Below are positions 1-64,000 of a DNA stretch of 64,000 nucleotides, piece after piece. The position numbers and the translations under genes were made by a program. Source of the DNA: Clostridiaceae bacterium HFYG-1003 (GTDB taxonomy: Bacteria; Bacillota; Clostridia; Clostridiales; Clostridiaceae); contig CP102060.1 in assembly GCA_024579835.1 (NCBI GenBank), positions 2,703,558 through 2,767,557 on the forward strand. Direction: 5' to 3'. The stretch's first letter is position 1. Each line of letters starts with the position of its first letter. A model generated the notes under the pieces. That model worked only from the letters and a program-made list of their open reading frames with translations. It was not told where the DNA came from and made no database searches.

Positions 1-1
1 C

Positions 2-358
2 GTAATCTCAGGAGCTGTTGTTCTGGCAACCCCAATAGTAATTTCACCTTATAAGTCAACTGTTTTATACAAGTCATCCCTCCTGGCAGAGACTGGTACA
101 ATGACTGGTACGTGGAAGGAATTTTCCGGTGAGGTCTACTCAACATCTGACTGTTCGGTTCGGTTTTCCTCCATGGTCAGCTGGGGGACTGGTTTTCATC
201 AGGATGTAAACCTTACACTATCCATCGGAGCAGAGTTCTCCAAGGTCGCCACCGATAAAAAAACCATGGCTTGTATATGGAAACTCCGTTTGGAGCCGAC
301 TCAATGGACCCAGTATTCAGGAGGTTCTGCGAAGGGTTGGATGTGGCTCGATATGTAA
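2..358 (+). CDS. 3' part of a small secreted protein gene (5' end outside window)
   Basis: The frame is open from base 2 to the TAA at 356-358, giving 118 visible residues with the start outside the window. The visible N-terminus is hydrophobic (about residues 3-15) and could be the end of a signal peptide. The rest is a small domain rich in Ser, Thr, Trp and Gly with two Cys, and it ends in a Gly/Trp-rich stretch. I do not recognise the family. It lies 99 bases before an ABC exporter operon on the same strand, an arrangement seen for exported peptides and their transporters, but no processing site or bacteriocin motif is evident. An internal ATG at 101 is unlikely to be the real start because the frame is already open upstream. 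Confidence 0.5.
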   Translation, partial: VISGAVVLATPIVISPYKSTVLYKSSLLAETGTMTGTWKEFSGEVYSTSDCSVRFSSMVSWGTGFHQDVNLTLSIGAEFSKVATDKKTMACIWKLRLEPTQWTQYSGGSAKGWMWLDM

Positions 359-457
359 TGATTCGAAAGATAATTGATACTCAACCCCTGAATCCGTCTG
401 TGTTCTTCAACGTTTCAGGGAAGCCTTTCATCTGATTTTCAATTCTCGGGAGGGATT

Positions 458-2416
458 ATGACTTCATTTCATCTTTACGTTAAAACCATCTTCCGCCATC
501 GAATTCTTTCAATTATCCTGCTTGCGGGAATCATCATTCCCGCCGCATTAATTCTGTTCAGCATCTCCCATTTATTCCCTGAGTTTCGGGATCCGATCCA
601 GATTCAGCTGATCTTTTTCCAGACCACCCGTATCCTTGTCCTTTCAAACATTCTGTTCGCTTACGAATTTGCCATGCAGGCGAGAAGCCGCCGGATGCTG
701 GAAACCATCCAGAGCATCGATCGAGGCGTCGAAAAACACTACCGCAAGATCTTTTATGTGTTCCTGTCTTTGGCTTCCCTGCAGTTTCTTCTCTTTGCTT
801 CCGCTCAGTTGCTGGCCGGCTGGCTGAAGCCTCTCGATCTGTCCAGTGTACTGCATTACTTCCTACGCTCGAATTTTATTTATTACTTCCTCCTGCCGCT
901 GTTCGGATTTCTCTTCGGGCTGACCTTGTCCTTTCTGAAACAGCGCCTTATGTCGTATCTGGTGATCTTTGGCTTCATCGGTCTGACACTGGATTCGACC
1001 CTGAGCAAGATCGCGCTGATGCCCATTCAGCAGTCCTTGCCATTTTGGATCGAGGATGTCGTCCGGTTGTTCCCTCAGCAAGCTTCACGGCCCTACATTT
1101 ACGGCGTACCTGCCGAGACAGCCGTCCTCTTTCGGGTGCTGTTCTGGTCAGTCCTCCTGGTGACTCTGATCGTCTTCTCAATCCGAAAGTCCCTGAGCTC
1201 TGGGCAGCGCGGGATCAGCCTGGTGCTTTGCGCCGCCTTGGCGGGATCGACTGGATGGATGGCTTTTCGCCCCTCTTCCCTCGTTTCCTACACCACCTCC
1301 ACCCTTCGCGGCATGAGTCACGACCAGCTCTATTATGGCCAGCATTCCGTGATCGATGAACCCGCCAGTTTCCAGATCACACAGTACGATATGGATCTGA
1401 CGATCCGCCATCAGCTCAGCGCCGTGACGAAAGTCGCCTATCACAGCAATGATACCAGTCGGTTCATGAGCTTTACTCTGTATCACGCCTATCAGGTTGA
1501 GCAGATTCTGGATGAAGCTGGAAATCCAGTCCCTTTCCGACAGGAGGGCGACTACATTGACATTACCCGGGAACTGCCGGCAGATGGGTCTCTGTCGTTC
1601 CGTTACTCCGGTTACGCAGAGCGCTTCTACAGCAATGATCAAGGCGTCAATCTCCCTGGGTACCTGCCCTTTTATCCTCACGCCGGCAAGTATCCGGTAT
1701 ATCACATGTCAAGCGTTATGATGATACCGCAGCAGACCGGGAAAACTCAGTTCAATGTACGAATCAGCGGGGTCCCTGACCTGAAAACGAATTTGAAGAA
1801 AGTATCTCAGGACACCTACTCCGGCACTGCTGAATCCGTATCCCTTCAGTCCGGCATGTACGAGACGGCTCAAGTGGGTCCGGTCGTGCTGCATCGGCCT
1901 CGCCTGGAAGGGTATGATTATGAACGGACCCTGGCGGAATCCCTCCTCAACAATCCTGCCCTGGTGAATGGTGAACCCTTGAAACAGGTGACTATTCTTC
2001 CGATCATGAACACCGTAGGCATCTATGAGCTCCTTCATATCAGCTCAGATCACTTGCTGACCACCTCCATGGAAACCTACGATAGATACAAAAACGCGCT
2101 GAAGTACCCGCCTTCAAAGTTTCCCATTTACACTCTCTGGGAAGATTTCTACGCTTCCCTGCCTTGCTTCGAGATCTGGTCTGATCTGGATGTCGCCTAT
2201 GCTAGAGAACACCCGGAAGTACTTGAACCGCTGGATCTGGTCCCTGATGATCTGGTTAACGTTGAACAGACCACTACCTTCATTCTGGGGAAAGCCCTGA
2301 ATCACGCCAGCGTCGACGAGCTGTACGCCATTCTGGGAAACTATCTGGAGAACCAGAACGATCATCGCACTTCATCTGAAGTATTAGAAGATATTCGGGA
2401 GAAATATAATGATTAG
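458..2416 (+). CDS. ABC-2 type permease with a large extracytoplasmic domain
   Basis: This is a 652-residue membrane protein. The first 275 residues hold about seven hydrophobic segments, near residues 17-37, 50-70, 100-120, 145-165, 170-190, 225-245 and 253-272, as in ABC-2 permeases. Residues about 300-470 are soluble and have the alternating strand pattern of the N-terminal beta domain of M1 aminopeptidases (ITQYDMDLTI near residue 306). No HExxH zinc site is present. The far C-terminus (about 500-652) is soluble and unassigned. GGGAGG lies a few bases before the ATG. The end overlaps the ATPase gene by 8 bases, so the two are translationally coupled. The substrate is unknown. The M1 resemblance is my reading of the pattern, not a search result. 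Confidence 0.7.
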   Translation: MTSFHLYVKTIFRHRILSIILLAGIIIPAALILFSISHLFPEFRDPIQIQLIFFQTTRILVLSNILFAYEFAMQARSRRMLETIQSIDRGVEKHYRKIFYVFLSLASLQFLLFASAQLLAGWLKPLDLSSVLHYFLRSNFIYYFLLPLFGFLFGLTLSFLKQRLMSYLVIFGFIGLTLDSTLSKIALMPIQQSLPFWIEDVVRLFPQQASRPYIYGVPAETAVLFRVLFWSVLLVTLIVFSIRKSLSSGQRGISLVLCAALAGSTGWMAFRPSSLVSYTTSTLRGMSHDQLYYGQHSVIDEPASFQITQYDMDLTIRHQLSAVTKVAYHSNDTSRFMSFTLYHAYQVEQILDEAGNPVPFRQEGDYIDITRELPADGSLSFRYSGYAERFYSNDQGVNLPGYLPFYPHAGKYPVYHMSSVMMIPQQTGKTQFNVRISGVPDLKTNLKKVSQDTYSGTAESVSLQSGMYETAQVGPVVLHRPRLEGYDYERTLAESLLNNPALVNGEPLKQVTILPIMNTVGIYELLHISSDHLLTTSMETYDRYKNALKYPPSKFPIYTLWEDFYASLPCFEIWSDLDVAYAREHPEVLEPLDLVPDDLVNVEQTTTFILGKALNHASVDELYAILGNYLENQNDHRTSSEVLEDIREKYND

Positions 2417-3251
2417 AATTCATCGTTTAAAGAAATCCTTCGGCAGAAAAAAGGTTCTCGAAAATCTGAACCTGAATCTGAACGAAGGAGTTTATGGCCT
2501 TCTGGGCGCCAACGGAGCCGGCAAGACGACACTGCTTCGCTGCCTTACCGGAATATATCCGGATGCGAATAAGCATGTACTGTTTACCGGTGAAAGCCGT
2601 CCGCTCATTGGCTATCTGCCACAGTCTTTCGGTCTGTTTGACCATTTAACCGCAGGGGAAGCATTGACTCTGATCGGTCAGATGAAAGGCCTGCCGGCCG
2701 CCTCACTGGCCAATGAGGTGACGGAGGCTCTCAAAAAGGTGAATCTGCTGGATCGGAAAGATCATCGAATCACCACTCTATCGGGAGGAATGATTCGCCG
2801 TCTGGGCATTGCCCAAACGCTTCTGGGCACACCGGCCATCCGAATCTACGACGAACCCACCGCCGGACTTGACCCGGAGGAGCGGCTGCGCTTTCACCAG
2901 GTGGTGCGACAGCATGCCGCCCAAGGCCTGACCTTGATTTCCACCCACATCGTGGAGGATATCGAATCCACCTGCCAGCATGTGATCATCCTGGGCAATG
3001 GCCGCATCATCGCTCAGGGTGGAATTCAGGAAATCACCGACCAGGTTTCCGGCATGGTATTCGAACGCGCCACTGCCCCGGAATTCGGGAATCCAGATGA
3101 AATCCTAGTGAAAAGCTATGAACGGGACCAGACAAATTTCTGCCGCGTCCTCACCCGTAAGCCACTGGCGACGGATCTCAATCCGCTGAAACCAACCCTG
3201 GAGGACGCCTTCCTTGGCATTACCAGAGGATTTATCTGTGAAAAGAACTGA
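2409..3251 (+). CDS. ABC transporter ATP-binding protein
   Basis: This is a 280-residue nucleotide-binding subunit. Walker A GANGAGKTT is at about residues 33-41, the Q-loop lies in GYLPQSFG, the signature LSGGM is at about 123, and Walker B with its catalytic Glu is in IRIYDEPTAGLDP at about 143-155, followed by the H-loop in STHIVED. The organisation matches CcmA/DrrA-type exporter ATPases, which drive ABC-2 permeases. The start overlaps the end of the upstream permease by 8 bases, and the end overlaps the next membrane protein, so the three genes form one operon. About 70 residues follow the H-loop, as in exporters of this class. The transported compound cannot be inferred. Confidence 0.9.
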   Translation: MIRIHRLKKSFGRKKVLENLNLNLNEGVYGLLGANGAGKTTLLRCLTGIYPDANKHVLFTGESRPLIGYLPQSFGLFDHLTAGEALTLIGQMKGLPAASLANEVTEALKKVNLLDRKDHRITTLSGGMIRRLGIAQTLLGTPAIRIYDEPTAGLDPEERLRFHQVVRQHAAQGLTLISTHIVEDIESTCQHVIILGNGRIIAQGGIQEITDQVSGMVFERATAPEFGNPDEILVKSYERDQTNFCRVLTRKPLATDLNPLKPTLEDAFLGITRGFICEKN

Positions 3252-3897
3252 GTGCCGTCAGGGGATTTCCCGCTTCCGGCTCTGGCTCAAAGTTCTGGGG
3301 TCCGGCAGCTTGCTCCTGATCCTCCTGCTAACGCTGGTCCTGCCGCTGATCAATCGATGGATCGTTCAGAACATCCCCAGTCGGGAGGAAGCCGTTGACT
3401 GGATTCAGCTGACCAGTCTTCTGGTGCTGCCGATCCTGGTATGTGTCGGTCCCATCCTGATTGCCCGGCCGTTTCTGGAAGAACCTTACTGTGAGCTGCT
3501 CCGCCAGATTACCGGTGCGACTCGCCAAAGAGCTCTTCAGGTCGGGTCCGTGTTCACTTTTTTTTACAGCCTGACCCTGCTGATTCTGCTGATCTGGCAG
3601 AAAATCGGGTATATCCGCCCTGCTTTTAGTGCCGCGCTCTCAGGTTACCTGCTGTTTATGTTCGGCCTGACCTACTGGGTTATCGTTCAATCGAAAAGCT
3701 CCAGCCTGAGTTTTTTTACCCTGTTTGCTTTTTCCATCATCGGTTTTTTATACCACCGGGATCTCCCGTTCTTCCCGTTTCTGGGAAATATCAACCGCAT
3801 GGATCTGGCGGCGGTGATCCCCAGACTGCCTCCCTTTGTGATCAGTGCTGTTCTGCTGTTCATCCTGGCGGAACACCGGGAAACCGTAAGTGTGTGA
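3238..3897 (+). CDS. ABC transporter membrane subunit
   Basis: This is a 219-residue protein with about six hydrophobic helices and short loops, and it has no recognisable soluble domain. I chose the GTG at 3238 because AGAGGA sits 7 bases before it (3225-3230). A longer TTG start at 3214 is possible but lacks a good ribosome site. The gene overlaps the ATPase gene by 14 bases and is probably the second membrane subunit of the same exporter. No family motif is visible, so the assignment rests on topology and operon context. Confidence 0.65.
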   Translation: MKRTECRQGISRFRLWLKVLGSGSLLLILLLTLVLPLINRWIVQNIPSREEAVDWIQLTSLLVLPILVCVGPILIARPFLEEPYCELLRQITGATRQRALQVGSVFTFFYSLTLLILLIWQKIGYIRPAFSAALSGYLLFMFGLTYWVIVQSKSSSLSFFTLFAFSIIGFLYHRDLPFFPFLGNINRMDLAAVIPRLPPFVISAVLLFILAEHRETVSV

Positions 3898-3925
3898 TCT
3901 CTTAAAACCAACGCCTGAAACAGAC

Positions 3926-3978
3926 AGCCAGCCCGTTGACCTCTCTTAGTCCAAGGGATGCCGGCGGGCTGGCTCTTT
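3926..3978 (+). terminator. possible terminator after the ABC operon
   Basis: A 10-base inverted repeat AGCCAGCCCG (3926-3935) and CGGGCTGGCT (3965-3974) is followed by CTTTC. The loop of about 29 bases is long, so this is a weak candidate. Confidence 0.4.
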
Positions 3979-4034
3979 CAAATGGCTTTGATCCTGCGAC
4001 CGATCGAATCATCTCACGGTTCTCCGGCGGAGCT

Positions 4035-4075
4035 GAAAAACGGCAGGCTGTCTGAAGGCAACCTGCCGTTTTGGG
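4035..4075 (-). terminator. terminator of the purine permease gene, possibly bidirectional
   Basis: AAAACGGCAGG (4037-4047) pairs with CCTGCCGTTTT (4062-4072) around a 14-base loop. On the minus strand the hairpin is followed by a T-run, about 110 bases after the permease stop codon. Confidence 0.7.
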
Positions 4076-4091
4076 GTTGTTATTCAATTTT

Positions 4092-4134
4092 GCATTGTTT
4101 TTATGTTGCGTTGTTTTTATGTTGCGTTGTTTTT
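4092..4134. repeat. short tandem repeat, 16-base unit
   Basis: ATGTTGCGTTGTTTTT occurs twice in direct tandem (4103-4118 and 4119-4134). A third, partial copy precedes them at 4092-4102. It lies between the permease stop and its terminator hairpin. Confidence 0.85.
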
Positions 4135-4180
4135 CATTAGGGGGTTGGTATTATGTTTCTTGGATCCTGAGTCCCCGCTT

Positions 4181-5572
4181 CTACTTGACGGTAGCAGTGA
4201 GAAGCATGGAGAGGATGAACAGGCCGGATACGATGTACATGATGGGATGAACTTCTCTGGCCTTGCCTTTGACGACCTTGGTGATCACATAGAAGATAAA
4301 TCCCCAGGAAACGCCGGTGGTGATAGAATAGCCCAGGGGCATCATGGCCAGGGTAAAGAAGGCGGGAATGGCGACTTCCAGGTCTTCCCAGTCGATGTTC
4401 TTGATGCCTTCGGCCATCAGGATACCGACTACGATCAGGGCCGGTGAGGTGGCAACCGCCGGAACTACGCCGACCAGGGGAAGCAGGAGCAGGGATGCCA
4501 GGAACAGGACGGCGGTGGTGACGGAGGTCAGTCCGGTCTTTCCGCCGACGGAGATTCCGGCTGCGGATTCCACATAGGTCGTGGTGTTCGAGGTTCCCAG
4601 GATGGCGCCGATGGACGTGGCGGTGGCATCTGCAAACAGGGCTTTTTCCAGTTTGGAGTTGAAGCCGCCTTCGTTCTTCTCAAATTTTTCGCTGTCCTTG
4701 TCATCGAAGATGCCAGCCTTGCGGCCGGTTCCGAGGAAGGTTCCGATGGTGTCAAAGGTATCCGTCAGGGAGAAGGCGAAGATGGTGGAGAAGATGAGGA
4801 GGAATTTGCCCGGATCAGCAAACAGTCCGGCCAGATCCATTTTCATGAAGGTATTGCTCAGAGCGCCCAGATTGGCGTCCGAATTGATCACGCCGCCGGC
4901 CAGGGAGACATGGCCGGTGGCCAGGGAGGCAATGGTGGTGGCGATAATACCGATCAGGATAGCGCCCTTGACGTTGCGCAGCAGCAGAATGATGGTGACA
5001 ATGAGGCCAAACAGCGCCAGCAGGGCACCCTTGTTGGCAAAATCGGTGACTGCCGGTACGGTGGCGTTGTAGAGACCGTCGGTGATCTTATGGGGCTCCT
5101 CGACCAGGAAAGTCAGGAAACCGGAGTTGATCAGTCCGATATAGGCAATGAAGAGACCGATGCCGCCGGAGATGGCATACTGCAGGGAAACCGGGATGGC
5201 ATTGATGATGGCTTTGCGCAGCTTGGTCACGGTGATCAGAATGTTGATCAGACCGCAGATGAAGACCATGGCCAGCGCCTGCTGCCAGGTAAAGCCCATC
5301 CGGAAAACGATGGTAAAGGTAAAGAAGGCATTCAGTCCCATGCCCGGTGCCTGGGCAAAGGGAACGTTGGCCACCAGGCCCATAATCAGGGTGCCGATGA
5401 CAGCTGCCAGAATCGTGGCGATGAACACCGCGTTTTTGTCCATTCCCGCCAGGGAAAGAATGCTGGGATTGACGAACATGATGTACGCCATGGTAAGAAA
5501 AGTAGTAAGTCCGGCGAACAATTCGGTTTTTACATCCGTATTGTTTTCACGCAGCTTGAAGAAATGTTCCAT
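4181..5572 (-). CDS. NCS2-family purine (guanine/hypoxanthine/adenine) permease
   Basis: This 463-residue integral membrane protein is of the AzgA/PbuG/PbuO branch of the NCS2 family, which imports nucleobases by proton symport. The N-terminus with FAGLTTFLTMAYIMFVNPSI is characteristic. QAPGMGLNAFFTF near residue 75 and TTYVESAAGISVGGKTG near residue 330 match the substrate-binding half-helix regions of this branch. About 12-14 hydrophobic segments are present, and the length is normal for the family. AGGAGG precedes the ATG by 6 bases. It is next to two xanthine-dehydrogenase-type operons and purine deaminases, which supports a purine substrate. Which base is preferred cannot be decided from sequence alone. 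Confidence 0.88.
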   Translation of the reverse strand: MEHFFKLRENNTDVKTELFAGLTTFLTMAYIMFVNPSILSLAGMDKNAVFIATILAAVIGTLIMGLVANVPFAQAPGMGLNAFFTFTIVFRMGFTWQQALAMVFICGLINILITVTKLRKAIINAIPVSLQYAISGGIGLFIAYIGLINSGFLTFLVEEPHKITDGLYNATVPAVTDFANKGALLALFGLIVTIILLLRNVKGAILIGIIATTIASLATGHVSLAGGVINSDANLGALSNTFMKMDLAGLFADPGKFLLIFSTIFAFSLTDTFDTIGTFLGTGRKAGIFDDKDSEKFEKNEGGFNSKLEKALFADATATSIGAILGTSNTTTYVESAAGISVGGKTGLTSVTTAVLFLASLLLLPLVGVVPAVATSPALIVVGILMAEGIKNIDWEDLEVAIPAFFTLAMMPLGYSITTGVSWGFIFYVITKVVKGKAREVHPIMYIVSGLFILSMLLTATVK

Positions 5573-5689
5573 GAGTTCCTCCTGATTAAAAAATGTAATA
5601 TAGGATGCGATCGTATTCTTTTATCTGCTGTTGTTAAGCCACTTCCCTGATGCGGTTCGTAGACAGGCGTCCGATCCCCTCCCCGACTA

Positions 5690-5727
5690 TTCTACCTGAA
5701 AACCGGGGCAGGTTTCCAGTAGATCAT
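5690..5727. other. imperfect hairpin between the xdh operon and the permease gene
   Basis: TCTAC near 5691 pairs with GTAGA near 5723, with further interrupted pairing (AAACC with GGTTT) and a GGGGCA loop. It lies in the 182-base gap between the last subunit gene of the upstream operon and the permease, both on the minus strand. It could be a weak terminator or part of the permease leader. No T-run follows, and no known purine riboswitch core is visible. Confidence 0.4.
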
Positions 5728-5754
5728 CGAATCTTCCAATTAAATTTGACAAAA

Positions 5755-6231
5755 TCATTCGGTTTTTGGTTCGCCCTGACAAACTTCCTCGATGGCGTCA
5801 ATCACATGTTCATAGCCGGTGCAACGGCAAAGATGCCCCGTAATTTCGCGCTTGATATCCTCCCGGCTGAGTTTTTTGCCGGATTCATGCAGCGTCGTGG
5901 CCGTCAGCACCAGCCCGCTGGTGCAGAAGCCGCACTGGACGGCGCCGTGCTCGACGAAGGACTGCTGAACCGGGTTGAGCTTGCCTTCCTGGGCCAGGCC
6001 TTCCACGGTTCGGATATCGGCGCCCTCCGCCAGAACGGCCAGATAGAGACAGGAATCGATGGTAATTCCGTTCAGAATCACGGTGCAGGCGCCGCATTCG
6101 CCGACGCCGCAGCCGATTTTCAGTCCGGTAAGATGGAGCCGGCCGCGCAGGACTTCCTGCAGCGTTTCCCGCTCGTCGATCTCAACCCGGGTGGGTTTCC
6201 CGTTCAGAGTAAATTCAATGGTTCGGTTCAT
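5755..6231 (-). CDS. xanthine dehydrogenase-type [2Fe-2S] subunit (locus 1)
   Basis: This is the 158-residue small iron-sulfur subunit of a three-subunit molybdenum hydroxylase. The N-terminal plant-type ferredoxin cluster is bound by Cys41, Cys46, Cys49 and Cys61 (GCGVGECGACT). The C-terminal helical cluster domain has Cys100, Cys103, Cys135 and Cys137 (CGFC and HLCRCTGY). It passes electrons from the molybdopterin subunit to the FAD subunit. The gene is last in a minus-strand operon led by a PucR regulator and overlaps the FAD-subunit gene by 4 bases. Length and all eight Cys are normal. Xanthine or hypoxanthine is the likely substrate from context, but related hydroxylases act on other heterocycles. 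Confidence 0.9.
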   Translation of the reverse strand: MNRTIEFTLNGKPTRVEIDERETLQEVLRGRLHLTGLKIGCGVGECGACTVILNGITIDSCLYLAVLAEGADIRTVEGLAQEGKLNPVQQSFVEHGAVQCGFCTSGLVLTATTLHESGKKLSREDIKREITGHLCRCTGYEHVIDAIEEVCQGEPKTE

Positions 6232-7097
6232 GACTTTATTCCCTCCGTTTGAGCCAGGCAGTGCTTGAATGCGTCCCGAATCAGGACACGGACCAGATGT
6301 TCGCGATATTCTTTCGAGGCGCGCCAGGAATCCCGCAGCTGAATCGAGCGTTCGATTTCCGCCAGGATCTCCTCCACCAGCGCCTCATCCGGCTGGCGTC
6401 CGGCCCAGTCGACATCCCGTAGCAGCCGCAGCGGAACCGGAGCCGCCACGCCCAGGGCGCAGCGCAGCCGCTCAATGACTCCGTCCTTTACGGACAGGCC
6501 CACGGCGACGCCCAGCACCGCCAGGTCCATGGACTTGCGCACTGAGTACTTAATATAGTGGGCCTTGAGTCCGGCCAGTTCCTCCACCGGCAGAAGCAGT
6601 CCCGTCAATAGTTCATTCTGCTTCAGATTGGTCTTGCCCGGTCCGGTAAAGATGTCCTGCAGCGGGACTTCCCGCTTCCCCTCGACGCTTTGAATCCGGG
6701 CAACAGCATCATACACCAGCAGGGAGGGAATCGAGTCCGCCGATACGGCGCCGTTGGCGACATTGCCGCCGATGGTGGCCGCATTCCGGATCTGGGGTCC
6801 CGCGATGGTGCGGGCAGCTTCCGCCAGCACCGGCGCGTGGGATGCAATCAGCTCCGAATTGATAATCTCGGTGAAGGTGGTCAGCGCTCCGATGCAGAGG
6901 GAATCCCCTTCCCGGCGGATGCCGCGCAGCGCTTCGATCCGGCCCAGGGCGACGACGGAGGTATTGTCCAGCACCTTATTGCGCAGATCGACAACCAGAT
7001 CCGTACCCCCGGCCAGCGGCCGGAGCTTCTGCTCCGCCATGAGCGCCAGTGCTTCCTCCAGGCTGGAGGGCGTATAGACATTTTTCAGATCAAGCAT
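6228..7097 (-). CDS. xanthine dehydrogenase-type FAD-binding subunit (locus 1)
   Basis: This is the 289-residue FAD subunit, CoxM/PucC/XdhB type. AGGTDLVVDLR in the N-terminal third and TIGGNVANG at about residue 110 are the FAD-binding signatures, and a CO-dehydrogenase-flavoprotein C-terminal domain follows. It takes electrons from the iron-sulfur subunit and passes them to NAD or another acceptor. The usual SP after GGN is replaced (NGAVSADSIP), a small departure from the family. The gene overlaps its neighbours by 4 and 8 bases, so the three subunits are co-translated. Confidence 0.9.
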   Translation of the reverse strand: MLDLKNVYTPSSLEEALALMAEQKLRPLAGGTDLVVDLRNKVLDNTSVVALGRIEALRGIRREGDSLCIGALTTFTEIINSELIASHAPVLAEAARTIAGPQIRNAATIGGNVANGAVSADSIPSLLVYDAVARIQSVEGKREVPLQDIFTGPGKTNLKQNELLTGLLLPVEELAGLKAHYIKYSVRKSMDLAVLGVAVGLSVKDGVIERLRCALGVAAPVPLRLLRDVDWAGRQPDEALVEEILAEIERSIQLRDSWRASKEYREHLVRVLIRDAFKHCLAQTEGIKS

Positions 7098-9405
7098 GGT
7101 CTTCCTCCTTTTCCATCAGCAGGCCGGCCGCCTTGATGGCTTCAAACACCCGCTGCTGAGACAGCGGCAGTGAGTTCATGGCAACGCCGGTGGCATGAAG
7201 CAGGGCATTGCGGATGGCCGGAGCCGGAGACAGCGTGGGCGGTTCGCCCAGGGATTTCTGGCCGTAGGGCGCGGTGGGATCATAGGAATCAACAAAGACG
7301 CAGTGCAGGCCGTTGTTGTCCATGGCCGTCCCGATTTTGTAGTCCAGCAGGTTGGGGTTCTGGCAGCGGCCGGTGGCCGGGTCAAACTTGAGATCCTCGG
7401 TCAGCGCCTGGCCGATGCCCATGTGCATGCCGCCCAGAACCTGGCCTTCGGCGGTTTTGGGGTTGATCACGGTGCCACAGTCGTGGAAGTTGGTGATATC
7501 GAGCACTTCGATCTTGCCGGTGCGCAGATCCACTTCGATCTCGCAGAAGGTCGCGCCGTAGGAGAAGGTATTGATCCGGGCATTGTTGGACACATCCGCC
7601 GTAATGGGCTCGGCGTGCATCAGATCGTAATAGGCGTTGAGCGAAACATCGGCGATGGAGATCACCGGTTCGCCGGTGCGGGCATCCACCACCTGGTCAT
7701 TCTCGGTATCCAGGTTCTCGATGGAGCGTCCCGTCATGCGGGATGCCACCTTGAGAATCTTGTCCCGGACCTGAGTGGCGGCCTTATGAATGGCAAAGCC
7801 GACGATGTAGGTCTGGCGCGACGCATAGGCTCCGGTGTCAAAGGGGGCAAGGTCGGTGTCCTGGGTGGACCGGACGTGGACTTTGTCATAGGAAATGCCC
7901 ATGGTCTCGGCGGCCATCTGGGCAAAAACGGTGTCGGCGCCCTGACCAATCTCGGTGGCGCCCACCATCAGGGTGGCCGAACCGTCCTGGTTCAAGGAGA
8001 TCCGGGCACCGGAAATTTCCAGGCCGGCCGGGAAGGTGCCGGAACCGTAGCTGAACAGAGCCATGCCCAGGCCGCGGCGTCTGGAACCCGTCTGGTTCTC
8101 GAGCGCCCGCCGGCGATTGGTCCAGTCATAGCGCTCCATGCCCAGGCGGATGCATTCGGGGATGCCGAAGCTGGCAACCCGGTTATGCGTTACCGGATCT
8201 TCATAGCCGACCCGGACCAGGTTGTGCCGGCGGAAGTCAATGGGATCCAGACCGAACTGACGGGCCAGATCATCCATGTGGCATTCCAGGGCAAAGGTCA
8301 TCTGGGGCGCGCCGTAGCCGCGCATGGCACCGGCCGTGGGCAGATTTGTGTACACGGTCTTGGGCTCGATGCGGAAGGCCTGCCAGTGATAGAGCGGCCG
8401 GAACTTGCTGGTGGCGGCCATGATGATGGAATGGCCGTGGGAGGCATAGGAGCCGTTGTTGCTGATGCCCTCGACATGGGTCGCCAGCAGCTTGTGACTG
8501 GCATCCAGGCAGCTGTGGAAGGTAATCTCCACGGCATGGCGGGTGCGGGTGTCGGTGAATACTTCCTCCCGGTCATAGGTCAGACGGACCGGCCGACCGC
8601 CGCATTTCAGGGTCATGGCGGCCACAATCGGCTCGGCAATGACATCCTGCTTGTTGCCGAAACCGCCGCCGATGTAGGGCTTGATCACCTGAACCTGACC
8701 CCACGGGAGATCCAGGGCCTGTCCGACGATGCGCCGGGCAATGTGGGGGATCTGGGTGGAACTGGTGATGACAATGCGGCCGTGGCTGTCGACGTGGGCC
8801 GTGGCTGTCTGGTTTTCCATCTGGGCGTGCTGCACGATGTTGGTGGAATAGGTGGCGTCCACACAATGGGCCGCTTCTTTCATGAACGCCGCGGTATCGC
8901 CGTAGGTATTGCCGAAGGAAGCCAGCACATTACGAGGGAATCCCTCATGGAGCTGCGGAGCGCCATCCGCCATGGCCTGCCTGGGATCCAGGACGAAGGG
9001 CAGCACTTCGTACTCCACTTCGACCAGCTGGGCGGCCCGGCGGGCGGTGAGTTCATCCTCCGCCACGACGCCGGCGACAATATCGCCGACATAGCGGGCT
9101 ACATCGGCAAAGATTTTACGATCCGCCACATCGCGGTGGGAGGGATCCAGTGAATAGGGATGGCCTGCCGTCGGATACTTAACATCCGGCAGGTCGGTGT
9201 GGCAGATGACCGCCACGACGCCCGGCAGCGCCAGGGCTTTTTCCTTGTTGACCCGCACGACCCTGGCATGGGCGTGGGGTGAGTGGACGAGCCGGCCCGT
9301 CAGCAGGCCCGGGATGAAGAAATCATCCGTATACTGCCCGGCTCCGGTTACCTTGTCCACCGCGTCTTTTCGGACCGGACTGGTCCCAACGACCTTTGAT
9401 GTCAT
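7090..9405 (-). CDS. xanthine dehydrogenase-type molybdopterin subunit (locus 1)
   Basis: This 771-residue catalytic subunit consists of an aldehyde oxidase/xanthine dehydrogenase a/b hammerhead domain (about residues 20-125) and the molybdopterin-binding domain. Visible motifs are GGGFGNK for cofactor contact, AMRGYGAPQ with the substrate-site Arg, ATEIGQGADTV, and YGQKSLGEPP with the catalytic base Glu near the C-terminus. The last motif differs from the more usual GAKGIGEP found in the second locus of this window, so the two enzymes may differ in substrate. The start overlaps the PucR gene by 4 bases (ATGA). Purine hydroxylation is inferred from family and neighbours. Confidence 0.9.
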   Translation of the reverse strand: MTSKVVGTSPVRKDAVDKVTGAGQYTDDFFIPGLLTGRLVHSPHAHARVVRVNKEKALALPGVVAVICHTDLPDVKYPTAGHPYSLDPSHRDVADRKIFADVARYVGDIVAGVVAEDELTARRAAQLVEVEYEVLPFVLDPRQAMADGAPQLHEGFPRNVLASFGNTYGDTAAFMKEAAHCVDATYSTNIVQHAQMENQTATAHVDSHGRIVITSSTQIPHIARRIVGQALDLPWGQVQVIKPYIGGGFGNKQDVIAEPIVAAMTLKCGGRPVRLTYDREEVFTDTRTRHAVEITFHSCLDASHKLLATHVEGISNNGSYASHGHSIIMAATSKFRPLYHWQAFRIEPKTVYTNLPTAGAMRGYGAPQMTFALECHMDDLARQFGLDPIDFRRHNLVRVGYEDPVTHNRVASFGIPECIRLGMERYDWTNRRRALENQTGSRRRGLGMALFSYGSGTFPAGLEISGARISLNQDGSATLMVGATEIGQGADTVFAQMAAETMGISYDKVHVRSTQDTDLAPFDTGAYASRQTYIVGFAIHKAATQVRDKILKVASRMTGRSIENLDTENDQVVDARTGEPVISIADVSLNAYYDLMHAEPITADVSNNARINTFSYGATFCEIEVDLRTGKIEVLDITNFHDCGTVINPKTAEGQVLGGMHMGIGQALTEDLKFDPATGRCQNPNLLDYKIGTAMDNNGLHCVFVDSYDPTAPYGQKSLGEPPTLSPAPAIRNALLHATGVAMNSLPLSQQRVFEAIKAAGLLMEKEEDHA

Positions 9406-11093
9406 TCCTGTCCCTCCTTGATTTGTTCCAATGGGAGCAATTTTCTGATTTTCAGCGCAACGGCCAGATTGAGTTTCTGGTCTTCCTCTTCCAGATTCAG
9501 GCCGGTAATCTCCTGGATCCGGTTTAACCGGTATAAAACCGAATTGTAGTGCAGATAGAGTTCCCGGGACATCTCCATGAGATTGCCTCCGGTCTTGAAA
9601 TAGGCTTCCAGAGTGTCGAAGAGCTGGCCCTTCATCCGGTCGTCGTAGGCCTCGAGCGGACCGAGGTAACGCCGGGCAAAATCCCGGATCTCCTCCTCCT
9701 GTCCCGGACCGAGCAGCAGGCTGTAGATGCCGAGATCCTCGTAGAATCTCATCCCCGAATCACCGGAGCGGGCACTGACCGCCAGGCTGCGCCGGGCTTC
9801 CTCGTGGCTGTCCCGGATGTTCTCGTAGGATTCCTTGAGCCGGCCGATGCCGATGCTGACCCCGAACCCGGGGAAATGACGGAGCATGATGTCGTTCACC
9901 GCCGTTGCCAGCCGGGTCATCACCGGCCGGTAGGCGTTTCTCTGGCCAAAGGCCAGCAGCAGGCTGACAGCATTGGCCCGGGTCGCGATGAGTCCGTCCA
10001 GTTCAAAGGCGTAGCGCAGCCCTTCCAGTTCCGGGGTCAGGTAATGGATCAGTCGGCGCACCGCCAGATTGAGATGCTCCTCCACTTCCTCTCCGCCCAG
10101 AGGAATCAGTTCCGCCCGCAGCACGGCATAGTGCAGCGGCGCGGCCGGATCGAAATAGGAGTGGGACTCCATGGCCCGGCGCACCCGCTGGGGATCCTGC
10201 GCCACCAGGTCCTCATAGAATTCCGAAGCGTATTTGACCTCGACCTCCCGAACCGACAGCGACTGCATGATCAGAAGACTAAGCACGGTGGCTGCCACTT
10301 CCATGACGGACAGGTCCGACCCCGTCAGGTCCGAGTCATAGGACCAGCTGGTCAGATACCCGTAGATGTTGTCCCGCAGAACGATGGGAATGCTCTTGCG
10401 CCGGATGCGGCGCCCGTCCCGGGCGAATTCCTGTTCCGTGATCCGGCGTTCGCTGCGCCGGATGCGGTCGCTGCGAAAGCGTTCGTAGTCCTTGCGGATC
10501 AGTTCCTGTTCCTCGTCCCGCAGGGAGCGCCAGCTGGTGATCAGTTCCCTGGAATAGCTCACCTCAAAAATCACCGGGTTATTAATGTAGTCCGACAGAA
10601 TCGATACGATCTCTGGCGGGCCGCCCCCGGACAGGATGATATCCATGAACCGCTGGTGGATGTTTTCAAAGCGTTCGATGATGTTGGCCTGGCGGCTGAA
10701 CAGAGCACCGGCGACCTCCGCGTTGACCTGGGCCAGCGGCACATCCTGCGGCACTTCGATGACGGGGAAGCCCGTTTCTTCCAGAAACGTCAGAATGGCC
10801 TCATCCAGCTGCTCCAGATAAGGCTTGATTTTGATGGCGACGGCGACCACGCCCTTGTCCCGGCAGGTCCGGAAAAAGTGAAGGCGCTCCTCGCCGGACA
10901 TGCCCGGCAGGATGTAGGCCGTCATGGCCAGCATCTGGCCCCGGTCGATCCAGTCCAGGATCTCCGGGTCCGCCATGATATTGATCAGCTGGATCCGATC
11001 CCCGCCCGACGGATCGCCGGCCAGCAGCCGGGCATCCTTCATCGCAGGCAGACCCAGGATGTCCTTGATGGTCAGTCCCACATATTTACTCAT
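9402..11093 (-). CDS. PucR-family transcriptional regulator
   Basis: This 563-residue regulator heads the xdh operon. The N-terminal PucR domain (about residues 5-125) begins GLTIKDILGLPAMKDARLLA. A middle GGDEF-like region (CdaR type) follows, and a PucR C-terminal helix-turn-helix sits at about 510-550 (LHYNSVLYRLNRIQEITG). Members of this family activate purine-degradation genes in response to purine metabolites. I set the start at the ATG at 11093 because GGAGAG lies 6 bases upstream; the frame runs two codons further to a TTG that would overlap this site. It is co-transcribed with the three subunit genes and probably regulates the divergent second locus too (inference). Confidence 0.87.
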   Translation of the reverse strand: MSKYVGLTIKDILGLPAMKDARLLAGDPSGGDRIQLINIMADPEILDWIDRGQMLAMTAYILPGMSGEERLHFFRTCRDKGVVAVAIKIKPYLEQLDEAILTFLEETGFPVIEVPQDVPLAQVNAEVAGALFSRQANIIERFENIHQRFMDIILSGGGPPEIVSILSDYINNPVIFEVSYSRELITSWRSLRDEEQELIRKDYERFRSDRIRRSERRITEQEFARDGRRIRRKSIPIVLRDNIYGYLTSWSYDSDLTGSDLSVMEVAATVLSLLIMQSLSVREVEVKYASEFYEDLVAQDPQRVRRAMESHSYFDPAAPLHYAVLRAELIPLGGEEVEEHLNLAVRRLIHYLTPELEGLRYAFELDGLIATRANAVSLLLAFGQRNAYRPVMTRLATAVNDIMLRHFPGFGVSIGIGRLKESYENIRDSHEEARRSLAVSARSGDSGMRFYEDLGIYSLLLGPGQEEEIRDFARRYLGPLEAYDDRMKGQLFDTLEAYFKTGGNLMEMSRELYLHYNSVLYRLNRIQEITGLNLEEEDQKLNLAVALKIRKLLPLEQIKEGQE

Positions 11094-11118
11094 AATCAAC
11101 TCTCCGTTCCCTTACATT

Positions 11119-11170
11119 TTACATCAGTTGTAACCGTTTGTATTTATAGAATTCTTACAAACAACTTCAA
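11119..11170 (-). promoter_or_regulatory. promoter and palindromic operators upstream of the pucR-xdh operon
   Basis: On the minus strand TTGAAG (11170-11165) and TATAAA (11148-11143), spaced by 16 bases, form a credible sigma-A promoter. A 7-base inverted repeat GTTTGTA...TACAAAC (11136-11162) covers the -10 element. A second palindrome TTACA-TCAGT-TGTAA (11119-11133) lies just downstream in the leader. Both look like regulator-binding sites, possibly for PucR itself. Confidence 0.6.
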
Positions 11171-11540
11171 ATCACTGAAAAAACAGCCATTTATCCCGAA
11201 GGTCCTTACTGCCGGCCGAATGGACCGGATCCGCTCCCATTCCTTCCCCCGGAGCCCCGCCATCCCGGACCGGCCTCGCCGGACGCCCGCCGGTCGGCAG
11301 TCCCGGACCCGCCATTGGCTGCCCCAGACCAGCTAATGGCTTGCCTGCGGCTTTGCGGGGTCTTTGCCCGGCGCCAGAGGAACCGGTGCCGGCCGGGTCC
11401 GGTTTGCAAATAAACCGGGTCGGGGTGATTTGGTGATTTTCTCTAATGAATCTTTTCCGTTTTCATATTATTATAAAGTCGACGGAATCTTTTTAACAGA
11501 AAGCCATTTGAAACCGACACTCACTTATGGGGGTATTAAT
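11171..11540. other. intergenic region between the divergent xdh loci
   Basis: This stretch holds the leader and presumably the promoter of the second locus. The part from 11200 to 11430 is GC-rich with no convincing gene, although a frame there is open in continuity with the next gene. An A/T-rich run, TATTATTATAAAG near 11466-11478, could contain a -10 element for the plus-strand operon, but no matching -35 was found. Confidence 0.35.
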
Positions 11541-12404
11541 ATGGATTTACTCAAAGCCGCTTCGCTGGAACAGGCCCTGGATTTTCTGGAAGCTCACCCC
11601 GGTGCCAGAATTCTGGCCGGCGGCACCGATCTGGTCATTGAACTGCGCAAAAAAAAGGCACACCCCGCGGCGCTGCTGGACATCTCTTCGGTAGAGGAAC
11701 TGAAAACGGTGACCGAAGAGAACGGCCGCTGGCGTCTGGGCGCGGCCCTGACCTACGGCGAGCTGCTGGAAGCCGCGCTGCCCGAGGGGCTGTCCGGTCT
11801 GAAGCAGGCCGCCCGACAGGTGGGATCACCCCAGATCCGCAATACGGCCACCGTCGGCGGCAATGTCTGCAACTCCTCGCCGGCGGCGGATATCGTACCG
11901 CCTTTCCTGGCCCTGGATGCCCGGCTGCGGCTGGCATCGCGCCAAAGCGGCCAGACCGTGGAACGGGTGGTTCCGCTGTCCGGGTTCTTTACCGGCAAAG
12001 GGCACAACTGCCTGCTTCCCGGGGAACTGCTGCGGGAAATTGAATTCGGACCGGTGGCGCCAGGCGCGGAGCTGGTCTTTGAAAAACTGGGCCTGCGCGA
12101 AGCGCTGGCCATTTCCCGGATCTGCCTGGCCGTTTACGCCGAGCCGGCTGGCGACGGTCTGGGCAAGGTCCGGATCGCTTCGGGCTCTCTGGGCGAAACC
12201 GGCCAGCGCGAGCCGGAAACCGAGGATGTTCTGACGAACCAGCTCCTGGACGACGAACACATCGCCCGGGCTCAGACCGTTCTGAGCGAAGCCTGCGCCC
12301 GCCGGCTGGCGGGACGCTCGACCCTGCCGTTCAAGCGGGAGGCTGTCATGGGCCTGCTGGGCCACGCGCTGCGCACACTCAACTTGAGGAGGGACAACCA
12401 ATGA
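11541..12404 (+). CDS. molybdenum hydroxylase FAD-binding subunit (locus 2)
   Basis: This is the 287-residue FAD subunit of the second molybdenum hydroxylase. AGGTDLVIELR (about residues 29-39) and TVGGNVCNSSPAADI (about 105-120) are the FAD-site signatures, and the latter is closer to the family consensus than in locus 1. I chose the ATG at 11541 because GGGGG lies 7 bases upstream and the protein then begins like its relatives. A 59-codon upstream extension of the same frame to 11364 lacks homology-like sequence. It overlaps the iron-sulfur subunit gene by 4 bases. The operon is transcribed away from the pucR operon. Confidence 0.9.
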   Translation: MDLLKAASLEQALDFLEAHPGARILAGGTDLVIELRKKKAHPAALLDISSVEELKTVTEENGRWRLGAALTYGELLEAALPEGLSGLKQAARQVGSPQIRNTATVGGNVCNSSPAADIVPPFLALDARLRLASRQSGQTVERVVPLSGFFTGKGHNCLLPGELLREIEFGPVAPGAELVFEKLGLREALAISRICLAVYAEPAGDGLGKVRIASGSLGETGQREPETEDVLTNQLLDDEHIARAQTVLSEACARRLAGRSTLPFKREAVMGLLGHALRTLNLRRDNQ

Positions 12405-12874
12405 ATCTGACTGTCAATGGCAAACCGGTGACCACGGATGGACCGGGAGAAATGCGCCTGCTGGATTTTATCCGGGAGGAACTGCACCTGACCGGAACCA
12501 AGGAAGGCTGCGGCGAAGGGGAATGCGGCGCCTGCACCGTCCTTCTGGACGGTAAGCCGGTGGATTCGTGTCTAGTTCTGCTCTTCCAGTGTGAAAACCG
12601 GGAGATCCTGACCATTGAAGGCCTGTCGGACGGAGATACGCTCCATCCGGTGCAGCAGGCCTTCATCGAGGTCGGCGCCGTCCAGTGCGGCTACTGCATC
12701 CCGGGCATGGTGCTCTCATCCAAAGCCATCCTGGATCGGAATCCCGACCCGGATGCCGCTGCCATCAAAGAAGGGCTCTCCGGCAACTTGTGCCGCTGCA
12801 CCGGCTACCTGAAGATGGAACAGGCCGTCCGGCTGGCTGCCCGCCGTCTGCGAGGTGACGAAGATGAAGCATAA
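12401..12874 (+). CDS. molybdenum hydroxylase [2Fe-2S] subunit (locus 2)
   Basis: This is a 157-residue iron-sulfur subunit. Cys37, Cys42, Cys45 and Cys57 (GCGEGECGACT) bind the ferredoxin-type cluster, and Cys96, Cys99, Cys131 and Cys133 (CGYC and NLCRCTGY) bind the second cluster. It links the molybdopterin and FAD subunits electronically. It overlaps the FAD subunit gene by 4 bases and the catalytic subunit gene by 11 bases. All ligand residues are present and the length is standard. Confidence 0.91.
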   Translation: MNLTVNGKPVTTDGPGEMRLLDFIREELHLTGTKEGCGEGECGACTVLLDGKPVDSCLVLLFQCENREILTIEGLSDGDTLHPVQQAFIEVGAVQCGYCIPGMVLSSKAILDRNPDPDAAAIKEGLSGNLCRCTGYLKMEQAVRLAARRLRGDEDEA

Positions 12875-15128
12875 CAGCGTCGGTGCTTCGGTTTTCCGGG
12901 TGGATGCCCCGGGCAAAGTCACCGGAAAGACCTTATACCCCCAGGATCTGTACCGCGACGGCATGCTCTGGGGCGTCACCCTGCGCTCGCGCGAAGCCCA
13001 TGCCCGCGTCCGGATGGATCTGGCGGAAGCCTCCGCCATGCCCGGCGTCCGCCTGATTCTGACTTGGAAGGATGTGCCGGGTCTGAACAAACACGGCGTG
13101 ATGTTCAAAGACCACGATGTCTTCGCCAGGGATAAAGTGCGCCGGATTGGCGATCCCCTGGCCTTCCTCGTGGCGGATACCAGGGAACAGGCCGAAGCGG
13201 CCCGGGACCGCATCCGGGTGGACTACGACATCCTGCCCGGACTGTTTGACGCCCGCGCAGCCATGGCCGACACCGAGAATCTGGTCCATGAGGGTCAGCC
13301 CAATCTCCTGTATCAGTACAATCTGAAAAAGGGCGATGCCGACGCGGCCATTGCCGCCTCCGCCCACGTGGCGCGCAACACCTATCATCTGAACTCGGTC
13401 GAGCACATGTTTCTTCAGCCGGAAGCCGGACTGGCCTGGATGGAGGACGGGATCCTGCATATCTCAGTATCGACCCAGTACCCCCATTTTGACGTGACGG
13501 AAATCGCCGAAGCCCTGGATCTGCCCCAGGATCGGATCCGCTATCTCAATCCCGCCATCGGCGGGGCCTTTGGCGGCCGGGAAGACATTTCCCTGCAGAT
13601 CCACCTGGCATTGGCCTCGTACCGGCTGAACGCGCCGGTCAAGTGTGTCCTGGAACGGGATGAATCCTTCTATGCCCACTCCAAGCGCCATGCCGTGAGC
13701 ATGGACTGCGAAACGGCCTGTGACGAGTCGGGCCGGCTGACGGCGGTAAAGGCCCGGTTCTACGGCGATACCGGTGCCTATGCGTCCTGGGCGGTGAATG
13801 TCATGCGCAAGTGCGGCGTTCACGGCACCGGTCCTTACCACGTCCCCAATGTGGACATCGAGTCCTACGCCATCTATACCAACAATCCTTATGCCGGTGC
13901 CATGCGCGGCTTCGGAGCGACTCAGTCGCCCCTGGCCTATGAGCCGCAGATGGACGATCTGGCCCGGCAGGCTGGCATCTCCCCCGCCGAGATCCGGCGA
14001 ATCAACATGTACCGCAAGGATTCCGTCACCGCCACAGGCCAGAACCTGCTGGACACCGTTCCGCTGGACCGCTGCCTGGACGCGGTGGAGGACTATTTCC
14101 GCGGCCGGCCGATGACGCCGCCTTCGGATCCGGCCCTGCGCAAAGGCCGGGGCATCGCCCTGGCGTTCTATGGAACGGGTTACGGCAACGGCTTCCCTGA
14201 TGTTTCCACGGCTCAGATCGAATTCAAGGCCGACGGCCGGTTCAACCTGTTCGTCTCTGCCGCCGAGTGCGGTCAGGGTTCGGATACGGCCATGCGTCAG
14301 ATCGCGGCCGAAGCGCTGGGCTGCTCCGTGGACCGGATTGATGCCTATACCTGCGATACCAGGGTGACTACGGATGCCGGCACCGCCGCCGCCTCCCGCC
14401 AGACCTACAATACCGGCAACGCCATCCGCCTGGCGGCTCAGAAAATGGAGGCTCAGCTGGCCGAGGCCGCCCGGATCTGCCTGAAGCTGAACACACAGGT
14501 GGGGCTGGATCTGACGGCGGACGGGGTGCAGCTGTGCTTTGACACGACCCGGCACTGCAGCTGGGAAGAGCTGGCGAAGAATACTCCGGAGCTTCCGCTG
14601 CGCGCGGAAGCCGTCTTCACGGCCCAGACCACGAAGATGGATCCGGCCACGGGCCAGGGCAATCCTTACTGGCCTTACACCTTCGGCGCCTGCGGTGTGG
14701 AAGTGGAGGTCGACATCACCACGGGCAAGGTCCGGGTGACAGACGCCATCTCCGCCCAGGATGTCGGCCGGGCCATCAATCCGGTTATGGTCGAGGGCCA
14801 GATGGACGGGGGCTTCGCCATGGGACTGGGCTATGCCCTGATGGAAGATCTGGGCCTGAACCAGGGCCGGATCAAGAACAACAGTTTTACCGGCTACATC
14901 ATTCCCACTTCCATGGATATGCCGGATCTGAAGAAGGTCATCATAGAGCAGCCGGAAGCCACCGGGCCTTATGGCGCCAAGGGAATCGGCGAACCTGTCA
15001 TGACTTATGTGGCCCCGGCCATCCTGAACGCCATTTATGACGCCACGGGAGTCCGGATCCGGGAAATCCCGGCGACGCCCGACCGGGTGCTGAAAGCGCT
15101 GGCGCTCTCTCCCACCGAAGCGAGGTAA
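12864..15128 (+). CDS. molybdenum hydroxylase molybdopterin subunit (locus 2)
   Basis: This 754-residue catalytic subunit has a hammerhead domain at the N-terminus (RVDAPGKVTGKTLYPQDL) and then the molybdopterin domain. GGAFGGRED, AMRGFGATQ, AAECGQGSDTA and the canonical YGAKGIGEPV with the catalytic Glu are all visible. The ATG at 12864 has GAGG 8 bases upstream and is preferred over a GTG three codons earlier. With guanine deaminase directly downstream, oxidation of xanthine or hypoxanthine is the natural inference. The gene order FAD, FeS, Mo is the reverse of locus 1, so the two loci are not a simple recent duplication. Confidence 0.9.
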   Translation: MKHNSVGASVFRVDAPGKVTGKTLYPQDLYRDGMLWGVTLRSREAHARVRMDLAEASAMPGVRLILTWKDVPGLNKHGVMFKDHDVFARDKVRRIGDPLAFLVADTREQAEAARDRIRVDYDILPGLFDARAAMADTENLVHEGQPNLLYQYNLKKGDADAAIAASAHVARNTYHLNSVEHMFLQPEAGLAWMEDGILHISVSTQYPHFDVTEIAEALDLPQDRIRYLNPAIGGAFGGREDISLQIHLALASYRLNAPVKCVLERDESFYAHSKRHAVSMDCETACDESGRLTAVKARFYGDTGAYASWAVNVMRKCGVHGTGPYHVPNVDIESYAIYTNNPYAGAMRGFGATQSPLAYEPQMDDLARQAGISPAEIRRINMYRKDSVTATGQNLLDTVPLDRCLDAVEDYFRGRPMTPPSDPALRKGRGIALAFYGTGYGNGFPDVSTAQIEFKADGRFNLFVSAAECGQGSDTAMRQIAAEALGCSVDRIDAYTCDTRVTTDAGTAAASRQTYNTGNAIRLAAQKMEAQLAEAARICLKLNTQVGLDLTADGVQLCFDTTRHCSWEELAKNTPELPLRAEAVFTAQTTKMDPATGQGNPYWPYTFGACGVEVEVDITTGKVRVTDAISAQDVGRAINPVMVEGQMDGGFAMGLGYALMEDLGLNQGRIKNNSFTGYIIPTSMDMPDLKKVIIEQPEATGPYGAKGIGEPVMTYVAPAILNAIYDATGVRIREIPATPDRVLKALALSPTEAR

Positions 15129-15133
15129 CTGAC

Positions 15134-16408
15134 ATGAAGACATTCTATATCAAAGGGGATTTCATCCATGCCGACCGGCCCGATCACCTGTCGGAACAGC
15201 CGGACTGCTGTCTGCTGGTTCGGGAGGGCCGCTGCGCCGGCTTCTTTGCGCAGTCCGAGGCTGGAATTCCGGTCCTTGATTACAGCGGATCGCTCATCAT
15301 TCCCGCCTTCACCGATCTCCATGTCCATGCCGCCCAGTTCCCCAACATGGGGCTGGGCATGGATATGCCGCTTCTGCCCTGGCTCGAGCGCTACACCTTC
15401 CCGCTGGAGGCGGCCTACCAGGATCCGGAGTACGCCAATCTGGTCTATTCGCGCTTTGTCCGGGAGCTGTGGCGCAACGGCAGTCTGCGTTCCTGTGTTT
15501 ACTCCACGGTGCACCAAGAGGCCACAGCCATTCTGATGGATCTCTTCCTCGAGTCCGGTCTGGCCGCCTTCGTCGGCAAGATCAACATGGACCGCAACGC
15601 GCCCGAGGCACTGACTGAAACCACGGAAGAGTCGCTGGCCGAAACCCGGCGCTGGCTGGAGCAGTACGCCGGGGTTTCGCCGAAGGTGAAGCCCATCATT
15701 ACGCCCCGCTTTGTCCCTTCGGTGACGGCGCCGCTGATGGACGGACTGGGGGAACTGGCCCGGGAATTCAACGTGCCGGTCCAGTCCCATCTCAACGAGA
15801 ACCGGGATGAAGTGGAATGGGTGAAGCAGCTGCATCCCGAATCGGACAACTACCTGGACGTCTACGGTGATCACGGTCTGATCCGGGATCAGGCGACCAT
15901 CATGGCACACTGCATCCATAATGTACCGGAGGAAGTGGCGCGGTTTGCCCGGGACGAGGTCTTTGTGGCCCATTGCCCCACCGCCAATCTGAACATGTCC
16001 TCCGGCATCATGCCGGCGGCCCGGCTGCTCCGGCAGGGCAATATCCATCTGGCGCTGGGCACGGACGTGGCCGGCGGCAATACCCTGTCCATCCCCCGGG
16101 TTATGGTGGCGGCCATGCAGTCATCCAATGTGCTGTTCAGTCAGGATCCGGCACAGACGCCGCTGAGTCTGGCGGAAGCCTTCTGGATGGGCACGCGGGG
16201 AGGCGGAAAATTCTTCGGCGACTGCGGCGATTTCAGGGAAGGCTCCTCGTGCGACCTTCTGGTCATCGACGATTCGGCTGCCCGCCGGATCAAGGCCATG
16301 AGTCTCACCGACCGGCTGTCGCGCTTTGTGTTCGCGGGGGATCCCGCGGAAATCCGCTGGCGCATGCTGGAGGGGGAGATTCTGCCCGAACCCCGGCTGC
16401 GGGAGTAA
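15134..16408 (+). CDS. guaD: guanine deaminase
   Basis: This is a 424-residue amidohydrolase-superfamily enzyme that deaminates guanine to xanthine. The first metal-site motif is in FTDLHVHAAQFPNMG. PVQSHLNENRDEVEW supplies the next His and the substrate Glu region, and AHCPTANLNMSSG and LALGTDVAGG hold the conserved C-terminal residues, including the metal-site Asp. This set distinguishes guanine deaminases from other amidohydrolases. It begins 5 bases after the molybdenum-subunit stop, so it is the last gene of the locus-2 operon and would supply xanthine directly to the hydroxylase. A strong hairpin terminator follows. Confidence 0.9.
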   Translation: MKTFYIKGDFIHADRPDHLSEQPDCCLLVREGRCAGFFAQSEAGIPVLDYSGSLIIPAFTDLHVHAAQFPNMGLGMDMPLLPWLERYTFPLEAAYQDPEYANLVYSRFVRELWRNGSLRSCVYSTVHQEATAILMDLFLESGLAAFVGKINMDRNAPEALTETTEESLAETRRWLEQYAGVSPKVKPIITPRFVPSVTAPLMDGLGELAREFNVPVQSHLNENRDEVEWVKQLHPESDNYLDVYGDHGLIRDQATIMAHCIHNVPEEVARFARDEVFVAHCPTANLNMSSGIMPAARLLRQGNIHLALGTDVAGGNTLSIPRVMVAAMQSSNVLFSQDPAQTPLSLAEAFWMGTRGGGKFFGDCGDFREGSSCDLLVIDDSAARRIKAMSLTDRLSRFVFAGDPAEIRWRMLEGEILPEPRLRE

Positions 16409-16413
16409 TGGCT

Positions 16414-16450
16414 GGCAGCCGCGTCAAAAGCGCGGCTGCCGGTTTTAACT
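16414..16450 (+). terminator. terminator after guaD
   Basis: GGCAGCCGCG (16414-16423) and CGCGGCTGCC (16431-16440) form a perfect 10-base stem with a 7-base loop, followed by GGTTTTAACTTT. Confidence 0.85.
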
Positions 16451-16488
16451 TTCCGGAAAAAATATCCGTCTGATTCAATGGAATCAGC

Positions 16489-16494
16489 TATAAT
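16489..16494 (+). promoter_or_regulatory. -10 element upstream of adenine deaminase
   Basis: A perfect TATAAT lies 42 bases before the ATG and just after the guaD terminator. No good -35 hexamer is visible at 16-18 bases upstream, so activation by a regulator is possible. Confidence 0.45.
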
Positions 16495-16536
16495 AGTCAT
16501 AAGAAAAATGAGAAATCGACCAACGGAGGATCTCCC

Positions 16537-18228
16537 ATGGACTACAGAACACTGCTGGAGGCGTCAGCCGGGCGGGTCAGGGCTGACCTGGTCCTTAAGA
16601 ACGCGTATTTGCTGGATGTATTCAATGCCCAGTTTTTTCAGGCCGACCTGGCGATTGCCCATGGGCGGATCGCCGGCATCGGTGACTACGAAGGCGTCAC
16701 GGAGCTGGACTGCTCCGGCCGCTGGATTGTCCCGGCCTTTCTGGACGGCCATATGCACATCGAATCGGCCATGGTGACCCCGGGTCAGTATGCCCGGGGG
16801 GTGCTGCCCCACGGCGTCACCACGGTAATGGCGGATCCGCACGAAATTGCCAATGTCCTGGGGGAAGCCGGCGTGCGCTGGCTGATGGACGCCTCCCGGG
16901 GCCTGCCGCTGGATTTCCGGTTCATGATTCCGTCCTGCGTGCCGGCCGCGCCCATTGACCATGCCGGCAGCGAACTGACCGCGGAGCAGATGAGCCGCCT
17001 GAAAACCCATGAAGCGGCGCACGGTCTGGGGGAAATGATGGACTTTCCGGCGCTGCTCCAAGGATCCGAAGCCATCGCTCAGAAGCTGGCGGCCTTTTCC
17101 GACCGGCCCCGCGACGGCCACGCTCCGGGCATTACGGGGAAAGCCCTGAATGCCTATGTGGGCAGCGGCATCCAGACCGAGCATGAATGCTCCACCCGGG
17201 AGGAAATGGAAGAGCGGATCCGGCTGGGGATGTACATTCAAATCCGTGAAGGCACGGCCGCCAAGAACGCTCTGGCGCTGCTGCCGGCGGTCAATGACCA
17301 TAACTGGCGCCGCTGCTTCTTCTGCACCGATGACATCGAACCCTTTGATATCCTGCGCGACGGCACCATCGACCACCTGATCCGACTGGCCATCCGCCAC
17401 GGAATTGACCCGGCCCGGGCATATGCCATGGCCAGCTTCAACTCAGCCCAGGCATACCGCCTGGAGGATCGCGGTGCGCTGGCGCCGGGCCGGCGGGCTG
17501 ATTTCCTGATCCTCGATGATCTGGCCGATGTCTCCATCGAAGCGGTTTATGCCGGGGGCCGACTGGTCTGCCGCCAGGGGCAGATCACGGACTTCGATCT
17601 TCCGCTGCTGGACCGGCCCGACCCTTCCGTCCGGTTTCAGCCGCTGACGGAAGAGTCGCTGCACCTGACCGGCACAACCTACCGCGCCCTGGTGATGTCG
17701 CCGGGCAGCCTGGTCACCGGACTGAAACAGGGCCGGATCGAATCGGAGAACTTCCCCTACGGCCAGGCCATGGCCAAGCTGGTCAGCCTGGAACGCCACC
17801 GGGCATTGCCCCTGGCCGGGGTCTGTGCCCTGGACGGTTTTGGCATTCAGAAAGGCGCCATCGCCTCCACCATTGCCCATGATGCCCATAATCTGATCTG
17901 CGCCGGAGCCAGCGATGCCGATATCCTCCGGGCCATCGAGCGGGTTGGGGAAATCAGCGGCGGCATCGTCCTGGTTGAGAACGGCCAGGTCCTGGCGGAG
18001 CTGGAGCTGCCCATTGCGGGACTGCTCACGGAAGCCCCCATCGAGGAAGTGGCCGGCCGCCTGGAAGAGATGGATCGCATCGCCCATCAGGTCCTGGGCA
18101 TTCCCGAAGCGATGAACCCCTTCCTCTCCCTGGCCTTCATGGCCCTGCCCGTCATTCCCGAAGTCAAGCTCACAGTGGAAGGACTCTTCTCTGTCACAGA
18201 ACAGCGCCTGCTGCCCGCTGTCGAGTAG
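16537..18228 (+). CDS. ade: adenine deaminase
   Basis: This 563-residue amidohydrolase deaminates adenine to hypoxanthine. LDGHMHIESAMVTP near residue 70 carries the first metal-binding His pair. GVTTVMADPHEIANVLG, the central CTDDIEP and the C-terminal EVKLTVEGLFSV region are characteristic of bacterial Ade. GGAGG lies before the ATG, and the length is normal. It has its own promoter region and terminator, so it is separate from the upstream operon. It completes a set in which adenine and guanine are both converted to substrates of the nearby hydroxylases. Confidence 0.93.
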   Translation: MDYRTLLEASAGRVRADLVLKNAYLLDVFNAQFFQADLAIAHGRIAGIGDYEGVTELDCSGRWIVPAFLDGHMHIESAMVTPGQYARGVLPHGVTTVMADPHEIANVLGEAGVRWLMDASRGLPLDFRFMIPSCVPAAPIDHAGSELTAEQMSRLKTHEAAHGLGEMMDFPALLQGSEAIAQKLAAFSDRPRDGHAPGITGKALNAYVGSGIQTEHECSTREEMEERIRLGMYIQIREGTAAKNALALLPAVNDHNWRRCFFCTDDIEPFDILRDGTIDHLIRLAIRHGIDPARAYAMASFNSAQAYRLEDRGALAPGRRADFLILDDLADVSIEAVYAGGRLVCRQGQITDFDLPLLDRPDPSVRFQPLTEESLHLTGTTYRALVMSPGSLVTGLKQGRIESENFPYGQAMAKLVSLERHRALPLAGVCALDGFGIQKGAIASTIAHDAHNLICAGASDADILRAIERVGEISGGIVLVENGQVLAELELPIAGLLTEAPIEEVAGRLEEMDRIAHQVLGIPEAMNPFLSLAFMALPVIPEVKLTVEGLFSVTEQRLLPAVE

Positions 18229-18243
18229 AAACACCGATTGCTT

Positions 18244-18284
18244 CCCCCTGAATCCCCTGCCGGCAGGGATTCAGGGGGTTCTTT
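18244..18284 (+). terminator. terminator after ade
   Basis: CCCCCTGAATCCC pairs with GGGATTCAGGGGG around a short loop (18244-18278), followed by TTCTTT. Confidence 0.85.
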
Positions 18285-18562
18285 GCGCACTTTTCTGCGA
18301 AGGATACCGTTCTTTCTCCGCCGGGTTTCACTTCAAGGCGGCCTGCCCCGACTCGGGATGGGGACCTCCCGATCCAATTTGCCTGGTCCCGGGATCGGAT
18401 GCCGCCCGTTCGGAAATCCTTCCTTAACTTCTGTTACTTCCGATTCATAAATCGGGGATTCCTTGAAGGTTTCTCGAACGGCTTATGAACAATGCAAAAA
18501 TAATCCATTCCACTTTTTTCGAGTTTGTATGATGGAGATAACAACGTTTACGGAGGGAAAGT
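18285..18562. other. catalase upstream region
   Basis: No gene is seen. A small palindrome CCGATT-CATA-AATCGG lies at 18440-18455 and could be an operator. TTGAAG near 18463 and AT-rich stretches downstream may belong to the catalase promoter, but the elements are not clear enough to place. Confidence 0.3.
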
Positions 18563-20695
18563 ATGGCCAGAAAAGCAAGTTCAAAAAAAGCAGAGGCAAA
18601 GAGTTCAACACCAAAAAAGTCACCGGAAGCAAAGAAGCCGGCTGAGCGGACGGATCCGACGGAAACTGATTCCAAAACCAATGAAAAGCTGGCCCAGCTG
18701 GACCAGGTGAGAGTAGAATCGGAAGGCACCGAAATGACGACCAATCAGGGCGTGAAGGTCTCGGAGGATGAATTCTCCCTGACGGCCGGAGACCGGGGTC
18801 CGACCTTGATGGAGGACTTCCATTTCCGTGAGAAGATCACCCATTTCGACCATGAGCGGATTCCCGAGCGCATCGTGCATGCCCGGGGCACCGGAGCTCA
18901 TGGTGTCTTCACGGTCTATGAATCGATGAAGGAATTTACCCGGGCCCATTTCCTGTCGGAGGCCGGTCTGGAAACGCCGGTGTTTGCCCGGTTCTCCACG
19001 GTGGCAGGGTCCCGCGGCTCGGCAGACAATGTGCGGGATGTGCGCGGCTTTGCGGTGAAGTTCTATACTCAGGAAGGGAATTACGACCTGGTGGGCAACA
19101 ATATGCCGGTCTTCTTTATTCAGGATGCGATCAAGTTCCCGGACCTGATTCACGCGGTCAAGCCGGAACCTCATCATGAGATGCCCCAGGCATCCTCGGC
19201 TCACGATACGTTCTGGGATTTCATCGCCAACAATCGGGAAAGCGCTCATCAGATGATGTGGTCCATGTCGGATCGGGCGATTCCGCGCTCCCTGCGAATG
19301 ATGGAGGGCTTTGGCATCCATACCTTCCGCTGGATCAATGAGCGGGGAGAGGCGCATTTTGTCAAATACCACTGGAAACCGCTGCTGGGCGTCCATTCCA
19401 AGGTCTGGGACGAAGCCCAGAAAACCAACGGCAAGGATCCGGATTTCCACCGGCGCGACCTCACCGATGCCATCAACCAGGGCGCCTTCCCGGAATGGGA
19501 ACTCGGGGTTCAGCTCCTGCCCGAACAGGACGAGTTCTCCCTGGACTTCGACATTCTGGATCCGACCAAGCTGTGGCCGGAGGAGGACGTTCCGGTCCGG
19601 ATCATCGGCCGGATGACCTTAAACCGGAATGTGGACAATTTCTTTGCCGAAACCGAGCAGTCCGCCTTCCACCCGGGACACCTGGTGCCAGGCATTGACT
19701 TTACCAACGACCCGCTGCTGCAAGGGCGGCTGTTCTCCTACACCGACACGCAGCTGATCCGGCTGGGCGGTCCGAATTTCCATCAGATTCCGATCAATCG
19801 TCCGGTTGTCCCCATTCGAAACAATCAGCGGGACGGCTACCACCAGATGGAGATCCATCGGGGTCAGACCAGCTATCACCGCAATTCGCTCAATGCCAAT
19901 GCTCCTGTCCCGGTTCCCGGGGATCAGGGCGGATTTGTCCACTACCAGGAAAAGGTGGAGGGGCGCAAGGTGCGCAGCCGCAGCGAGAGCTTTAAGGATT
20001 TCTATTCCCAGGCCGTGATGTTCTATCGGTCCCTGTCAAAGGTGGAGCAGGAGCACCTGCGGGATGCCTTCATCTTTGAGCTTCAGATGGTGGAATCGCC
20101 GGATGTACGGCAGCAGATCACCGAAATGCTGTGTGAGATTGACCTCCCGCTGGCAAAAGCCGTGGCTGAAAAAATCGGAACTAAGACCGTGAAAACCAAG
20201 GGCACCTCCTACGAAAAAGTATCCCCGGCCCTCAGTCAGGAACATACGGTTAAAAAGACGGATACCCTGAAAGTTGCCATCTGGATCACCGATGGCTTCG
20301 ATTCGGCGCAGCTGAAGGACCTGGAAAGCACCCTGAAACAAGCCAAAGCGGTTCCGGAAATTGTCTCCGCCAGAATCGGCACCATCCAGGGAAGCGATGG
20401 GACCGCACAAGCGAAGAAAAGCCACCTGACCGCGGCAGCTGTCCTGTATGACGCCGGAATCTTCCTGGGCGGAAAACCCGTCAAGGATCCGAGCTTCCTC
20501 CCCCATTTCGAAGATTTCGTCAAGGATACCTTCCAGCACTTCAAGCCCCTTGCCGTCCACTCCGCCATCGCGGACTGGATTCCGCAGGAAGTCTCCCTGG
20601 AAGAACCCGGCGTTCTGACCGGCGACCCCCTCGACTCAGCCGCGTTCATCGAGCTGCTGGCAAATCACCGGTTCTGGGATCGCAAGGTTAAGTAA
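18563..20695 (+). CDS. katE: large-subunit monofunctional catalase (HPII/KatE type)
   Basis: This 710-residue heme catalase decomposes hydrogen peroxide. An N-terminal Lys/Ala-rich tail of about 50 residues precedes the core. The distal His is His106 ([10 protein letters not shown]), the distal Asn is Asn180 in VGNNMPVFF, and the proximal heme ligand is Tyr393 in RLFSYTDTQ. After residue 570 comes the extra flavodoxin/DJ-1-like domain that defines the large-subunit clade, which matches the length. GGAGG stands before the ATG. It is followed by terminators and then by superoxide dismutase, so the two genes form an oxygen-defence locus with separate promoters. Confidence 0.93.
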
Positions 20696-20753
20696 CCTGA
20701 TTTCACCTCAAAGAGAAACGATCACAGAATGACCGAATTACGGAATAGCACCG

Positions 20754-20800
20754 AATCCCCATGATACCCGAATCATGGGGATACCCGAATCATGGGGATT
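20754..20800 (+). terminator. terminator-like hairpin with duplicated arm
   Basis: ATCCCCATGAT pairs with ATCATGGGGAT (20772-20782). The 17-base segment containing the second arm is then repeated directly at 20783-20799, so either copy can form the stem. CTGTTTCT follows. Confidence 0.6.
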
Positions 20801-20831
20801 CCTGTTTCTAGGAAATACCCGATCCTGCTCG

Positions 20832-20862
20832 AACAGGCTGCCTCAGGCAGCCTGTTCTCTTT
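20832..20862 (+). terminator. second terminator after katE
   Basis: AACAGGCTGCC and GGCAGCCTGTT form an 11-base perfect stem with a three-base loop, followed by CTCTTT. Confidence 0.75.
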
Positions 20863-20956
20863 CCGATGGAGCAGTGCGGACAACTAGGGGTCGATGAATC
20901 GCAATCGGGCGTGCGGCCGGCCATCCGGAACCTTCACGGTTTATTCACAGGCAGTT

Positions 20957-20986
20957 AATTGATAATCCTTATCAATTGGCTATAAT
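20957..20986 (+). promoter_or_regulatory. sodA promoter overlapped by a Fur-box-like palindrome
   Basis: TTGATA (20959-20964) and TATAAT (20981-20986), spaced by 16 bases, form a good sigma-A promoter. A 9-base inverted repeat AATTGATAA-TCC-TTATCAATT (20957-20977) covers the -35 and most of the spacer. Its core TGATAATCCTTATCA differs at one position from the classic 7-1-7 Fur-family box, so iron- or peroxide-linked repression is likely. Confidence 0.65.
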
Positions 20987-21076
20987 GAAGCTAATGAATG
21001 AAACAGTCCATCGGACTTCGGGTCGTCGGATCCGGGGACTGGCGATGGATCAAACCACTAAAGGAGAGAATGACAC

Positions 21077-21709
21077 ATGATCAAATTACCTGAATTAGAA
21101 TATGCTTATGACGCACTGGAACCCCACATTGACGCCAAAACTATGGAAATCCACCACACCAAGCACCATCAGGCTTACATCGATAAGCTGGTGGCAGCAC
21201 TGGACAAGTGGAACTCCGGCAAGGCCGCCGATGAATATGACGACGAAGCGGTGAAGGAACTGATCCGGAACCTGGATCAGCTGGATGCACCGGATGATAT
21301 TAAGACTCAGATTCGCAACAACGGCGGCGGCCATGTCAACCACGCCTTCTTCTGGAAAGTGATCGGACCCAATCAGGGCGGTGAGCCGTCCGGCGATCTG
21401 GCCGAAGCCATCCGGCAGAAGTTTGGTTCCTTCGATTCCTTCAAGGAAGAGTTCGGCAATGCCGCGGCAGGCCGATTCGGTTCCGGCTGGGCCTGGCTGG
21501 TACGAAATGACGGCGGCGAGCTGGAGATCCTCTCCACCCCCAATCAGGACAGTCCCCTGTCTTTGGGCAAACATCCGCTGCTGGGCCTGGATGTCTGGGA
21601 ACACGCTTACTACCTGAACTACCAGAACAGACGTCCGGACTACATCAAGGCTTTCTGGAACGTTGTAAACTGGAAGGAAGTCGAACGGCTTTACAGCGAC
21701 AGGCAGTAA
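21077..21709 (+). CDS. sodA: superoxide dismutase, Mn/Fe family
   Basis: This 210-residue cytoplasmic enzyme dismutates superoxide. The metal ligands are His26 (MEIHHTKHH), the His in [11 protein letters not shown], and the Asp and His in [10 protein letters not shown]. The TPNQDSPL segment carries the Gln typical of manganese-type members, so Mn is the likelier metal, although cambialistic activity cannot be excluded. GGAGAG precedes the ATG. The promoter is overlapped by a Fur-box-like palindrome. It is a neighbour of the large catalase, whose substrate, hydrogen peroxide, is the product of this enzyme. Confidence 0.93.
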
Positions 21710-22092
21710 CTGGCGGCGCAGTCCCGAACCAGAGGGCAGCCGGACCGGTTACCGAATAGATCCAGTGGCGAACAGCCACAGATTTTTAGTACAATTGATA
21801 AAAATCAGGAAGTTTACGTCCTTCCGTAACTGCTCACTTCACCACACTCCTCCTCAACACTGCTTACACCCCCCATTTTCAGGATTCCGGCAGGGCAGAC
21901 CCTGCAAGGGAACGCATGACCGCATGGTGCAGCTCATCAGGGAATGACAACATGGATTGGCCGCAGAGCCCGACAGCATGAAGAAACCGGTGGAGAGGCT
22001 GCTCGGATAAAAAACAGAAAGGCATCCGAAAGGATCCACTAATTCAACCTTTCCGTATCCCCTTCGAGTTCTCACCTCCTCTCCCCCATAAG
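21710..22092. other. intergenic region after sodA
   Basis: About 380 bases with no convincing gene. A 60-codon frame near 21765 lacks a ribosome site and any recognisable features. Confidence 0.3.
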
Positions 22093-22133
22093 AAAAGCAC
22101 TGTTTCCGTCTTTGGACGGAAGCAGTGCTTTTT
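22093..22133. terminator. bidirectional terminator between sodA and the symporter gene
   Basis: AAAAGCACTGTTTCCGTC and GACGGAAGCAGTGCTTTTT form a long stem with one mismatch and a four-base TTTG loop. T-runs flank the stem on both strands, and the neighbouring genes converge on it. Confidence 0.85.
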
Positions 22134-22188
22134 GTTGTGCTTCATTCGCTCTGGCTTTGCGGTCGAAGTGTCCGGTGGGGAATGAGCG

Positions 22189-23640
22189 CTAGTTCACCGG
22201 TGCGGGCTGAGGCTTGCGATGGCCGCCGTTGGCCGCCAGTGCCAGAACGATGTATACGGCGGATCCGGCCAGTCCGGCCAGGATCGGAGCTTCTACCCAG
22301 CCGACATTGAAGCGCAGGACCAGGAGGATCTGAGCCAGGAGTCCGGCACTCATGGAACCGAGACAGGCGCGCAGGTCGCCCTCGACAAGGCTGGACATGA
22401 TGGTGGGTCCGACCAGCATAGCGATGAGGCCGCCGGTTCCGATGTAGGCGATCTGATTGAGCATGCCGGCGGGGGCAACAAAGGTCAGGAACAATCCCCA
22501 GGCGGTGGTCAGCCCGACCATAATCCGGTTCATCCGGAGCGACACGTTCTCCTGGCGATTCGTCAGGGAAACAGTCATATCATAGGACAGCGCCGAAGCC
22601 AGGGTCTGCAGCACCGAGCTGATGGTCGACAGCATGGCAAAGAGGATAAACAGCGTGATCACCCCGCCAATGGCTGGGGGCAGATAGGTATTGAGAAAAA
22701 CCGGCATAGCGCTGTCGGGATCGGCCAGCACGTAGCCCTGCTGGCGCATGAACAGGCCGACCAGGGGGATCAGGCTGAGGATGACGCCCATGGGGGCCAT
22801 GTACAGAGCCATCCGGTGAATCTTGATGTCTTCCTTCAGGGAGAGAAATCGCACCGACATGTAGGGAAGCGTTGTGGTGAAGAGCAGCGCGTAGATGAAT
22901 ACCAGAAATACGCTGAGCTGGCTTTTGCCATAGGGTACGGAAGTTGTGGGATTGACCAGCTCCGGATCGATCCGGCTCAGGCCGGCCAGGAGATCCGTCG
23001 GACTGACATGGCTGAACATGACGGCAGCGACAATGACTGTGGCAATGAGCATGCCGATGCACATCAGGGTGTCCGTCAGGGCGACGGCCAGCAGGCCTCC
23101 CTGGATCGTGAACACGGTGATCAGGAGCATCAGGAGCATGGAGGCGGCTACTTCGGGGATTCCGAGCCATTGCGACGCCACCAGGCCGATGGCCCGGATC
23201 TGACCGATGAGATAGACCGAGAGGAACAGAAAGGTGGCAAAGCCGGCAATGAAATGGACCAGGCGCCGCTGACCGGGGGTCCCGCGATGGCTGTTGGCCA
23301 GGTACTCCGGGATCGTCAGACCGCCGCTGCGCTCGGCCCGCCGGCGCATGAATCCGGCAAACAGCATGGTGCCGAAGACAATGGCTGGGGCGAAGAGGAA
23401 ATTAGCCAGAATCTCGACAGTACCATAGCGGTAGGCCGTGCCGGGGGAGCCGATGAAGCCCCAGCCGCTGTAGCCCGTGGCAATGAGGGTGCCGGCGCCG
23501 ATGAAGGGGCCGATCTGGCGGCCGCCCAGAAGGAAGCCGGCGCCTTCGGCAGCCGCTCCCTTAATCTGGCGGCCGGACCAGGCACCCACTCCGATCAGAA
23601 CGATGGCCGTGACCACCAAAACGGTCCAGTTAAACCACAT
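22189..23640 (-). CDS. sodium:solute symporter (SSS family)
   Basis: This 483-residue integral membrane protein has about 13 hydrophobic helices. GAGTLIATGYSGWGFIGSPG in the N-terminal part and the helix containing LTIPEYLANSHRG are typical of SSS transporters related to PutP and PanF, which use the sodium gradient to import amino acids and other small solutes. The ATG at 23640 has GGAGG 5 bases upstream. The longer frame upstream is the overlapping small gene region. It overlaps a 40-codon gene by 11 bases and is third in a transcription unit behind an arginine-type T-box and an amidinotransferase. The substrate is therefore probably arginine, ornithine or a guanidino compound (inference). 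Confidence 0.85.
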   Translation of the reverse strand: MWFNWTVLVVTAIVLIGVGAWSGRQIKGAAAEGAGFLLGGRQIGPFIGAGTLIATGYSGWGFIGSPGTAYRYGTVEILANFLFAPAIVFGTMLFAGFMRRRAERSGGLTIPEYLANSHRGTPGQRRLVHFIAGFATFLFLSVYLIGQIRAIGLVASQWLGIPEVAASMLLMLLITVFTIQGGLLAVALTDTLMCIGMLIATVIVAAVMFSHVSPTDLLAGLSRIDPELVNPTTSVPYGKSQLSVFLVFIYALLFTTTLPYMSVRFLSLKEDIKIHRMALYMAPMGVILSLIPLVGLFMRQQGYVLADPDSAMPVFLNTYLPPAIGGVITLFILFAMLSTISSVLQTLASALSYDMTVSLTNRQENVSLRMNRIMVGLTTAWGLFLTFVAPAGMLNQIAYIGTGGLIAMLVGPTIMSSLVEGDLRACLGSMSAGLLAQILLVLRFNVGWVEAPILAGLAGSAVYIVLALAANGGHRKPQPAPVN

Positions 23641-23752
23641 GAGTTCCTCCGTGGTGTGCCATCCACTCACTGTAGATCGTGACCAGGGTCGGAATGACCA
23701 GAAGCAGTCCGCAGCCAATCAAAAATGAAATCATAGTCCATGAACCTGACAT
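23630..23752 (-). CDS. 40-residue membrane peptide, probable symporter accessory protein
   Basis: A 40-codon gene precedes and overlaps the symporter gene by 11 bases. AGGAGA lies 8 bases before its ATG. The peptide is one hydrophobic helix (about residues 6-28, MISFLIGCGLLLVIPTLVTI) followed by a short His-containing tail. Small one-helix proteins coded just before SSS symporters are known in many bacteria and are thought to assist them. Here the good ribosome site and tight overlap support a real gene. The function is inferred only from position. Confidence 0.65.
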   Translation of the reverse strand: MSGSWTMISFLIGCGLLLVIPTLVTIYSEWMAHHGGTHVV

Positions 23753-23831
23753 AATAAGAATCTCCTTTCTCCGTTGAGCTTTTCTTTTGTTCACATGATT
23801 CCGGCGCGGTCCGTTTGTCATCCGGCCGGGT

Positions 23832-24971
23832 TTATTTTTCCTGGAACGATACCAGGGTGGGATCCTCCACCTGATGGGGGAAGTAATCCTGACAGACGCC
23901 TTCGCGGTATACATCCGCCGTGGCGCAGTGCAATCCGCCGCCAAAGGCATAGGCATCGCGGAAGGGCAGCGGGATCACGTTCATGCCGAGCTTGTCCATC
24001 TGCTCCTGCTGAGCGGTTTCACTGGCTTCGACGATGACGGTCTTGTGATCCAGAACCAGGCAGTTCATTGACAGCCAGACGCTGGAGTAGCACAGTTCAG
24101 GTGGCTGGCTGTGGGCCGGCTGAGCAGCGTCCACAATCTCCCAGCCGTTGGCTTCGAAGATCTTCCGCTGTTCCTTGGGCAGTTTCCGAACGGGATTGTT
24201 CAGGATCAGACCCGGACGAAGCGGTACGAACGTGGCATCAATATGGATCGGGTACGGATCGCCGGGGAAGTTCACCGCATGAACTCTCATGTCCGGGTAC
24301 ATCCGGCGCAGCCACTCCATGCCCTTGCGGTTGGTGGTCAGGCCATGCTGGACAAACAGGTCCTTGCCCAGGCGGAGCACGTCGGCGGCGTCAAACAGGA
24401 TCTCATGCTCCTTGGTGACCATATGGAGCTTTGCGGTCCGCTCCAGCAGAATTTCCTCGGTGACTTCATCATCGAAGTAATGCATGTCGTAGGAAGCGTC
24501 CGACAGTTCCGGGCGGGGAGCGGCGATCCAGCGGAAGTTCGGATCCTTGTCGAAGTACTCTCTCTGAATCCGGGAATAGGCATAGAATTCAAAATACCGG
24601 GAACGGAAGGACATCGGGGCTGAGATGATGTCGCTGCCAATGGTCAGGAGCACATCCCGCGGGGGCATGCAGCCGAACATGCTGCCGATCATGAAATGCG
24701 GCGTCACCACCGCCTGATTCCACTGCAGGGCATCGGGCCGGTCCACTTTGACGCCGCGGCTCTCCAGCAGCTTGACCAGGCCTTCCAGCTGTTCGTTGGC
24801 TTTTTCCACGGTGGCCAGCGGTCTGGGTCCGGTCATGCCGCGCATCGGGCTGTCCAGCGGCACTTTGGCTTTGGAAGCGGGTTCCGACGGGGAAATGCAG
24901 CAGTTGTCCGCCCGCCCCACAATCACATGCTTCAAGGGATCAAAATCATTCCAGGAATTCACAATCTTCAT
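23832..24971 (-). CDS. amidinotransferase (glycine amidinotransferase-like, guanidine-modifying superfamily)
   Basis: This 379-residue enzyme is of the amidinotransferase branch of the arginine deiminase fold. These enzymes move an amidino group between arginine and an amine through a covalent Cys intermediate. The catalytic Cys349 is in GGGLHCATAD. FDAADVLRLGKDLF and HIDATFVPLRPG carry the conserved Asp and His positions. The second of two in-frame ATGs (24971) is preferred because AGGAG is 7 bases from it. The T-box leader reading an Arg codon lies directly upstream, with a small membrane peptide and a symporter downstream. The acceptor (glycine, lysine, inosamine or other) cannot be told, and the reaction may run toward arginine. 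Confidence 0.83.
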   Translation of the reverse strand: MKIVNSWNDFDPLKHVIVGRADNCCISPSEPASKAKVPLDSPMRGMTGPRPLATVEKANEQLEGLVKLLESRGVKVDRPDALQWNQAVVTPHFMIGSMFGCMPPRDVLLTIGSDIISAPMSFRSRYFEFYAYSRIQREYFDKDPNFRWIAAPRPELSDASYDMHYFDDEVTEEILLERTAKLHMVTKEHEILFDAADVLRLGKDLFVQHGLTTNRKGMEWLRRMYPDMRVHAVNFPGDPYPIHIDATFVPLRPGLILNNPVRKLPKEQRKIFEANGWEIVDAAQPAHSQPPELCYSSVWLSMNCLVLDHKTVIVEASETAQQEQMDKLGMNVIPLPFRDAYAFGGGLHCATADVYREGVCQDYFPHQVEDPTLVSFQEK

Positions 24972-25001
24972 TTTCATTCTCCTCTTTTGTTTGCTTCAAT
25001 T

Positions 25002-25285
25002 AAAAAAGCCGTTCCGAATCATCGATTCAGGAACGAGCAGCTCTCTCGTGGTACCATCCTAATTCACCGGATTCCAGAGGATTCCGGCCTCACTTATAAT
25101 TACATATTTATGCAATTATTCAATCGGTAACGGGACATCCCGTCGCCGCCTCATCAATTTCAGCGGCACGACTCGGAGGCTCTGTTCGCCAGGAAATTCC
25201 ATATCCCCTTCCACCCACGGGACTCGCTGTCTGAATCACCCCTGGCTACTCTTCTCGTCTCAGTCTGTATATTTATTCATTTATT
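25002..25285 (-). ncRNA. T-box riboswitch, apparent arginine (AGA) specifier
   Basis: The T-box core AGGATGGTACCACG is at 25060-25047 on the minus strand. Its UGGU bulge would pair with an ACCA tRNA end. A terminator CGTTCCTGAATC/GATTCGGAACG followed by six Ts (25035-25002) overlaps the alternative antiterminator. In stem I, AGTA (25250-25247) faces GAA (25187-25185), flanking the helix GCCAGG/CCTGGC. By analogy with known leaders, in which GAA, one base and then the codon follow, the specifier is AGA at 25183-25181, arginine. A promoter sits just upstream. The RNA would raise expression of the amidinotransferase operon when tRNA-Arg is uncharged. The T-box call is firm; the codon reading is moderately sure. 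Confidence 0.85.
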
Positions 25286-25291
25286 GTTAAT

Positions 25292-25321
25292 AATATACCC
25301 TATCGCTTTTTCTTCTGTCAA
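25292..25321 (-). promoter_or_regulatory. promoter of the T-box operon
   Basis: A perfect TTGACA (25321-25316) and TATATT (25297-25292), spaced by 18 bases on the minus strand, lie just upstream of the T-box leader. Confidence 0.7.
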
Positions 25322-25513
25322 CCCTCTTATCGCCGAATTATCAAAAATATCCTTGCAGATCAAGGGAAAACGACTTCACACCCCTTCTCCGATTCCCCGG
25401 ATTGCCACTTATGCAATATAACACCAGGTCATAACGAAATTCCGCTCATTTCCGGCAGTTTCCTCCACTGCTCCCGCTGCATATTCCGAGACTGATTGTT
25501 CGACGAGCGGACG

Positions 25514-25560
25514 AAAACCCCGGACGTTCTCCACTGAGACCGGTCCGGGGTTTGTTCTTC
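25514..25560 (-). terminator. terminator hairpin downstream of the M20 gene
   Basis: AAAACCCCGGAC (25514-25525) pairs with GTCCGGGGTTT (25543-25553). The hairpin reads as a terminator on the minus strand (ending GGGGTTTT), about 140 bases after the deacylase stop. Confidence 0.6.
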
Positions 25561-25574
25561 ATGTGATGTGGATC

Positions 25575-25688
25575 CTGTTCTGCTGATCCTGTTCTGCTGA
25601 TCAGTTATGCTGATCCAGTTATGCTGGTCCTTTTATGCTGGTCCTTTTATGCTGGTCCTTTTATGCTGGTCCTTTTATGCTGACCCTG
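25575..25688. repeat. degenerate 14-base tandem repeat
   Basis: About eight copies of a 14-base unit drift from GTTCTGCTGATCCT through GTTATGCTGATCCA to four near-identical copies of TTTATGCTGGTCCT. The array ends at the stop codon of the M20 gene. The gradual change along the array suggests stepwise slippage growth. Confidence 0.85.
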
Positions 25689-25689
25689 T

Positions 25690-26877
25690 TCAGTCGGAAG
25701 AAATCACTGCCTGATCCGGCTGGGACGTCAGATAATTGAGGTAGTAGGTCACGATGTAGGGATAGACCCGCTCGTCCACATTATATTTAGGGGAGTGGCC
25801 GGGGTAGATGCCGGTGATTTCGCTGCCCGCTCCGGCAAAGGCATAGCAGCCGGGCCAGCGCTGGAGGAGTTTGCCGAAGTCGTCGGAAGCCATGATGCGT
25901 TCGTTTTCCTGGACGTTGTCGTTACCGAAGGTGGCCCGGGCAGCGGCCCGGCATTTTCTGGTGACGGCTTCGTCATTCCAGACCGGGGGCAGTCCGGGTG
26001 AAAACACCAGATCGATGTCAACGCCGGTGGCTTCGATGACGGCCCGGGCGGTCCGTTCCAGGATATCCCGCAGCTGATCGCCGACCCGATCGTTGAAAAA
26101 GCGCATGGAAGCCCAGATTTCGCAGGTTTCTGGCACGATGTTGGTTTTCGTGCCGGCATGAACGCCGGTGAAGGACAGAATAGCTTCCTCAAAGGGGGAG
26201 ATGGTCCGGTCCTTCAGGCGCTGGGCTTCGGACAGAAAACTGACCATCGCATTGATGGGATCAATCGTCTGATCCGGTCGGGAAGCGTGGCCGCCCTGCC
26301 CCCTGATCAATGCCTTCATAGTCCGGGTTCCGGCCATGACGGCGCGGGACGGGACGGAAATCAGGCCAAGTTTCAGTTCGGAACCGGTATGGACGCTGAT
26401 GGCTTCATCCGGTTCGATGCCCAGGCGCTCCATGTCCTCCAGCACCAGCTTGGCTCCCTTGCCGATCTCTTCCCCGGGCTGAAACAGAAACAGCACTTTA
26501 CCGGAGAAGGAAACCCGTTTCTCCGCCAGGTATTTGATCAAGCCCAGCACGATGGCCATGTGGCCGTCATGGCCGCAGGCATGCATGACACCGGCTTCCT
26601 GCGAGGCAAAGGGCAGTCCGGTTTCTTCGGTCAGGGGCAGCGCATCCATCTCACACCGGATCAGAGTCGTCAGTCCGGGCCGGTCTCCGCTCAGATTGGC
26701 CAGCACGCCGGTGAGTCCCACGATCTGCCAGGCGATGCCCATGGCGTCCAGCTGCGCCAGGATATGGTCCCTGGTGCGCTCTTCCTTCAGCGAGAGTTCA
26801 GGATGGGCGTGAAAATGACGCCGCTGCCGCACCATGTAATCCTGAATGGCCTGCGGAAAATCAGCGACCCGATACAT
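25690..26877 (-). CDS. M20-family amidohydrolase (N-acyl-amino acid deacylase type)
   Basis: This 395-residue metal-dependent hydrolase is of the M20D group (IAA-amino acid hydrolase, hippurate hydrolase, N-acetyl-diaminopimelate deacetylase). The metal site is seen in ACGHDGHMA (about residue 100) and the Glu pair in FQPGEEIGKGA (about 135), followed by the dimerisation insert with GQGGHASRPDQTIDP. GGAGG lies 7 bases before the ATG at 26877, which gives the usual N-terminus; the frame extends further into the upstream gene. It overlaps the alpha-glucosidase gene by 17 bases, so the two are co-transcribed. The exact substrate cannot be stated. Confidence 0.85.
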   Translation of the reverse strand: MYRVADFPQAIQDYMVRQRRHFHAHPELSLKEERTRDHILAQLDAMGIAWQIVGLTGVLANLSGDRPGLTTLIRCEMDALPLTEETGLPFASQEAGVMHACGHDGHMAIVLGLIKYLAEKRVSFSGKVLFLFQPGEEIGKGAKLVLEDMERLGIEPDEAISVHTGSELKLGLISVPSRAVMAGTRTMKALIRGQGGHASRPDQTIDPINAMVSFLSEAQRLKDRTISPFEEAILSFTGVHAGTKTNIVPETCEIWASMRFFNDRVGDQLRDILERTARAVIEATGVDIDLVFSPGLPPVWNDEAVTRKCRAAARATFGNDNVQENERIMASDDFGKLLQRWPGCYAFAGAGSEITGIYPGHSPKYNVDERVYPYIVTYYLNYLTSQPDQAVISSD

Positions 26878-28561
26878 CCTGATCCTCCCGTTCATGGGCT
26901 TCGTTATACAGGACGAAGCCTTCATAGGGCCGCAGTTCATACCGCCCCTCCGGGGACAGCCTGAAATCAGAGTAATTGGCCAGGAACAGTTCAAATTCGC
27001 CTTGCCGGGCAATGCCTGACAGATCCACGGGAGTGGGCTCGGCGGAGAAGTTGTTCACCACGATCAGCCGTTCCTCTCCCAGAATGCGTTCCCAGGCAAA
27101 CAGACTGGGGTGATCCGGGAACAGGGGCTCAAACCGGCCGTAGACCATGACCGGGAGCTCCCGGCGCAGGGACAGAATCCGGCGGTAATACTGCAGCACG
27201 GAATCGGGGTCGGACAGCTGCTGGGCGGCGTTGATCCACTGATAATTCGGATTCACCCGAATCCAGGGCTGTCCGGTGGTAAAGCCGGCCTGGGGGGAGT
27301 CGTCCCACTGCATGGGCGTGCGGGCGTTGTCTCGCCCCTTGCGCCGGATGGCTTCCATCATGTGCTCCGGCGTAAAAAGCGAGCGGGCTTCCACCAGGTC
27401 ATGCCAGGCGTTGATGGATTCCAGGTCGCGCAGATCGTCCAGGCCCTCGATGTTCAGATTGGTCATGCCCAGCTCCTCCCCCTGGTAGATGTAAGGGGTA
27501 CCTTCCAGGAAATGGACGACATGAGCCAGCAGCTTGGCGGATTCTTTGGGGTAGCGGCGGTCGTCGCCGAAGCGGGAGACCATGCGGGGCTGATCGTGGT
27601 TGTCCAGGTACAGGGAATTCCAGCCCCGTTCGTGCAGGCTGAGCTGCCACCGGGACAGATTCTCCCGCAGAGCAGGCATCGCAAACTCCCTGAAGTCCCA
27701 CTTGCCGCCGGGGCCGCTGTCCAGATCCATGTGCTCGAAGGTAAAGATCATGGTCAGTTCTCCCCGTTCGGGTGCAGTAAAGTCAATGGCATCCTCCGGG
27801 CTCGCTCCGGGGCATTCGCCGACGGTGAGAAGATTTCGTCCCGCCAGTACGTTTCGGTTCATTTCCTGCAGGTACTCATGCAGGCGCGGTCCCTGGAAGT
27901 AGAGATCCTCCCCCTCGGGGTCGGCGGCAAAGGACTTGGAGATTAGGTTGATGACATCCATGCGGAAGCCGTCCACTCCCTTGTCCAGCCAGAATTTCAT
28001 CATCTCATGGATTTCCCGGCGCACCGCGGGATTGTCCCAGTTCAGGTCCGGCTGTTTTGGGGAGAAGAGGTGGAGATAATACTGACCGCGTTCGGGAACA
28101 TACTCCCAGGCTGATCCGGAGAAGATCGACTGCCAGTCGTTGGGGGGACCGCCCTCGGGCCGGGGATCTTTCCAGATGTAGTAATCAGCCCAGGGGTTGG
28201 TTCTGGATTGGCGGGATGCCTGAAACCAGGCATGCTCATCCGAGGAGTGGTTGACGACCAGATCCATGACCAGCTTCATGCCGCGGGCATGAATGCCGGC
28301 CACCAGCTCATCAAACTCCGCCATCGTGCCGAACTCCGTCATAATCTCCCGGTAATCGCTGATGTCATAGCCGTTGTCATCGTTGGGCGACTTGAAGAAG
28401 GGGGAAATCCAAAGGACATCCACCCCCAGATGCTTAAGATAATCCAGCCGGGAACTGATTCCGGCCAGATCCCCGATGCCGTCGCCGTTGCTGTCCTGAA
28501 AACTTCTCGGGTAGATCTGATAGACTACCGCCTCTTTCCACCATTGTCTTTCCAATTTCAT
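26861..28561 (-). CDS. GH13 alpha-glucosidase (oligo-1,6-glucosidase type)
   Basis: This 566-residue cytoplasmic glycoside hydrolase of family 13 has a TIM-barrel N-terminus (VVYQIYPRSFQDSNGDGIGD). The conserved regions are DLVVNHSSDEH, the nucleophile Asp in GFRMDVINL (about residue 200), the acid/base Glu in TVGECPG (about 255) and the third Asp in LDNHDQPR (about 330). The pattern fits oligo-1,6-glucosidases and related exo-acting alpha-glucosidases. TVGECPG has Cys where oligo-1,6-glucosidases commonly have Met. A C-terminal beta domain is present and the length is typical. It is the first gene of a pair with the M20 deacylase. Confidence 0.88.
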   Translation of the reverse strand: MKLERQWWKEAVVYQIYPRSFQDSNGDGIGDLAGISSRLDYLKHLGVDVLWISPFFKSPNDDNGYDISDYREIMTEFGTMAEFDELVAGIHARGMKLVMDLVVNHSSDEHAWFQASRQSRTNPWADYYIWKDPRPEGGPPNDWQSIFSGSAWEYVPERGQYYLHLFSPKQPDLNWDNPAVRREIHEMMKFWLDKGVDGFRMDVINLISKSFAADPEGEDLYFQGPRLHEYLQEMNRNVLAGRNLLTVGECPGASPEDAIDFTAPERGELTMIFTFEHMDLDSGPGGKWDFREFAMPALRENLSRWQLSLHERGWNSLYLDNHDQPRMVSRFGDDRRYPKESAKLLAHVVHFLEGTPYIYQGEELGMTNLNIEGLDDLRDLESINAWHDLVEARSLFTPEHMMEAIRRKGRDNARTPMQWDDSPQAGFTTGQPWIRVNPNYQWINAAQQLSDPDSVLQYYRRILSLRRELPVMVYGRFEPLFPDHPSLFAWERILGEERLIVVNNFSAEPTPVDLSGIARQGEFELFLANYSDFRLSPEGRYELRPYEGFVLYNEAHEREDQDVSGR

Positions 28562-28692
28562 TCCTCCGTTGGGCTTGCGCCCCTTATTCCCCTGGATCGT
28601 TTCGAGGCGGCCGTCACCTGGAAACCCCTGACAACCGTCCCCTGGATCCGGCTGCTTCCGGTTCTGTGCCCCTTCCTTTTCTGATTGCTTCC

Positions 28693-28722
28693 ATTATACT
28701 CCCCGCTTCCTTGCCTGGGCAA
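28693..28722 (-). promoter_or_regulatory. promoter of the alpha-glucosidase gene
   Basis: On the minus strand TTGCCC (28722-28717) and a perfect TATAAT (28698-28693), spaced by 18 bases, would give a leader of about 125 bases. Confidence 0.6.
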
Positions 28723-28838
28723 TTTGTCCGGTCCGGCCGGGAGAGAATCCTCAAGCATCCGGCGACAATTTGATGCGGATTCCTTGATTTTTTCGCATGT
28801 CCCAGGCGGGAACGTCTGCCGTGAGTCCCCGGGTGATA

Positions 28839-28867
28839 TTGTGTCCCAGGGACTGGGCGTGTAAAAT
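28839..28867 (+). promoter_or_regulatory. promoter of the ZIP transporter gene
   Basis: TTGTGT (28839-28844) and TAAAAT (28862-28867), spaced by 17 bases, end 22 bases before the ATG. Confidence 0.5.
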
Positions 28868-28889
28868 GGAAGCAGAAGGAGTATAAACG

Positions 28890-29705
28890 ATGGAAAAAAA
28901 TATTCTGCTCGCATTCTTACTGACTTCTCTGGCTGGTTTGGCCACCGGCTTTGGAAGTCTGATTGCATTGTTATCGAGAAAAACGAACACGAAGTTTCTG
29001 TCGCTTAGTCTGGGATTTTCCGCCGGAGTCATGGTTTATGTCTCATTCATGGAAATATTTCCCAAAGCGCTGGATTCCCTGAGTCACGGCCGCAGTCCGA
29101 AAACAGCGACAACCCTTACGGTAATTGGCTTCTTTGTCGGCATCGCCCTGATTGCCGTCATCGACCAGCTGATTCCGGAAGAAGAAAACCCTCATGAAAT
29201 CAAAGATCCGGCTTCGTTCATGGAGCATCACGAAAGCCAGCGTCATTCCAAGAGCAGCCTGATGCGCACTGGCGTATTCACGGCCCTGGCCATCGGAATC
29301 CACAACTTCCCGGAAGGTCTGGCCACCTTTATTACAGCCCTGGATAATCCGACTCTGGCCATTCCGATTGTGGTGGCGATTGCGATCCATAACATTCCGG
29401 AAGGAATTTCGGTTTCGGTACCGATCTACTTCGCGACGGGCTCCCGGCGCAAGGCCTTCCTCTACTCATTTCTGTCCGGCCTGGCCGAACCGCTGGGCGC
29501 ACTGGTGGGTTATCTGATCCTGATGCCATTTCTCAACGATACGGTGGAAGGGTTTGTCTTTGCCGCCGTGGCCGGAATCATGGTGTTTATCTCGATTGAT
29601 GAACTGCTGCCCACGGCCGAAGAATACGGCCAGCACCACCTTTCTATCCTGGGCTTTGTCCTGGGCATGATGCTGATGGCGCTCAGTCTGATCCTGTTCT
29701 TGTAG
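28890..29705 (+). CDS. zupT: ZIP-family metal transporter (ZupT-like)
   Basis: This 271-residue membrane protein has eight hydrophobic segments. It imports zinc and other divalent metals in characterised homologues. The signature helices are TALAIGIHNFPEGLATF (about residue 135) and AIAIHNIPEGISVSVP (about 170), both with the H-N-x-P-E-G metal site. A His-rich cytoplasmic loop (about 110-122) precedes them. GAAGGAG stands before the ATG. The downstream gene begins 42 bases after the stop and may be co-transcribed. Confidence 0.92.
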   Translation: MEKNILLAFLLTSLAGLATGFGSLIALLSRKTNTKFLSLSLGFSAGVMVYVSFMEIFPKALDSLSHGRSPKTATTLTVIGFFVGIALIAVIDQLIPEEENPHEIKDPASFMEHHESQRHSKSSLMRTGVFTALAIGIHNFPEGLATFITALDNPTLAIPIVVAIAIHNIPEGISVSVPIYFATGSRRKAFLYSFLSGLAEPLGALVGYLILMPFLNDTVEGFVFAAVAGIMVFISIDELLPTAEEYGQHHLSILGFVLGMMLMALSLILFL

Positions 29706-29747
29706 GATCGATCACGAAAATATGCTTTCCTTAAGGAGGAACTACCA

Positions 29748-30938
29748 TTGGAACGAATCGTTGGAACTACCGTACGTGGGCTCAGAGCCCCTATTATCCG
29801 CAAGGGTGACGATCTGAGCGAGCTGGTCACCAAGCTGGTCATGGATTTTCTGGAGTCCGAGCACCTGCAGATGCAGGACCGGGATATTGTCGCCATGACC
29901 GAATCCATTGTTGCCAGAGCCCAGGGCAATTACGCCTCGGTGGATGACATTGCCCGGGATGTCCGGGAAAAAACCGGAGGCGAGACCTGCGGCGTCATCT
30001 TCCCCATTCTCTCGCGCAACCGCTTTGCCATGATCCTCAAGGGCATTGCCCGGGGGGTCAGAAAAATCGTTCTGATGCTGTCCTATCCTGCGGATGAAGT
30101 CGGAAATCACCTGATCTATCTGGACAAGCTGGATGAATCCGGAGTCAATCCGTGGACGGATGTCCTGTCCGAGCTGGATTTCCGGACCGCTTTCGGTCAG
30201 GCCAAGCATACCTTCACCGGCGTCGATTATGTCCAGTATTACCGGAGCATCATCGAAGGCGAAGGCTGTGAGTGTGAAGTGGTCTTCGCCAACAATGCCC
30301 AAACCATCCTGGATTACACCAAAACCGTCATTAACTGCGATATCCATACGCGCAAGCGGACCAAGCGGATTCTGCTTCAGGCCGGCGCCGACCGGGTTCT
30401 GTCCCTGGATGAGATCCTCAGCGAACCGTCCGATGCCCATGGCTACAATGAGGAATACGGTTTGCTGGGCTCGAACAAGTCCACGGAAGAGGAAGTCAAG
30501 CTGTTCCCGCGGGACAGCAAGCGTCTGGTCGAAGGCATCCAGACCAAGCTCCAAGAACTGACCGGCAAACGGCCGGAAGTCATGGTCTACGGAGACGGCG
30601 CCTTCAAAGATCCTGTCGGCTACATCTGGGAACTGGCAGATCCGGTGGTATCTCCCGGCTATACCGACGGGCTGGAAGGCACGCCCAATGAGATCAAGAT
30701 CAAGTATCTGGCAGACAACAATTTCCGCGACCTGTCCGGTACCGAGCTCAAGGCGGCCATTGCCAACCACATCAACCACAAGGAAGCGGATCTGACCGGC
30801 AGCATGGAATCCCAGGGGACCACGCCGCGCCGTCTCACCGACCTCATCGGCTCCCTGTGCGACCTGACCTCCGGTTCGGGCGACAAGGGCACCCCGGTCA
30901 TCTACATTCAGGGGTACTTCGACAACTACAGCAAATAA
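29748..30938 (+). CDS. coenzyme F420-0:L-glutamate ligase (CofE) family protein
   Basis: This is a 396-residue protein. AAGGAGGA lies 7 bases before the TTG start. The N-terminus (VGTTVRGLRAPIIRKGDDL) and a core with DRDIVAMTESIVARAQG and ILSRNRFAMILKGIARG match the CofE fold, in which glutamate is joined to F420-0. The C-terminal part with DGAFKDPVGYIWELADP is also typical of the Bacillota members, which are longer than archaeal CofE. Such homologues occur in anaerobes that lack an obvious F420 pathway, so the true substrate is open. No other F420 gene is seen in this window. Confidence 0.72.
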   Translation: MERIVGTTVRGLRAPIIRKGDDLSELVTKLVMDFLESEHLQMQDRDIVAMTESIVARAQGNYASVDDIARDVREKTGGETCGVIFPILSRNRFAMILKGIARGVRKIVLMLSYPADEVGNHLIYLDKLDESGVNPWTDVLSELDFRTAFGQAKHTFTGVDYVQYYRSIIEGEGCECEVVFANNAQTILDYTKTVINCDIHTRKRTKRILLQAGADRVLSLDEILSEPSDAHGYNEEYGLLGSNKSTEEEVKLFPRDSKRLVEGIQTKLQELTGKRPEVMVYGDGAFKDPVGYIWELADPVVSPGYTDGLEGTPNEIKIKYLADNNFRDLSGTELKAAIANHINHKEADLTGSMESQGTTPRRLTDLIGSLCDLTSGSGDKGTPVIYIQGYFDNYSK

Positions 30939-30976
30939 GTCAAAACTCAAAAAATATCGGCAGAACGTCCGATCCG

Positions 30977-31010
30977 AAACCCGGCTGTCGAAAGACGGCC
31001 GGGTTTCCGG
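30977..31010 (+). terminator. terminator after the CofE-like gene
   Basis: AAACCCGGC (30977-30985) pairs with GCCGGGTTT (30998-31006), with further pairing in the loop. Confidence 0.65.
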
Positions 31011-31132
31011 TCTGGTGAAACACATCACAAAGCGACTGAATCAGAACAGAACCTGAGCCGGGCAGGCATCCGGCACTGCCGTTTTGTAGTACACTGGAGT
31101 TATCATGCGCAAAGCAGTACGGAGGGTATTCC

Positions 31133-33133
31133 ATGCAGAAAGTACTAATTGAAGACCTGAAAGACATTCGTTTTTTATCCGCTCCGGAATTTAATGAAGC
31201 GGGCACCTGGCTGGCCTTTATCCGAACCCAGCCCGATCTGGAGGAGAACGGCTATCAGTCGGACATCTGGCTCCATGATGTAAAAAAGGGCGAGAGCTGG
31301 CGCCTCACCGCCTCCGACGAAGTCACCGGCTTTGTCTGGGACGGCAATGACCACCTGATTTTCTCCGCCAATCGCAAGCAAAAAGACAAGGATCAGGCCA
31401 AGAAGGATGATTTCACCAATCTCTACCGCATCTACCTCAAGGGCGGCGAGGCGGAGAAATTCATTACGCTTCCGGCCAAAGCCGGAAAAGTCGAGCGGAT
31501 CGACGAATCCCGTTACCTGTTCACCATGTCCACCGACCTGAAGGGTCAGGACCTGCACATCCTGAAGGATGAAGCCGAGAAAAAGAAGGAACTGGACCGC
31601 CGGGAAGCGGAAAAGGATTTTGAGACCATCGAAGAGATTCCGTTCTGGAGCAACGGCGGCGGCTTTACGGCTGGCAAACGCGGACGCCTGTGCCTTTATG
31701 ATGCCAAAACCAGGAAGATCACCGCTCTGAATAAGGGCAAAACGTCCATCCATGACTTTTCGCTCAATGAGGCCAAAACGCTGGCTCTGGTGACCATCGA
31801 TGAAAACAAGGGCGTTGCTGCTCTGGAATCCAAGCTGGGTATTCTCGACGTCGCCGCTAAAAAAGTGAGCGAGGTAAAAATCGGCAAGCACCGGATCTAT
31901 GACGCTCAGTTCCTGGATGATGAAACGGCGGTTCTTCTGATCAGCGAAGGAAAACGCTTCGGACTGAACGAAAACCCCAAGTTCTTCCTGCTAAACCTGA
32001 AAAGCCTGGAGCTCCAGCCGATTCTGGAAGACCAGGATTTCTCCATCGGCTCCTCCATTAATTCCGACATGCGCTACGGCGGCGGTCATTCCCTGATCGT
32101 AAAAAACGGCTGGATCTACTATGTCGAAACCAATGACACGGATTCCCTTCTGAAGCGGATGGACCGTCACGGGAAGATTGAAGTGCTCATGGATGAACCG
32201 GGCTCCGTGGATGCCTTTGATGTATCCAGTGACGGCACCATCGTATTTGTCGGAATGGAGACTTCGGGTCTGCAGGAACTCTACCGGGTGGAGAAACGTT
32301 CCCGGGTCCGGCTCACCAGCTTTAACGAAGACTACCTGAAAAACCATCAGGTTCTGATTCCTGAGTCCATCCGCTCCCGCGGCGAAGGCGATGACATCGT
32401 CAATGGATTCGTGCTGAAACCGGCCGACTACAAAAAAGGCAAAAAATATCCGGGCATCCTGGTCATTCACGGCGGCCCCAAAACTGCCTATGGCTCCGTC
32501 TTCTATCATGAAATGCAGGTCTGGGCAAACCTTGGTTACTTTGTCTTCTTCTGCAATCCCAAGGGCTCGGACGGCAAGGGCAATGAATTTGCCGACATCC
32601 GCGGCCGGTACGGTTCCGTCGACTATGAAAACCTGATGGACTTCACGGATAAAGTGCTGGATACCTATCCGGATATCGATGAAAAGCGCGTCGGAGTGAC
32701 CGGCGGTTCCTACGGCGGCTTCATGACCAACTGGATCATCGGCCACAGCAAGGCCTTCCGCTGTGCTGCATCCCAGCGCTCCATCTCCAACTGGATGTCC
32801 TTCTTTGGCAATTCCGACATCGGCTATTTCTTTGCCCCCAACGAAAACGATGCCTGGCCCTGGAAGAATCCGGAAAAGATGTGGGAGCTCTCCCCCCTGA
32901 AATACGCTGATCAGTGCACCACCCCCACCCTCTTCATCCACTCCGATCAGGACTATCGCTGCTGGATCCCCGAAGCCTTCCAGATGTTCATCGCTCTGAA
33001 GCTGCACGGCTGTGAAGCCCGCATGGCAGTCTTCCACGGTGAAACCCACGAACTCTCCCGCAGCGGCAAACCCAAAGGCCGGATCCGCCGCCTCACCGAA
33101 ATCACCAACTGGTTCGAAAAGTACCTCAATTAA
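31133..33133 (+). CDS. S9-family serine peptidase (acylaminoacyl-peptidase/prolyl oligopeptidase type)
   Basis: This 666-residue cytoplasmic peptidase has an N-terminal beta-propeller (about residues 1-400) and a C-terminal alpha/beta-hydrolase domain. The nucleophile is Ser526 in GGSYGGFM, the Asp is in HSDQDYRCW (Asp605 or Asp607), and the His is His639 in HGETHELSR. VIHGGPKTAYGS carries the oxyanion region. No signal peptide is present. GGAGG stands before the ATG. Members cleave oligopeptides or remove N-terminal residues, which fits an amino-acid-using anaerobe. It stands alone between terminators. Confidence 0.9.
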   Translation: MQKVLIEDLKDIRFLSAPEFNEAGTWLAFIRTQPDLEENGYQSDIWLHDVKKGESWRLTASDEVTGFVWDGNDHLIFSANRKQKDKDQAKKDDFTNLYRIYLKGGEAEKFITLPAKAGKVERIDESRYLFTMSTDLKGQDLHILKDEAEKKKELDRREAEKDFETIEEIPFWSNGGGFTAGKRGRLCLYDAKTRKITALNKGKTSIHDFSLNEAKTLALVTIDENKGVAALESKLGILDVAAKKVSEVKIGKHRIYDAQFLDDETAVLLISEGKRFGLNENPKFFLLNLKSLELQPILEDQDFSIGSSINSDMRYGGGHSLIVKNGWIYYVETNDTDSLLKRMDRHGKIEVLMDEPGSVDAFDVSSDGTIVFVGMETSGLQELYRVEKRSRVRLTSFNEDYLKNHQVLIPESIRSRGEGDDIVNGFVLKPADYKKGKKYPGILVIHGGPKTAYGSVFYHEMQVWANLGYFVFFCNPKGSDGKGNEFADIRGRYGSVDYENLMDFTDKVLDTYPDIDEKRVGVTGGSYGGFMTNWIIGHSKAFRCAASQRSISNWMSFFGNSDIGYFFAPNENDAWPWKNPEKMWELSPLKYADQCTTPTLFIHSDQDYRCWIPEAFQMFIALKLHGCEARMAVFHGETHELSRSGKPKGRIRRLTEITNWFEKYLN

Positions 33134-33168
33134 GCTCCAACCAATGAAATCCACACAACAAACAGCAA

Positions 33169-33199
33169 GAAGGCAGGGATATACACCCTGCCTTCTTTG
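33169..33199 (+). terminator. terminator after the S9 peptidase gene
   Basis: GAAGGCAGGG and CCCTGCCTTC form a 10-base stem, followed by TTTGTC. Confidence 0.8.
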
Positions 33200-33232
33200 T
33201 CATTGTGATTTTTCGGGATCATTTCCCAGTAA

Positions 33233-33308
33233 AGTACCTCCCGCACACGCGGGGACGATGTTAGACAACATCATGGACTTAGGATCACCCCGCACACGCG
33301 GGGAACAC
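33233..33308. CRISPR. two orphan CRISPR-like repeats (type I-E-like), no cas genes
   Basis: A 27-base element GGATCACCCCGCACACGCGG plus GGAACAC (33282-33308) resembles type I-E CRISPR repeats. A degenerate copy at 33233-33259 shares the 16-base core CCCGCACACGCGGGGA. The period is 49 bases, leaving about 22 bases between them, shorter than the usual 32-33-base I-E spacer. That spacer contains its own palindrome GATGTT-AGAC-AACATC. No cas gene is in the window. It may be a relic or a look-alike palindromic element. Confidence 0.45.
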
Positions 33309-33309
33309 A

Positions 33310-33830
33310 CTTATCAAAGCATTGATTTAACAGCTTTTCAACTTTAGTGAATCATTAGAATTTATCAGCTTCAAGAATACCGGTTGCGATAGCGTGGAAG
33401 AGACCTCACTACCTTTTCAAATAATCAAGCAGAAATAATCTGATGTTATTCTGTGACTGTAGATGTATTTAAAATTAATAATAACAAATTTCAGTTCTAA
33501 TAGCTATACATATTTTTATTATAAGCGATAGTGTAAACTATATCGAAGACTTTCGTTATTTTCCAATCATAATTCGATCTTTTTATCTTGAAAAAAATAA
33601 ATAATTTATGAAAACATTTCTGTTTAAAAATTACGGAAAATTTTTCATTAATAACGCACAAAAATGGCTTCTGCCATAGATAATTCCAAAATGAACCGTG
33701 ATATCAAGGTTCTACACTGCGATATTCTTAAAATGTAAACGAAGATTGAACGGAAGCTTAACATTTGTTTGTTATGATGATTTTACAATTGAATCCAATC
33801 TATTCCATTGATATGGACAGGAGGTACGTA
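33310..33830. other. AT-rich intergenic region
   Basis: About 520 bases markedly richer in A/T than the surroundings. I see no gene. It should hold the promoter of the nucleotidase gene, but several weak -35/-10 combinations compete and none stands out. Confidence 0.35.
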
Positions 33831-35456
33831 ATGAGGAACAGGAAAACGGTACTGAAGTCACTCTTGCTGATTCTTGCGTTCGTCGTTTCTTTGTTTGCCG
33901 GAATTTCTAACACCTATGCCGCCACCGGAACCGAAAATGCCATTGCCAAGGGCGGAAATGCCTATTCGAATGGACAGCGCTCAAAATACGAAACCATTCA
34001 GTTTGTCGCTTTTAATGATTTTCACGGAAATGTCGAGTCTCTTGGAAGCAACCCCGGAATCGCCAAGATTGCCGGTGTGCTCGATCAAATGAAGACCGAA
34101 TATCCCACGTTCTTCTTCTCAGCCGGAGACAATTTCCAGGGTACGGCCATATCCAATCTGACCCACGGCAAAGTCGTCAATGACGCGTTCCAGCTGATGG
34201 ATTTGCAAGCTTCTGCAATCGGCAACCACGAATATGACTGGGGCAAGGATATGATGTATGACTGGTCCGAAGAGGGCGGTTATCCTTTCCTGGCTTCCAA
34301 TATTGTTTATAAGGACAGTGGCGAGCCGGTGGATTATGCGGATCCTTACATGATCAAGAAAGTCCGCCTCACCAGCGGCAAAGTCGTAGAAATCGGAATT
34401 ATTGGAATCGCCACCCCGGAAACGGCCACCAAGACCGCTGCCGCCAACGTAGCTGACATCGAGTTTACCGACCCGGTCAAGGCAACAAAACACTGGGTCA
34501 AATACCTGCGAGAAGTTAAAAAAGTTGACGCGGTGGTTGCTCTGACTCATCTTGGCGGATACCAGGACAGCTCGACCGGTGAAGTAACCGGAGAACTGAA
34601 GGACTATGCTGATCATATTTCCGGCGTCGACCTGATTTTCTCAGGACACACCCACCAGACCATCGATGCCGTCGTAAATGGCATTCAGATTCTGCAGGGC
34701 CGATATAACGGGCGCTCTCTCCAGGTGGCCCGACTCACCTTTAACAATCGCAACACCAAGCTTGAATCCATTGACGGGTTCATCGACCCGATCTCCACCC
34801 GGATCGCCAGCCTTCCGGTGAACCAGGAAGTAGCGGATCTGGTAGCCGGTTACAAGGCCGATCTGGCAGATGTCCTGAATGAGTATGTCGGAATGAATGC
34901 CCAGCTCCTGGAACATGATACAACTGGACCTCTTGGACTGACCCCGCTGGGACAGTGGACTGCCAAAGCTCTCTCAGAACTAGGCGGCACTCAGATCGCG
35001 ATCATCAACGGCGGCGGAATCCGTGAACCGATGCCGGCCGGAGAAATCACCATGGGCATCATGTATAAACTGTTCCCCTTTGACAATACACTGGTGACCC
35101 TAAAAGTCACCGGAGCGAAGCTGTACGAACTCATCGAGCATGGCATTGAGGAAGGAACCTTCAAGGACGGACAGTTCTATGGCGTCAAGGTCAAAGTAGA
35201 TCTGTCCAAACCATATGGTTCCCGCATTGTGGAGATGACTCTGCAAAACGGTGATCCCATCGACAATGCAGCCCTGTACTCCGTTTCCACGCTGGACTTT
35301 GTATACACCGGCGGAGACAAGTACAACTTCACCGGTGCCATTGATGTTGTGGATACTTTCATTCCGGTCCGTGACAAGCTGGCTCAGTATATTCGGAGCC
35401 TTCCGAGACAGACGCTGATCCATGCCTTTGACGCATCAGCCTATGTCGTCCAATAA
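33831..35456 (+). CDS. secreted bifunctional 5'-nucleotidase/metallophosphatase (UshA/YfkN family)
   Basis: This 541-residue exported enzyme releases phosphate from extracellular nucleotides. A signal peptide occupies about residues 1-30 (RNRKTVLKSLLLILAFVVSL, then NTYAATG). The calcineurin-like domain shows DFHG (about 63), GDNFQG (about 98), GNHEYDWG (about 130) and SGHTHQ (about 270), the two-metal ligands. The 5'-nucleotidase C-terminal domain follows (about 350-510, with INGGGIREPMPAGEI). AGGAGG lies 6 bases before the ATG at 33831; an upstream in-frame start would spoil the signal peptide. No cell-wall anchor is seen. It could provide nucleosides and bases for the purine genes of this window. 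Confidence 0.9.
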   Translation: MRNRKTVLKSLLLILAFVVSLFAGISNTYAATGTENAIAKGGNAYSNGQRSKYETIQFVAFNDFHGNVESLGSNPGIAKIAGVLDQMKTEYPTFFFSAGDNFQGTAISNLTHGKVVNDAFQLMDLQASAIGNHEYDWGKDMMYDWSEEGGYPFLASNIVYKDSGEPVDYADPYMIKKVRLTSGKVVEIGIIGIATPETATKTAAANVADIEFTDPVKATKHWVKYLREVKKVDAVVALTHLGGYQDSSTGEVTGELKDYADHISGVDLIFSGHTHQTIDAVVNGIQILQGRYNGRSLQVARLTFNNRNTKLESIDGFIDPISTRIASLPVNQEVADLVAGYKADLADVLNEYVGMNAQLLEHDTTGPLGLTPLGQWTAKALSELGGTQIAIINGGGIREPMPAGEITMGIMYKLFPFDNTLVTLKVTGAKLYELIEHGIEEGTFKDGQFYGVKVKVDLSKPYGSRIVEMTLQNGDPIDNAALYSVSTLDFVYTGGDKYNFTGAIDVVDTFIPVRDKLAQYIRSLPRQTLIHAFDASAYVVQ

Positions 35457-35480
35457 ACTGACTTCACAAAAAAATGATTT

Positions 35481-35519
35481 CCAGCAGGCTGCCCCATGGG
35501 CAGCCTGCTGGCTGTTTTC
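35481..35519 (+). terminator. terminator after the 5'-nucleotidase gene
   Basis: CCAGCAGGCTGCCC and GGGCAGCCTGCTGG form a perfect 14-base stem with a CAT loop, followed by CTGTTTTC. Confidence 0.85.
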
Positions 35520-35631
35520 ACCAGCGTATGGTTCTCACCAGGGCGCTGCTCCATGGATGGTTCAAGGGGTATAATAATATCAGAGTGAACATAGCTGTAT
35601 TGCAAGCAGTTGAAACGGAGGAACCTTGCTG

Positions 35632-35970
35632 ATGAAACTTTACAACAAGTTGGTGCGCGACCGGATCCCGGAGATTATCCAGGCGACCGGTAAATCCGCT
35701 GACTTTGAGATCCTGTCGGAAAAAGGATACGCTGCCAAACTGGAAGAAAAACTTATGGAAGAAACCAAAGAGTACCTGGAAGCCAAAAACACCGAGGAGC
35801 TGGCCGATCTCCTGGAAGTCATCCGGGCTCTGGCCCAACTCCAGGACTGTTCCATGGAAGAACTGGAAGCTCTGCGTCAGAAGAAAGCAGAAGAACGCGG
35901 CGCTTTCAAGGAACGGCTTCTGCTGAAGCAAGTCTGGGACAGGGATGAGAATCCTGATCCGACGACGTAA
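35632..35970 (+). CDS. small NTP pyrophosphohydrolase (MazG/PRA-PH superfamily)
   Basis: This 112-residue all-alpha protein has the start KLYNKLVRDRIPEII, seen in the phosphoribosyl-ATP pyrophosphohydrolase-like house-cleaning group. The metal-binding Glu/Asp pattern EEKLMEETKEYLEA and EELADLLEVIRAL fits the MazG-like EExxE...ExxD signature. ATG at 35632 or TTG at 35626 are both possible with GGAGG at 35617-35621. Substrates would be non-canonical or excess nucleoside triphosphates. A TATAAT at 35570-35575 may be its -10 element. Confidence 0.8.
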   Translation: MKLYNKLVRDRIPEIIQATGKSADFEILSEKGYAAKLEEKLMEETKEYLEAKNTEELADLLEVIRALAQLQDCSMEELEALRQKKAEERGAFKERLLLKQVWDRDENPDPTT

Positions 35971-36073
35971 AAAGCGAAAAAAAATTCTTCAACCGACCGG
36001 TAATAGCAATTTTGGTTGGGTATCTTTTCATAAGACGGGTTATCCTAACATCAGACCGAAAAGGAGGTTCCCC

Positions 36074-37027
36074 TTGAATCATCGGTTTCAATCCATTCTT
36101 CAACATCTGGAGGATCACCTGAATGATCCGGTAACTCTTGATCAGCTGGCCGCCGAAGCCGGACTCTCGAAGTATTATTTGATTCACCTGTTCCAGGCTG
36201 AAACGGGATATACCGTCATGGACTACCTCCGACGCCGTCGTCTGGAGGAAGCCCTGATCAGCTTGAAAGACGGCAACCGCATCCTGGATGCAGCACTGGA
36301 TGCCGGTTATGGGTCGGAACAAGCCTTCTCCCGGGCAGTTCGGAGAACCTTCGGTCAGCCTCCCAGTGCCTTTCGAATGGATCCGCCCATTCGGATCCGA
36401 CGTCTGAAGTCCTATGACAGAACCCTTCAAATCGATCCGCAAAGAATTTTGAAGGGCTTACCCCCTGCCTTTCGCCCGCTGCTGCCCACCATTGAACAAG
36501 GAGTATCAAGCATGCAAGATTATTTAAGTGATGTCCGTTATGAAATTCTGCCAGCCATGACTGTTGTCTGTGGAATCGCCATGGGTTCAGAACCAGAAGA
36601 CGAGATCCTCGGCCGCATGGATCGTCTGGCGAAAGCCTGGAATCTGAAGGTCAGCCGTCGGTTTGGTTTTGATTCACCGGTTGAGGGATCGGAAGATGTT
36701 ACTGCCCTGCGGAGATACGAAGCCTGGCTGGTGATCGACCCGACTCAGGTCGGTCAGCTTCCCGCCTCACTCGTCTTTGAAGATACACCCCTGACAATAA
36801 AGCAGATTCCCTCTCTGCGGTACGCTATCCTACGCATCACCGATCCCTTTGCCGCTCCCTTTGAACGGATTCCAGGCGGATGGCAGGCACTCGTCGCCTG
36901 GCTCGAAGAGCACGACTTCAAAGATCCGGATTTCAAGCATGATTCCCAGGCCCCCTGCCTGGAAGAAGTTCTGACAGTCGAGGGAAAAACGGTTATGGAT
37001 CTGCTGGTCGCTGTCGATCGCGCCTGA
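36074..37027 (+). CDS. AraC-family regulator with GyrI-like effector domain (copy 1)
   Basis: This 317-residue transcription factor has two AraC helix-turn-helix motifs in the N-terminal 105 residues (DQLAAEAGLSKYYLIHLFQ and ILDAALDAGYGSEQAFSRA). A GyrI-like/small-molecule-binding domain follows from about residue 150. This order is that of the Rob/SoxS-like effector regulators. The TTG at 36074 has AGGAGG 6 bases upstream; the frame continues upstream without a better start. A paralogue of equal length lies at about 50.5-51.5 kb on the other strand. The target genes are unknown, and it stands alone before a terminator. Confidence 0.82.
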   Translation: MNHRFQSILQHLEDHLNDPVTLDQLAAEAGLSKYYLIHLFQAETGYTVMDYLRRRRLEEALISLKDGNRILDAALDAGYGSEQAFSRAVRRTFGQPPSAFRMDPPIRIRRLKSYDRTLQIDPQRILKGLPPAFRPLLPTIEQGVSSMQDYLSDVRYEILPAMTVVCGIAMGSEPEDEILGRMDRLAKAWNLKVSRRFGFDSPVEGSEDVTALRRYEAWLVIDPTQVGQLPASLVFEDTPLTIKQIPSLRYAILRITDPFAAPFERIPGGWQALVAWLEEHDFKDPDFKHDSQAPCLEEVLTVEGKTVMDLLVAVDRA

Positions 37028-37065
37028 CCATCTGACAATAACAATGAACTCACCGGCATGAAAAT

Positions 37066-37112
37066 GGGAAACAGGAACTGTCATCTAACGCTCCAGTTCC
37101 TGTTTCCCTTAA
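37066..37112 (+). terminator. terminator after the AraC/GyrI gene
   Basis: GGGAAACAGGAACTG (37066-37080) pairs with CAGTTCCTGTTTCCC (37094-37108), a perfect 15-base stem, followed by TTAATTT. Confidence 0.85.
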
Positions 37113-37208
37113 TTTGCTTATGAGCTGATGCTTTCATCCGATACGACACAGCTACCCATCACCAGTTCCAGCCATAAAAACTGCTATAAAGCCCTAAAAT
37201 CATTATCA

Positions 37209-37240
37209 TTGACATCCAACTTTCCAATTGGTAATATAAT
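37209..37240 (+). promoter_or_regulatory. tRNA-Ser promoter
   Basis: A perfect TTGACA (37209-37214) is followed 17 bases later by TAATAT (37232-37237), which overlaps a TATAAT at 37235-37240. The tRNA begins about 11 bases after. Confidence 0.75.
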
Positions 37241-37250
37241 ATAGTCACAT

Positions 37251-37338
37251 GGAGAGTTGGTCGAGTGGCTTAAGGCACCGGTCTTGAAAACCGGCGATGT
37301 GCAAGCATCCCAGGGTTCAAATCCCTGACTCTCCGCCA
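37251..37338 (+). tRNA. tRNA-Ser(UGA)
   Basis: An 88-base class II tRNA with an encoded CCA end. The acceptor stem GGAGAGT pairs with ACTCTCC. The anticodon loop CTTGAAA, closed by CCGGT/ACCGG, gives anticodon TGA (37285-37287), which reads UCA serine codons. A long variable arm and the T-arm GGGTTCAAATCCC are present. Confidence 0.96.
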
Positions 37339-37350
37339 TAGAATACTGAT

Positions 37351-37407
37351 AAAAATAGCTGAATCCTTGTCGTATCAACGATTTCAAGGATTCAGCTATT
37401 TTTTTAC
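37351..37407 (+). terminator. terminator after tRNA-Ser
   Basis: AAAAATAGCTGAATCCTTG pairs perfectly with CAAGGATTCAGCTATTTTT (37385-37403), followed by more Ts. Confidence 0.9.
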
Positions 37408-37661
37408 TTTTACTACACTTTTACTACACTCCTCAAATTACGATCCTGAAGGTTGCATCATATTCTGAAGGTCGGTTTATTATCATTTTTTCAAGTTGAC
37501 AGGATCATAAGTTCATTTTAACCAAATGTTTAGTGATCTTCAATTATTTCTGTTTAATTCACATCTTAGACTTATAATTCTTTACAAATAGATATCCCTT
37601 GAACAGGGTCTTCTGTAACCAGCTGGATGTCTTTAAAAAATCAAGCCTGGGGGTGAATTGG
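37408..37661. other. AT-rich upstream region of the subtilase gene
   Basis: No gene is seen. A short direct repeat TTTTACTACAC occurs twice near 37408-37430. No clear promoter could be placed. Confidence 0.3.
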
Positions 37662-39449
37662 ATGAAACGATGGTTATCCGCGATTACTGCAATCCTGCTT
37701 AGTATGACCTTCATGGGACTCCCTACCAGAGCCGCCGACAAAGAGTTCAAAGTGAACGACTCTCTGGGAAAGAATGAATTGAAATTCGTGCCTGATGAAA
37801 TCAATGTGAAATTCCGTAATGACAAGAATCCCTTCCGAACAATCAAAGTTGCGGCCGGTTCAGTGAAGGACGAAGTGGCCAAATATTCGAAGCAAGCCAA
37901 TGTGGAGTATGCTGAACCTAATTATATTGCTCAGGCATACATGGTTCCGAACGATCCTTACTACAGCTATCAGTGGAACTTTAAAGACAAAGCACAGGGC
38001 GGCATCGAGCTGGAGCAGGCCTGGGAAAAAACAACGGGCAGCAATGTCGTTGTCGCGATCCTGGACACGGGCATTGCCTACGAAAACTACGGAAACTATT
38101 ACAGAGCTCCGGATCTCGCCGACACCAAATTTATGCAGGGATATGACTTCATCAACAATGATGCTCATGCCAATGATGATAACAGTCATGGAACGCATGT
38201 GGCCGGAACGGTGGCCCAAAGCACCAACAACTCCCTGGGCGTTGCCGGCGCAGCATTCGGAGTCACTCTCATGCCGGTGAAAGTACTGAATAAACGAGGA
38301 TCAGGATCCTATGCTGCCATTGCGAACGGAATTTATTATGCTGCTGACAACGGAGCCAAGGTCATTAACATGAGTCTGGGCGGGCCAGATGATTCCTCGA
38401 TCCTCCTGGATGCTATCAGATATGCCCATGATGTCAAAGGCGTTACCATCGTAGCGGCTGCCGGTAATGAGGGATCAAGCTTCACCGGTTATCCCGCAGC
38501 CTATGATGATTACGTGATCGCAGTCGGCGCGACAGGCTATGGCGGTTATCTGGCACCATATTCCAATTACGGATCCAGTGTCGATCTGGTTGCTCCAGGC
38601 GGAGACACCAGTGCAGATAAAAACGGAGATGGCTATGTGGACGGTATCCTGCAGAATACTTTTGATCCGACCTCCAAGAATCCGTCCAGCTTCAATTATT
38701 ATTTCTTCCAGGGAACCTCCATGGCGACTCCACATGCAGCAGCCGCCGCTGCTCTGGTAATTGCGTACGGAGCGGCAGTGACGCCCCTTGAAGTGCAGAA
38801 TATCCTCCAGAGTACTGCTTATGACCTTGGATCTTCCGGACGAGACAATACCTTCGGCTGGGGCCTCATCGATGCTGCTGCCGCGCTAAGCGGCGCACCT
38901 TCCCCTAATAATCGGCCGTTCGCAGTCAGCCAGTCTGTTGCGTCCCCTGAAGACATCCCAAAATCCATTGTTCTGACGGGAAGCGACCCTGACGGAGATA
39001 CTATCTCGTTCCAGATTGCCTCGGGACCCTCTCATGGCACTCTGAAAGGAACAGCTCCGAATCTCGTTTATTCACCAGCGCTGAATTACTTCGGAGATGA
39101 TTCATTTACATTTAGAGCCTATGACGGAAAAGCATACTCCGATTCTGCCACAATCAGCATTACGGTAACGCCGGTCAATGATCCCCCCACTGCCGGCAAT
39201 GTTTCAGTGACTGCAAAAAGAAACGCAACCATTCAAGTCACACTGAAGGGTGCTGATGTGGACGGGGATCCTCTGACTTACGAAATTGTTGCTCCACCTG
39301 GCAGCGGCAGTGTCACCCTTGCGGATCATATTGCCACCTATGTTCCGAATAGCGGTTTTACAGGCACGGATAAATTCACCTGTCGGGTACGGGATGGAAG
39401 TACATACTCCAATACTGCAACCGTATCGATAACGATCAAGCGGAAATAA
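37662..39449 (+). CDS. secreted subtilisin-like serine protease (S8) with C-terminal Ig/cadherin-like repeats
   Basis: This 595-residue exported protease has a signal peptide at about residues 1-23 (MKRWLSAITAILLSMTFMGL). A propeptide-like region follows to about 110, with a fervidolysin-like FVPDEINVKF segment and YAEPNYIAQA. The catalytic domain carries Asp135 (VAILDTG), His176 (NSHGTHVAGTV) and Ser353 (GTSMATPHAAAA). Two beta-sandwich repeats of about 85 residues end the protein, each starting like PVNDPPTAG and containing DGD(P/T), as in cadherin-like or Big domains. GGGGG lies before the ATG at 37662. No anchor motif is seen. It probably degrades extracellular protein. Confidence 0.9.
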   Translation: MKRWLSAITAILLSMTFMGLPTRAADKEFKVNDSLGKNELKFVPDEINVKFRNDKNPFRTIKVAAGSVKDEVAKYSKQANVEYAEPNYIAQAYMVPNDPYYSYQWNFKDKAQGGIELEQAWEKTTGSNVVVAILDTGIAYENYGNYYRAPDLADTKFMQGYDFINNDAHANDDNSHGTHVAGTVAQSTNNSLGVAGAAFGVTLMPVKVLNKRGSGSYAAIANGIYYAADNGAKVINMSLGGPDDSSILLDAIRYAHDVKGVTIVAAAGNEGSSFTGYPAAYDDYVIAVGATGYGGYLAPYSNYGSSVDLVAPGGDTSADKNGDGYVDGILQNTFDPTSKNPSSFNYYFFQGTSMATPHAAAAAALVIAYGAAVTPLEVQNILQSTAYDLGSSGRDNTFGWGLIDAAAALSGAPSPNNRPFAVSQSVASPEDIPKSIVLTGSDPDGDTISFQIASGPSHGTLKGTAPNLVYSPALNYFGDDSFTFRAYDGKAYSDSATISITVTPVNDPPTAGNVSVTAKRNATIQVTLKGADVDGDPLTYEIVAPPGSGSVTLADHIATYVPNSGFTGTDKFTCRVRDGSTYSNTATVSITIKRK

Positions 39450-39524
39450 GATGGCTTAAACAACTTATTGCAGTAACAGCTCCTTACTGGGGAAAATACA
39501 TGATTGAACAAATAACCACTGACT

Positions 39525-39560
39525 GGAAAGAAGACTCGCATGAGTCGTCTTTCCTTTATT
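39525..39560 (+). terminator. terminator after the subtilase gene
   Basis: GGAAAGAAGACTC and GAGTCGTCTTTCC form a stem with a GCAT loop and one mismatch, followed by TTTATTT. Confidence 0.8.
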
Positions 39561-39620
39561 TAACTTAAATTCAATCAGCAATCTACACCTGAACGCTATT
39601 CCACCACACCAAAAACCAAA

Positions 39621-39668
39621 ACAGCAGAACCGAGAAAGTATGACATTTCTTGGTTCTGCTGTCTTTTG
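39621..39668. terminator. second hairpin, terminator-like
   Basis: ACAGCAGAACCGAGAAA pairs with TTTCTTGGTTCTGCTGT (one mismatch), followed by CTTTTGC. No gene lies between it and the previous terminator. Confidence 0.55.
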
Positions 39669-40147
39669 CTTACCTCATTTTTCAGCAATGATTCATTACC
39701 TAAGACCTCTCTCTTATATTTTGGCCATTTGTAAATATCGACTGCTTTCCTGTTTTTTCGCTCCTGGCATACAATTCTCAGTGAGGATATGTTGAACGGT
39801 GTCTGGATGATGCATATAATCTTTCTTTTAATCTTTTCGATCGATCCGTTTGACTTATATTCCTCTTTTAAAAAATAACAAGGATCAATACAGCAGTTTT
39901 CTGTTCAGGTTTAGAAAACTCTCTCGGATGACACTTCTTTCAGTCCTTATCCTGAGCCAGCAGCCACAGCAAGTTGGATTCATTATAGATTTTAATTCTA
40001 TTTAATTTTACTTCAAGTCTTTATATAACTAATAAAATCCATATTTAAATGCGGAATTTCTATTTACAAAACATGGTATTATTTGAGATATGTGAAATTA
40101 ACCTAATTTACTAATCAAAAGAATACGCTTAAGGAAGGTTTAATGGA
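39669..40147. other. AT-rich upstream region of the SH3b gene
   Basis: About 480 bases, AT-rich, without a gene that I can support. It must hold the promoter of the following exported protein; the elements near 40060-40100 are ambiguous. Confidence 0.3.
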
Positions 40148-41239
40148 ATGAAACATCGTAAATCACTTGTCACCCTGGCCATCATACTCGGGATCTCACA
40201 GTTCGCTGTACTCTCCGCGCCTCAGTCAGCGCCAACGGATCCTGGTTCAGTCATTCAGACAAACTCAGTCAAGACTGCTCTTCCCGCGGGTCAGTCACAG
40301 ACAAACGCCCCGATGATGGCTCCGGTCGCCAGAACTCAGGAAGTCCCGTCCCTGCCGGATACCGGTGCGATCTACCAGACCACGGGTTCTGTAAATTTCC
40401 GGACCGGGCCCTCCACCTCTTACTCCGTCATACGTAAATTGTCCGCCGGCACAAAGGTGGAACTGATATCCAAATACAGTTCCACCTGGTATAAAGTAAG
40501 CGTCAATGGAACCGTCGGCTATCTTTCCGCCAGTTATCTGAAAGCAGCAACAACCTCAGCACTGCCGACAACAGCTTCTGTCTATGTAACCACTGGATCG
40601 GTCAACTTCCGGACCGGGCCTTCCACTGCCTATTCTGTCATCCGCAAACTATCCGCCGGCACCTCCGCCACACTAATTTCCAAATACAGCTCCACCTGGT
40701 ACAAAGTGAGCGTCAATGGCACCGTTGGCTATCTTTCTGCTTCCTATCTGAAACTCGCCAGTGAGTCCACCGGTACGACCAGCGTTCCGGTGCACAGCAT
40801 CGGTTACCTGGGAGGGCTGCACAAAAAAATCGCCGATCTGCGGCCTTACTTTGATCCGTCCTGGGGCGAACATAACTATATGAGCGGATCCACCCTGCAG
40901 ACTTACTTGGACAAAGGACTTCTGGTAACCTGGGGTCCGGCTCTGTACAACTACGACAACAAGACCACAATGATCCTGGGTCATGGTTCGGGGGTTTTCA
41001 ACTATATGATCAATGTCAAGACAGGTTCCCTGGTATCGGTCTCTGATCTGAACGGGAAGGTCAGAACCTACAAGATCATCGATGTGAAAAGCAATCCCAA
41101 TAATGATTTCTATCTCAAGTTCAATAACGGGGTCAGTCTCATCGATATCTACTACAACGGCGGCAAGGAAGAAGGCATCTGCCTCCAGATGTGCCAGAAT
41201 TCCATCAACACCCATTATTACGGCGTGCCGGTCAACTAA
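40148..41239 (+). CDS. secreted protein with two SH3b domains and a sortase-like C-terminal domain
   Basis: This is a 363-residue protein. The signal peptide is at about residues 1-27. Two near-identical bacterial SH3 domains follow at about 77-137 and 140-200, each with VNFRTGPST and STWYKVSVNGTVGYLSASYL; such domains bind the cell wall. The last 140 residues resemble a sortase fold: MILGHGSGVF with His279, then GSLVSVSDLNGKVRTYKIID, then LQMC with Cys349, a His-Cys spacing of 70. The Arg that sortases carry after the Cys is not visible, so catalysis is doubtful. AAGGAAGG stands before the ATG. The sortase-like call is my pattern reading and needs structural confirmation. Confidence 0.68.
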   Translation: MKHRKSLVTLAIILGISQFAVLSAPQSAPTDPGSVIQTNSVKTALPAGQSQTNAPMMAPVARTQEVPSLPDTGAIYQTTGSVNFRTGPSTSYSVIRKLSAGTKVELISKYSSTWYKVSVNGTVGYLSASYLKAATTSALPTTASVYVTTGSVNFRTGPSTAYSVIRKLSAGTSATLISKYSSTWYKVSVNGTVGYLSASYLKLASESTGTTSVPVHSIGYLGGLHKKIADLRPYFDPSWGEHNYMSGSTLQTYLDKGLLVTWGPALYNYDNKTTMILGHGSGVFNYMINVKTGSLVSVSDLNGKVRTYKIIDVKSNPNNDFYLKFNNGVSLIDIYYNGGKEEGICLQMCQNSINTHYYGVPVN

Positions 41240-41314
41240 GCTCTTTTTGCGCAAAGCCGAAATCCTCGAATAGCTTTCGAATCGCATGGTGCCTGATGAG
41301 CATCGGATGAAGTA

Positions 41315-41367
41315 AAAAGACCGTCGAATCGATCACCTGAAGCAGGCGGTCGATTCGACGGTCTTTG
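41315..41367 (+). terminator. terminator after the SH3b gene
   Basis: AAAGACCGTCGAATCGA (41316-41332) pairs perfectly with TCGATTCGACGGTCTTT (41350-41366). Confidence 0.85.
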
Positions 41368-41590
41368 TCATTGTTCGCTCCAATGTTCCACCGGAAGGTC
41401 AGATTACTCTGCACAAAGTGGCTGAAATAAGCTCTGCAAACCACCTGCCGCCTGACTTCATATCCCGGCTGCCTGACTTCATGCCTTGTTTTGCAGAGAC
41501 TGATTTCGTGTCAAGGAGATCTTCAGATGAACACGATCTTTTGTCCCGGAGAATGCTAGTTCTTTGTCAGGACATAGCTGCTGTCGTCCT

Positions 41591-43612
41591 CTATTTTTTC
41601 AGATTCTTAACATCCGATCCATCGAGATTCATGATCCGGTAGGCTCCGGTGGAGTTGTCAAAGAAAAGAATCTGATCGTCCAGGAAGTGTACCCAGGTGA
41701 AATCTCCCGGACCGATGAGCCGTTCGCGTTTGCTTCCGTCCAGCTTTGCCCGGTAGAGCCCGGCTGCCTCCATCCCGTTGTAATAATAGACATGGCCTTT
41801 GTAAACTCCGATTAAAGTCAGGGTATCCTCGCTCAGAATTTTTTCTTTTCCGGTTCCGTCGAGATTCAAGCGATAGATCCCCGCCGGGTCGGATTTGATT
41901 TTTCCCATCCAGTCTTCATCGGGCGCATAGAACATCGAGCCTTCGCCGACGGTCATGTGCTGGACGATTCCCTTCAGCAGCATTTCTTCCTCGCTGCCGT
42001 CGGTCTTCGTCCGATAAATATCCTTAACGCCCCAGTTGTCCTCTCGGGGATGAGACCAGTAGACCCAGTCTCCCTCCAGGGCTAGAAGAATGGCCTGCCC
42101 TTTGTTTAGAACTGTCAATTCAGTGCCGTCGGTCTGGATCTTCCAGATCTGATTTTCTTGATCCCGGTCGGTAAAGTAAATCCACCCGTCCCGCACAATC
42201 ATTCCGGAAACACTGCTGTCATGGATGACTCCATAGGAAGTCCCGTCGATTTTCATGCGGGCAATGCTGCTATAGGCATCACCATCAATAAAGTAGAGCC
42301 AGTCTCCGACCAGATTCAAATATCTCACGCTCTTGGGAGCAAGCACGCTCCGCTGGGAACCATCCCGCTTCATCCTGAACAGACTGCTTTCCGGCGATGT
42401 AACATCAATGCCGTAAATCCAGTCTCCCTGAGAGACGAACATTGATCGATACTTCTGATTGGCGTTCAGGGAACCCAGTCCTTCCACCACCGGAGTTCCA
42501 GGGGGATCTGGTTGAACCATCTTCAGCGCATAGGCTTTTTCCATTAAATTGGAGCCATCCGCCTTGATGCGATACAATCGACCGCTCCGATGAAGCACAT
42601 AAATCCAGGACTCGGTAATCTGAACTCCTTGGACTGGATAAGTCAGCAGTTCTCTGACCTTAGAGCCATCCAAGCTGCTTGTTATAAGGTTTCCGGTTTT
42701 CTGATCAATGAAATACAAAGTATCTCCATCGATGGTGTAATCGATGATGGGTCCCGCAACGATTTTACTGCTCTGGGCTTTATCGTATGGTATGCGGAAC
42801 AGGCTGCCTGCGTCATCCGCATAATACAACCAGCCGCGATCGGCCATCAGATTTCGTCCGGCCGGTCTAACCAGAACTGAATCTTCAGACCCATCCAGCC
42901 TCATCTTATGGATTTCCAGCACTTGTTCCCCCTGATTCATGACGCTCGTCAGATAGAAAATCCATTCCTCATCGATATTGGCCATCCAGGTCGGCGAGTC
43001 ATTTACTTTCGTGAGAGTCTTCCCATCCAAATCCATTCGATAGAGGCGATCTCCATCCTCGGCATTCGTAAAGTAGATCCCGTCATCCAGGATGACGCAG
43101 GTTCCAAGGACATTCACCTGGACCGGGCTGATCTTTGTCAGATTCGTCCCGTCCTGATTCATCCGGAATAGCGATCCGCCCATCTCTACGCCTTCCTCAT
43201 CCATTGCGACATAATAGACCGCCTCACCAACGAGACTGATATGCATGACGTGCACCGCTTCAAAGGATGTCACCTGCGAGCCTGATTTGATCATGCGGCT
43301 CAGCCGATATTCCGGCAATTGGGAGAACCATACCCACTCGTCGTTTTCAGCATACAATCCGCTGTTCGAATAGTTTCGGTTGAGATTTCCCATGTTGTGA
43401 ACTGTCGTTCCAGGAGTAGTGGAAGTGGGGCTCGTCCCTGGCTGGGTGCTCGGAATGGTCGCCGGCTGGGTGCCCGGAACGGTCGCCGGCCGGGTTGATC
43501 CGGAGATTACCGGCTGAGTACCTCCGATCGTTGAAACAGGAGTTCCCTGACAGGCTGTGAGCAGCAGTATGCTTCCCATCATCCCGACCAGGAGGCATTT
43601 CATCCGTTTCAT
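41591..43612 (-). CDS. DUF5050-type beta-propeller lipoprotein (copy 1)
   Basis: This 673-residue exported lipoprotein has the signal MKRMKCLLVGMMGSILLLTA ending in a lipobox LTAC, so the mature protein starts at the Cys and is membrane-anchored. A Thr/Pro-rich linker with repeated GTQPA-like units (about residues 25-70) leads to a propeller. The propeller is built of some 14 repeats of about 40 residues with WIYY...D..LYRM..DGT, the DUF5050/YWTD-like pattern. I chose the third in-frame ATG (43612), 9 bases after GGAG, because it gives a clean signal peptide. The role is unknown; propellers of this kind usually bind ligands or partners. A paralogue lies 5 kb away. Confidence 0.8.
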   Translation of the reverse strand: MKRMKCLLVGMMGSILLLTACQGTPVSTIGGTQPVISGSTRPATVPGTQPATIPSTQPGTSPTSTTPGTTVHNMGNLNRNYSNSGLYAENDEWVWFSQLPEYRLSRMIKSGSQVTSFEAVHVMHISLVGEAVYYVAMDEEGVEMGGSLFRMNQDGTNLTKISPVQVNVLGTCVILDDGIYFTNAEDGDRLYRMDLDGKTLTKVNDSPTWMANIDEEWIFYLTSVMNQGEQVLEIHKMRLDGSEDSVLVRPAGRNLMADRGWLYYADDAGSLFRIPYDKAQSSKIVAGPIIDYTIDGDTLYFIDQKTGNLITSSLDGSKVRELLTYPVQGVQITESWIYVLHRSGRLYRIKADGSNLMEKAYALKMVQPDPPGTPVVEGLGSLNANQKYRSMFVSQGDWIYGIDVTSPESSLFRMKRDGSQRSVLAPKSVRYLNLVGDWLYFIDGDAYSSIARMKIDGTSYGVIHDSSVSGMIVRDGWIYFTDRDQENQIWKIQTDGTELTVLNKGQAILLALEGDWVYWSHPREDNWGVKDIYRTKTDGSEEEMLLKGIVQHMTVGEGSMFYAPDEDWMGKIKSDPAGIYRLNLDGTGKEKILSEDTLTLIGVYKGHVYYYNGMEAAGLYRAKLDGSKRERLIGPGDFTWVHFLDDQILFFDNSTGAYRIMNLDGSDVKNLKK

Positions 43613-43996
43613 GATCTTCATCTCCTCATTTGATATGGACATAACCAAGCGTTTACAAACATTAAGTGCAAACCACAAGATGCATATGTTTTCGTATGGT
43701 GTATTTTTTCACCTTAAGCTTACACCTTGCGAAAAGTACTTTCCACCATGATCCTACTCATTCAGGCATTGCCATGTCCTATTTTCACCTATGCTCCCAC
43801 GGAAGCATGGATCAGATAACAGTGTTCATCCCTGTGAAATCTGCAGGAATTCTCTCCTCTGACGGTCCACAGAAGTCTGATTGAATCTGATTCCAGGCAG
43901 ATTTCCCTCCGGCGAACTCCCTTTTATTTCCTTCTTGGGACGAGATGTGAACCAGCGCCAGCTGATCCTCGGTGATCTGATTCAGACCGGGTTATC
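43613..43996. other. intergenic region upstream of lipoprotein copy 1
   Basis: About 380 bases between two minus-strand genes. No gene, hairpin or clear promoter could be supported; the promoter of the lipoprotein gene should lie here. Confidence 0.3.
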
Positions 43997-44815
43997 TCAC
44001 CTTGTATTCTGGTTCACTTTATCGATGAAACGGGCAATAGCCGTTGCAGCGCCTCTGGGATCCTCGCAGTAAAGCAAATGCCCGGCGTCCTTCAGTACAA
44101 CCAGCCGAGACCCGGGGATCACTTTCGCCAGCTCCTCCTGACTGCTTCTGGTGAGAAGTCTGTCCTGGTCTCCCCTGATAATCAGGGTAGGCGAACTGAT
44201 TTTGCTTAACCCCCCTGGGAATGCCTCCTTCATCATGCCCTCCATCGTATCCCGCCATACCCTTGCCGGCACTTTCAGATTTTCCCTCAGTAACATCTCC
44301 TGGAAATCTTGGGCAATCGGCTTTGACAGAGTGCTCAATAAGAAGCGTTCTGCGAAATCCCTTTCCACCGGATCTGTCAATTTTGAAAGGGTGGACTCCC
44401 ATACCTCCTGAGCTGCCGGATTACCCTGAAGGGTTGCCGGAGCTCCCAGAAGAATCAGGGCCAGGGTGCGATCCGGGTGACTGAGTGCAAAACTTCTGGC
44501 TGGAAAACCTCCGCTGGAAGCCCCCAGAATAACCGCTTTCTCAAGATTCAAGGCATCCATGGCCATCTCCAAATCCCCTTGAAAATCCCCGGTGTCATAT
44601 CCTGAGTCCGGCCGGCTTGAATCCCCATGGCCTCTTTGCGACAGGGCAAACGCATGGATTGACTGGGGCAGATCCTGCATGAGGAGTTCAAAGATATGCC
44701 AGGAGTCGCCTAGTCCATGGAGCAGAATCATCGGGACGCCTTCCGATGACCCCCTCTCAAAGCAGGAAATCTTTACTTTATTGGGAAGTTCAATGCTGAC
44801 AGCAGAATCAATCAT
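43997..44815 (-). CDS. alpha/beta-hydrolase
   Basis: This 272-residue cytoplasmic hydrolase has the oxyanion motif LLHGLGDSWH (about residue 32), the nucleophile elbow GASSGGF (about 100), the acid in IIRGDQDRLL (about 215) and the catalytic His in DAGHLLYCEDP (about 245). The length and the ALSQRGHGDS motif are those of the haloperoxidase/ester hydrolase group. The substrate cannot be inferred. AAGGAGG lies 8 bases before the ATG. It is monocistronic as far as can be seen. Confidence 0.85.
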   Translation of the reverse strand: MIDSAVSIELPNKVKISCFERGSSEGVPMILLHGLGDSWHIFELLMQDLPQSIHAFALSQRGHGDSSRPDSGYDTGDFQGDLEMAMDALNLEKAVILGASSGGFPARSFALSHPDRTLALILLGAPATLQGNPAAQEVWESTLSKLTDPVERDFAERFLLSTLSKPIAQDFQEMLLRENLKVPARVWRDTMEGMMKEAFPGGLSKISSPTLIIRGDQDRLLTRSSQEELAKVIPGSRLVVLKDAGHLLYCEDPRGAATAIARFIDKVNQNTR

Positions 44816-45222
44816 GACTCGTTCCTCCTTTTTAAGTTCAGCTTTTGCATATTCCAGGTAGTATACTAATTACCTTGATAACACCGGAATAGGTTTCCTG
44901 TGCTGATCGAAACAGTCGCCGGAGATTTTTACTTTACAATCATTTGATCCTAGGTATCCTACAATAGGATTTACTTCCGGTTTCATGAATCCTCTGATTA
45001 TTTCCCAAGCTGACGACAGCCCGCTGAATTCAGTACTACAGTCCGCCTCAACTTGTTTTATCCTTAGAACTTGGTTGAAAGTTGATTTGAATCATAGTTT
45101 ACCGGGCAGAGTTCGACTAGAATAGAATCAGAAGATCGGATATCAGAGACAGGCCTATTCCTTCGGTTCACGCGGAAAAGCCGCTCTGATAAAAATACAG
45201 GTAATAAAGGAAGGAATAAAAA
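44816..45222. other. divergent intergenic region
   Basis: About 400 AT-rich bases between the hydrolase (minus) and the metal-transport group (plus). Promoters for both must lie here. On the minus strand a TATACT near 44868 is a candidate -10 for the hydrolase. No further gene is supported. Confidence 0.3.
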
Positions 45223-45516
45223 ATGATGACATTCGCACAAGCAAAAAAACGGAATCTGGACAAGCTCAAGCTTTTTGTACCGGTGGTCGCCCGGGTTCAC
45301 GGGGAACATCACCCTGAATTCCATGAAGTTCGGAAAGTATACGATGAGATGATCGCAAAAATCAATCAATCTGATTCGGAAGCCCCGGATCTTGAGTCTG
45401 AATTCAGCCGCCTGAGGGAACTCACGGACCGCTATACCGTTCCCGGTGATGTCTGTGAGAGCTATGAAGCGGTCTATGTCATGCTGTCCGAGCTGGATGA
45501 AGCTTATCACGGATAA
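45223..45516 (+). CDS. small His-rich protein resembling part of a RIC/ScdA hemerythrin domain
   Basis: This is a 97-residue protein. LFVPVVARVHGEHHPEFHEV (His26, His29, His30, His34) and LRELTDRYTVPGDVCESYEA resemble two stretches of the hemerythrin-like domain of RIC (ScdA/YtfE) iron-sulfur repair proteins. The His-rich segments that supply the remaining di-iron ligands there are absent. It may therefore bind metal differently or be a regulatory or chaperone fragment. AAGGAAGG stands 7 bases before the ATG. It begins a group with a P1B-ATPase (gap of 96 bases) and an HMA protein. The resemblance is from memory of the family, not a search. Confidence 0.55.
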   Translation: MMTFAQAKKRNLDKLKLFVPVVARVHGEHHPEFHEVRKVYDEMIAKINQSDSEAPDLESEFSRLRELTDRYTVPGDVCESYEAVYVMLSELDEAYHG

Positions 45517-45612
45517 AGCGGGACTCCTCTTCTTTGCATCTGCCGGGAAGAGGAACTTTTTTGAAGTGGAGTCAATGAAGACATCGCCTGGAGAAGGAAA
45601 GGAGTTGCGCTT

Positions 45613-47463
45613 ATGCAGCGGTATATTCTAAAACACAAAAATCAAATCACATGGCTCAGCGGGATTCTGATCGCGATCGGGTTCCTGGCTGAATGGCTCT
45701 TTCATCAGGAAATCGTCCTGGTCTGGGCGCTGATCATCGCATCCCTCATCGGAGTGGCTCCCATTGCAATCCAGGCTTATCAGGCATTGCGAGTCAAGGT
45801 GGTCAGCATCGATGTCCTGGTTACCATCGCTGTGGCCGGTGCCTTTGTCATCCGTAACTTTGAGGAATCTGCCATCGTAACCTTTCTCTTCCTGTTCGGA
45901 GCATACCTGGAGCAGCGGACGCTGAATAAAACCAGATCCGCCATCCGTGAGCTGACGGAAATGGCTCCGGAGAGCGCGCTGAAGCAAATGGAAAACGGCG
46001 AGTTCGAGGAAGTGGATGTGGATGAGGTCGATGTGGGCGATGTTCTCCTGGTCAAAACCGGAGCCAAGGTACCGGTGGACGGAACCGTGCAAAGCGGCGA
46101 AGCCAGCATCAACGAAGCCAGCATCACCGGAGAATCCCTTCCGGTCAGCAAGGAGAAGGGTTCCACCGTTTTTGCGGGAACCATCCTCGACAACGGCACC
46201 CTTCAGATCGTGGCTGACCGGGTGGGTGAAGATACCACCTTTGGCCGGATCATCGAACTGGTGGAAGAAGCCCAGGATTCCAAATCCGAAGCGGAACGGT
46301 TCATCGACCGCTTCTCGAAATACTATACCCCCGCGGTTCTGGTACTGGCGTTCATCGTCTGGCTCGCAACCAGAGATGTCGAGCTGGCCATCACCATTCT
46401 GGTCCTGGGCTGCCCCGGTGCTCTCGTCATTGGAGTCCCGGTATCCAATGTAGCAGGCATCGGCAACGGAGCCCGTCACGGCATTCTGCTCAAAGGCAGT
46501 GAAGTCATCGGTGACTTCAGCCGGGTGCAGACGATGGTCTTTGATAAGACCGGGACCCTCACCGTCGGCAATCCGACGGTGGCTGAAAAAGCCGGGTACG
46601 GTGAACCCGGCGAGTCCCTGGCCTATCTGGCCAGTGTCGAGTACGAATCCGACCACCCCCTGGCCAAGGCTGTCCTTCAGGAGATCGGGCCAATCAAGAC
46701 TTATCCCGTAAGCAATACCGAAGTGTTCAAGGGCGGAGGCATTGTTGCCAGTGTCGACGGACACCGCGTGGCCGTTGGCAATGTCGCCCTGATGGAAAAA
46801 GAAGAAGTTGTTCTGAGCGAGCAGGTCCGGTCGGATATCCGGCGCTTCGAAGGGAATGGAAACTCCCTGGTGCTGACCGCAGTGGACGGCGAACTGAAGA
46901 TCCTTATGGGAATCCGGGACCAGCTCCGGCCCGGAATCCGCGAAGACCTGGCCCGGCTGAAAAAACTGGGTGTGAAGAATCTGATCATGCTCTCCGGCGA
47001 CAACCAGGGCACGGTGGATGCCGTAAGCCGCGATCTGGGACTGACCCGAGCCATCGGCAATCTCCTGCCGGAGGATAAGTCCAAGTATGTCCGCAATCTG
47101 ATTGAAAAGGAACATCAGATTGTCGCCTTTGTCGGCGACGGCGTCAATGACAGCCCCTCCCTGGCTCTCGCCCAGATCGGCATCGCCATGGGCAGCGGTA
47201 CGGATGTGGCCATCGAAACCTCGGATGTGGTATTAATGAACTCCGACTTTGGCCGTCTGCCCCATGCACTGGGACTGACCAAAGCCACCGCCCGGAACAT
47301 GAAGCAGAACATCCTCATCGCGGTAGGCGTCGTCGTGTTGCTGCTGGCCGGCGTGCTGTTCAGTGAATGGGTCAGCATGTCCATCGGCATGCTCGTTCAT
47401 GAGGCCAGCATCCTGGCTGTTATCCTCAACGGCATGCGGCTCATGCGCTATCAGCTGAACTAA
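45613..47463 (+). CDS. P1B-type heavy-metal-transporting ATPase with CPG transmembrane motif
   Basis: This 616-residue metal pump has no N-terminal metal-binding domain. TGES (about residue 172) is the actuator motif, DKTGT with the phosphorylated Asp311 is the P-domain, HPLA (about 350) is the nucleotide-site signature, and GDGVNDSP (about 511) closes the P-domain. The transmembrane metal motif is Cys267-Pro268-Gly269, where copper and zinc pumps have CPC and cobalt/iron pumps SPC. The exported metal is therefore open. It is grouped with a His-rich RIC-like protein and an HMA protein that could supply metal. Confidence 0.88.
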   Translation: MQRYILKHKNQITWLSGILIAIGFLAEWLFHQEIVLVWALIIASLIGVAPIAIQAYQALRVKVVSIDVLVTIAVAGAFVIRNFEESAIVTFLFLFGAYLEQRTLNKTRSAIRELTEMAPESALKQMENGEFEEVDVDEVDVGDVLLVKTGAKVPVDGTVQSGEASINEASITGESLPVSKEKGSTVFAGTILDNGTLQIVADRVGEDTTFGRIIELVEEAQDSKSEAERFIDRFSKYYTPAVLVLAFIVWLATRDVELAITILVLGCPGALVIGVPVSNVAGIGNGARHGILLKGSEVIGDFSRVQTMVFDKTGTLTVGNPTVAEKAGYGEPGESLAYLASVEYESDHPLAKAVLQEIGPIKTYPVSNTEVFKGGGIVASVDGHRVAVGNVALMEKEEVVLSEQVRSDIRRFEGNGNSLVLTAVDGELKILMGIRDQLRPGIREDLARLKKLGVKNLIMLSGDNQGTVDAVSRDLGLTRAIGNLLPEDKSKYVRNLIEKEHQIVAFVGDGVNDSPSLALAQIGIAMGSGTDVAIETSDVVLMNSDFGRLPHALGLTKATARNMKQNILIAVGVVVLLLAGVLFSEWVSMSIGMLVHEASILAVILNGMRLMRYQLN

Positions 47464-47579
47464 TCCGGACTGCTATCAATCTGACCAACTGAACGGACTC
47501 CCGCTTGAATCCAGATCCCGCTTGCATCCCCAGCCCATTTATCATAAAATTACATCAATTCGAAAGAGGAGAGAAAAAA

Positions 47580-47807
47580 ATGAAATCTGCAACCATCCAG
47601 TTAGAAACTCTGACCTGCCCATCCTGTATGCTGAAAATTGAGGGTGCTCTGAAAACCCTGGACGGCATCGACCAGGACGCTACCAGTGTATCCTTCAACA
47701 CCAGCAAGGCGAAGCTCAAGTTTGATGAAACCAAGCTGTCCATCGAAACCATCGAAGCTGCCATCCGCAAAGTCGGCTATGAAATCATTAGCTCTAAAGT
47801 GAAATAA
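47580..47807 (+). CDS. HMA-domain metal-binding protein (CopZ-like)
   Basis: This 75-residue ferredoxin-like metallochaperone has the motif TLTCPSCMLKIEGAL with Cys13 and Cys16, the CxxC site that binds Cu, Zn or similar soft metals. The ATG at 47580 has AGAGGAGA 8 bases upstream; the longer frame starting 25 codons earlier has no ribosome site. It follows the P1B-ATPase by 116 bases and probably delivers metal to it, replacing the N-terminal domain the pump lacks. Confidence 0.88.
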   Translation: MKSATIQLETLTCPSCMLKIEGALKTLDGIDQDATSVSFNTSKAKLKFDETKLSIETIEAAIRKVGYEIISSKVK

Positions 47808-47852
47808 GCTCTGCCCGAGCAGGATGGATATCATCTCACCCAACTCACTCCA

Positions 47853-47882
47853 AATCACTTTGAATCACTTTGAATCACTTTG
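47853..47882. repeat. 10-base tandem repeat
   Basis: AATCACTTTG occurs three times in direct tandem just before the terminator of the metal-transport group. Confidence 0.85.
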
Positions 47883-47883
47883 A

Positions 47884-47928
47884 AAACAGGATCCCGAGAC
47901 TGGCTTGATCTCAGGATCCTGTTTTTTA
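47884..47928 (+). terminator. terminator of the metal-transport group
   Basis: AAAACAGGATCCCGAGA pairs with TCTCAGGATCCTGTTTT (one mismatch), followed by a T-run. Confidence 0.85.
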
Positions 47929-48136
47929 CTGGTCACCAGTTTTTCATCTCATATCCGTTCTATTGGCTTAATTAGCTGATATCCTGTCCGATACCGGTTG
48001 ATTTACCCGATATCGTTCCTGCCGGCGACCTATGAACTCCGGAGCTAAGTTGCTTTCTCCCGGACCCCGGATTCGTGTTCAATAACCCGTTTCTCGCTAT
48101 CGCCTCATCAGGACCGAGTCATTGCCGTTTCACCCG

Positions 48137-49867
48137 CTAATCATCGTAATTTTTGAACTCCAGCTGCTTCACCGGCACAATGGAGTTGCCGTCCAGTTTT
48201 CCTTCAAACAGCTCATTGTTCCCCCGCCTGATCAGATAATACTCTTTCTTGCCCTCGGGCCGGGTGACGATATAGACATAATAGACTTCCAGTTTCCCGG
48301 TATCATCATTCGGAACGGTGATCGGCACGTCTGCATATACTTCACTTTTGGGGAACAGCTTACTCTGAACCATGTCATTGATTTGCTCGTGGGGAATGAG
48401 GTTGTGGCCTTGCACCGGAGTCATGGCAACGGCAGCCATCGGGTGCTCCGCTCCCCCGTATAGCCCGATCCTCGCCTCTTGTTCACTGTCCCACTCAGGG
48501 ATCAGAAAGATGGCCTGAATGAGACTCTTTTTGCCTGGTTCCAGAATCATGCTGTCCTGGTAGTCTTCTTCCGGCAGCAGATCGCTTACCGGAGACGGCG
48601 GCTGATTGTCAGCCGTTTCAAGGACTGCGAACCGCCCTCCAATCCAGCCGCCATCGGGCAGCATCAGGCGGAGCTGTTCCTTCAGAATCACCGCTTCACT
48701 TGACTGATTGGTCAGTTCAAAGGCAGCACACAGCCACCGGTCGCCCGTGATCCGATCATTGAGGGGATCGCGATTTTCATCCGGCCTGGCCATTACATTG
48801 GACGTAAATGCCGACAGACACTTTGCGGTGAGCTGATCGAAGGGAATCGTTTCATTCAGCCCGTATGTTTCATAGGAGGTTTCCGTATTCTCTGAGGTCG
48901 GCGGCGTCATGAGGTAGTCTTTTCGGTTGGTCCCATCCGTGTTCATGATGGTTTCTTTCATGCTGAAGCTGGCAAAATCCATGGTCAGGTATACCATGAT
49001 GTCCTCGTGGATGTTGAGCATTAATGGTCCTTCGTTATTGACTACGGTTGGCTCCGATCCGTCCAGCTTCATCTTTTTGAACTCAATCCCCATGGTTTCT
49101 GCCTTTGTATTGCCATAGTAGATCCAATCCCCGCTCACGTTCATGGCACTGACTTTATCCTCCGACAATTTGAGGGGACCCGTTCCGTCGAGTTTCATCC
49201 GCCAGATGTTGTTTGCTTCCTGGGTGATGTAATAAATGTGATCTCCTACCACCTGCAGGGAGATGAAGGACGCCTTCCCCAACTCGGTATCCTCGCTGCC
49301 ATCCGGTTTCATCCGGTGAATGGTCTCTCCATCCGAATAGTAGATCCCTTCCTGCGTGATATTGAACTTTCCGGTTTTGGCGGATCCGACCGTCTGGGAC
49401 GAGGTGCCATCCAGCTTCATTTTGTAGATTCTGGAGTACTCTTCGGTTTTTGTCTCGTCCGTCCGGTTAATGGAATAGATCCAGCCATCATACACCATCG
49501 TGTTCTGGGCAGCCTGTTCGCCCAGTTTCTGTTTTTCCGTACCGTCCGGCTTGATCCGGTAGATTTTATTGTCCTCTGCGCTGCAATAGACAATCCAGCC
49601 ATCATAGTAATTAAGGCTGTAGCTTCCCTCCGGCGTGATCATGGCTTCCCCGGTGCGATCCTTTTTTATCTTGTACAGAGCATTCTTGGCTGAGATGTTG
49701 GTAAAGTAGATCCAGTCACCTTCTGTGACGGACAGACCGGCATTGTCGATGTTCTGGTTTGAATTGCCGAATTTGGTCTGCTCCTTCGGTTCCCCACTGC
49801 ATCCGACGATCAGCAGGCTGAAGAGAACCAGAAGAACAGAGCAGGCTCTCATAGGTTTCCGTTTCAT
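48137..49867 (-). CDS. DUF5050-type lipoprotein with extra C-terminal domain (copy 2)
   Basis: This 576-residue exported lipoprotein has a signal peptide ending in the lipobox IVGC (Cys23), so the mature protein is lipid-anchored. Residues about 38-330 are seven or eight DUF5050 repeats (WIYYxN...YKMKLDGT). Residues about 350-576 form a separate domain with beta-strand character, perhaps an immunoglobulin-like fold followed by a small cap; I do not recognise it. GAGGAGAG stands 7 bases before the ATG. It is paralogous to the lipoprotein at 41.6-43.6 kb but shorter and with this added domain. The function is unknown. Confidence 0.8.
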   Translation of the reverse strand: MKRKPMRACSVLLVLFSLLIVGCSGEPKEQTKFGNSNQNIDNAGLSVTEGDWIYFTNISAKNALYKIKKDRTGEAMITPEGSYSLNYYDGWIVYCSAEDNKIYRIKPDGTEKQKLGEQAAQNTMVYDGWIYSINRTDETKTEEYSRIYKMKLDGTSSQTVGSAKTGKFNITQEGIYYSDGETIHRMKPDGSEDTELGKASFISLQVVGDHIYYITQEANNIWRMKLDGTGPLKLSEDKVSAMNVSGDWIYYGNTKAETMGIEFKKMKLDGSEPTVVNNEGPLMLNIHEDIMVYLTMDFASFSMKETIMNTDGTNRKDYLMTPPTSENTETSYETYGLNETIPFDQLTAKCLSAFTSNVMARPDENRDPLNDRITGDRWLCAAFELTNQSSEAVILKEQLRLMLPDGGWIGGRFAVLETADNQPPSPVSDLLPEEDYQDSMILEPGKKSLIQAIFLIPEWDSEQEARIGLYGGAEHPMAAVAMTPVQGHNLIPHEQINDMVQSKLFPKSEVYADVPITVPNDDTGKLEVYYVYIVTRPEGKKEYYLIRRGNNELFEGKLDGNSIVPVKQLEFKNYDD

Positions 49868-50474
49868 GGGAATCTCTCCTCATAATATAGATATTGAACA
49901 GAGCGTTTCATCAGAGGATCTACATACTGTGTGCACATTCCACGAAATATTGCTATAGAAAGGAAGCACGGGCGTAATGGTCGAAAAAAGCAAACCGAAT
50001 CTTCATGTGGTTGGTTTTAAGTAAGTTCGTATTGGTACAAATACTTTCCGGAGTTTGGTTCCATTTCGGATACTTTTACACCTTTATATTACTCCTATTT
50101 CTTAGTCACTGCTATACGGGTCCCCTCTCTGGATAGATGCGGACTGGATTGCCTTGACTTAAGGAAGTCAGGTTCCGTGCCGTCCTTCTTCATCTTCCAG
50201 TTCGACCGGGTAAACCGATCCTCCATCCTTTCCGGAATAACCGTCATTCGTCCGAAGGGAAATCAAAGGAACTTAACAAACGGACAAACGACTCTTAATC
50301 GATTTTTTCCACCTTCCTTATACTGCTGTTGCTGAGTATCTTTTATCCTATGAGCGTTTTAGACTCTGATGCACTCCGGCACTCCGACAGTCCGGAAGAT
50401 TGGGGCTGGCACTTCGTCCAAGCCAAATTTTACTGAATGAACGAAAAAACTACTTCGTGAAATAGTCAAAAGCA
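49868..50474. other. intergenic region upstream of lipoprotein copy 2
   Basis: About 600 bases that carry the promoter of the lipoprotein gene (not placed) and the 50-codon remnant listed separately. No other gene is supported. Confidence 0.3.
50095..50247 (-). pseudogene. possible remnant of a third DUF5050 gene
   Basis: A 50-codon frame from ATG to TAG contains RSNWKMKKDGTEP, which fits the WxxKMKLDGT end of a DUF5050 repeat in the two intact lipoproteins of this window. No signal peptide or further repeats surround it. A degraded third copy is the simplest reading; chance resemblance is possible. Confidence 0.35.
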
Positions 50475-50523
50475 GAAAAAATCCTTGAGTTCTCCGCCCG
50501 CTGCGAAAGCTCAAGGATTTTTA
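50475..50523. terminator. terminator after AraC/GyrI copy 2, possibly bidirectional
   Basis: AAAAATCCTTGAG pairs perfectly with CTCAAGGATTTTT around a 20-base loop. It begins 8 bases beyond the stop of the minus-strand regulator gene, and T-runs occur on both strands. Confidence 0.8.
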
Positions 50524-50530
50524 ATTCTGA

Positions 50531-51475
50531 TTACGGTGTCATGGCTGTCATTCCGGTCTGATCGTGGATCAGTCGGCGAACGGGGCGAGCTTCGATGTAT
50601 CCGCGAAAACCCTGGGGTTCGAGCTGGAAGCGGGGTGCTTCATCATCTGCCCAGGCATAGCCGTATACCGTGGGGTCATAGTTCTCCATGGCCAGCCAGA
50701 TTTCCTGAATCCGCTCACCGAAGGTTTCGTCCTCATAGGGTTCTCCCTGAAAGACCATCATTGTGCAGGGTTTCAGATCAATGAGTTCATACCCCTCAGG
50801 CACAATGCCCGTATAGTCTGCCGGGACTTCAACGCCTTGCACATATCGGGACGTGCCGGGCCGGATCAGGGAATCCGGCAGCCACAAACCAACCGGTTCG
50901 TACAGAGCCTCCTTGACGCTGGTCAGCAGCCCCCAGACATCGCAGCCGACTTCCTCACAGTAGTCAAAATAATGTTCCGCTTTGATGCCGCGTTTCAGAA
51001 TGAGTTTTCGGGCCGGCCGTTCCACGATCTGAACGAACACAGTCTGAACGGCAGCATTGTGATCCGATTTCATTTGTTTCACCTCATTTTCCAGGAATCG
51101 ATAGTAGTCCGCAATCCCATGGGGCATGAACAGCCCGATGGGTTGGGGGTGAGCCTTATACCGGCTGGGCGTCACGCCGAAGGTCCGGCTGAAGGCTCTG
51201 GTAAAGCCCTCGTGGGAATCAAACACAAACTCCAGCGCGACATCCAGAACGCGCACGGGCTCATCCCGCAGCTTCAGTGCGGCCCGGCTGAGCCGAAGCG
51301 CCCGCAGATACTCAAAGGGTGATTTGCCCAGCTCCTCCCGGAAGATCCTGGCGGCATGCCAGGGAGAATACCCCGCCGCCCGGGCGAGCTGCTTCATCGT
51401 AATGGGAACCAATAAATGCTCCTCCATATAATCCTGCATCCGCTGTACCGCTTCCACTGTATCCCGGGATCCCAT
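50531..51475 (-). CDS. AraC-family regulator with GyrI-like effector domain (copy 2)
   Basis: This 314-residue regulator has paired AraC helix-turn-helix motifs (MKQLARAAGYSPWHAARIF and VLDVALEFVFDSHEGFTRA) in its first 105 residues. A GyrI-like domain follows from about residue 150, with YFDYCEEVGCDVWG. The ATG at 51475 has AGAGG 8 bases upstream; a GTG three codons earlier is the other option. It is a paralogue of the regulator at 36-37 kb. The neighbouring membrane protein gene begins beyond a 115-base gap. The target genes are unknown. Confidence 0.83.
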   Translation of the reverse strand: MGSRDTVEAVQRMQDYMEEHLLVPITMKQLARAAGYSPWHAARIFREELGKSPFEYLRALRLSRAALKLRDEPVRVLDVALEFVFDSHEGFTRAFSRTFGVTPSRYKAHPQPIGLFMPHGIADYYRFLENEVKQMKSDHNAAVQTVFVQIVERPARKLILKRGIKAEHYFDYCEEVGCDVWGLLTSVKEALYEPVGLWLPDSLIRPGTSRYVQGVEVPADYTGIVPEGYELIDLKPCTMMVFQGEPYEDETFGERIQEIWLAMENYDPTVYGYAWADDEAPRFQLEPQGFRGYIEARPVRRLIHDQTGMTAMTP

Positions 51476-51590
51476 TCCCGTCACCTCTTTTCCCTGTGTC
51501 TGAGTTCATCATACCAATTCTGAAGTTCAATCTCTTGACTGTACGTGTGATTCCTGCTCCTGTTTCAATCCTATTTGACCATGCGCCGAA

Positions 51591-52298
51591 TCAGGCATCC
51601 CTTCCGCTGGCCGGATCCGGGTTCAAGGCGATGAAATCCTTCGCACCTGCGAAGCGGGGCCGTTCGAGCAGCCTGCGATACCAGGGCAGTCCGCTGAGAA
51701 AAGCTTCCCGTCGCTCCCTGGTATAGCCGATCCGGATATGCGGGTAGTTGCGGCGCAGGAACTCCATCAGATCCAGCAGATCATCCTTGGTGCGCGAAAC
51801 CCCGGACCAGTCCATATCGGTCGTATGCGGCAGACGAACGATCCGATGCCGCTGATCCTTCCGGATGATTTCCAGAAAAAAGTAATACATGGAACGGCCT
51901 GAACCATAGGAAGTGTAGATCCAGTCGATTTCGTTCAGATCCTCCACCAGAAAATGATCCGGCTGAATAATAAAGAGGTGGCTATCCTTCAGATGGGTTT
52001 CAATGGTTGGCCAGACCCAGTCCAGGTGCAGGTACAGATCCCTGGTGTCAAAGCCCGGCGGAAAGTTCTTCTTCAGGACGTCCAAAGAATCTCTGGTCAC
52101 GACATATTTGTCTCCCTTCACAATGCCCAGGAACACTCCAGGGAGAAAGCTGAGAACCGCCAGCAAAGTCATCGTATCGGGTGCCTGCCAGACCGAGAGG
52201 ATCAGAAAAGCCAGGGTCAGAATCAGCAGACTCCGCCCTATGATGGCTTGAATTTTCAGTTTCCGGGAAAATGCATAGAAAGATTTCAGGTAGACCAT
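51591..52298 (-). CDS. membrane protein of unknown function
   Basis: This is a 235-residue protein. Two hydrophobic helices (about residues 20-37 and 42-60) are followed by a soluble domain with many aromatic and charged residues, for example DLYLHLDWVWPTIETHL and SMYYFFLEIIRKD. I do not recognise a family. The layout, two helices and then a cytoplasmic domain, resembles small bacterial membrane proteins with PH-like domains, but that is a guess. A weak ribosome site, AGGAGCAG, stands before the ATG. It lies on the same strand as the AraC/GyrI gene and upstream of it. Confidence 0.6.
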   Translation of the reverse strand: MVYLKSFYAFSRKLKIQAIIGRSLLILTLAFLILSVWQAPDTMTLLAVLSFLPGVFLGIVKGDKYVVTRDSLDVLKKNFPPGFDTRDLYLHLDWVWPTIETHLKDSHLFIIQPDHFLVEDLNEIDWIYTSYGSGRSMYYFFLEIIRKDQRHRIVRLPHTTDMDWSGVSRTKDDLLDLMEFLRRNYPHIRIGYTRERREAFLSGLPWYRRLLERPRFAGAKDFIALNPDPASGRDA

Positions 52299-52780
52299 GG
52301 CTGCTCCTTTTGGTTCAATACAGCGCCCACCGGCGCATCCTTCATGGTATCTCTACTATTATTATAGTTGATCGCGTGGCTTGGTGATAAAGATCCGTGA
52401 GAATAGATCCAGTCCCGGTGACCGGAAAGGGTTCGATGTCTAAAATGTCCTGCTGAGGAAACAGAGAGCAAGTCAAGTATGAGCAGATTACATGTAATGG
52501 CAGAGAACCTGAAAGCCTGAGGGTCCGGGATCCGGAGATCCCGATTGAGGGTCGGGTTAGGGTCGTGTCAGCTTACGCGTGGAACAGACGGTGCAGGAAT
52601 TGAAACTGAACTGACAGGTTTTCATCAACTGTTCTCTTGTACTCCTGAATTCGGAAACGGATAATAAAGGAGAAAAGCAGGCCGATTTCAAATTCGATTT
52701 AGGGGATCACTATGCAGGGCTGTGTTTGGTCTCTGACCTGGCCTGCCGGAACGAAATCTGATGGAAAGCAGGTGAATCTG
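52299..52780. other. intergenic region upstream of the GNAT gene
   Basis: About 480 bases between divergent genes, without a gene that I can support. A frame starting at 52712 is the upstream extension of the acetyltransferase. No clear promoter could be placed. Confidence 0.3.
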
Positions 52781-53701
52781 ATGAAGTATTCATTCCGTTA
52801 TTATCGGGAATCTGATGACGCACAGGTCCGGGAACTGGTGCTGGCCAGTTATCAATGGTCGGTTCCGGCCTGGAGCATCAGCCGCCATGAATTCTGCCGG
52901 GGACTGCATCCGGCGTTTGTCGGAGCTCCCGGCAGCTGGCGCCACACCAACGGGCTCTGGTTTGAAGGGGAACATCTGGCGGCAGCGGTGGTCAGTGAGG
53001 GGAATTACGATGGCGGCGCGTTCCTCCTCTTTGACCGGGTCAGCCGAATGAATGACCGCGAACTTCTGGACCGGATGCTTTTCCATGCCGAAACCCACAT
53101 TGCCCGCTTTGAATCAACCACGGGGGAACGGATTCTGGATCTGCACGTGCCGGTTCAGTGCCCCGTCCTGCGTGATTATGCCAGGGAACGAGGCTATGAG
53201 TTCAAAGGCATTCATGACCGTCAGAACATTCTGACCTTCCCGGAAGGACCGTTTGAAGTAGAATTGCCCGCGGGATTTCGAATCATTGATGGCACAACGG
53301 CCCCTGCCTTCTACCTGTCCAATGTCCACGCCTTTTCCTTTCAGTACGGCCTTCCCCACACGGAGACAGGAGAAGCCGCCTTCAACCATTTGAGGCAGAT
53401 GCCGGACTATCGTCCGGAACTGGAACTGGTGGCACTGGATCCCGAGGGCAAGCCGGCTGGCATGGCGATCATCTGGTACCATGAGGCCATGCCCTACTGT
53501 GAGCTGGAACCGCTGGGAGTAGTCTGGTGGCACCGGCGCAAAGGGGTTGCAAAGGCTCTGCTTTGGGAAGCGGCCAATCGGGTGCGCAAGATCGGTCCGG
53601 CACGGGGAATGCTGGGCGGTGATCAGCCGTTTTATGAAACCTTGGGCTTTGTTCCGGAGGGGCAGGATGAATTCTGGCAGTGGCGCCGGAAGGTTCGCTG
53701 A
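52781..53701 (+). CDS. GNAT-family N-acetyltransferase
   Basis: This 306-residue protein appears to have two GNAT-like halves. The first half (about 1-150) begins YSFRYYRESDDAQVRELV. The second half has the acetyl-CoA-binding region LEPLGVVWWHRRKGVAKALL (about 255-275), with the R/K-x-x-G-x-A pattern, and ends with YETLGFVPEG. The ATG at 52781 is preferred; an upstream ATG at 52712 would add 23 residues without the family pattern. The substrate is unknown. Confidence 0.78.
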   Translation: MKYSFRYYRESDDAQVRELVLASYQWSVPAWSISRHEFCRGLHPAFVGAPGSWRHTNGLWFEGEHLAAAVVSEGNYDGGAFLLFDRVSRMNDRELLDRMLFHAETHIARFESTTGERILDLHVPVQCPVLRDYARERGYEFKGIHDRQNILTFPEGPFEVELPAGFRIIDGTTAPAFYLSNVHAFSFQYGLPHTETGEAAFNHLRQMPDYRPELELVALDPEGKPAGMAIIWYHEAMPYCELEPLGVVWWHRRKGVAKALLWEAANRVRKIGPARGMLGGDQPFYETLGFVPEGQDEFWQWRRKVR

Positions 53702-53804
53702 TTTCCTTGAACGGTATCAATCCTTGAGGCATTCGCCCTTTGATTCCATCTCGTCTTGATCCGATCTCCCATTCATTCTTTTGCCCCTGGGTTGGTCCCA
53801 TTTC

Positions 53805-53842
53805 AATGCCCCGGCCGATCGCTGTGATCGGCCGGGGCATCA
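53805..53842. terminator. hairpin between convergent genes
   Basis: AATGCCCCGGCCGATC pairs with GATCGGCCGGGGCAT around a five-base loop. T-runs are poor, so it is a possible but not certain terminator for the convergent acetyltransferase and hydrolase genes. Confidence 0.55.
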
Positions 53843-53869
53843 AGTTCTCCCCCCATTCGTCTCACTGGT

Positions 53870-55063
53870 TTACTGTTCCGGTTCTTCTTTGGGACAGGCC
53901 AGAAGCTCGGAGAGCATACCGATGAACCCGCGGCAGGCCGTCACCAGTTCCCGGATCTCGATGGATTCATCCCGGACATGGGCCAGACTCTCCAGCGAAG
54001 GTCCGAATCCGATGGTGGGGATCCCGGCTTCCCCGCAATAGTGACTGCCGTTGGTACAGAAGGAAAAGTGGGAAAGGGGTGCGTCAATTCCCACCTGACG
54101 CAGGCCTTTTCGGCACTTTTGGACAAGTTCACTGTCCTCCTCCATCAGCCAGGCGGGGAAATACCGCTGAGCCGCAATGGTTTCACCCGTCCAGCATGTG
54201 GCCTGACCTTGCTCGAGCCGGACCGTGGCCTTCAGCTCCGGAATCTGCTGCTTGACGGTTTCCAGAATTTTCCGGATCGGGCTTAAGATCGCTTCGGGAT
54301 CCTCACCGGGGAGCGTCCGTCGGTCAAAGGTGGCCCGGCAGCGGGATGGGACGACAGATGCACCGGGATAAGGGAATGAAATCAGGTCGGTCAGTTCCAA
54401 TATGCCCTTCCCCAGGATCGGATGGCTTGGCGGTGTGAGACCGCGAAGTGCCTGGATCGCACTGACCATATGATAAGCCGCATTGATGCCTTTTTCCGGG
54501 TTGGACGAGTGGCAGCTTTGGCCTTCCGCCTCAACAATGACTTCCGCCCGGCCCCTTTGTCCGATTTTCAGTGTGCCTGAGGTCGCTTCCCCGATGATGA
54601 CCAGATCCGGACGGAGAACCCGGCTGACCTCCCGGGCCGCCACCCCTTCAAAGCATTCCTCATGGACCGTTCCGGCCACACATACACTGCCGCCAAACGC
54701 CCCGCCGGTGGACCGGTTAAACTCAGCGGCAGCGATGATCATGGCCGCCACGCTCCCCTTCATGTCCGAGGCCGCCCTGCCATAAATCCTGTTCTCCTCG
54801 ATTTCAGCGCCGAAGGGATCATGAAGCCACTCGGCGGCATCGATGACGTCGACGTGGTCGATGTGGCCGTCCAGCAGGACCGTGGGACCGGGATACCGCC
54901 CTCTGATCCGGCCGATTACGCTGCCGTACCGGTCGATGACAACCTCATCAAATCCAAGTTCCTTCATCGTCCGTTCGATGGCCAGGGCAGCCTGCTGTTC
55001 CTGTCCTGACGGACTGGGAATCCGGATCAGTTCCTGAGCCAGTGAAATAAGGCGTTCTTCCAT
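53870..55063 (-). CDS. M20-family hydrolase resembling YgeY (selenium-metabolism-linked)
   Basis: This is a 397-residue M20/ArgE-DapE-type hydrolase. Metal-site motifs are LLDGHIDHVD (about 67), GRAASDMKGS (about 94) and TVHEECFEG (about 132). Features shared with YgeY are GQRGRAEVIVEAEGQSCHSS, SRCRATFDRRTLPGED and the C-terminal FCTNGSHYCGEAGIPTIGFG. YgeY genes accompany selenium-dependent molybdenum hydroxylase genes in other bacteria. Here the hydroxylase loci are 38 kb away and the molybdate transporter is adjacent on the other strand. The substrate is not known. GGAGAG stands before the ATG. Confidence 0.75.
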   Translation of the reverse strand: MEERLISLAQELIRIPSPSGQEQQAALAIERTMKELGFDEVVIDRYGSVIGRIRGRYPGPTVLLDGHIDHVDVIDAAEWLHDPFGAEIEENRIYGRAASDMKGSVAAMIIAAAEFNRSTGGAFGGSVCVAGTVHEECFEGVAAREVSRVLRPDLVIIGEATSGTLKIGQRGRAEVIVEAEGQSCHSSNPEKGINAAYHMVSAIQALRGLTPPSHPILGKGILELTDLISFPYPGASVVPSRCRATFDRRTLPGEDPEAILSPIRKILETVKQQIPELKATVRLEQGQATCWTGETIAAQRYFPAWLMEEDSELVQKCRKGLRQVGIDAPLSHFSFCTNGSHYCGEAGIPTIGFGPSLESLAHVRDESIEIRELVTACRGFIGMLSELLACPKEEPEQ

Positions 55064-55084
55064 GGTATGCGTCTCTCCTTAATG

Positions 55085-55135
55085 AATGAAATTTTCAGAG
55101 CTGAGTCTCATTAGCAAATGAAGTTTTCAGAGCTG
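55085..55135. repeat. 19-base direct repeat
   Basis: AATGAAATTTTCAGAGCTG (55085-55103) and AATGAAGTTTTCAGAGCTG (55117-55135) differ at one base and lie 32 bases apart, between the divergent hydrolase and molybdate genes. They could be regulator-binding sites. Confidence 0.7.
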
Positions 55136-55383
55136 CTTCTGGTAAAAAATCGTCTGCGAAACAAGGGATCCCGGCGAGTGAAGAAGACTCCCGTTCCCAT
55201 GGTGTCAGTTTCATTCTACTGGAGTCCGACGACAAATGGAACCTGGATCCGACAGAAGGGAAACGGAACGCCCTCCGAAGGGTTCTTCCAGCCCGGCATT
55301 CTGGGGCGAGCTCAAAACTGAGACGGGAAATTCAACTGACTGCCTGGCTGCTTCCGACCATTGGCAAGAACCGGGCGATGTGA

Positions 55384-55412
55384 TTGACAGAGCGTTGGAG
55401 TTGGAGTATTTT
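55384..55412 (+). promoter_or_regulatory. promoter of the molybdate ABC operon
   Basis: A perfect TTGACA (55384-55389) and TATTTT (55407-55412), spaced by 17 bases, give a leader of about 100 bases. The leader contains an AACCGA...TCGGTT inverted repeat but no recognisable molybdenum-cofactor riboswitch. The rest of the 55064-55518 gap holds no gene that I can support. Confidence 0.6.
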
Positions 55413-55518
55413 AAACTTGTATTATTCAAATAAACAAAACAAAACCGAACTAAAATGGACTCAAATCAATGAAACAGGATCGGTTACGTTTTGGTCAATT
55501 CAACTGGAGGGATTTCGT

Positions 55519-56337
55519 ATGAAACGTCTTAGCACCCTGTCTTTGCTCCTGGTTCTCGGTTTGTCCCTGACAGCCTGCAGCCCTGCCACTGTGTCAACCA
55601 CCGGGGGATCGGTCCCGGCAAGCGGTCTGACGAGCACGCCTGCTTCCGGCACACTGCAGATTTCCGCCGCGGCCAGCCTGAGCGATGCCATGGAAGAGCT
55701 CAAGCCCCTGTTCCTGGCAAAGCACAGCGGTGCGGACATCAGCTTTAACTTCGGCAGCTCCGGAGCTCTGCAGCAGCAGATTGAACAGGGTGCTCCGGTT
55801 GATGTGTTTGTCAGCGCCGGTCAGAAGCAGATGACCGCCCTGTCTGACGCCGGTCTGATGGATCCATCTACGGTGAAGCCGCTTTTAAAGAATGAGGTTG
55901 TTTTGATTGCTCCCTGGTCCGCCGCTTCCCTGAAGGAGTTCAAGGATCTTGGCCAGGACAGCGTCAAAAAGATCGGCATCGGCGATCCCGACAGCGTGCC
56001 GGCCGGACAGTATGCCCGGGAAGTCCTGGTGAACCTGCAGCTGTTTGAGCCGCTCACACCGAAATTCGTGTTTGCCAAGGATGTCCGGGAAGTGCTTGCC
56101 TGGGTCGAAACCGAGGCGGTGGATTATGGCATCGTGTATGAAACAGATGCCAAAATCAGCAGCAAGGTCCAGATTGTCCTGAAAGCACCGGAAGGCAGCC
56201 ACAAGGCCATCGTTTATCCGGCTGGCGCAGTCAAGGCGGCGAAGCAGCCGGATCTGGCCAAAGCCTTTGTGGATTTCCTGTTCACCGACGAAGCCAAAGC
56301 CGTTTTTGTTAAGTATGGCTTCACCCCTCAGTATTGA
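55519..56337 (+). CDS. modA: molybdate ABC transporter substrate-binding lipoprotein
   Basis: This 272-residue lipoprotein has a signal peptide ending in the lipobox LTAC (Cys20). The mature domain starts with LQISAAASLSDAMEEL, and FNFGSSGALQQQIEQGAPVDVFVSA gives the Ser and backbone contacts that hold molybdate or tungstate in ModA. DYGIVYETDA near the C-terminus is also conserved. GGAGG lies 8 bases before the ATG at 55519; the upstream extension of the frame is not coding. It is first in modA-modB-modC plus a regulator gene and probably supplies molybdenum for the two hydroxylases encoded at 5.7-15.1 kb. Confidence 0.93.
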   Translation: MKRLSTLSLLLVLGLSLTACSPATVSTTGGSVPASGLTSTPASGTLQISAAASLSDAMEELKPLFLAKHSGADISFNFGSSGALQQQIEQGAPVDVFVSAGQKQMTALSDAGLMDPSTVKPLLKNEVVLIAPWSAASLKEFKDLGQDSVKKIGIGDPDSVPAGQYAREVLVNLQLFEPLTPKFVFAKDVREVLAWVETEAVDYGIVYETDAKISSKVQIVLKAPEGSHKAIVYPAGAVKAAKQPDLAKAFVDFLFTDEAKAVFVKYGFTPQY

Positions 56338-56407
56338 TATAATAATAGAAACGAATTCTTCTCCGGGGCATCGCTTCGGACGCTGGATCAGAACCCGGAG
56401 GCTGCTC

Positions 56408-57094
56408 ATGATGGAACTGGATTACTCCCCTTTGCTTATCTCGCTGAAAACCTCGCTGCTGGCGGTCATCATCACGGCCTGCCTCGGGGTGGCTGCCGCG
56501 CGCCTGGCCATGCGGTCGGGAAAAAGAGTCCAGTGGCTGCTGGATGTGTTCTTCACCTTTCCCCTGGTCCTGCCGCCGACCGTCATCGGCTTTCTGCTGC
56601 TGATCCTGTTTGGCCGGCACTCCTTCCTGGGAAAGATTCTGGCCGCTCTGGGCACAACGGTCATCTTCAGCTGGCCGGCCACCGTCATCGCCTCGGTGGT
56701 GGTGTCCTTTCCCCTGATGTATCGTGCCGCCAAAGGAGCCTTTGAACAGGTCGACCCCCACTACATCTGGGCCGCCCGGACTTTGGGACTGACCGAAACC
56801 CGGATCTTCTTCCGAATTCTGGTGCCCCTGGCCTGGCCCGGTCTGATCTCGGGCGCCATCCTGGCCTTTGCCCGGGCTCTGGGAGAATTCGGAGCAACCC
56901 TGATGATCGCCGGAAATATCCCGAAGGTGACCCAGACCATTCCCCTCGCCATTTATTTTGCCAATGCCGCCGGCAAGGATGAAATTGCCATTCGCTGGAC
57001 CGGAATCATCCTGATCATCTCTCTGATCGTTCTGGGCATTCTGAACTATTTCAGCGCGCGGGAAAAAGATCGGACCCGGGGGAGGCGCTCATGA
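56408..57094 (+). CDS. modB: molybdate ABC transporter permease
   Basis: This 228-residue inner-membrane permease has five or six helices. The ABC contact loop EQVDPHYIWAARTLGLTETR and the following ALGEFGATLMIAGNIP are typical of ModB. CGGAGG lies 6 bases before the ATG at 56408, 70 bases after modA. The end overlaps modC by 4 bases (ATGA), so the two are coupled. Confidence 0.93.
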   Translation: MMELDYSPLLISLKTSLLAVIITACLGVAAARLAMRSGKRVQWLLDVFFTFPLVLPPTVIGFLLLILFGRHSFLGKILAALGTTVIFSWPATVIASVVVSFPLMYRAAKGAFEQVDPHYIWAARTLGLTETRIFFRILVPLAWPGLISGAILAFARALGEFGATLMIAGNIPKVTQTIPLAIYFANAAGKDEIAIRWTGIILIISLIVLGILNYFSAREKDRTRGRRS

Positions 57095-58176
57095 GTCTGT
57101 CGGCCCATTTCAAAAAAAATCTGGGCGAGTTTCGCCTGACCGTCGACCTGGACGTCGAGGATGAGCGGATCGGATTGCTGGGCATGTCCGGATCCGGCAA
57201 AAGCATGACGCTGCACTGCATCGCCGGGATCCTGACGCCGGATGAAGGCCGGATTGTCCTCAACGGAAAAACCCTGTATGATTCAGCTGCGGGAGTCAAT
57301 CTTCCGACCCAGCAGCGCCGCATCGGCCTGATGTTTCAGAACTATGCGCTGTTCCCCCATCTGACGGTGGCGCAGAACATTACCCTGGGTCTGTCTGACC
57401 GCAGGGAAGCCAACCGCCGGGAACTGCTCGACCGCTATCTGGTACTGCTCCGGATCGAAGAACTGCGGGATCGTTACCCCTGGCAGCTCTCGGGCGGGCA
57501 GCAGCAGCGGGTGGCTTTGGCCCGGATGCTGGCCCGGGATCCGGAAATTCTGATGCTGGACGAGCCGTTCTCGGCACTGGACAGCCATCTGCGGGATCAG
57601 CTGGAACCGGAGTTCCTGACGATTCTGAAGGAGTATCAAGGCACGGTTCTGTATGTCTCCCACAGCATCCGCGAAATCTGGCGCTTCTGCCAGCACACCA
57701 CCCTGGTGCATCAGGGCACCCTGGTCGAAATCGGTCCAACCCAGGCCATGTTCCGGCACCCCGCCTGGGTTGAAACAGCCCGCCTGACGGGTCATAAAAA
57801 CATCTCGCCCATCCAGGTTCTGGATTCCCGGACGCTGGAAGCCCCCGCCTGGGGCATCCGGCTGACCACCGCCCGGGACATTCCATCCGGTGCCTGCCAT
57901 GTCTCTCTGCCGGAACAGGCGCTTCAGCTTCTGGAGGCACCGGTTGAGGTCAACTGCTTCCCGGTCCGGCTGACGGAGAAGGAACCGGACCCCTTCACCG
58001 GGTCGATCCAGGTTGCCGCCGGCGATGCCCCGGGCTGTTCCCCCCTGTTCCTCCGACTGCCCCTCACCCCGGCTCAGATGCATCGATTCCGCGCTCCGGA
58101 CCGGCCCCTGTATGTTCATATTGCACCGGAGCATATCCTGCTGCTGAAGGAAATCAATTCTCAAGGAGAACCGTAA
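57091..58176 (+). CDS. modC: molybdate ABC transporter ATP-binding protein
   Basis: This 361-residue ATPase has Walker A GMSGSGKS (residues 31-38), signature LSGGQQQRVALARML (about 133) and Walker B LMLDEPFSALD (about 154). After about residue 235 comes a C-terminal region in the place of the TOBE/molybdate-binding domain of ModC. The gene overlaps modB by 4 bases and is followed one base later by the regulator gene. It energises ModB-mediated import. Confidence 0.92.
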   Translation: MSLSAHFKKNLGEFRLTVDLDVEDERIGLLGMSGSGKSMTLHCIAGILTPDEGRIVLNGKTLYDSAAGVNLPTQQRRIGLMFQNYALFPHLTVAQNITLGLSDRREANRRELLDRYLVLLRIEELRDRYPWQLSGGQQQRVALARMLARDPEILMLDEPFSALDSHLRDQLEPEFLTILKEYQGTVLYVSHSIREIWRFCQHTTLVHQGTLVEIGPTQAMFRHPAWVETARLTGHKNISPIQVLDSRTLEAPAWGIRLTTARDIPSGACHVSLPEQALQLLEAPVEVNCFPVRLTEKEPDPFTGSIQVAAGDAPGCSPLFLRLPLTPAQMHRFRAPDRPLYVHIAPEHILLLKEINSQGEP

Positions 58177-58177
58177 C

Positions 58178-58699
58178 ATGATTCAGGATGTCCTCTATAC
58201 TCCCGAAGAAATCGCCGACCGGCTGAAAATCACCAAATTTACCGTCTATGAAATGATCAAGCGGGGCGAGCTGTCCGCACACCGCCTGGGCCGCCACCTG
58301 CGGATCTCCGATGCCCAGTTTCAGCTCTACCTGATGAAGGCCAGAGGATATGACAATCTCTTTGCCGCCGAACTGATCCGGGAGGAAGGCGATTCCCTGG
58401 CGCTGGTTCAGGATGTCCGGATCTGGGTAAGCACTCCGCTGACGGGGCCCGGCCGGATTGCCATTTCCCCGGATGATGTCATCCTGAGCCTGAACCCGCT
58501 GAAATCAAGTGCCCGCAATGTGCTCCCGGGCATTGTCCGGTCGATTGAGCAGGAGGACGGAGAGGTTCGGATCCTCCTGGATGTCGGCTTCCCGCTGACC
58601 GCCCATATCACCCCGCGGTCCCTCCGTGAACTGGGCTTTGCGGTCGGCGATTCCCTGTATGCCGTCTTCAAAGCGCTGTCCGTACGAGTCTTTCGCTGA
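58178..58699 (+). CDS. molybdate-responsive regulator candidate, excisionase-type HTH plus TOBE domain
   Basis: This is a 173-residue protein. Residues about 6-55 (YTPEEIADRLKITKFTVYEMI) are an excisionase/MerR-like helix-turn-helix. Residues about 100-170 (SSARNVLPGIVRSIEQEDGE and DVGFPLTAHITPRSLRELGF) are a single TOBE/Mop domain, which binds molybdate. This is a compact alternative to ModE. The ATG follows the modC stop by one base, so it is co-transcribed and may repress or activate its own operon and Mo-enzyme genes. Confidence 0.82.
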   Translation: MIQDVLYTPEEIADRLKITKFTVYEMIKRGELSAHRLGRHLRISDAQFQLYLMKARGYDNLFAAELIREEGDSLALVQDVRIWVSTPLTGPGRIAISPDDVILSLNPLKSSARNVLPGIVRSIEQEDGEVRILLDVGFPLTAHITPRSLRELGFAVGDSLYAVFKALSVRVFR

Positions 58700-58703
58700 A
58701 CCC

Positions 58704-58758
58704 AACCAGAAAACCCCTGCCCTTTCGGTGGAAAGGCGCAGGGGTTTTCTGGTTAAGT
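58704..58758 (+). terminator. terminator of the molybdate operon
   Basis: AACCAGAAAACCCCTGC pairs with GCAGGGGTTTTCTGGTT (58738-58754), and the loop can also pair partly (CCTTT with AAAGG). Confidence 0.85.
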
Positions 58759-58895
58759 TTTCTGGTTGATTTTTATGGTTGGATTTTCTTCATGAAGTTT
58801 CTGAAGGGATTTGACGGTTCGGGGGGATCGGCGCATATCTGATGCTGCTTCACCGGTGGTGCCGGGATCTTAACCGGATTGCGCCTTGCCCCAAG

Positions 58896-60104
58896 CTAGG
58901 GCAGGAACACCTCAATGGCGCGGTCCAGAATGCCGGTGCCGTAGGCGAATACCATGCCGTAATTGGTAATGGGCACGCCGGCTTCGCGGCAGCGGCGCAT
59001 CCGGTTGAGCATGGTCCGGCGATTGAACATGCACGAACCGCAGTGAACCACCAGGTCATACCGGGCCAGCTCCTCCGGAAAATCATTGCCCATGGCGTAG
59101 TCGAACCGGACCTCCCGGCCTAGTTTCTTCCGGATCAGTGCCGGAATCTTCACCCGGCCGATGTCCTCATGGGATACATTGTGGCTGCAGCTTTCCATGA
59201 TGAGGATGCTGGGCTGTTCGATCTCCGACAGTTCACTCAGGCGCCGGATGCCCTCACGGAGTTCCCGCAGGTCACCCTTTTGCCGGGCCAGGGCGATGGA
59301 GAAGCTGGTGAGCTTCTGCTCCGGCGCAACCATGGCTTCCACCTGGTGGAAGACCTGGGAATCGGTTACAATCAGATCCACCGGCCCCAGTTCCGCCAGG
59401 GCGGCGGGCAACTCGGTCTCCCGCACCACCGTGGTACGGATGCCATGGTCGAGAAGATCACGCAGCACCTGCACCTGGGGCAGGATCAGCCGACCCTTGG
59501 GCGCTTCCGCGTCCAGGGGAATCACCAGGATGCAGCTTCCGCCCCGGGGGATGACGTCCCCCACCAGGGGTTCCTCTCCATCCGCCGGACCCAGGCGGCG
59601 ACCCAGGGCATGGCGCAGCGTTTCGATGCTTTGGTCATCATGAATGGAGGTTGGTACAACCTCCCAGCCGGACCAGAGTGCCCTGGCAGCCTGCACCGCC
59701 GCGGTCAGTTCCGCTTCATCGGCTTCATCCGTTTTATGGATGGCCAGAACGGCCGGAATGTCCCGCCGGGCGATTTCTTCCCGCAGAGAGGCCAGCCGGG
59801 CGGGATTTTCCCTGATCTCCATAACGTACAGAATCAGGTCCGCCTGCTCCAGTGCCTGCCTGGTCTTGTGCATGCGCATCTCGCCCAGGCTGCTTTCATC
59901 CTCCATGCCGCCGGTATCAACCAGCACCACCGGTCCGTACGGGATCAGCTCCACGGCCTTGGCCACCGGATCGGTGGTGGTTCCGCTCTGAGCGGACACC
60001 AGACTGATCTCCTGGCCGATGAGCCGGTTCATCAGGGAAGACTTGCCGGCATTGGTTTTTCCGTATAATACGATATGTTTTCGATTGGCTTTGGGTGTTT
60101 CCAC
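58896..60104 (-). CDS. hydF: [FeFe]-hydrogenase maturation GTPase HydF
   Basis: This 402-residue scaffold for the 2Fe subcluster of the H-cluster has Walker A GKTNAGKSS (about residues 15-23), DTGG (about 63) and a TKxD-like HKTDEAD motif (about 121) forming the G-domain. The C-terminal cluster-binding motif is in SCSHN (about 305) and HCGSCMFNR (about 353), the Cys-x-His...HCxxC pattern of HydF. The start is a GTG with AGGTG upstream. It is the last gene of the hydrogenase set, 196 bases after hydG. Confidence 0.94.
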   Translation of the reverse strand: METPKANRKHIVLYGKTNAGKSSLMNRLIGQEISLVSAQSGTTTDPVAKAVELIPYGPVVLVDTGGMEDESSLGEMRMHKTRQALEQADLILYVMEIRENPARLASLREEIARRDIPAVLAIHKTDEADEAELTAAVQAARALWSGWEVVPTSIHDDQSIETLRHALGRRLGPADGEEPLVGDVIPRGGSCILVIPLDAEAPKGRLILPQVQVLRDLLDHGIRTTVVRETELPAALAELGPVDLIVTDSQVFHQVEAMVAPEQKLTSFSIALARQKGDLRELREGIRRLSELSEIEQPSILIMESCSHNVSHEDIGRVKIPALIRKKLGREVRFDYAMGNDFPEELARYDLVVHCGSCMFNRRTMLNRMRRCREAGVPITNYGMVFAYGTGILDRAIEVFLP

Positions 60105-60205
60105 TTAGAGGCACCTGCTTTCCATCAGGACCGAAGCTTGCCGGGCTTTGGTCCGTCTTTATTTATTTATTCTTTCGTTTGGCTGTCCCGTGATTCCGCC
60201 CCGGG

Positions 60206-60262
60206 ATCATTCGAGGACGGTCGCGGTATCATCCGAGGACGGGGCGCGGTATCATCCGAGAA
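60206..60262. repeat. degenerate tandem repeat between hydG and hydF
   Basis: Two units of 22 and 23 bases, each ATCAT(T/C)CGAGGACGG followed by a GCGGT end, are followed by a partial third copy ATCATCCGAG. They lie in the hydG-hydF gap. Confidence 0.75.
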
Positions 60263-60300
60263 ATGCTCTCGGAATGATTTAAGGAAGGCGTCACGGGCGT

Positions 60301-61689
60301 CTAGAAGAACAGGTCGCGCTGTCCCTGACGGATTTTATCAAGGTTTTCCACGAGCTTCTCGCGGATCGCCGGGCGGGTCACCCGATCCATTTCCTGTTCT
60401 ACCAGGGCGTCAACGGCACTGCGGAATTCCGCGTCGCCGTAGTCCAGGGCGTATTCCAGCAGGGTCATCAGCGCATTGGGCTGACAGACATTGTGGATTT
60501 CGCCGCTTTTGGCCAGGCTCATGAAGCGGTCCCCGGTCCGGCCGGTGCGGTAGCAGGCGGTGCAGTAGGAAGGGATGTGGCCTTCCAGAATGAGCTCCTT
60601 GAGCACATCCATGGGCTTGCGGTCATCGGCCACCTCAAACTGGCTCTCCTCTTTCCGGGCGTCGCTTTCCTTGTAGCCGCCGACGCCGGTACAGGATCCT
60701 GCGCTGATCTGGGATACGCCGTACTCGATGACCTCCCGGCGCATGGCATGGCTCTCCCGGGTGGACAGGATGATTCCGGTAAAGGGAACGGCCAGGCGCA
60801 GGATGGCGACGATTTTCCGGAACTGGTCATCGCTGACCAGGTGCGGGAACTCGGCCAGATCCATCCCCTTGGCCGGCTTGATTCGAGGCACGGAGATGGT
60901 GTGGAAGCCCACGCCATGGGTTTCTTCCAGATAGCTGTTGTGGAGCATCAGAGCCAGCACTTCGAACTTATAGTCATAGAGGCCGAACAGAACTCCCGCG
61001 CCCACATCGTCCAGGCCCGCTTCCATCGCTCGGTTGAAGGCGGTCAGGTGATAGTTGTAGTCGCGCTTGGGTCCGCCCAGATGCATGGCTTCGTAGGTGG
61101 GCTTGTGATAGGTTTCCTGGAACAGGATATAGGTTCCGATGCCGGCATCCTTGAGGCGGCGGTAGTTCTCCACCGTGGTGGACGCAATGTTGACGTTCAC
61201 CCGGCGAATCGCGCCGTTATCACTGTGGGTGTCGTAGACTGCCTTGATGGCCTCCACCAGATAGTCCATGTCGCAGTTGACCGGATCCTCACCGGCCTCC
61301 AGCGCCAGCCGCTTGTGGCCCATCCGCTCCAGCAGCCGGACCTCTTCCTGTATCTCCGCCCGGGTCAGCTTGCGCCGCGGCATCTGGTTGGTCACCTTGT
61401 AGCCGCAGTACCGGCAGTTGTTGACGCAGTAGCTGCTCAAATAGAGCGGGGCAAAGATGACAATGCGGTTGCCGTAGATGTCATGCTTGATCTGGCTGGC
61501 AATCCGGAACACTTCAGCCATGACCTGCGGATCTTCCGTCTGCAGGAGCAGGGCGATATCCCGGTGGGTCAGCGTCTGCTTTTTGCCGGCTTTGGCCAGA
61601 ACCTGGCGAATATCTTCCAACGTCGGATTCTGGGTTGAGTCCAGCAGGTCGTTAATATAGGCTTCATTGATAATCATTTTATTTTCCAT
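60301..61689 (-). CDS. hydG: [FeFe]-hydrogenase maturation radical SAM enzyme HydG
   Basis: This 462-residue tyrosine lyase makes the CO and CN ligands of the H-cluster. The radical SAM site is Cys-x3-Cys-x2-Cys in SYCVNNCRYCGYK (about residue 90). The second cluster is in the C-terminal CTACYRTGRTGDRFM and the following C of NVCQPN. These C-terminal Cys separate HydG from ThiH, the related thiamine enzyme. It overlaps hydE by 16 bases, so the two are co-translated. Confidence 0.95.
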   Translation of the reverse strand: MENKMIINEAYINDLLDSTQNPTLEDIRQVLAKAGKKQTLTHRDIALLLQTEDPQVMAEVFRIASQIKHDIYGNRIVIFAPLYLSSYCVNNCRYCGYKVTNQMPRRKLTRAEIQEEVRLLERMGHKRLALEAGEDPVNCDMDYLVEAIKAVYDTHSDNGAIRRVNVNIASTTVENYRRLKDAGIGTYILFQETYHKPTYEAMHLGGPKRDYNYHLTAFNRAMEAGLDDVGAGVLFGLYDYKFEVLALMLHNSYLEETHGVGFHTISVPRIKPAKGMDLAEFPHLVSDDQFRKIVAILRLAVPFTGIILSTRESHAMRREVIEYGVSQISAGSCTGVGGYKESDARKEESQFEVADDRKPMDVLKELILEGHIPSYCTACYRTGRTGDRFMSLAKSGEIHNVCQPNALMTLLEYALDYGDAEFRSAVDALVEQEMDRVTRPAIREKLVENLDKIRQGQRDLFF

Positions 61690-62741
61690 GTGGCATGGTC
61701 CCCTCTGGAGAGGTCGGTCTGATAACCGGCGTCCTTGATTTTTTGTTCCAGTAACGTTTTTCCTTCGGCAGCCTCACTGCCGAAACTGACTTTTCCGTCA
61801 TACAGCGAATAGCTGGCCCGAACCCCCGGCGGGGACAGATTGGGCATGATGACGTTGCAGCCGGCCTTGAGTCCCAGTTCCCGCCCGTCGTCAGCCACAC
61901 TGGCCAGGGCGGTGGTAGCCGGGATGAGCGCCTGCGGCAGCAGCAGCCGGGTCAGTGACAGTAGGAGCAGCGTATCGGCCAGGCTTCCCGCCGGTTCCGC
62001 CTTGAATATCGTGTCATGGTGCGGCATAAACGGGCCGATGCCAACCATTTCAGCGTCCAGCTCCTTAACGAACAGCAGATCCTGGGCCAGGTCGGCCCTG
62101 GTCTGGCCCGGAATGCCGACCATGAAGCCGGCTCCCACCTGGTAGCCCAGCTCCTTCAGATCCCTCAGGCACTGGGTCCGTTCGTCGAAGTCAGAATTGG
62201 GATGGATTTTCTGATACAGATCCCGGTTCCTGGTTTCATGGCGCAGCAGGTATCGGTCAGCTCCGGCTTCACGCAGACGGCGGTAAGACTCGCGGCTGCG
62301 CTCTCCCAGCGACAGGGTGACGGCGGCATCCGGGAAATCCCGTCTGAGGGTCCGGATCAGCTCCGTCAGCACTTCGTCGGTAAAAGCGGGGTCTTCTCCC
62401 CCCTGCAGGACAAAGGTCCGAAAGCCCATTTCATAGCCGCCACGACAACTGGCCAGGATCTCCTCCTGGCTCAGTCGATAGCGGCGAATGTTGGGGTTAA
62501 GCCCATTGATTCCGCAATATTGGCAATGACGGATGCAGAAATTGGAGACTTCCACGAGTCCCCGCAGGAAGACCCGGTCGCCGTAAATCCGGCGACGGGT
62601 CGCATCCGCTTTTTGGGTCAGGTAGTCCCGGCTGGTCTCCTCGACATGCTCCAGAAGGTATTGGATTTCTTCCCCCGTCAGGGTATGGGATTCATCCAGA
62701 CGATCAATCAGTTCAATGCAGCGGTTGATTTTGGTATGCAT
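61674..62741 (-). CDS. hydE: [FeFe]-hydrogenase maturation radical SAM enzyme HydE
   Basis: This 355-residue radical SAM protein has the cluster motif NFCIRHCQYCGIN (about residues 68-76). RGGYEMGFRTFVLQGGED and the C-terminal CNVIMPNLSPPGVRASYSLY are the HydE signatures. It acts on an iron-cysteine precursor to build the 2Fe subcluster. It lies 23 bases after the hydrogenase gene and overlaps hydG, forming a hydA-hydE-hydG unit. Confidence 0.94.
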   Translation of the reverse strand: MHTKINRCIELIDRLDESHTLTGEEIQYLLEHVEETSRDYLTQKADATRRRIYGDRVFLRGLVEVSNFCIRHCQYCGINGLNPNIRRYRLSQEEILASCRGGYEMGFRTFVLQGGEDPAFTDEVLTELIRTLRRDFPDAAVTLSLGERSRESYRRLREAGADRYLLRHETRNRDLYQKIHPNSDFDERTQCLRDLKELGYQVGAGFMVGIPGQTRADLAQDLLFVKELDAEMVGIGPFMPHHDTIFKAEPAGSLADTLLLLSLTRLLLPQALIPATTALASVADDGRELGLKAGCNVIMPNLSPPGVRASYSLYDGKVSFGSEAAEGKTLLEQKIKDAGYQTDLSRGDHATWKIK

Positions 62742-62764
62742 GGTCAGGTCTCCAGCGCTCGGGC

Positions 62765-64000
62765 TTAGTGCTTGTGTACGTGAATCAGGTGCTTGTTGTC
62801 GGCCAGAAGGTCTTCAAACATCTGAGTGACTTCCGGATTGTTCTCAGAGCTCTTGATCAGGGAGCCGCGGTCAATTTTGTACAGTCCGCTGGCGCGCTGA
62901 GCTCTTAAGTCATGATTGACCGGTGAAGGCTGTCCGCCGCCGGCAACGCAGCCGCCGGGGCAGGCCATAACTTCCACGAAGTGGTAGTTCTTTTCACCCG
63001 ATTTAATCTGGCGGACCAGTTCATCGGCGTGCTTGAGTCCATGGACGACGGCCAGGCGAACTTCCAGTCCGTCCACATTGAAGGTGGCTTCCTTGATGTT
63101 TTCCAGACCGCGGACATCCTTGAAGATGACAGGCTTGGCATGCTGATCCGGCTTCTGGCTGAGCAGACGGGTAACCACCGCTTCGGTGACACCGCCGGTG
63201 GCGCCGAAGATCATACCGGCTCCGCTGGACAGTCCAAACGGCATATCGAAGGCTTCATCCTCCAGCTCGTCAAAGACGATGCCCATTTCTTTAATGGCGC
63301 TGGCCAGTTCCTGAGTGGTGAGAACGACATCGACATCCTTAATGCCTTCGGTCTCGAATTCCGGGCGGGCCGCCTCGGCTTTCTTGGCAGTACAGGGCAT
63401 GATGGAGACAATGACGGTTTCCCGGCCGTCGGCCTGATCCTTGGCTTTGTAATACTCCTTGACCACAGCGCCGAACATCTGCTGCGGCGATTTGCAGGTG
63501 GAGATGTTGGACAAGAGGTCGGGATGCTTGTTTTCGGCAAATTTCACCCAGCCCGGGCAGCAGCTGGTAAAGAGCGGCAGGTTTTCCCCCTTGGTCAGGC
63601 GGTCCACAAACTCGGCGCTTTCCTCAATGACCGTCATGTCCGCGGCAAAGGCGGTGTCATAGACTTCGTCGACGCCCATGATCTTTAAGGCCGCGACGAT
63701 TTTGCCAATGGTGATTTCTCCGCCATCCATTCCGAAACGTTCTCCCAGGGCGACCCGGACAGCCGGAGCGACCTGAGCGACTACGCGCTTCTTCTTATCT
63801 TCCAGCAGAGCCCAGAAGTTCTTGCGGTCATCCTTGACGGTAATGGCTCCGGTGGGGCAGACCACGCGGCACTGTCCGCAGTCCACGCAGTTGACCTCTC
63901 CAATGCCCTTGTTGAAGGCAGGGGTGATCAGCAGGTTGGATCCGCGATTGGCAAAGCTGATGGCACCGACTCCCTGGACTTCCTCGCAGACCCGGACACA
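62765..64000 (-). CDS. hydA: [FeFe]-hydrogenase large subunit (5' end outside window)
   Basis: 411 residues are visible; the frame is open to the window edge, so the N-terminus is missing. The visible start has ferredoxin-type Cys motifs ending in CVDCGQCRVVCPTGAI, one 4Fe4S site of the accessory domain. The H-cluster motifs are all present: TSCCPGWVKF, IMPCTAKKAEA and EVMACPGGCVAGGGQP. The layout fits HydA/HndD-type catalytic subunits of monomeric or NAD(P)-linked bifurcating hydrogenases. Which of these applies depends on genes outside the window. It is the first visible gene of the maturation operon. Confidence 0.93.
   Translation of the reverse strand, partial: CVRVCEEVQGVGAISFANRGSNLLITPAFNKGIGEVNCVDCGQCRVVCPTGAITVKDDRKNFWALLEDKKKRVVAQVAPAVRVALGERFGMDGGEITIGKIVAALKIMGVDEVYDTAFAADMTVIEESAEFVDRLTKGENLPLFTSCCPGWVKFAENKHPDLLSNISTCKSPQQMFGAVVKEYYKAKDQADGRETVIVSIMPCTAKKAEAARPEFETEGIKDVDVVLTTQELASAIKEMGIVFDELEDEAFDMPFGLSSGAGMIFGATGGVTEAVVTRLLSQKPDQHAKPVIFKDVRGLENIKEATFNVDGLEVRLAVVHGLKHADELVRQIKSGEKNYHFVEVMACPGGCVAGGGQPSPVNHDLRAQRASGLYKIDRGSLIKSSENNPEVTQMFEDLLADNKHLIHVHKH

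Follow-up and report, generated by a model that had tools for sequence, protein, structure and literature searches.

The window, the whole stretch of 64,000 nucleotides analysed from Clostridiaceae bacterium HFYG-1003, carries on its plus strand at positions 45223-47807 three genes encoding a RIC-like protein of 97 aa, a P1B-ATPase of 616 aa and a small HMA protein. All three open reading frames, first proposed in a sequence-only reading, were found where they had been placed and on the plus strand (Table 1). For the HMA gene, ATG at 47580 (75 aa, AGGAG upstream) is most likely the start, not TTG at 47505. The next genes on either side of the operon lie on the minus strand and are unrelated, and a single transcription unit is, tentatively, the best explanation for the three genes. 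Flanking the metal operon, the minus strand encodes at 41591-43678 and 48137-49867 a pair of related secreted proteins in which YYxxxDGxxLYR-type motifs recur; the second of the pair matches DUF5050.

Table 1. Features of the metal operon and its upstream region, in window coordinates.
Feature	Position	Strand	Basis
FNR-box-like operator TTGATTTGAATCAT, 9/10 half-site bases of TTGATN4ATCAA, centre 45088.5	45082..45095	+	box count in CPG operons versus controls
-10-like hexamer TAGAAT, first base 29.5 bp past box centre (the spacing of a class II activator site at -41.5)	45118..45123	+	spacing comparison
Second TAGAAT, overlapping the first, at +34.5	45123-45128	+	sequence
RIC-like 97-aa protein lacking all six di-iron ligands; H26, H30 and C78 near-invariant	45223..45516	+	profile, alignment, fold
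CPG-type P1B-ATPase, 616 aa, without its own N-terminal metal-binding domain	45613..47463	+	profile, alignment, tree
CPG motif in TM4 (C267 P268 G269), same in 84/84	46411..46419	+	84-member alignment
H596-E597 in last TM helix; H596 aligned to metal-ligand position of other groups	47398..47403	+	alignments
HMA protein, 75 aa, CPSC (Cys pair 47616-47627)	47580..47807	+	PF00403 match
Intrinsic terminator at operon end	47882..47926	+	hairpin -24 kcal/mol, z -6.0, then T run

The ATPase belongs to the heavy-metal P-type ATPases (542 bits with TIGR01525, whose cut-off is 346) and has the P1B hallmarks: the heavy-metal domain set, DKTGT and an x-P-x motif in TM4. The TM4 segment carries TILVLGCPGALVIGVP and reads GCPGALVIGVP, and the CPG triplet is constant among the 84 aligned relatives down to 40-54% identity, including pumps as distant as those of L. 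lactis (54% identical), the alphaproteobacterium Roseicitreum (41%) and Haloarcula (40%). Across this alignment C267, P268, G269, P276, H596, S599, N606 and R609 are invariant or nearly so, M593, close to H596, is invariant, and E597 is replaced by Q in one pump. HMMER alignments place H596 opposite the TM6 aspartate of ZntA and the histidine of sCoaT; the ZntA lysine was not found in these alignments, its position being hydrophobic. The last TM helix (VHEAS) aligns with VHEGS of sCoaT and contains the HExxS/T typical of P1B-4, and TM6 has VHExS instead of the MxxSS of the Cu group. The pump has no C-terminal domain. An AlphaFold model of the ATPase built from 43 close relatives reached a pLDDT of 63 and was set aside. 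In a Bacillales MAG (L069) the CPG pump lies within an open frame of 2093 aa, perhaps an assembly or fusion artefact.

In a careful tree of 27 rows and 610 columns, the CPG pumps formed a single clade (bootstrap 100, SH-aLRT 97) beside P1B-2 and P1B-4, and all of these were split from the Cu pumps (P1B-1) at 100/100. A quick tree to which the P1B-5 pump Nia and FixI were added gave the same placement, the Nia and FixI rows being long-branched. Tree placement, which the sequence-only reading had recommended as a check, put the ATPase in a clade of its own outside P1B-1, P1B-2 and P1B-4, and the CPG in place of CPC or SPC that had drawn attention to the pump proved to be a genuine clade-wide motif. 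The clade's separateness is relative to the sampled pumps, which cover P1B-1, P1B-2, P1B-4 and P1B-5. P1B-6 and P1B-7 are further subgroups that Smith et al. reportedly defined by sequence in 2014; in PMC4932525 they figure as sequence classes without functional tests.

Motifs separate the pump from each sampled group. It has CPG and VHExS where P1B-1 (Cu) has CPC and MxxSS; it has CPG, H596 at the D position and a hydrophobic residue at the K position of P1B-2 (Zn/Cd/Pb); it has CPG in all 84 pumps in place of the SPC of P1B-4 (Co/Zn/Fe); and it has neither the TPC nor the fused C-terminal hemerythrin domain of P1B-5 (Nia), outside which it fell in the quick tree. The source genome encodes three further P1B pumps, namely a CPC Cu-type pump, a CPH pump and a P1B-2-like pump. 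ZccE was considered as a characterised CPG pump and rejected, since it has SPC (PMC9387928), and the Llmg_0524-0526 zinc operon was rejected as a counterpart because its proteins are unrelated.

The 97-aa protein matches TIGR03652 (FeS_repair_RIC; E 1.4e-12, 47.8 bits, full-length cut-off 204.7) in two stretches, and its residues 12-43 and 61-94 align to 94-125 and 174-207 of ScdA. The di-iron site of RIC proteins has six ligands, four His and two Glu (YtfE ligands in PMC9268430), which in ScdA are H87, H132, E136, H167, H211 and E215 (PMC12412097). These six ScdA positions fall before, between and after the aligned stretches and none is retained; when full-length RICs from the source order are aligned with the protein, it proves to have the ligand segments HHxYL, HLxKEE, DEH and HIHLEN absent or replaced, and the aligned relatives of the 97-aa protein likewise lack all six ligands. 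Its AlphaFold model has four helices (pLDDT 95), the best solved fold matches are ScdA (Z 11.2) and YtfE (Z 9.8), and Foldseek ranks 1-12 are all RIC. Since a Z of about 11 can be reached by helical bundles alone, homology to RIC rests on sequence and fold together. Compared with E. coli YtfE and S. aureus ScdA, the protein shares the RVHGxxHPE and YxxPxDxCxSY stretches and, by prediction, a RIC-type fold but lacks the DfCCgG domain and the entire set of di-iron ligands.

Within the short-RIC alignment H30 and C78 never vary and 52 of 53 sequences have H26; all three are also conserved in the aligned full-length RICs, and the invariant Cys occupies the position of C191 in ScdA. Judging from the order of the predicted helices, H26, H30 and C78 would lie at one end of the bundle. 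The short RICs form a conserved family of free-standing proteins, about 95-105 aa long, so that of the earlier description as a RIC-like fragment the relation to RIC is real and the fragment is not. A role as a di-iron, hemerythrin-type metal handler, also envisaged there, was rejected because the ligands are missing from the protein and its aligned relatives: with a predicted RIC-type fold and none of the six ligands, the protein is not a di-iron protein, and it is not a decayed fragment either.

The third protein is a clear HMA protein (PF00403, E 1.6e-12, 48 bits against a cut-off of 24.8) in which the CxxC that had been read from the sequence takes the form CPSC. It shares the HMA fold and CxxC with the CopZ-type chaperones but has LTCPSC where these have MxCxxC, falls below the cut-offs of the CopZ models and is tied to the CPG pump. 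The usual ligands of CxxC HMA domains are Cu(I), Zn or Cd, not Fe(II).

Linkage between the genes is strong. All nine short RICs found in the source order adjoin a CPG pump, and among 299 genomes sampled without bias from the source phylum, 21 encode a short RIC, 26 a CPG pump and 21 both (hypergeometric 7e-28), with the two genes within about 2.4 kb of each other in 20 of the 21. The co-occurrence check suggested earlier thus indicates that the genes belong together, every short-RIC genome carrying the pump, 20 of them next to it. In one locus (L161, G391:C38) a short RIC has no adjoining pump; some 22 kb off there is a CPG-like match, but a weaker one. A GTDB scan, of which the best 80 of 512 candidate stretches encoding relatives were taken as a top slice, found relatives in Bacillota, Chloroflexota, Mycoplasmatota, Spirochaetota and archaea; among the 47 loci of this slice with at least 2.5 kb on both sides, ric was present in 40, hma in 41 and both in 36. 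A survey of recurrent neighbours at chromosomal loci revealed no conserved fourth gene besides Crp/Fnr. Near-alike crp-ric-pump-hma units occur in Hathewaya, Vagococcus, Fusibacter, Clostridium and S. suis (L040, L056, L057, L058, L062, L063, L064 and L084), several of them adjoining serine recombinase genes, and probably reflect recent horizontal transfer.

Upstream of the operon, the top inverted repeat is TTGAT-N4-ATCAA, an FNR box, found in 21 of 84 loci compared with 3-4 for the best repeat in shuffled sequences. Counted from the operon start and allowing at most one mismatch, the box is present in 42 of 80 CPG operons and in 19 of 391 upstream regions of other genes of the same loci (5%), giving an odds ratio of 21.6 and a p value of 2.5e-23 that is optimistic because several loci are close copies. 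Of 31 distinct promoters, 20 have a -10 hexamer (at least 5/6) exactly 29.5 bp past the box centre, and the window has the same class II arrangement. A CopY box (TACANNTGTA) was found upstream in only 1 of 84 loci, which is about chance. In 27 of 84 loci a Crp/Fnr-family gene occurs no more than 5 kb away, and the proteins encoded next to the module mostly have a PETISRK-like recognition helix and a Cys/His-rich N-terminus. At G000:C1:3223674 the source genome encodes an FNR-like protein in which a fourth Cys stands apart from a C-x2-C-x5-C motif. From these sequence features, an FNR-family regulator probably activates the operon promoter from a class II position.

FNR-like Flp regulators of lactic acid bacteria offer the closest parallel: the module frequently has as its neighbor a Crp/Fnr gene whose product carries a PETISR recognition helix. 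The window has no adjacent regulator gene. A predicted FlpA regulon of lactic acid bacteria has been classed with metal homeostasis (PMC3616900), and the regulatory link may thus already be known in part. In addition, L. lactis FNR-like proteins have been linked to zinc uptake, according to a title cited in PMC6196286. In L087, L091, L094 and other Bacillaceae, the adjoining Crp/Fnr proteins have His/Cys-rich tails (e.g., MEQNQCCHHQHGHAEC) that look metal-binding, and the source genome has a Crp-family gene with an in-frame TAA (G000:C1:220302, L158).

Plasmids provide a different gene neighborhood. Among 464 plasmid records with a pump relative at E < 1e-100, hosted mostly by enterococci, lactococci, leuconostocs and listeriae, a short RIC is encoded in only six, and dps is common in its place. 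On plasmids of Enterococcus, Listeria and L. salivarius, a separate FNR box lies 85-126 bp upstream of each of four genes, namely dps, a Crp/Fnr gene, hma and the pump gene; dps adjoins hma or the pump on plasmids of L. lactis, S. equorum and Tetragenococcus; and on Listeria pPIR00540 fetB directly precedes dps, with no clear box of their own for FetA/FetB. The Dps link was seen on plasmids of Lactobacillales and staphylococci and was not seen at the chromosomal ric-bearing loci. A multicopper oxidase gene lies beside the module in S. equorum, and CopB is encoded near it in Listeria. Tetragenococcus plasmid pTO2 has tandem hma-ric repeats (L130 3627-5549; four hma, two identical ric) by two dps genes. 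The sequence-only reading had recognised the CPG motif, the RIC relation and the HMA protein; the promoter with its FNR box, the Crp/Fnr gene that often accompanies the module and the plasmid Dps and FetAB neighbors go beyond it.

Sequence comparison establishes a conserved gene set, a CPG clade, a predicted RIC-type fold stripped of its ligands, a box with its promoter spacing and a terminator. On this basis we consider, at a probability of roughly 0.45, that the module is an FNR-family-activated efflux system whose substrate is a divalent metal, with Fe(II) as the likeliest candidate. The uncertainty about the metal expressed earlier was justified; Cu(I) and Zn are less probable alternatives. 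Fe(II) is the leading guess because of the dps/fetB context on plasmids, the P1B-4-like His-Glu and the tree. The CPG pump would export a divalent transition metal through in-membrane ligands Cys267 and His596, possibly with Glu597, in a P1B-4-like site with its cysteine relocated to the first residue of the triplet. The pump's detached metal-binding domain or donor would be the CPSC HMA protein. The RIC-like protein would be an adaptor without di-iron in which nothing of the RIC bundle but the conserved His-His-Cys end is kept, and it would assist either the pump or the HMA protein in docking, delivery or redox chemistry.

Efflux of Fe(II) is favored by the tight linkage of ric, pump and hma, by the position of the clade beside the divalent groups, by a TM6 with VHExS as in CoaT and without the ZntA K/D pair or MxxSS, by the FNR box with class II spacing and an FNR-like protein in the genome, by the boxed plasmid genes with FetB by Dps in Listeria, and by the CPC, CPH and P1B-2-like pumps that the genome already has. 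It is weakened by the usual ligands of CxxC HMA domains, the conserved M593 by H596, the multicopper oxidase and CopB neighbors, the FetA/FetB genes without a clear box, the confinement of the Dps link to plasmids, and, in the window, a box with one mismatch and a regulator that is only presumed.

Export of Cu(I) or Ag(I), with the CPSC protein as a copper chaperone, Cys267, Met593 and His596 as Cu(I) ligands and FNR control reflecting the greater toxicity of Cu(I) without oxygen, appears unlikely: the similarity of the HMA protein to CopZ models, the invariant M593 and the copper-related neighbors in S. equorum and Listeria agree with it, but the clade groups with divalent pumps apart from the Cu pumps, TM6 lacks MxxSS, TM4 has only one Cu-type Cys, the genome has its own CPC and CPH pumps, and Dps and FetAB are neighbors. 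Zn(II)/Cd(II) or broad divalent export, with FNR-like proteins in zinc homeostasis, is improbable to the same degree; the sister position to P1B-2/P1B-4, the Zn/Cd affinity of HMA domains and the literature on the L. lactis proteins and FlpA noted above speak for it, and the missing P1B-2 ligand pattern (CPC with K and D), the separate P1B-2-like pump and the iron-directed Dps and FetB against it. Still less probable is a redox-stress operon in which the RIC-like protein senses or responds to NO or oxygen and metal export is secondary, since despite the RIC relation, the FNR box, the Dps linkage and the Cys at the C191 position, no di-iron or heme site is left for NO binding and two of the three genes encode metal-handling proteins. 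Finally, that the 97-aa gene is a decayed ric fragment next to an unrelated pump, as its partial coverage of full-length RIC might suggest, is contradicted by 52 distinct full-length homologues with common invariant positions, linkage across phyla and the confident fold, and can be dismissed.

For the pump, the nearest known systems are in P1B-4 and P1B-5. The P1B-4 pumps (CoaT/sCoaT 7qbz; PfeT, PmtA) share with the CPG pump the HE-x-S/T of the last TM helix, the lack of an N-terminal HMA fusion and the divalent side of the tree, but they have SPC, the CPG pumps form a separate well-supported clade, and neither the partner genes nor the FNR box of the CPG module was seen for P1B-4 here. PfeT and PmtA are Fe(II) efflux pumps. 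The P1B-5 pump Nia of S. meliloti (Ni/Fe) is likewise a P1B pump tied to the hemerythrin superfamily, but its motif is TPC and a domain with histidine/carboxylate residues is fused to its C-terminus, in contrast to CPG and a separate, ligand-less RIC-type protein. Literature searches turned up no paper in which a CPG P1B pump is combined with hemerythrin or FNR.

The broadest claim, that a separate P1B subgroup spread over several phyla and archaea exports Fe(II) under FNR-family control together with a RIC derivative that has lost the di-iron site and keeps only the His-His-Cys bundle end, is doubtful at present. If true, it would give the RIC fold a second function independent of an iron centre. 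The module itself connects P1B pumps with the hemerythrin superfamily for a second time, independently of the case of P1B-5. It is also a natural test of the role of the conserved non-ligand residues of RIC proteins, and a pump clade so far annotated only as 'heavy metal translocating P-type ATPase' gains a conserved set of partners and a likely control circuit.
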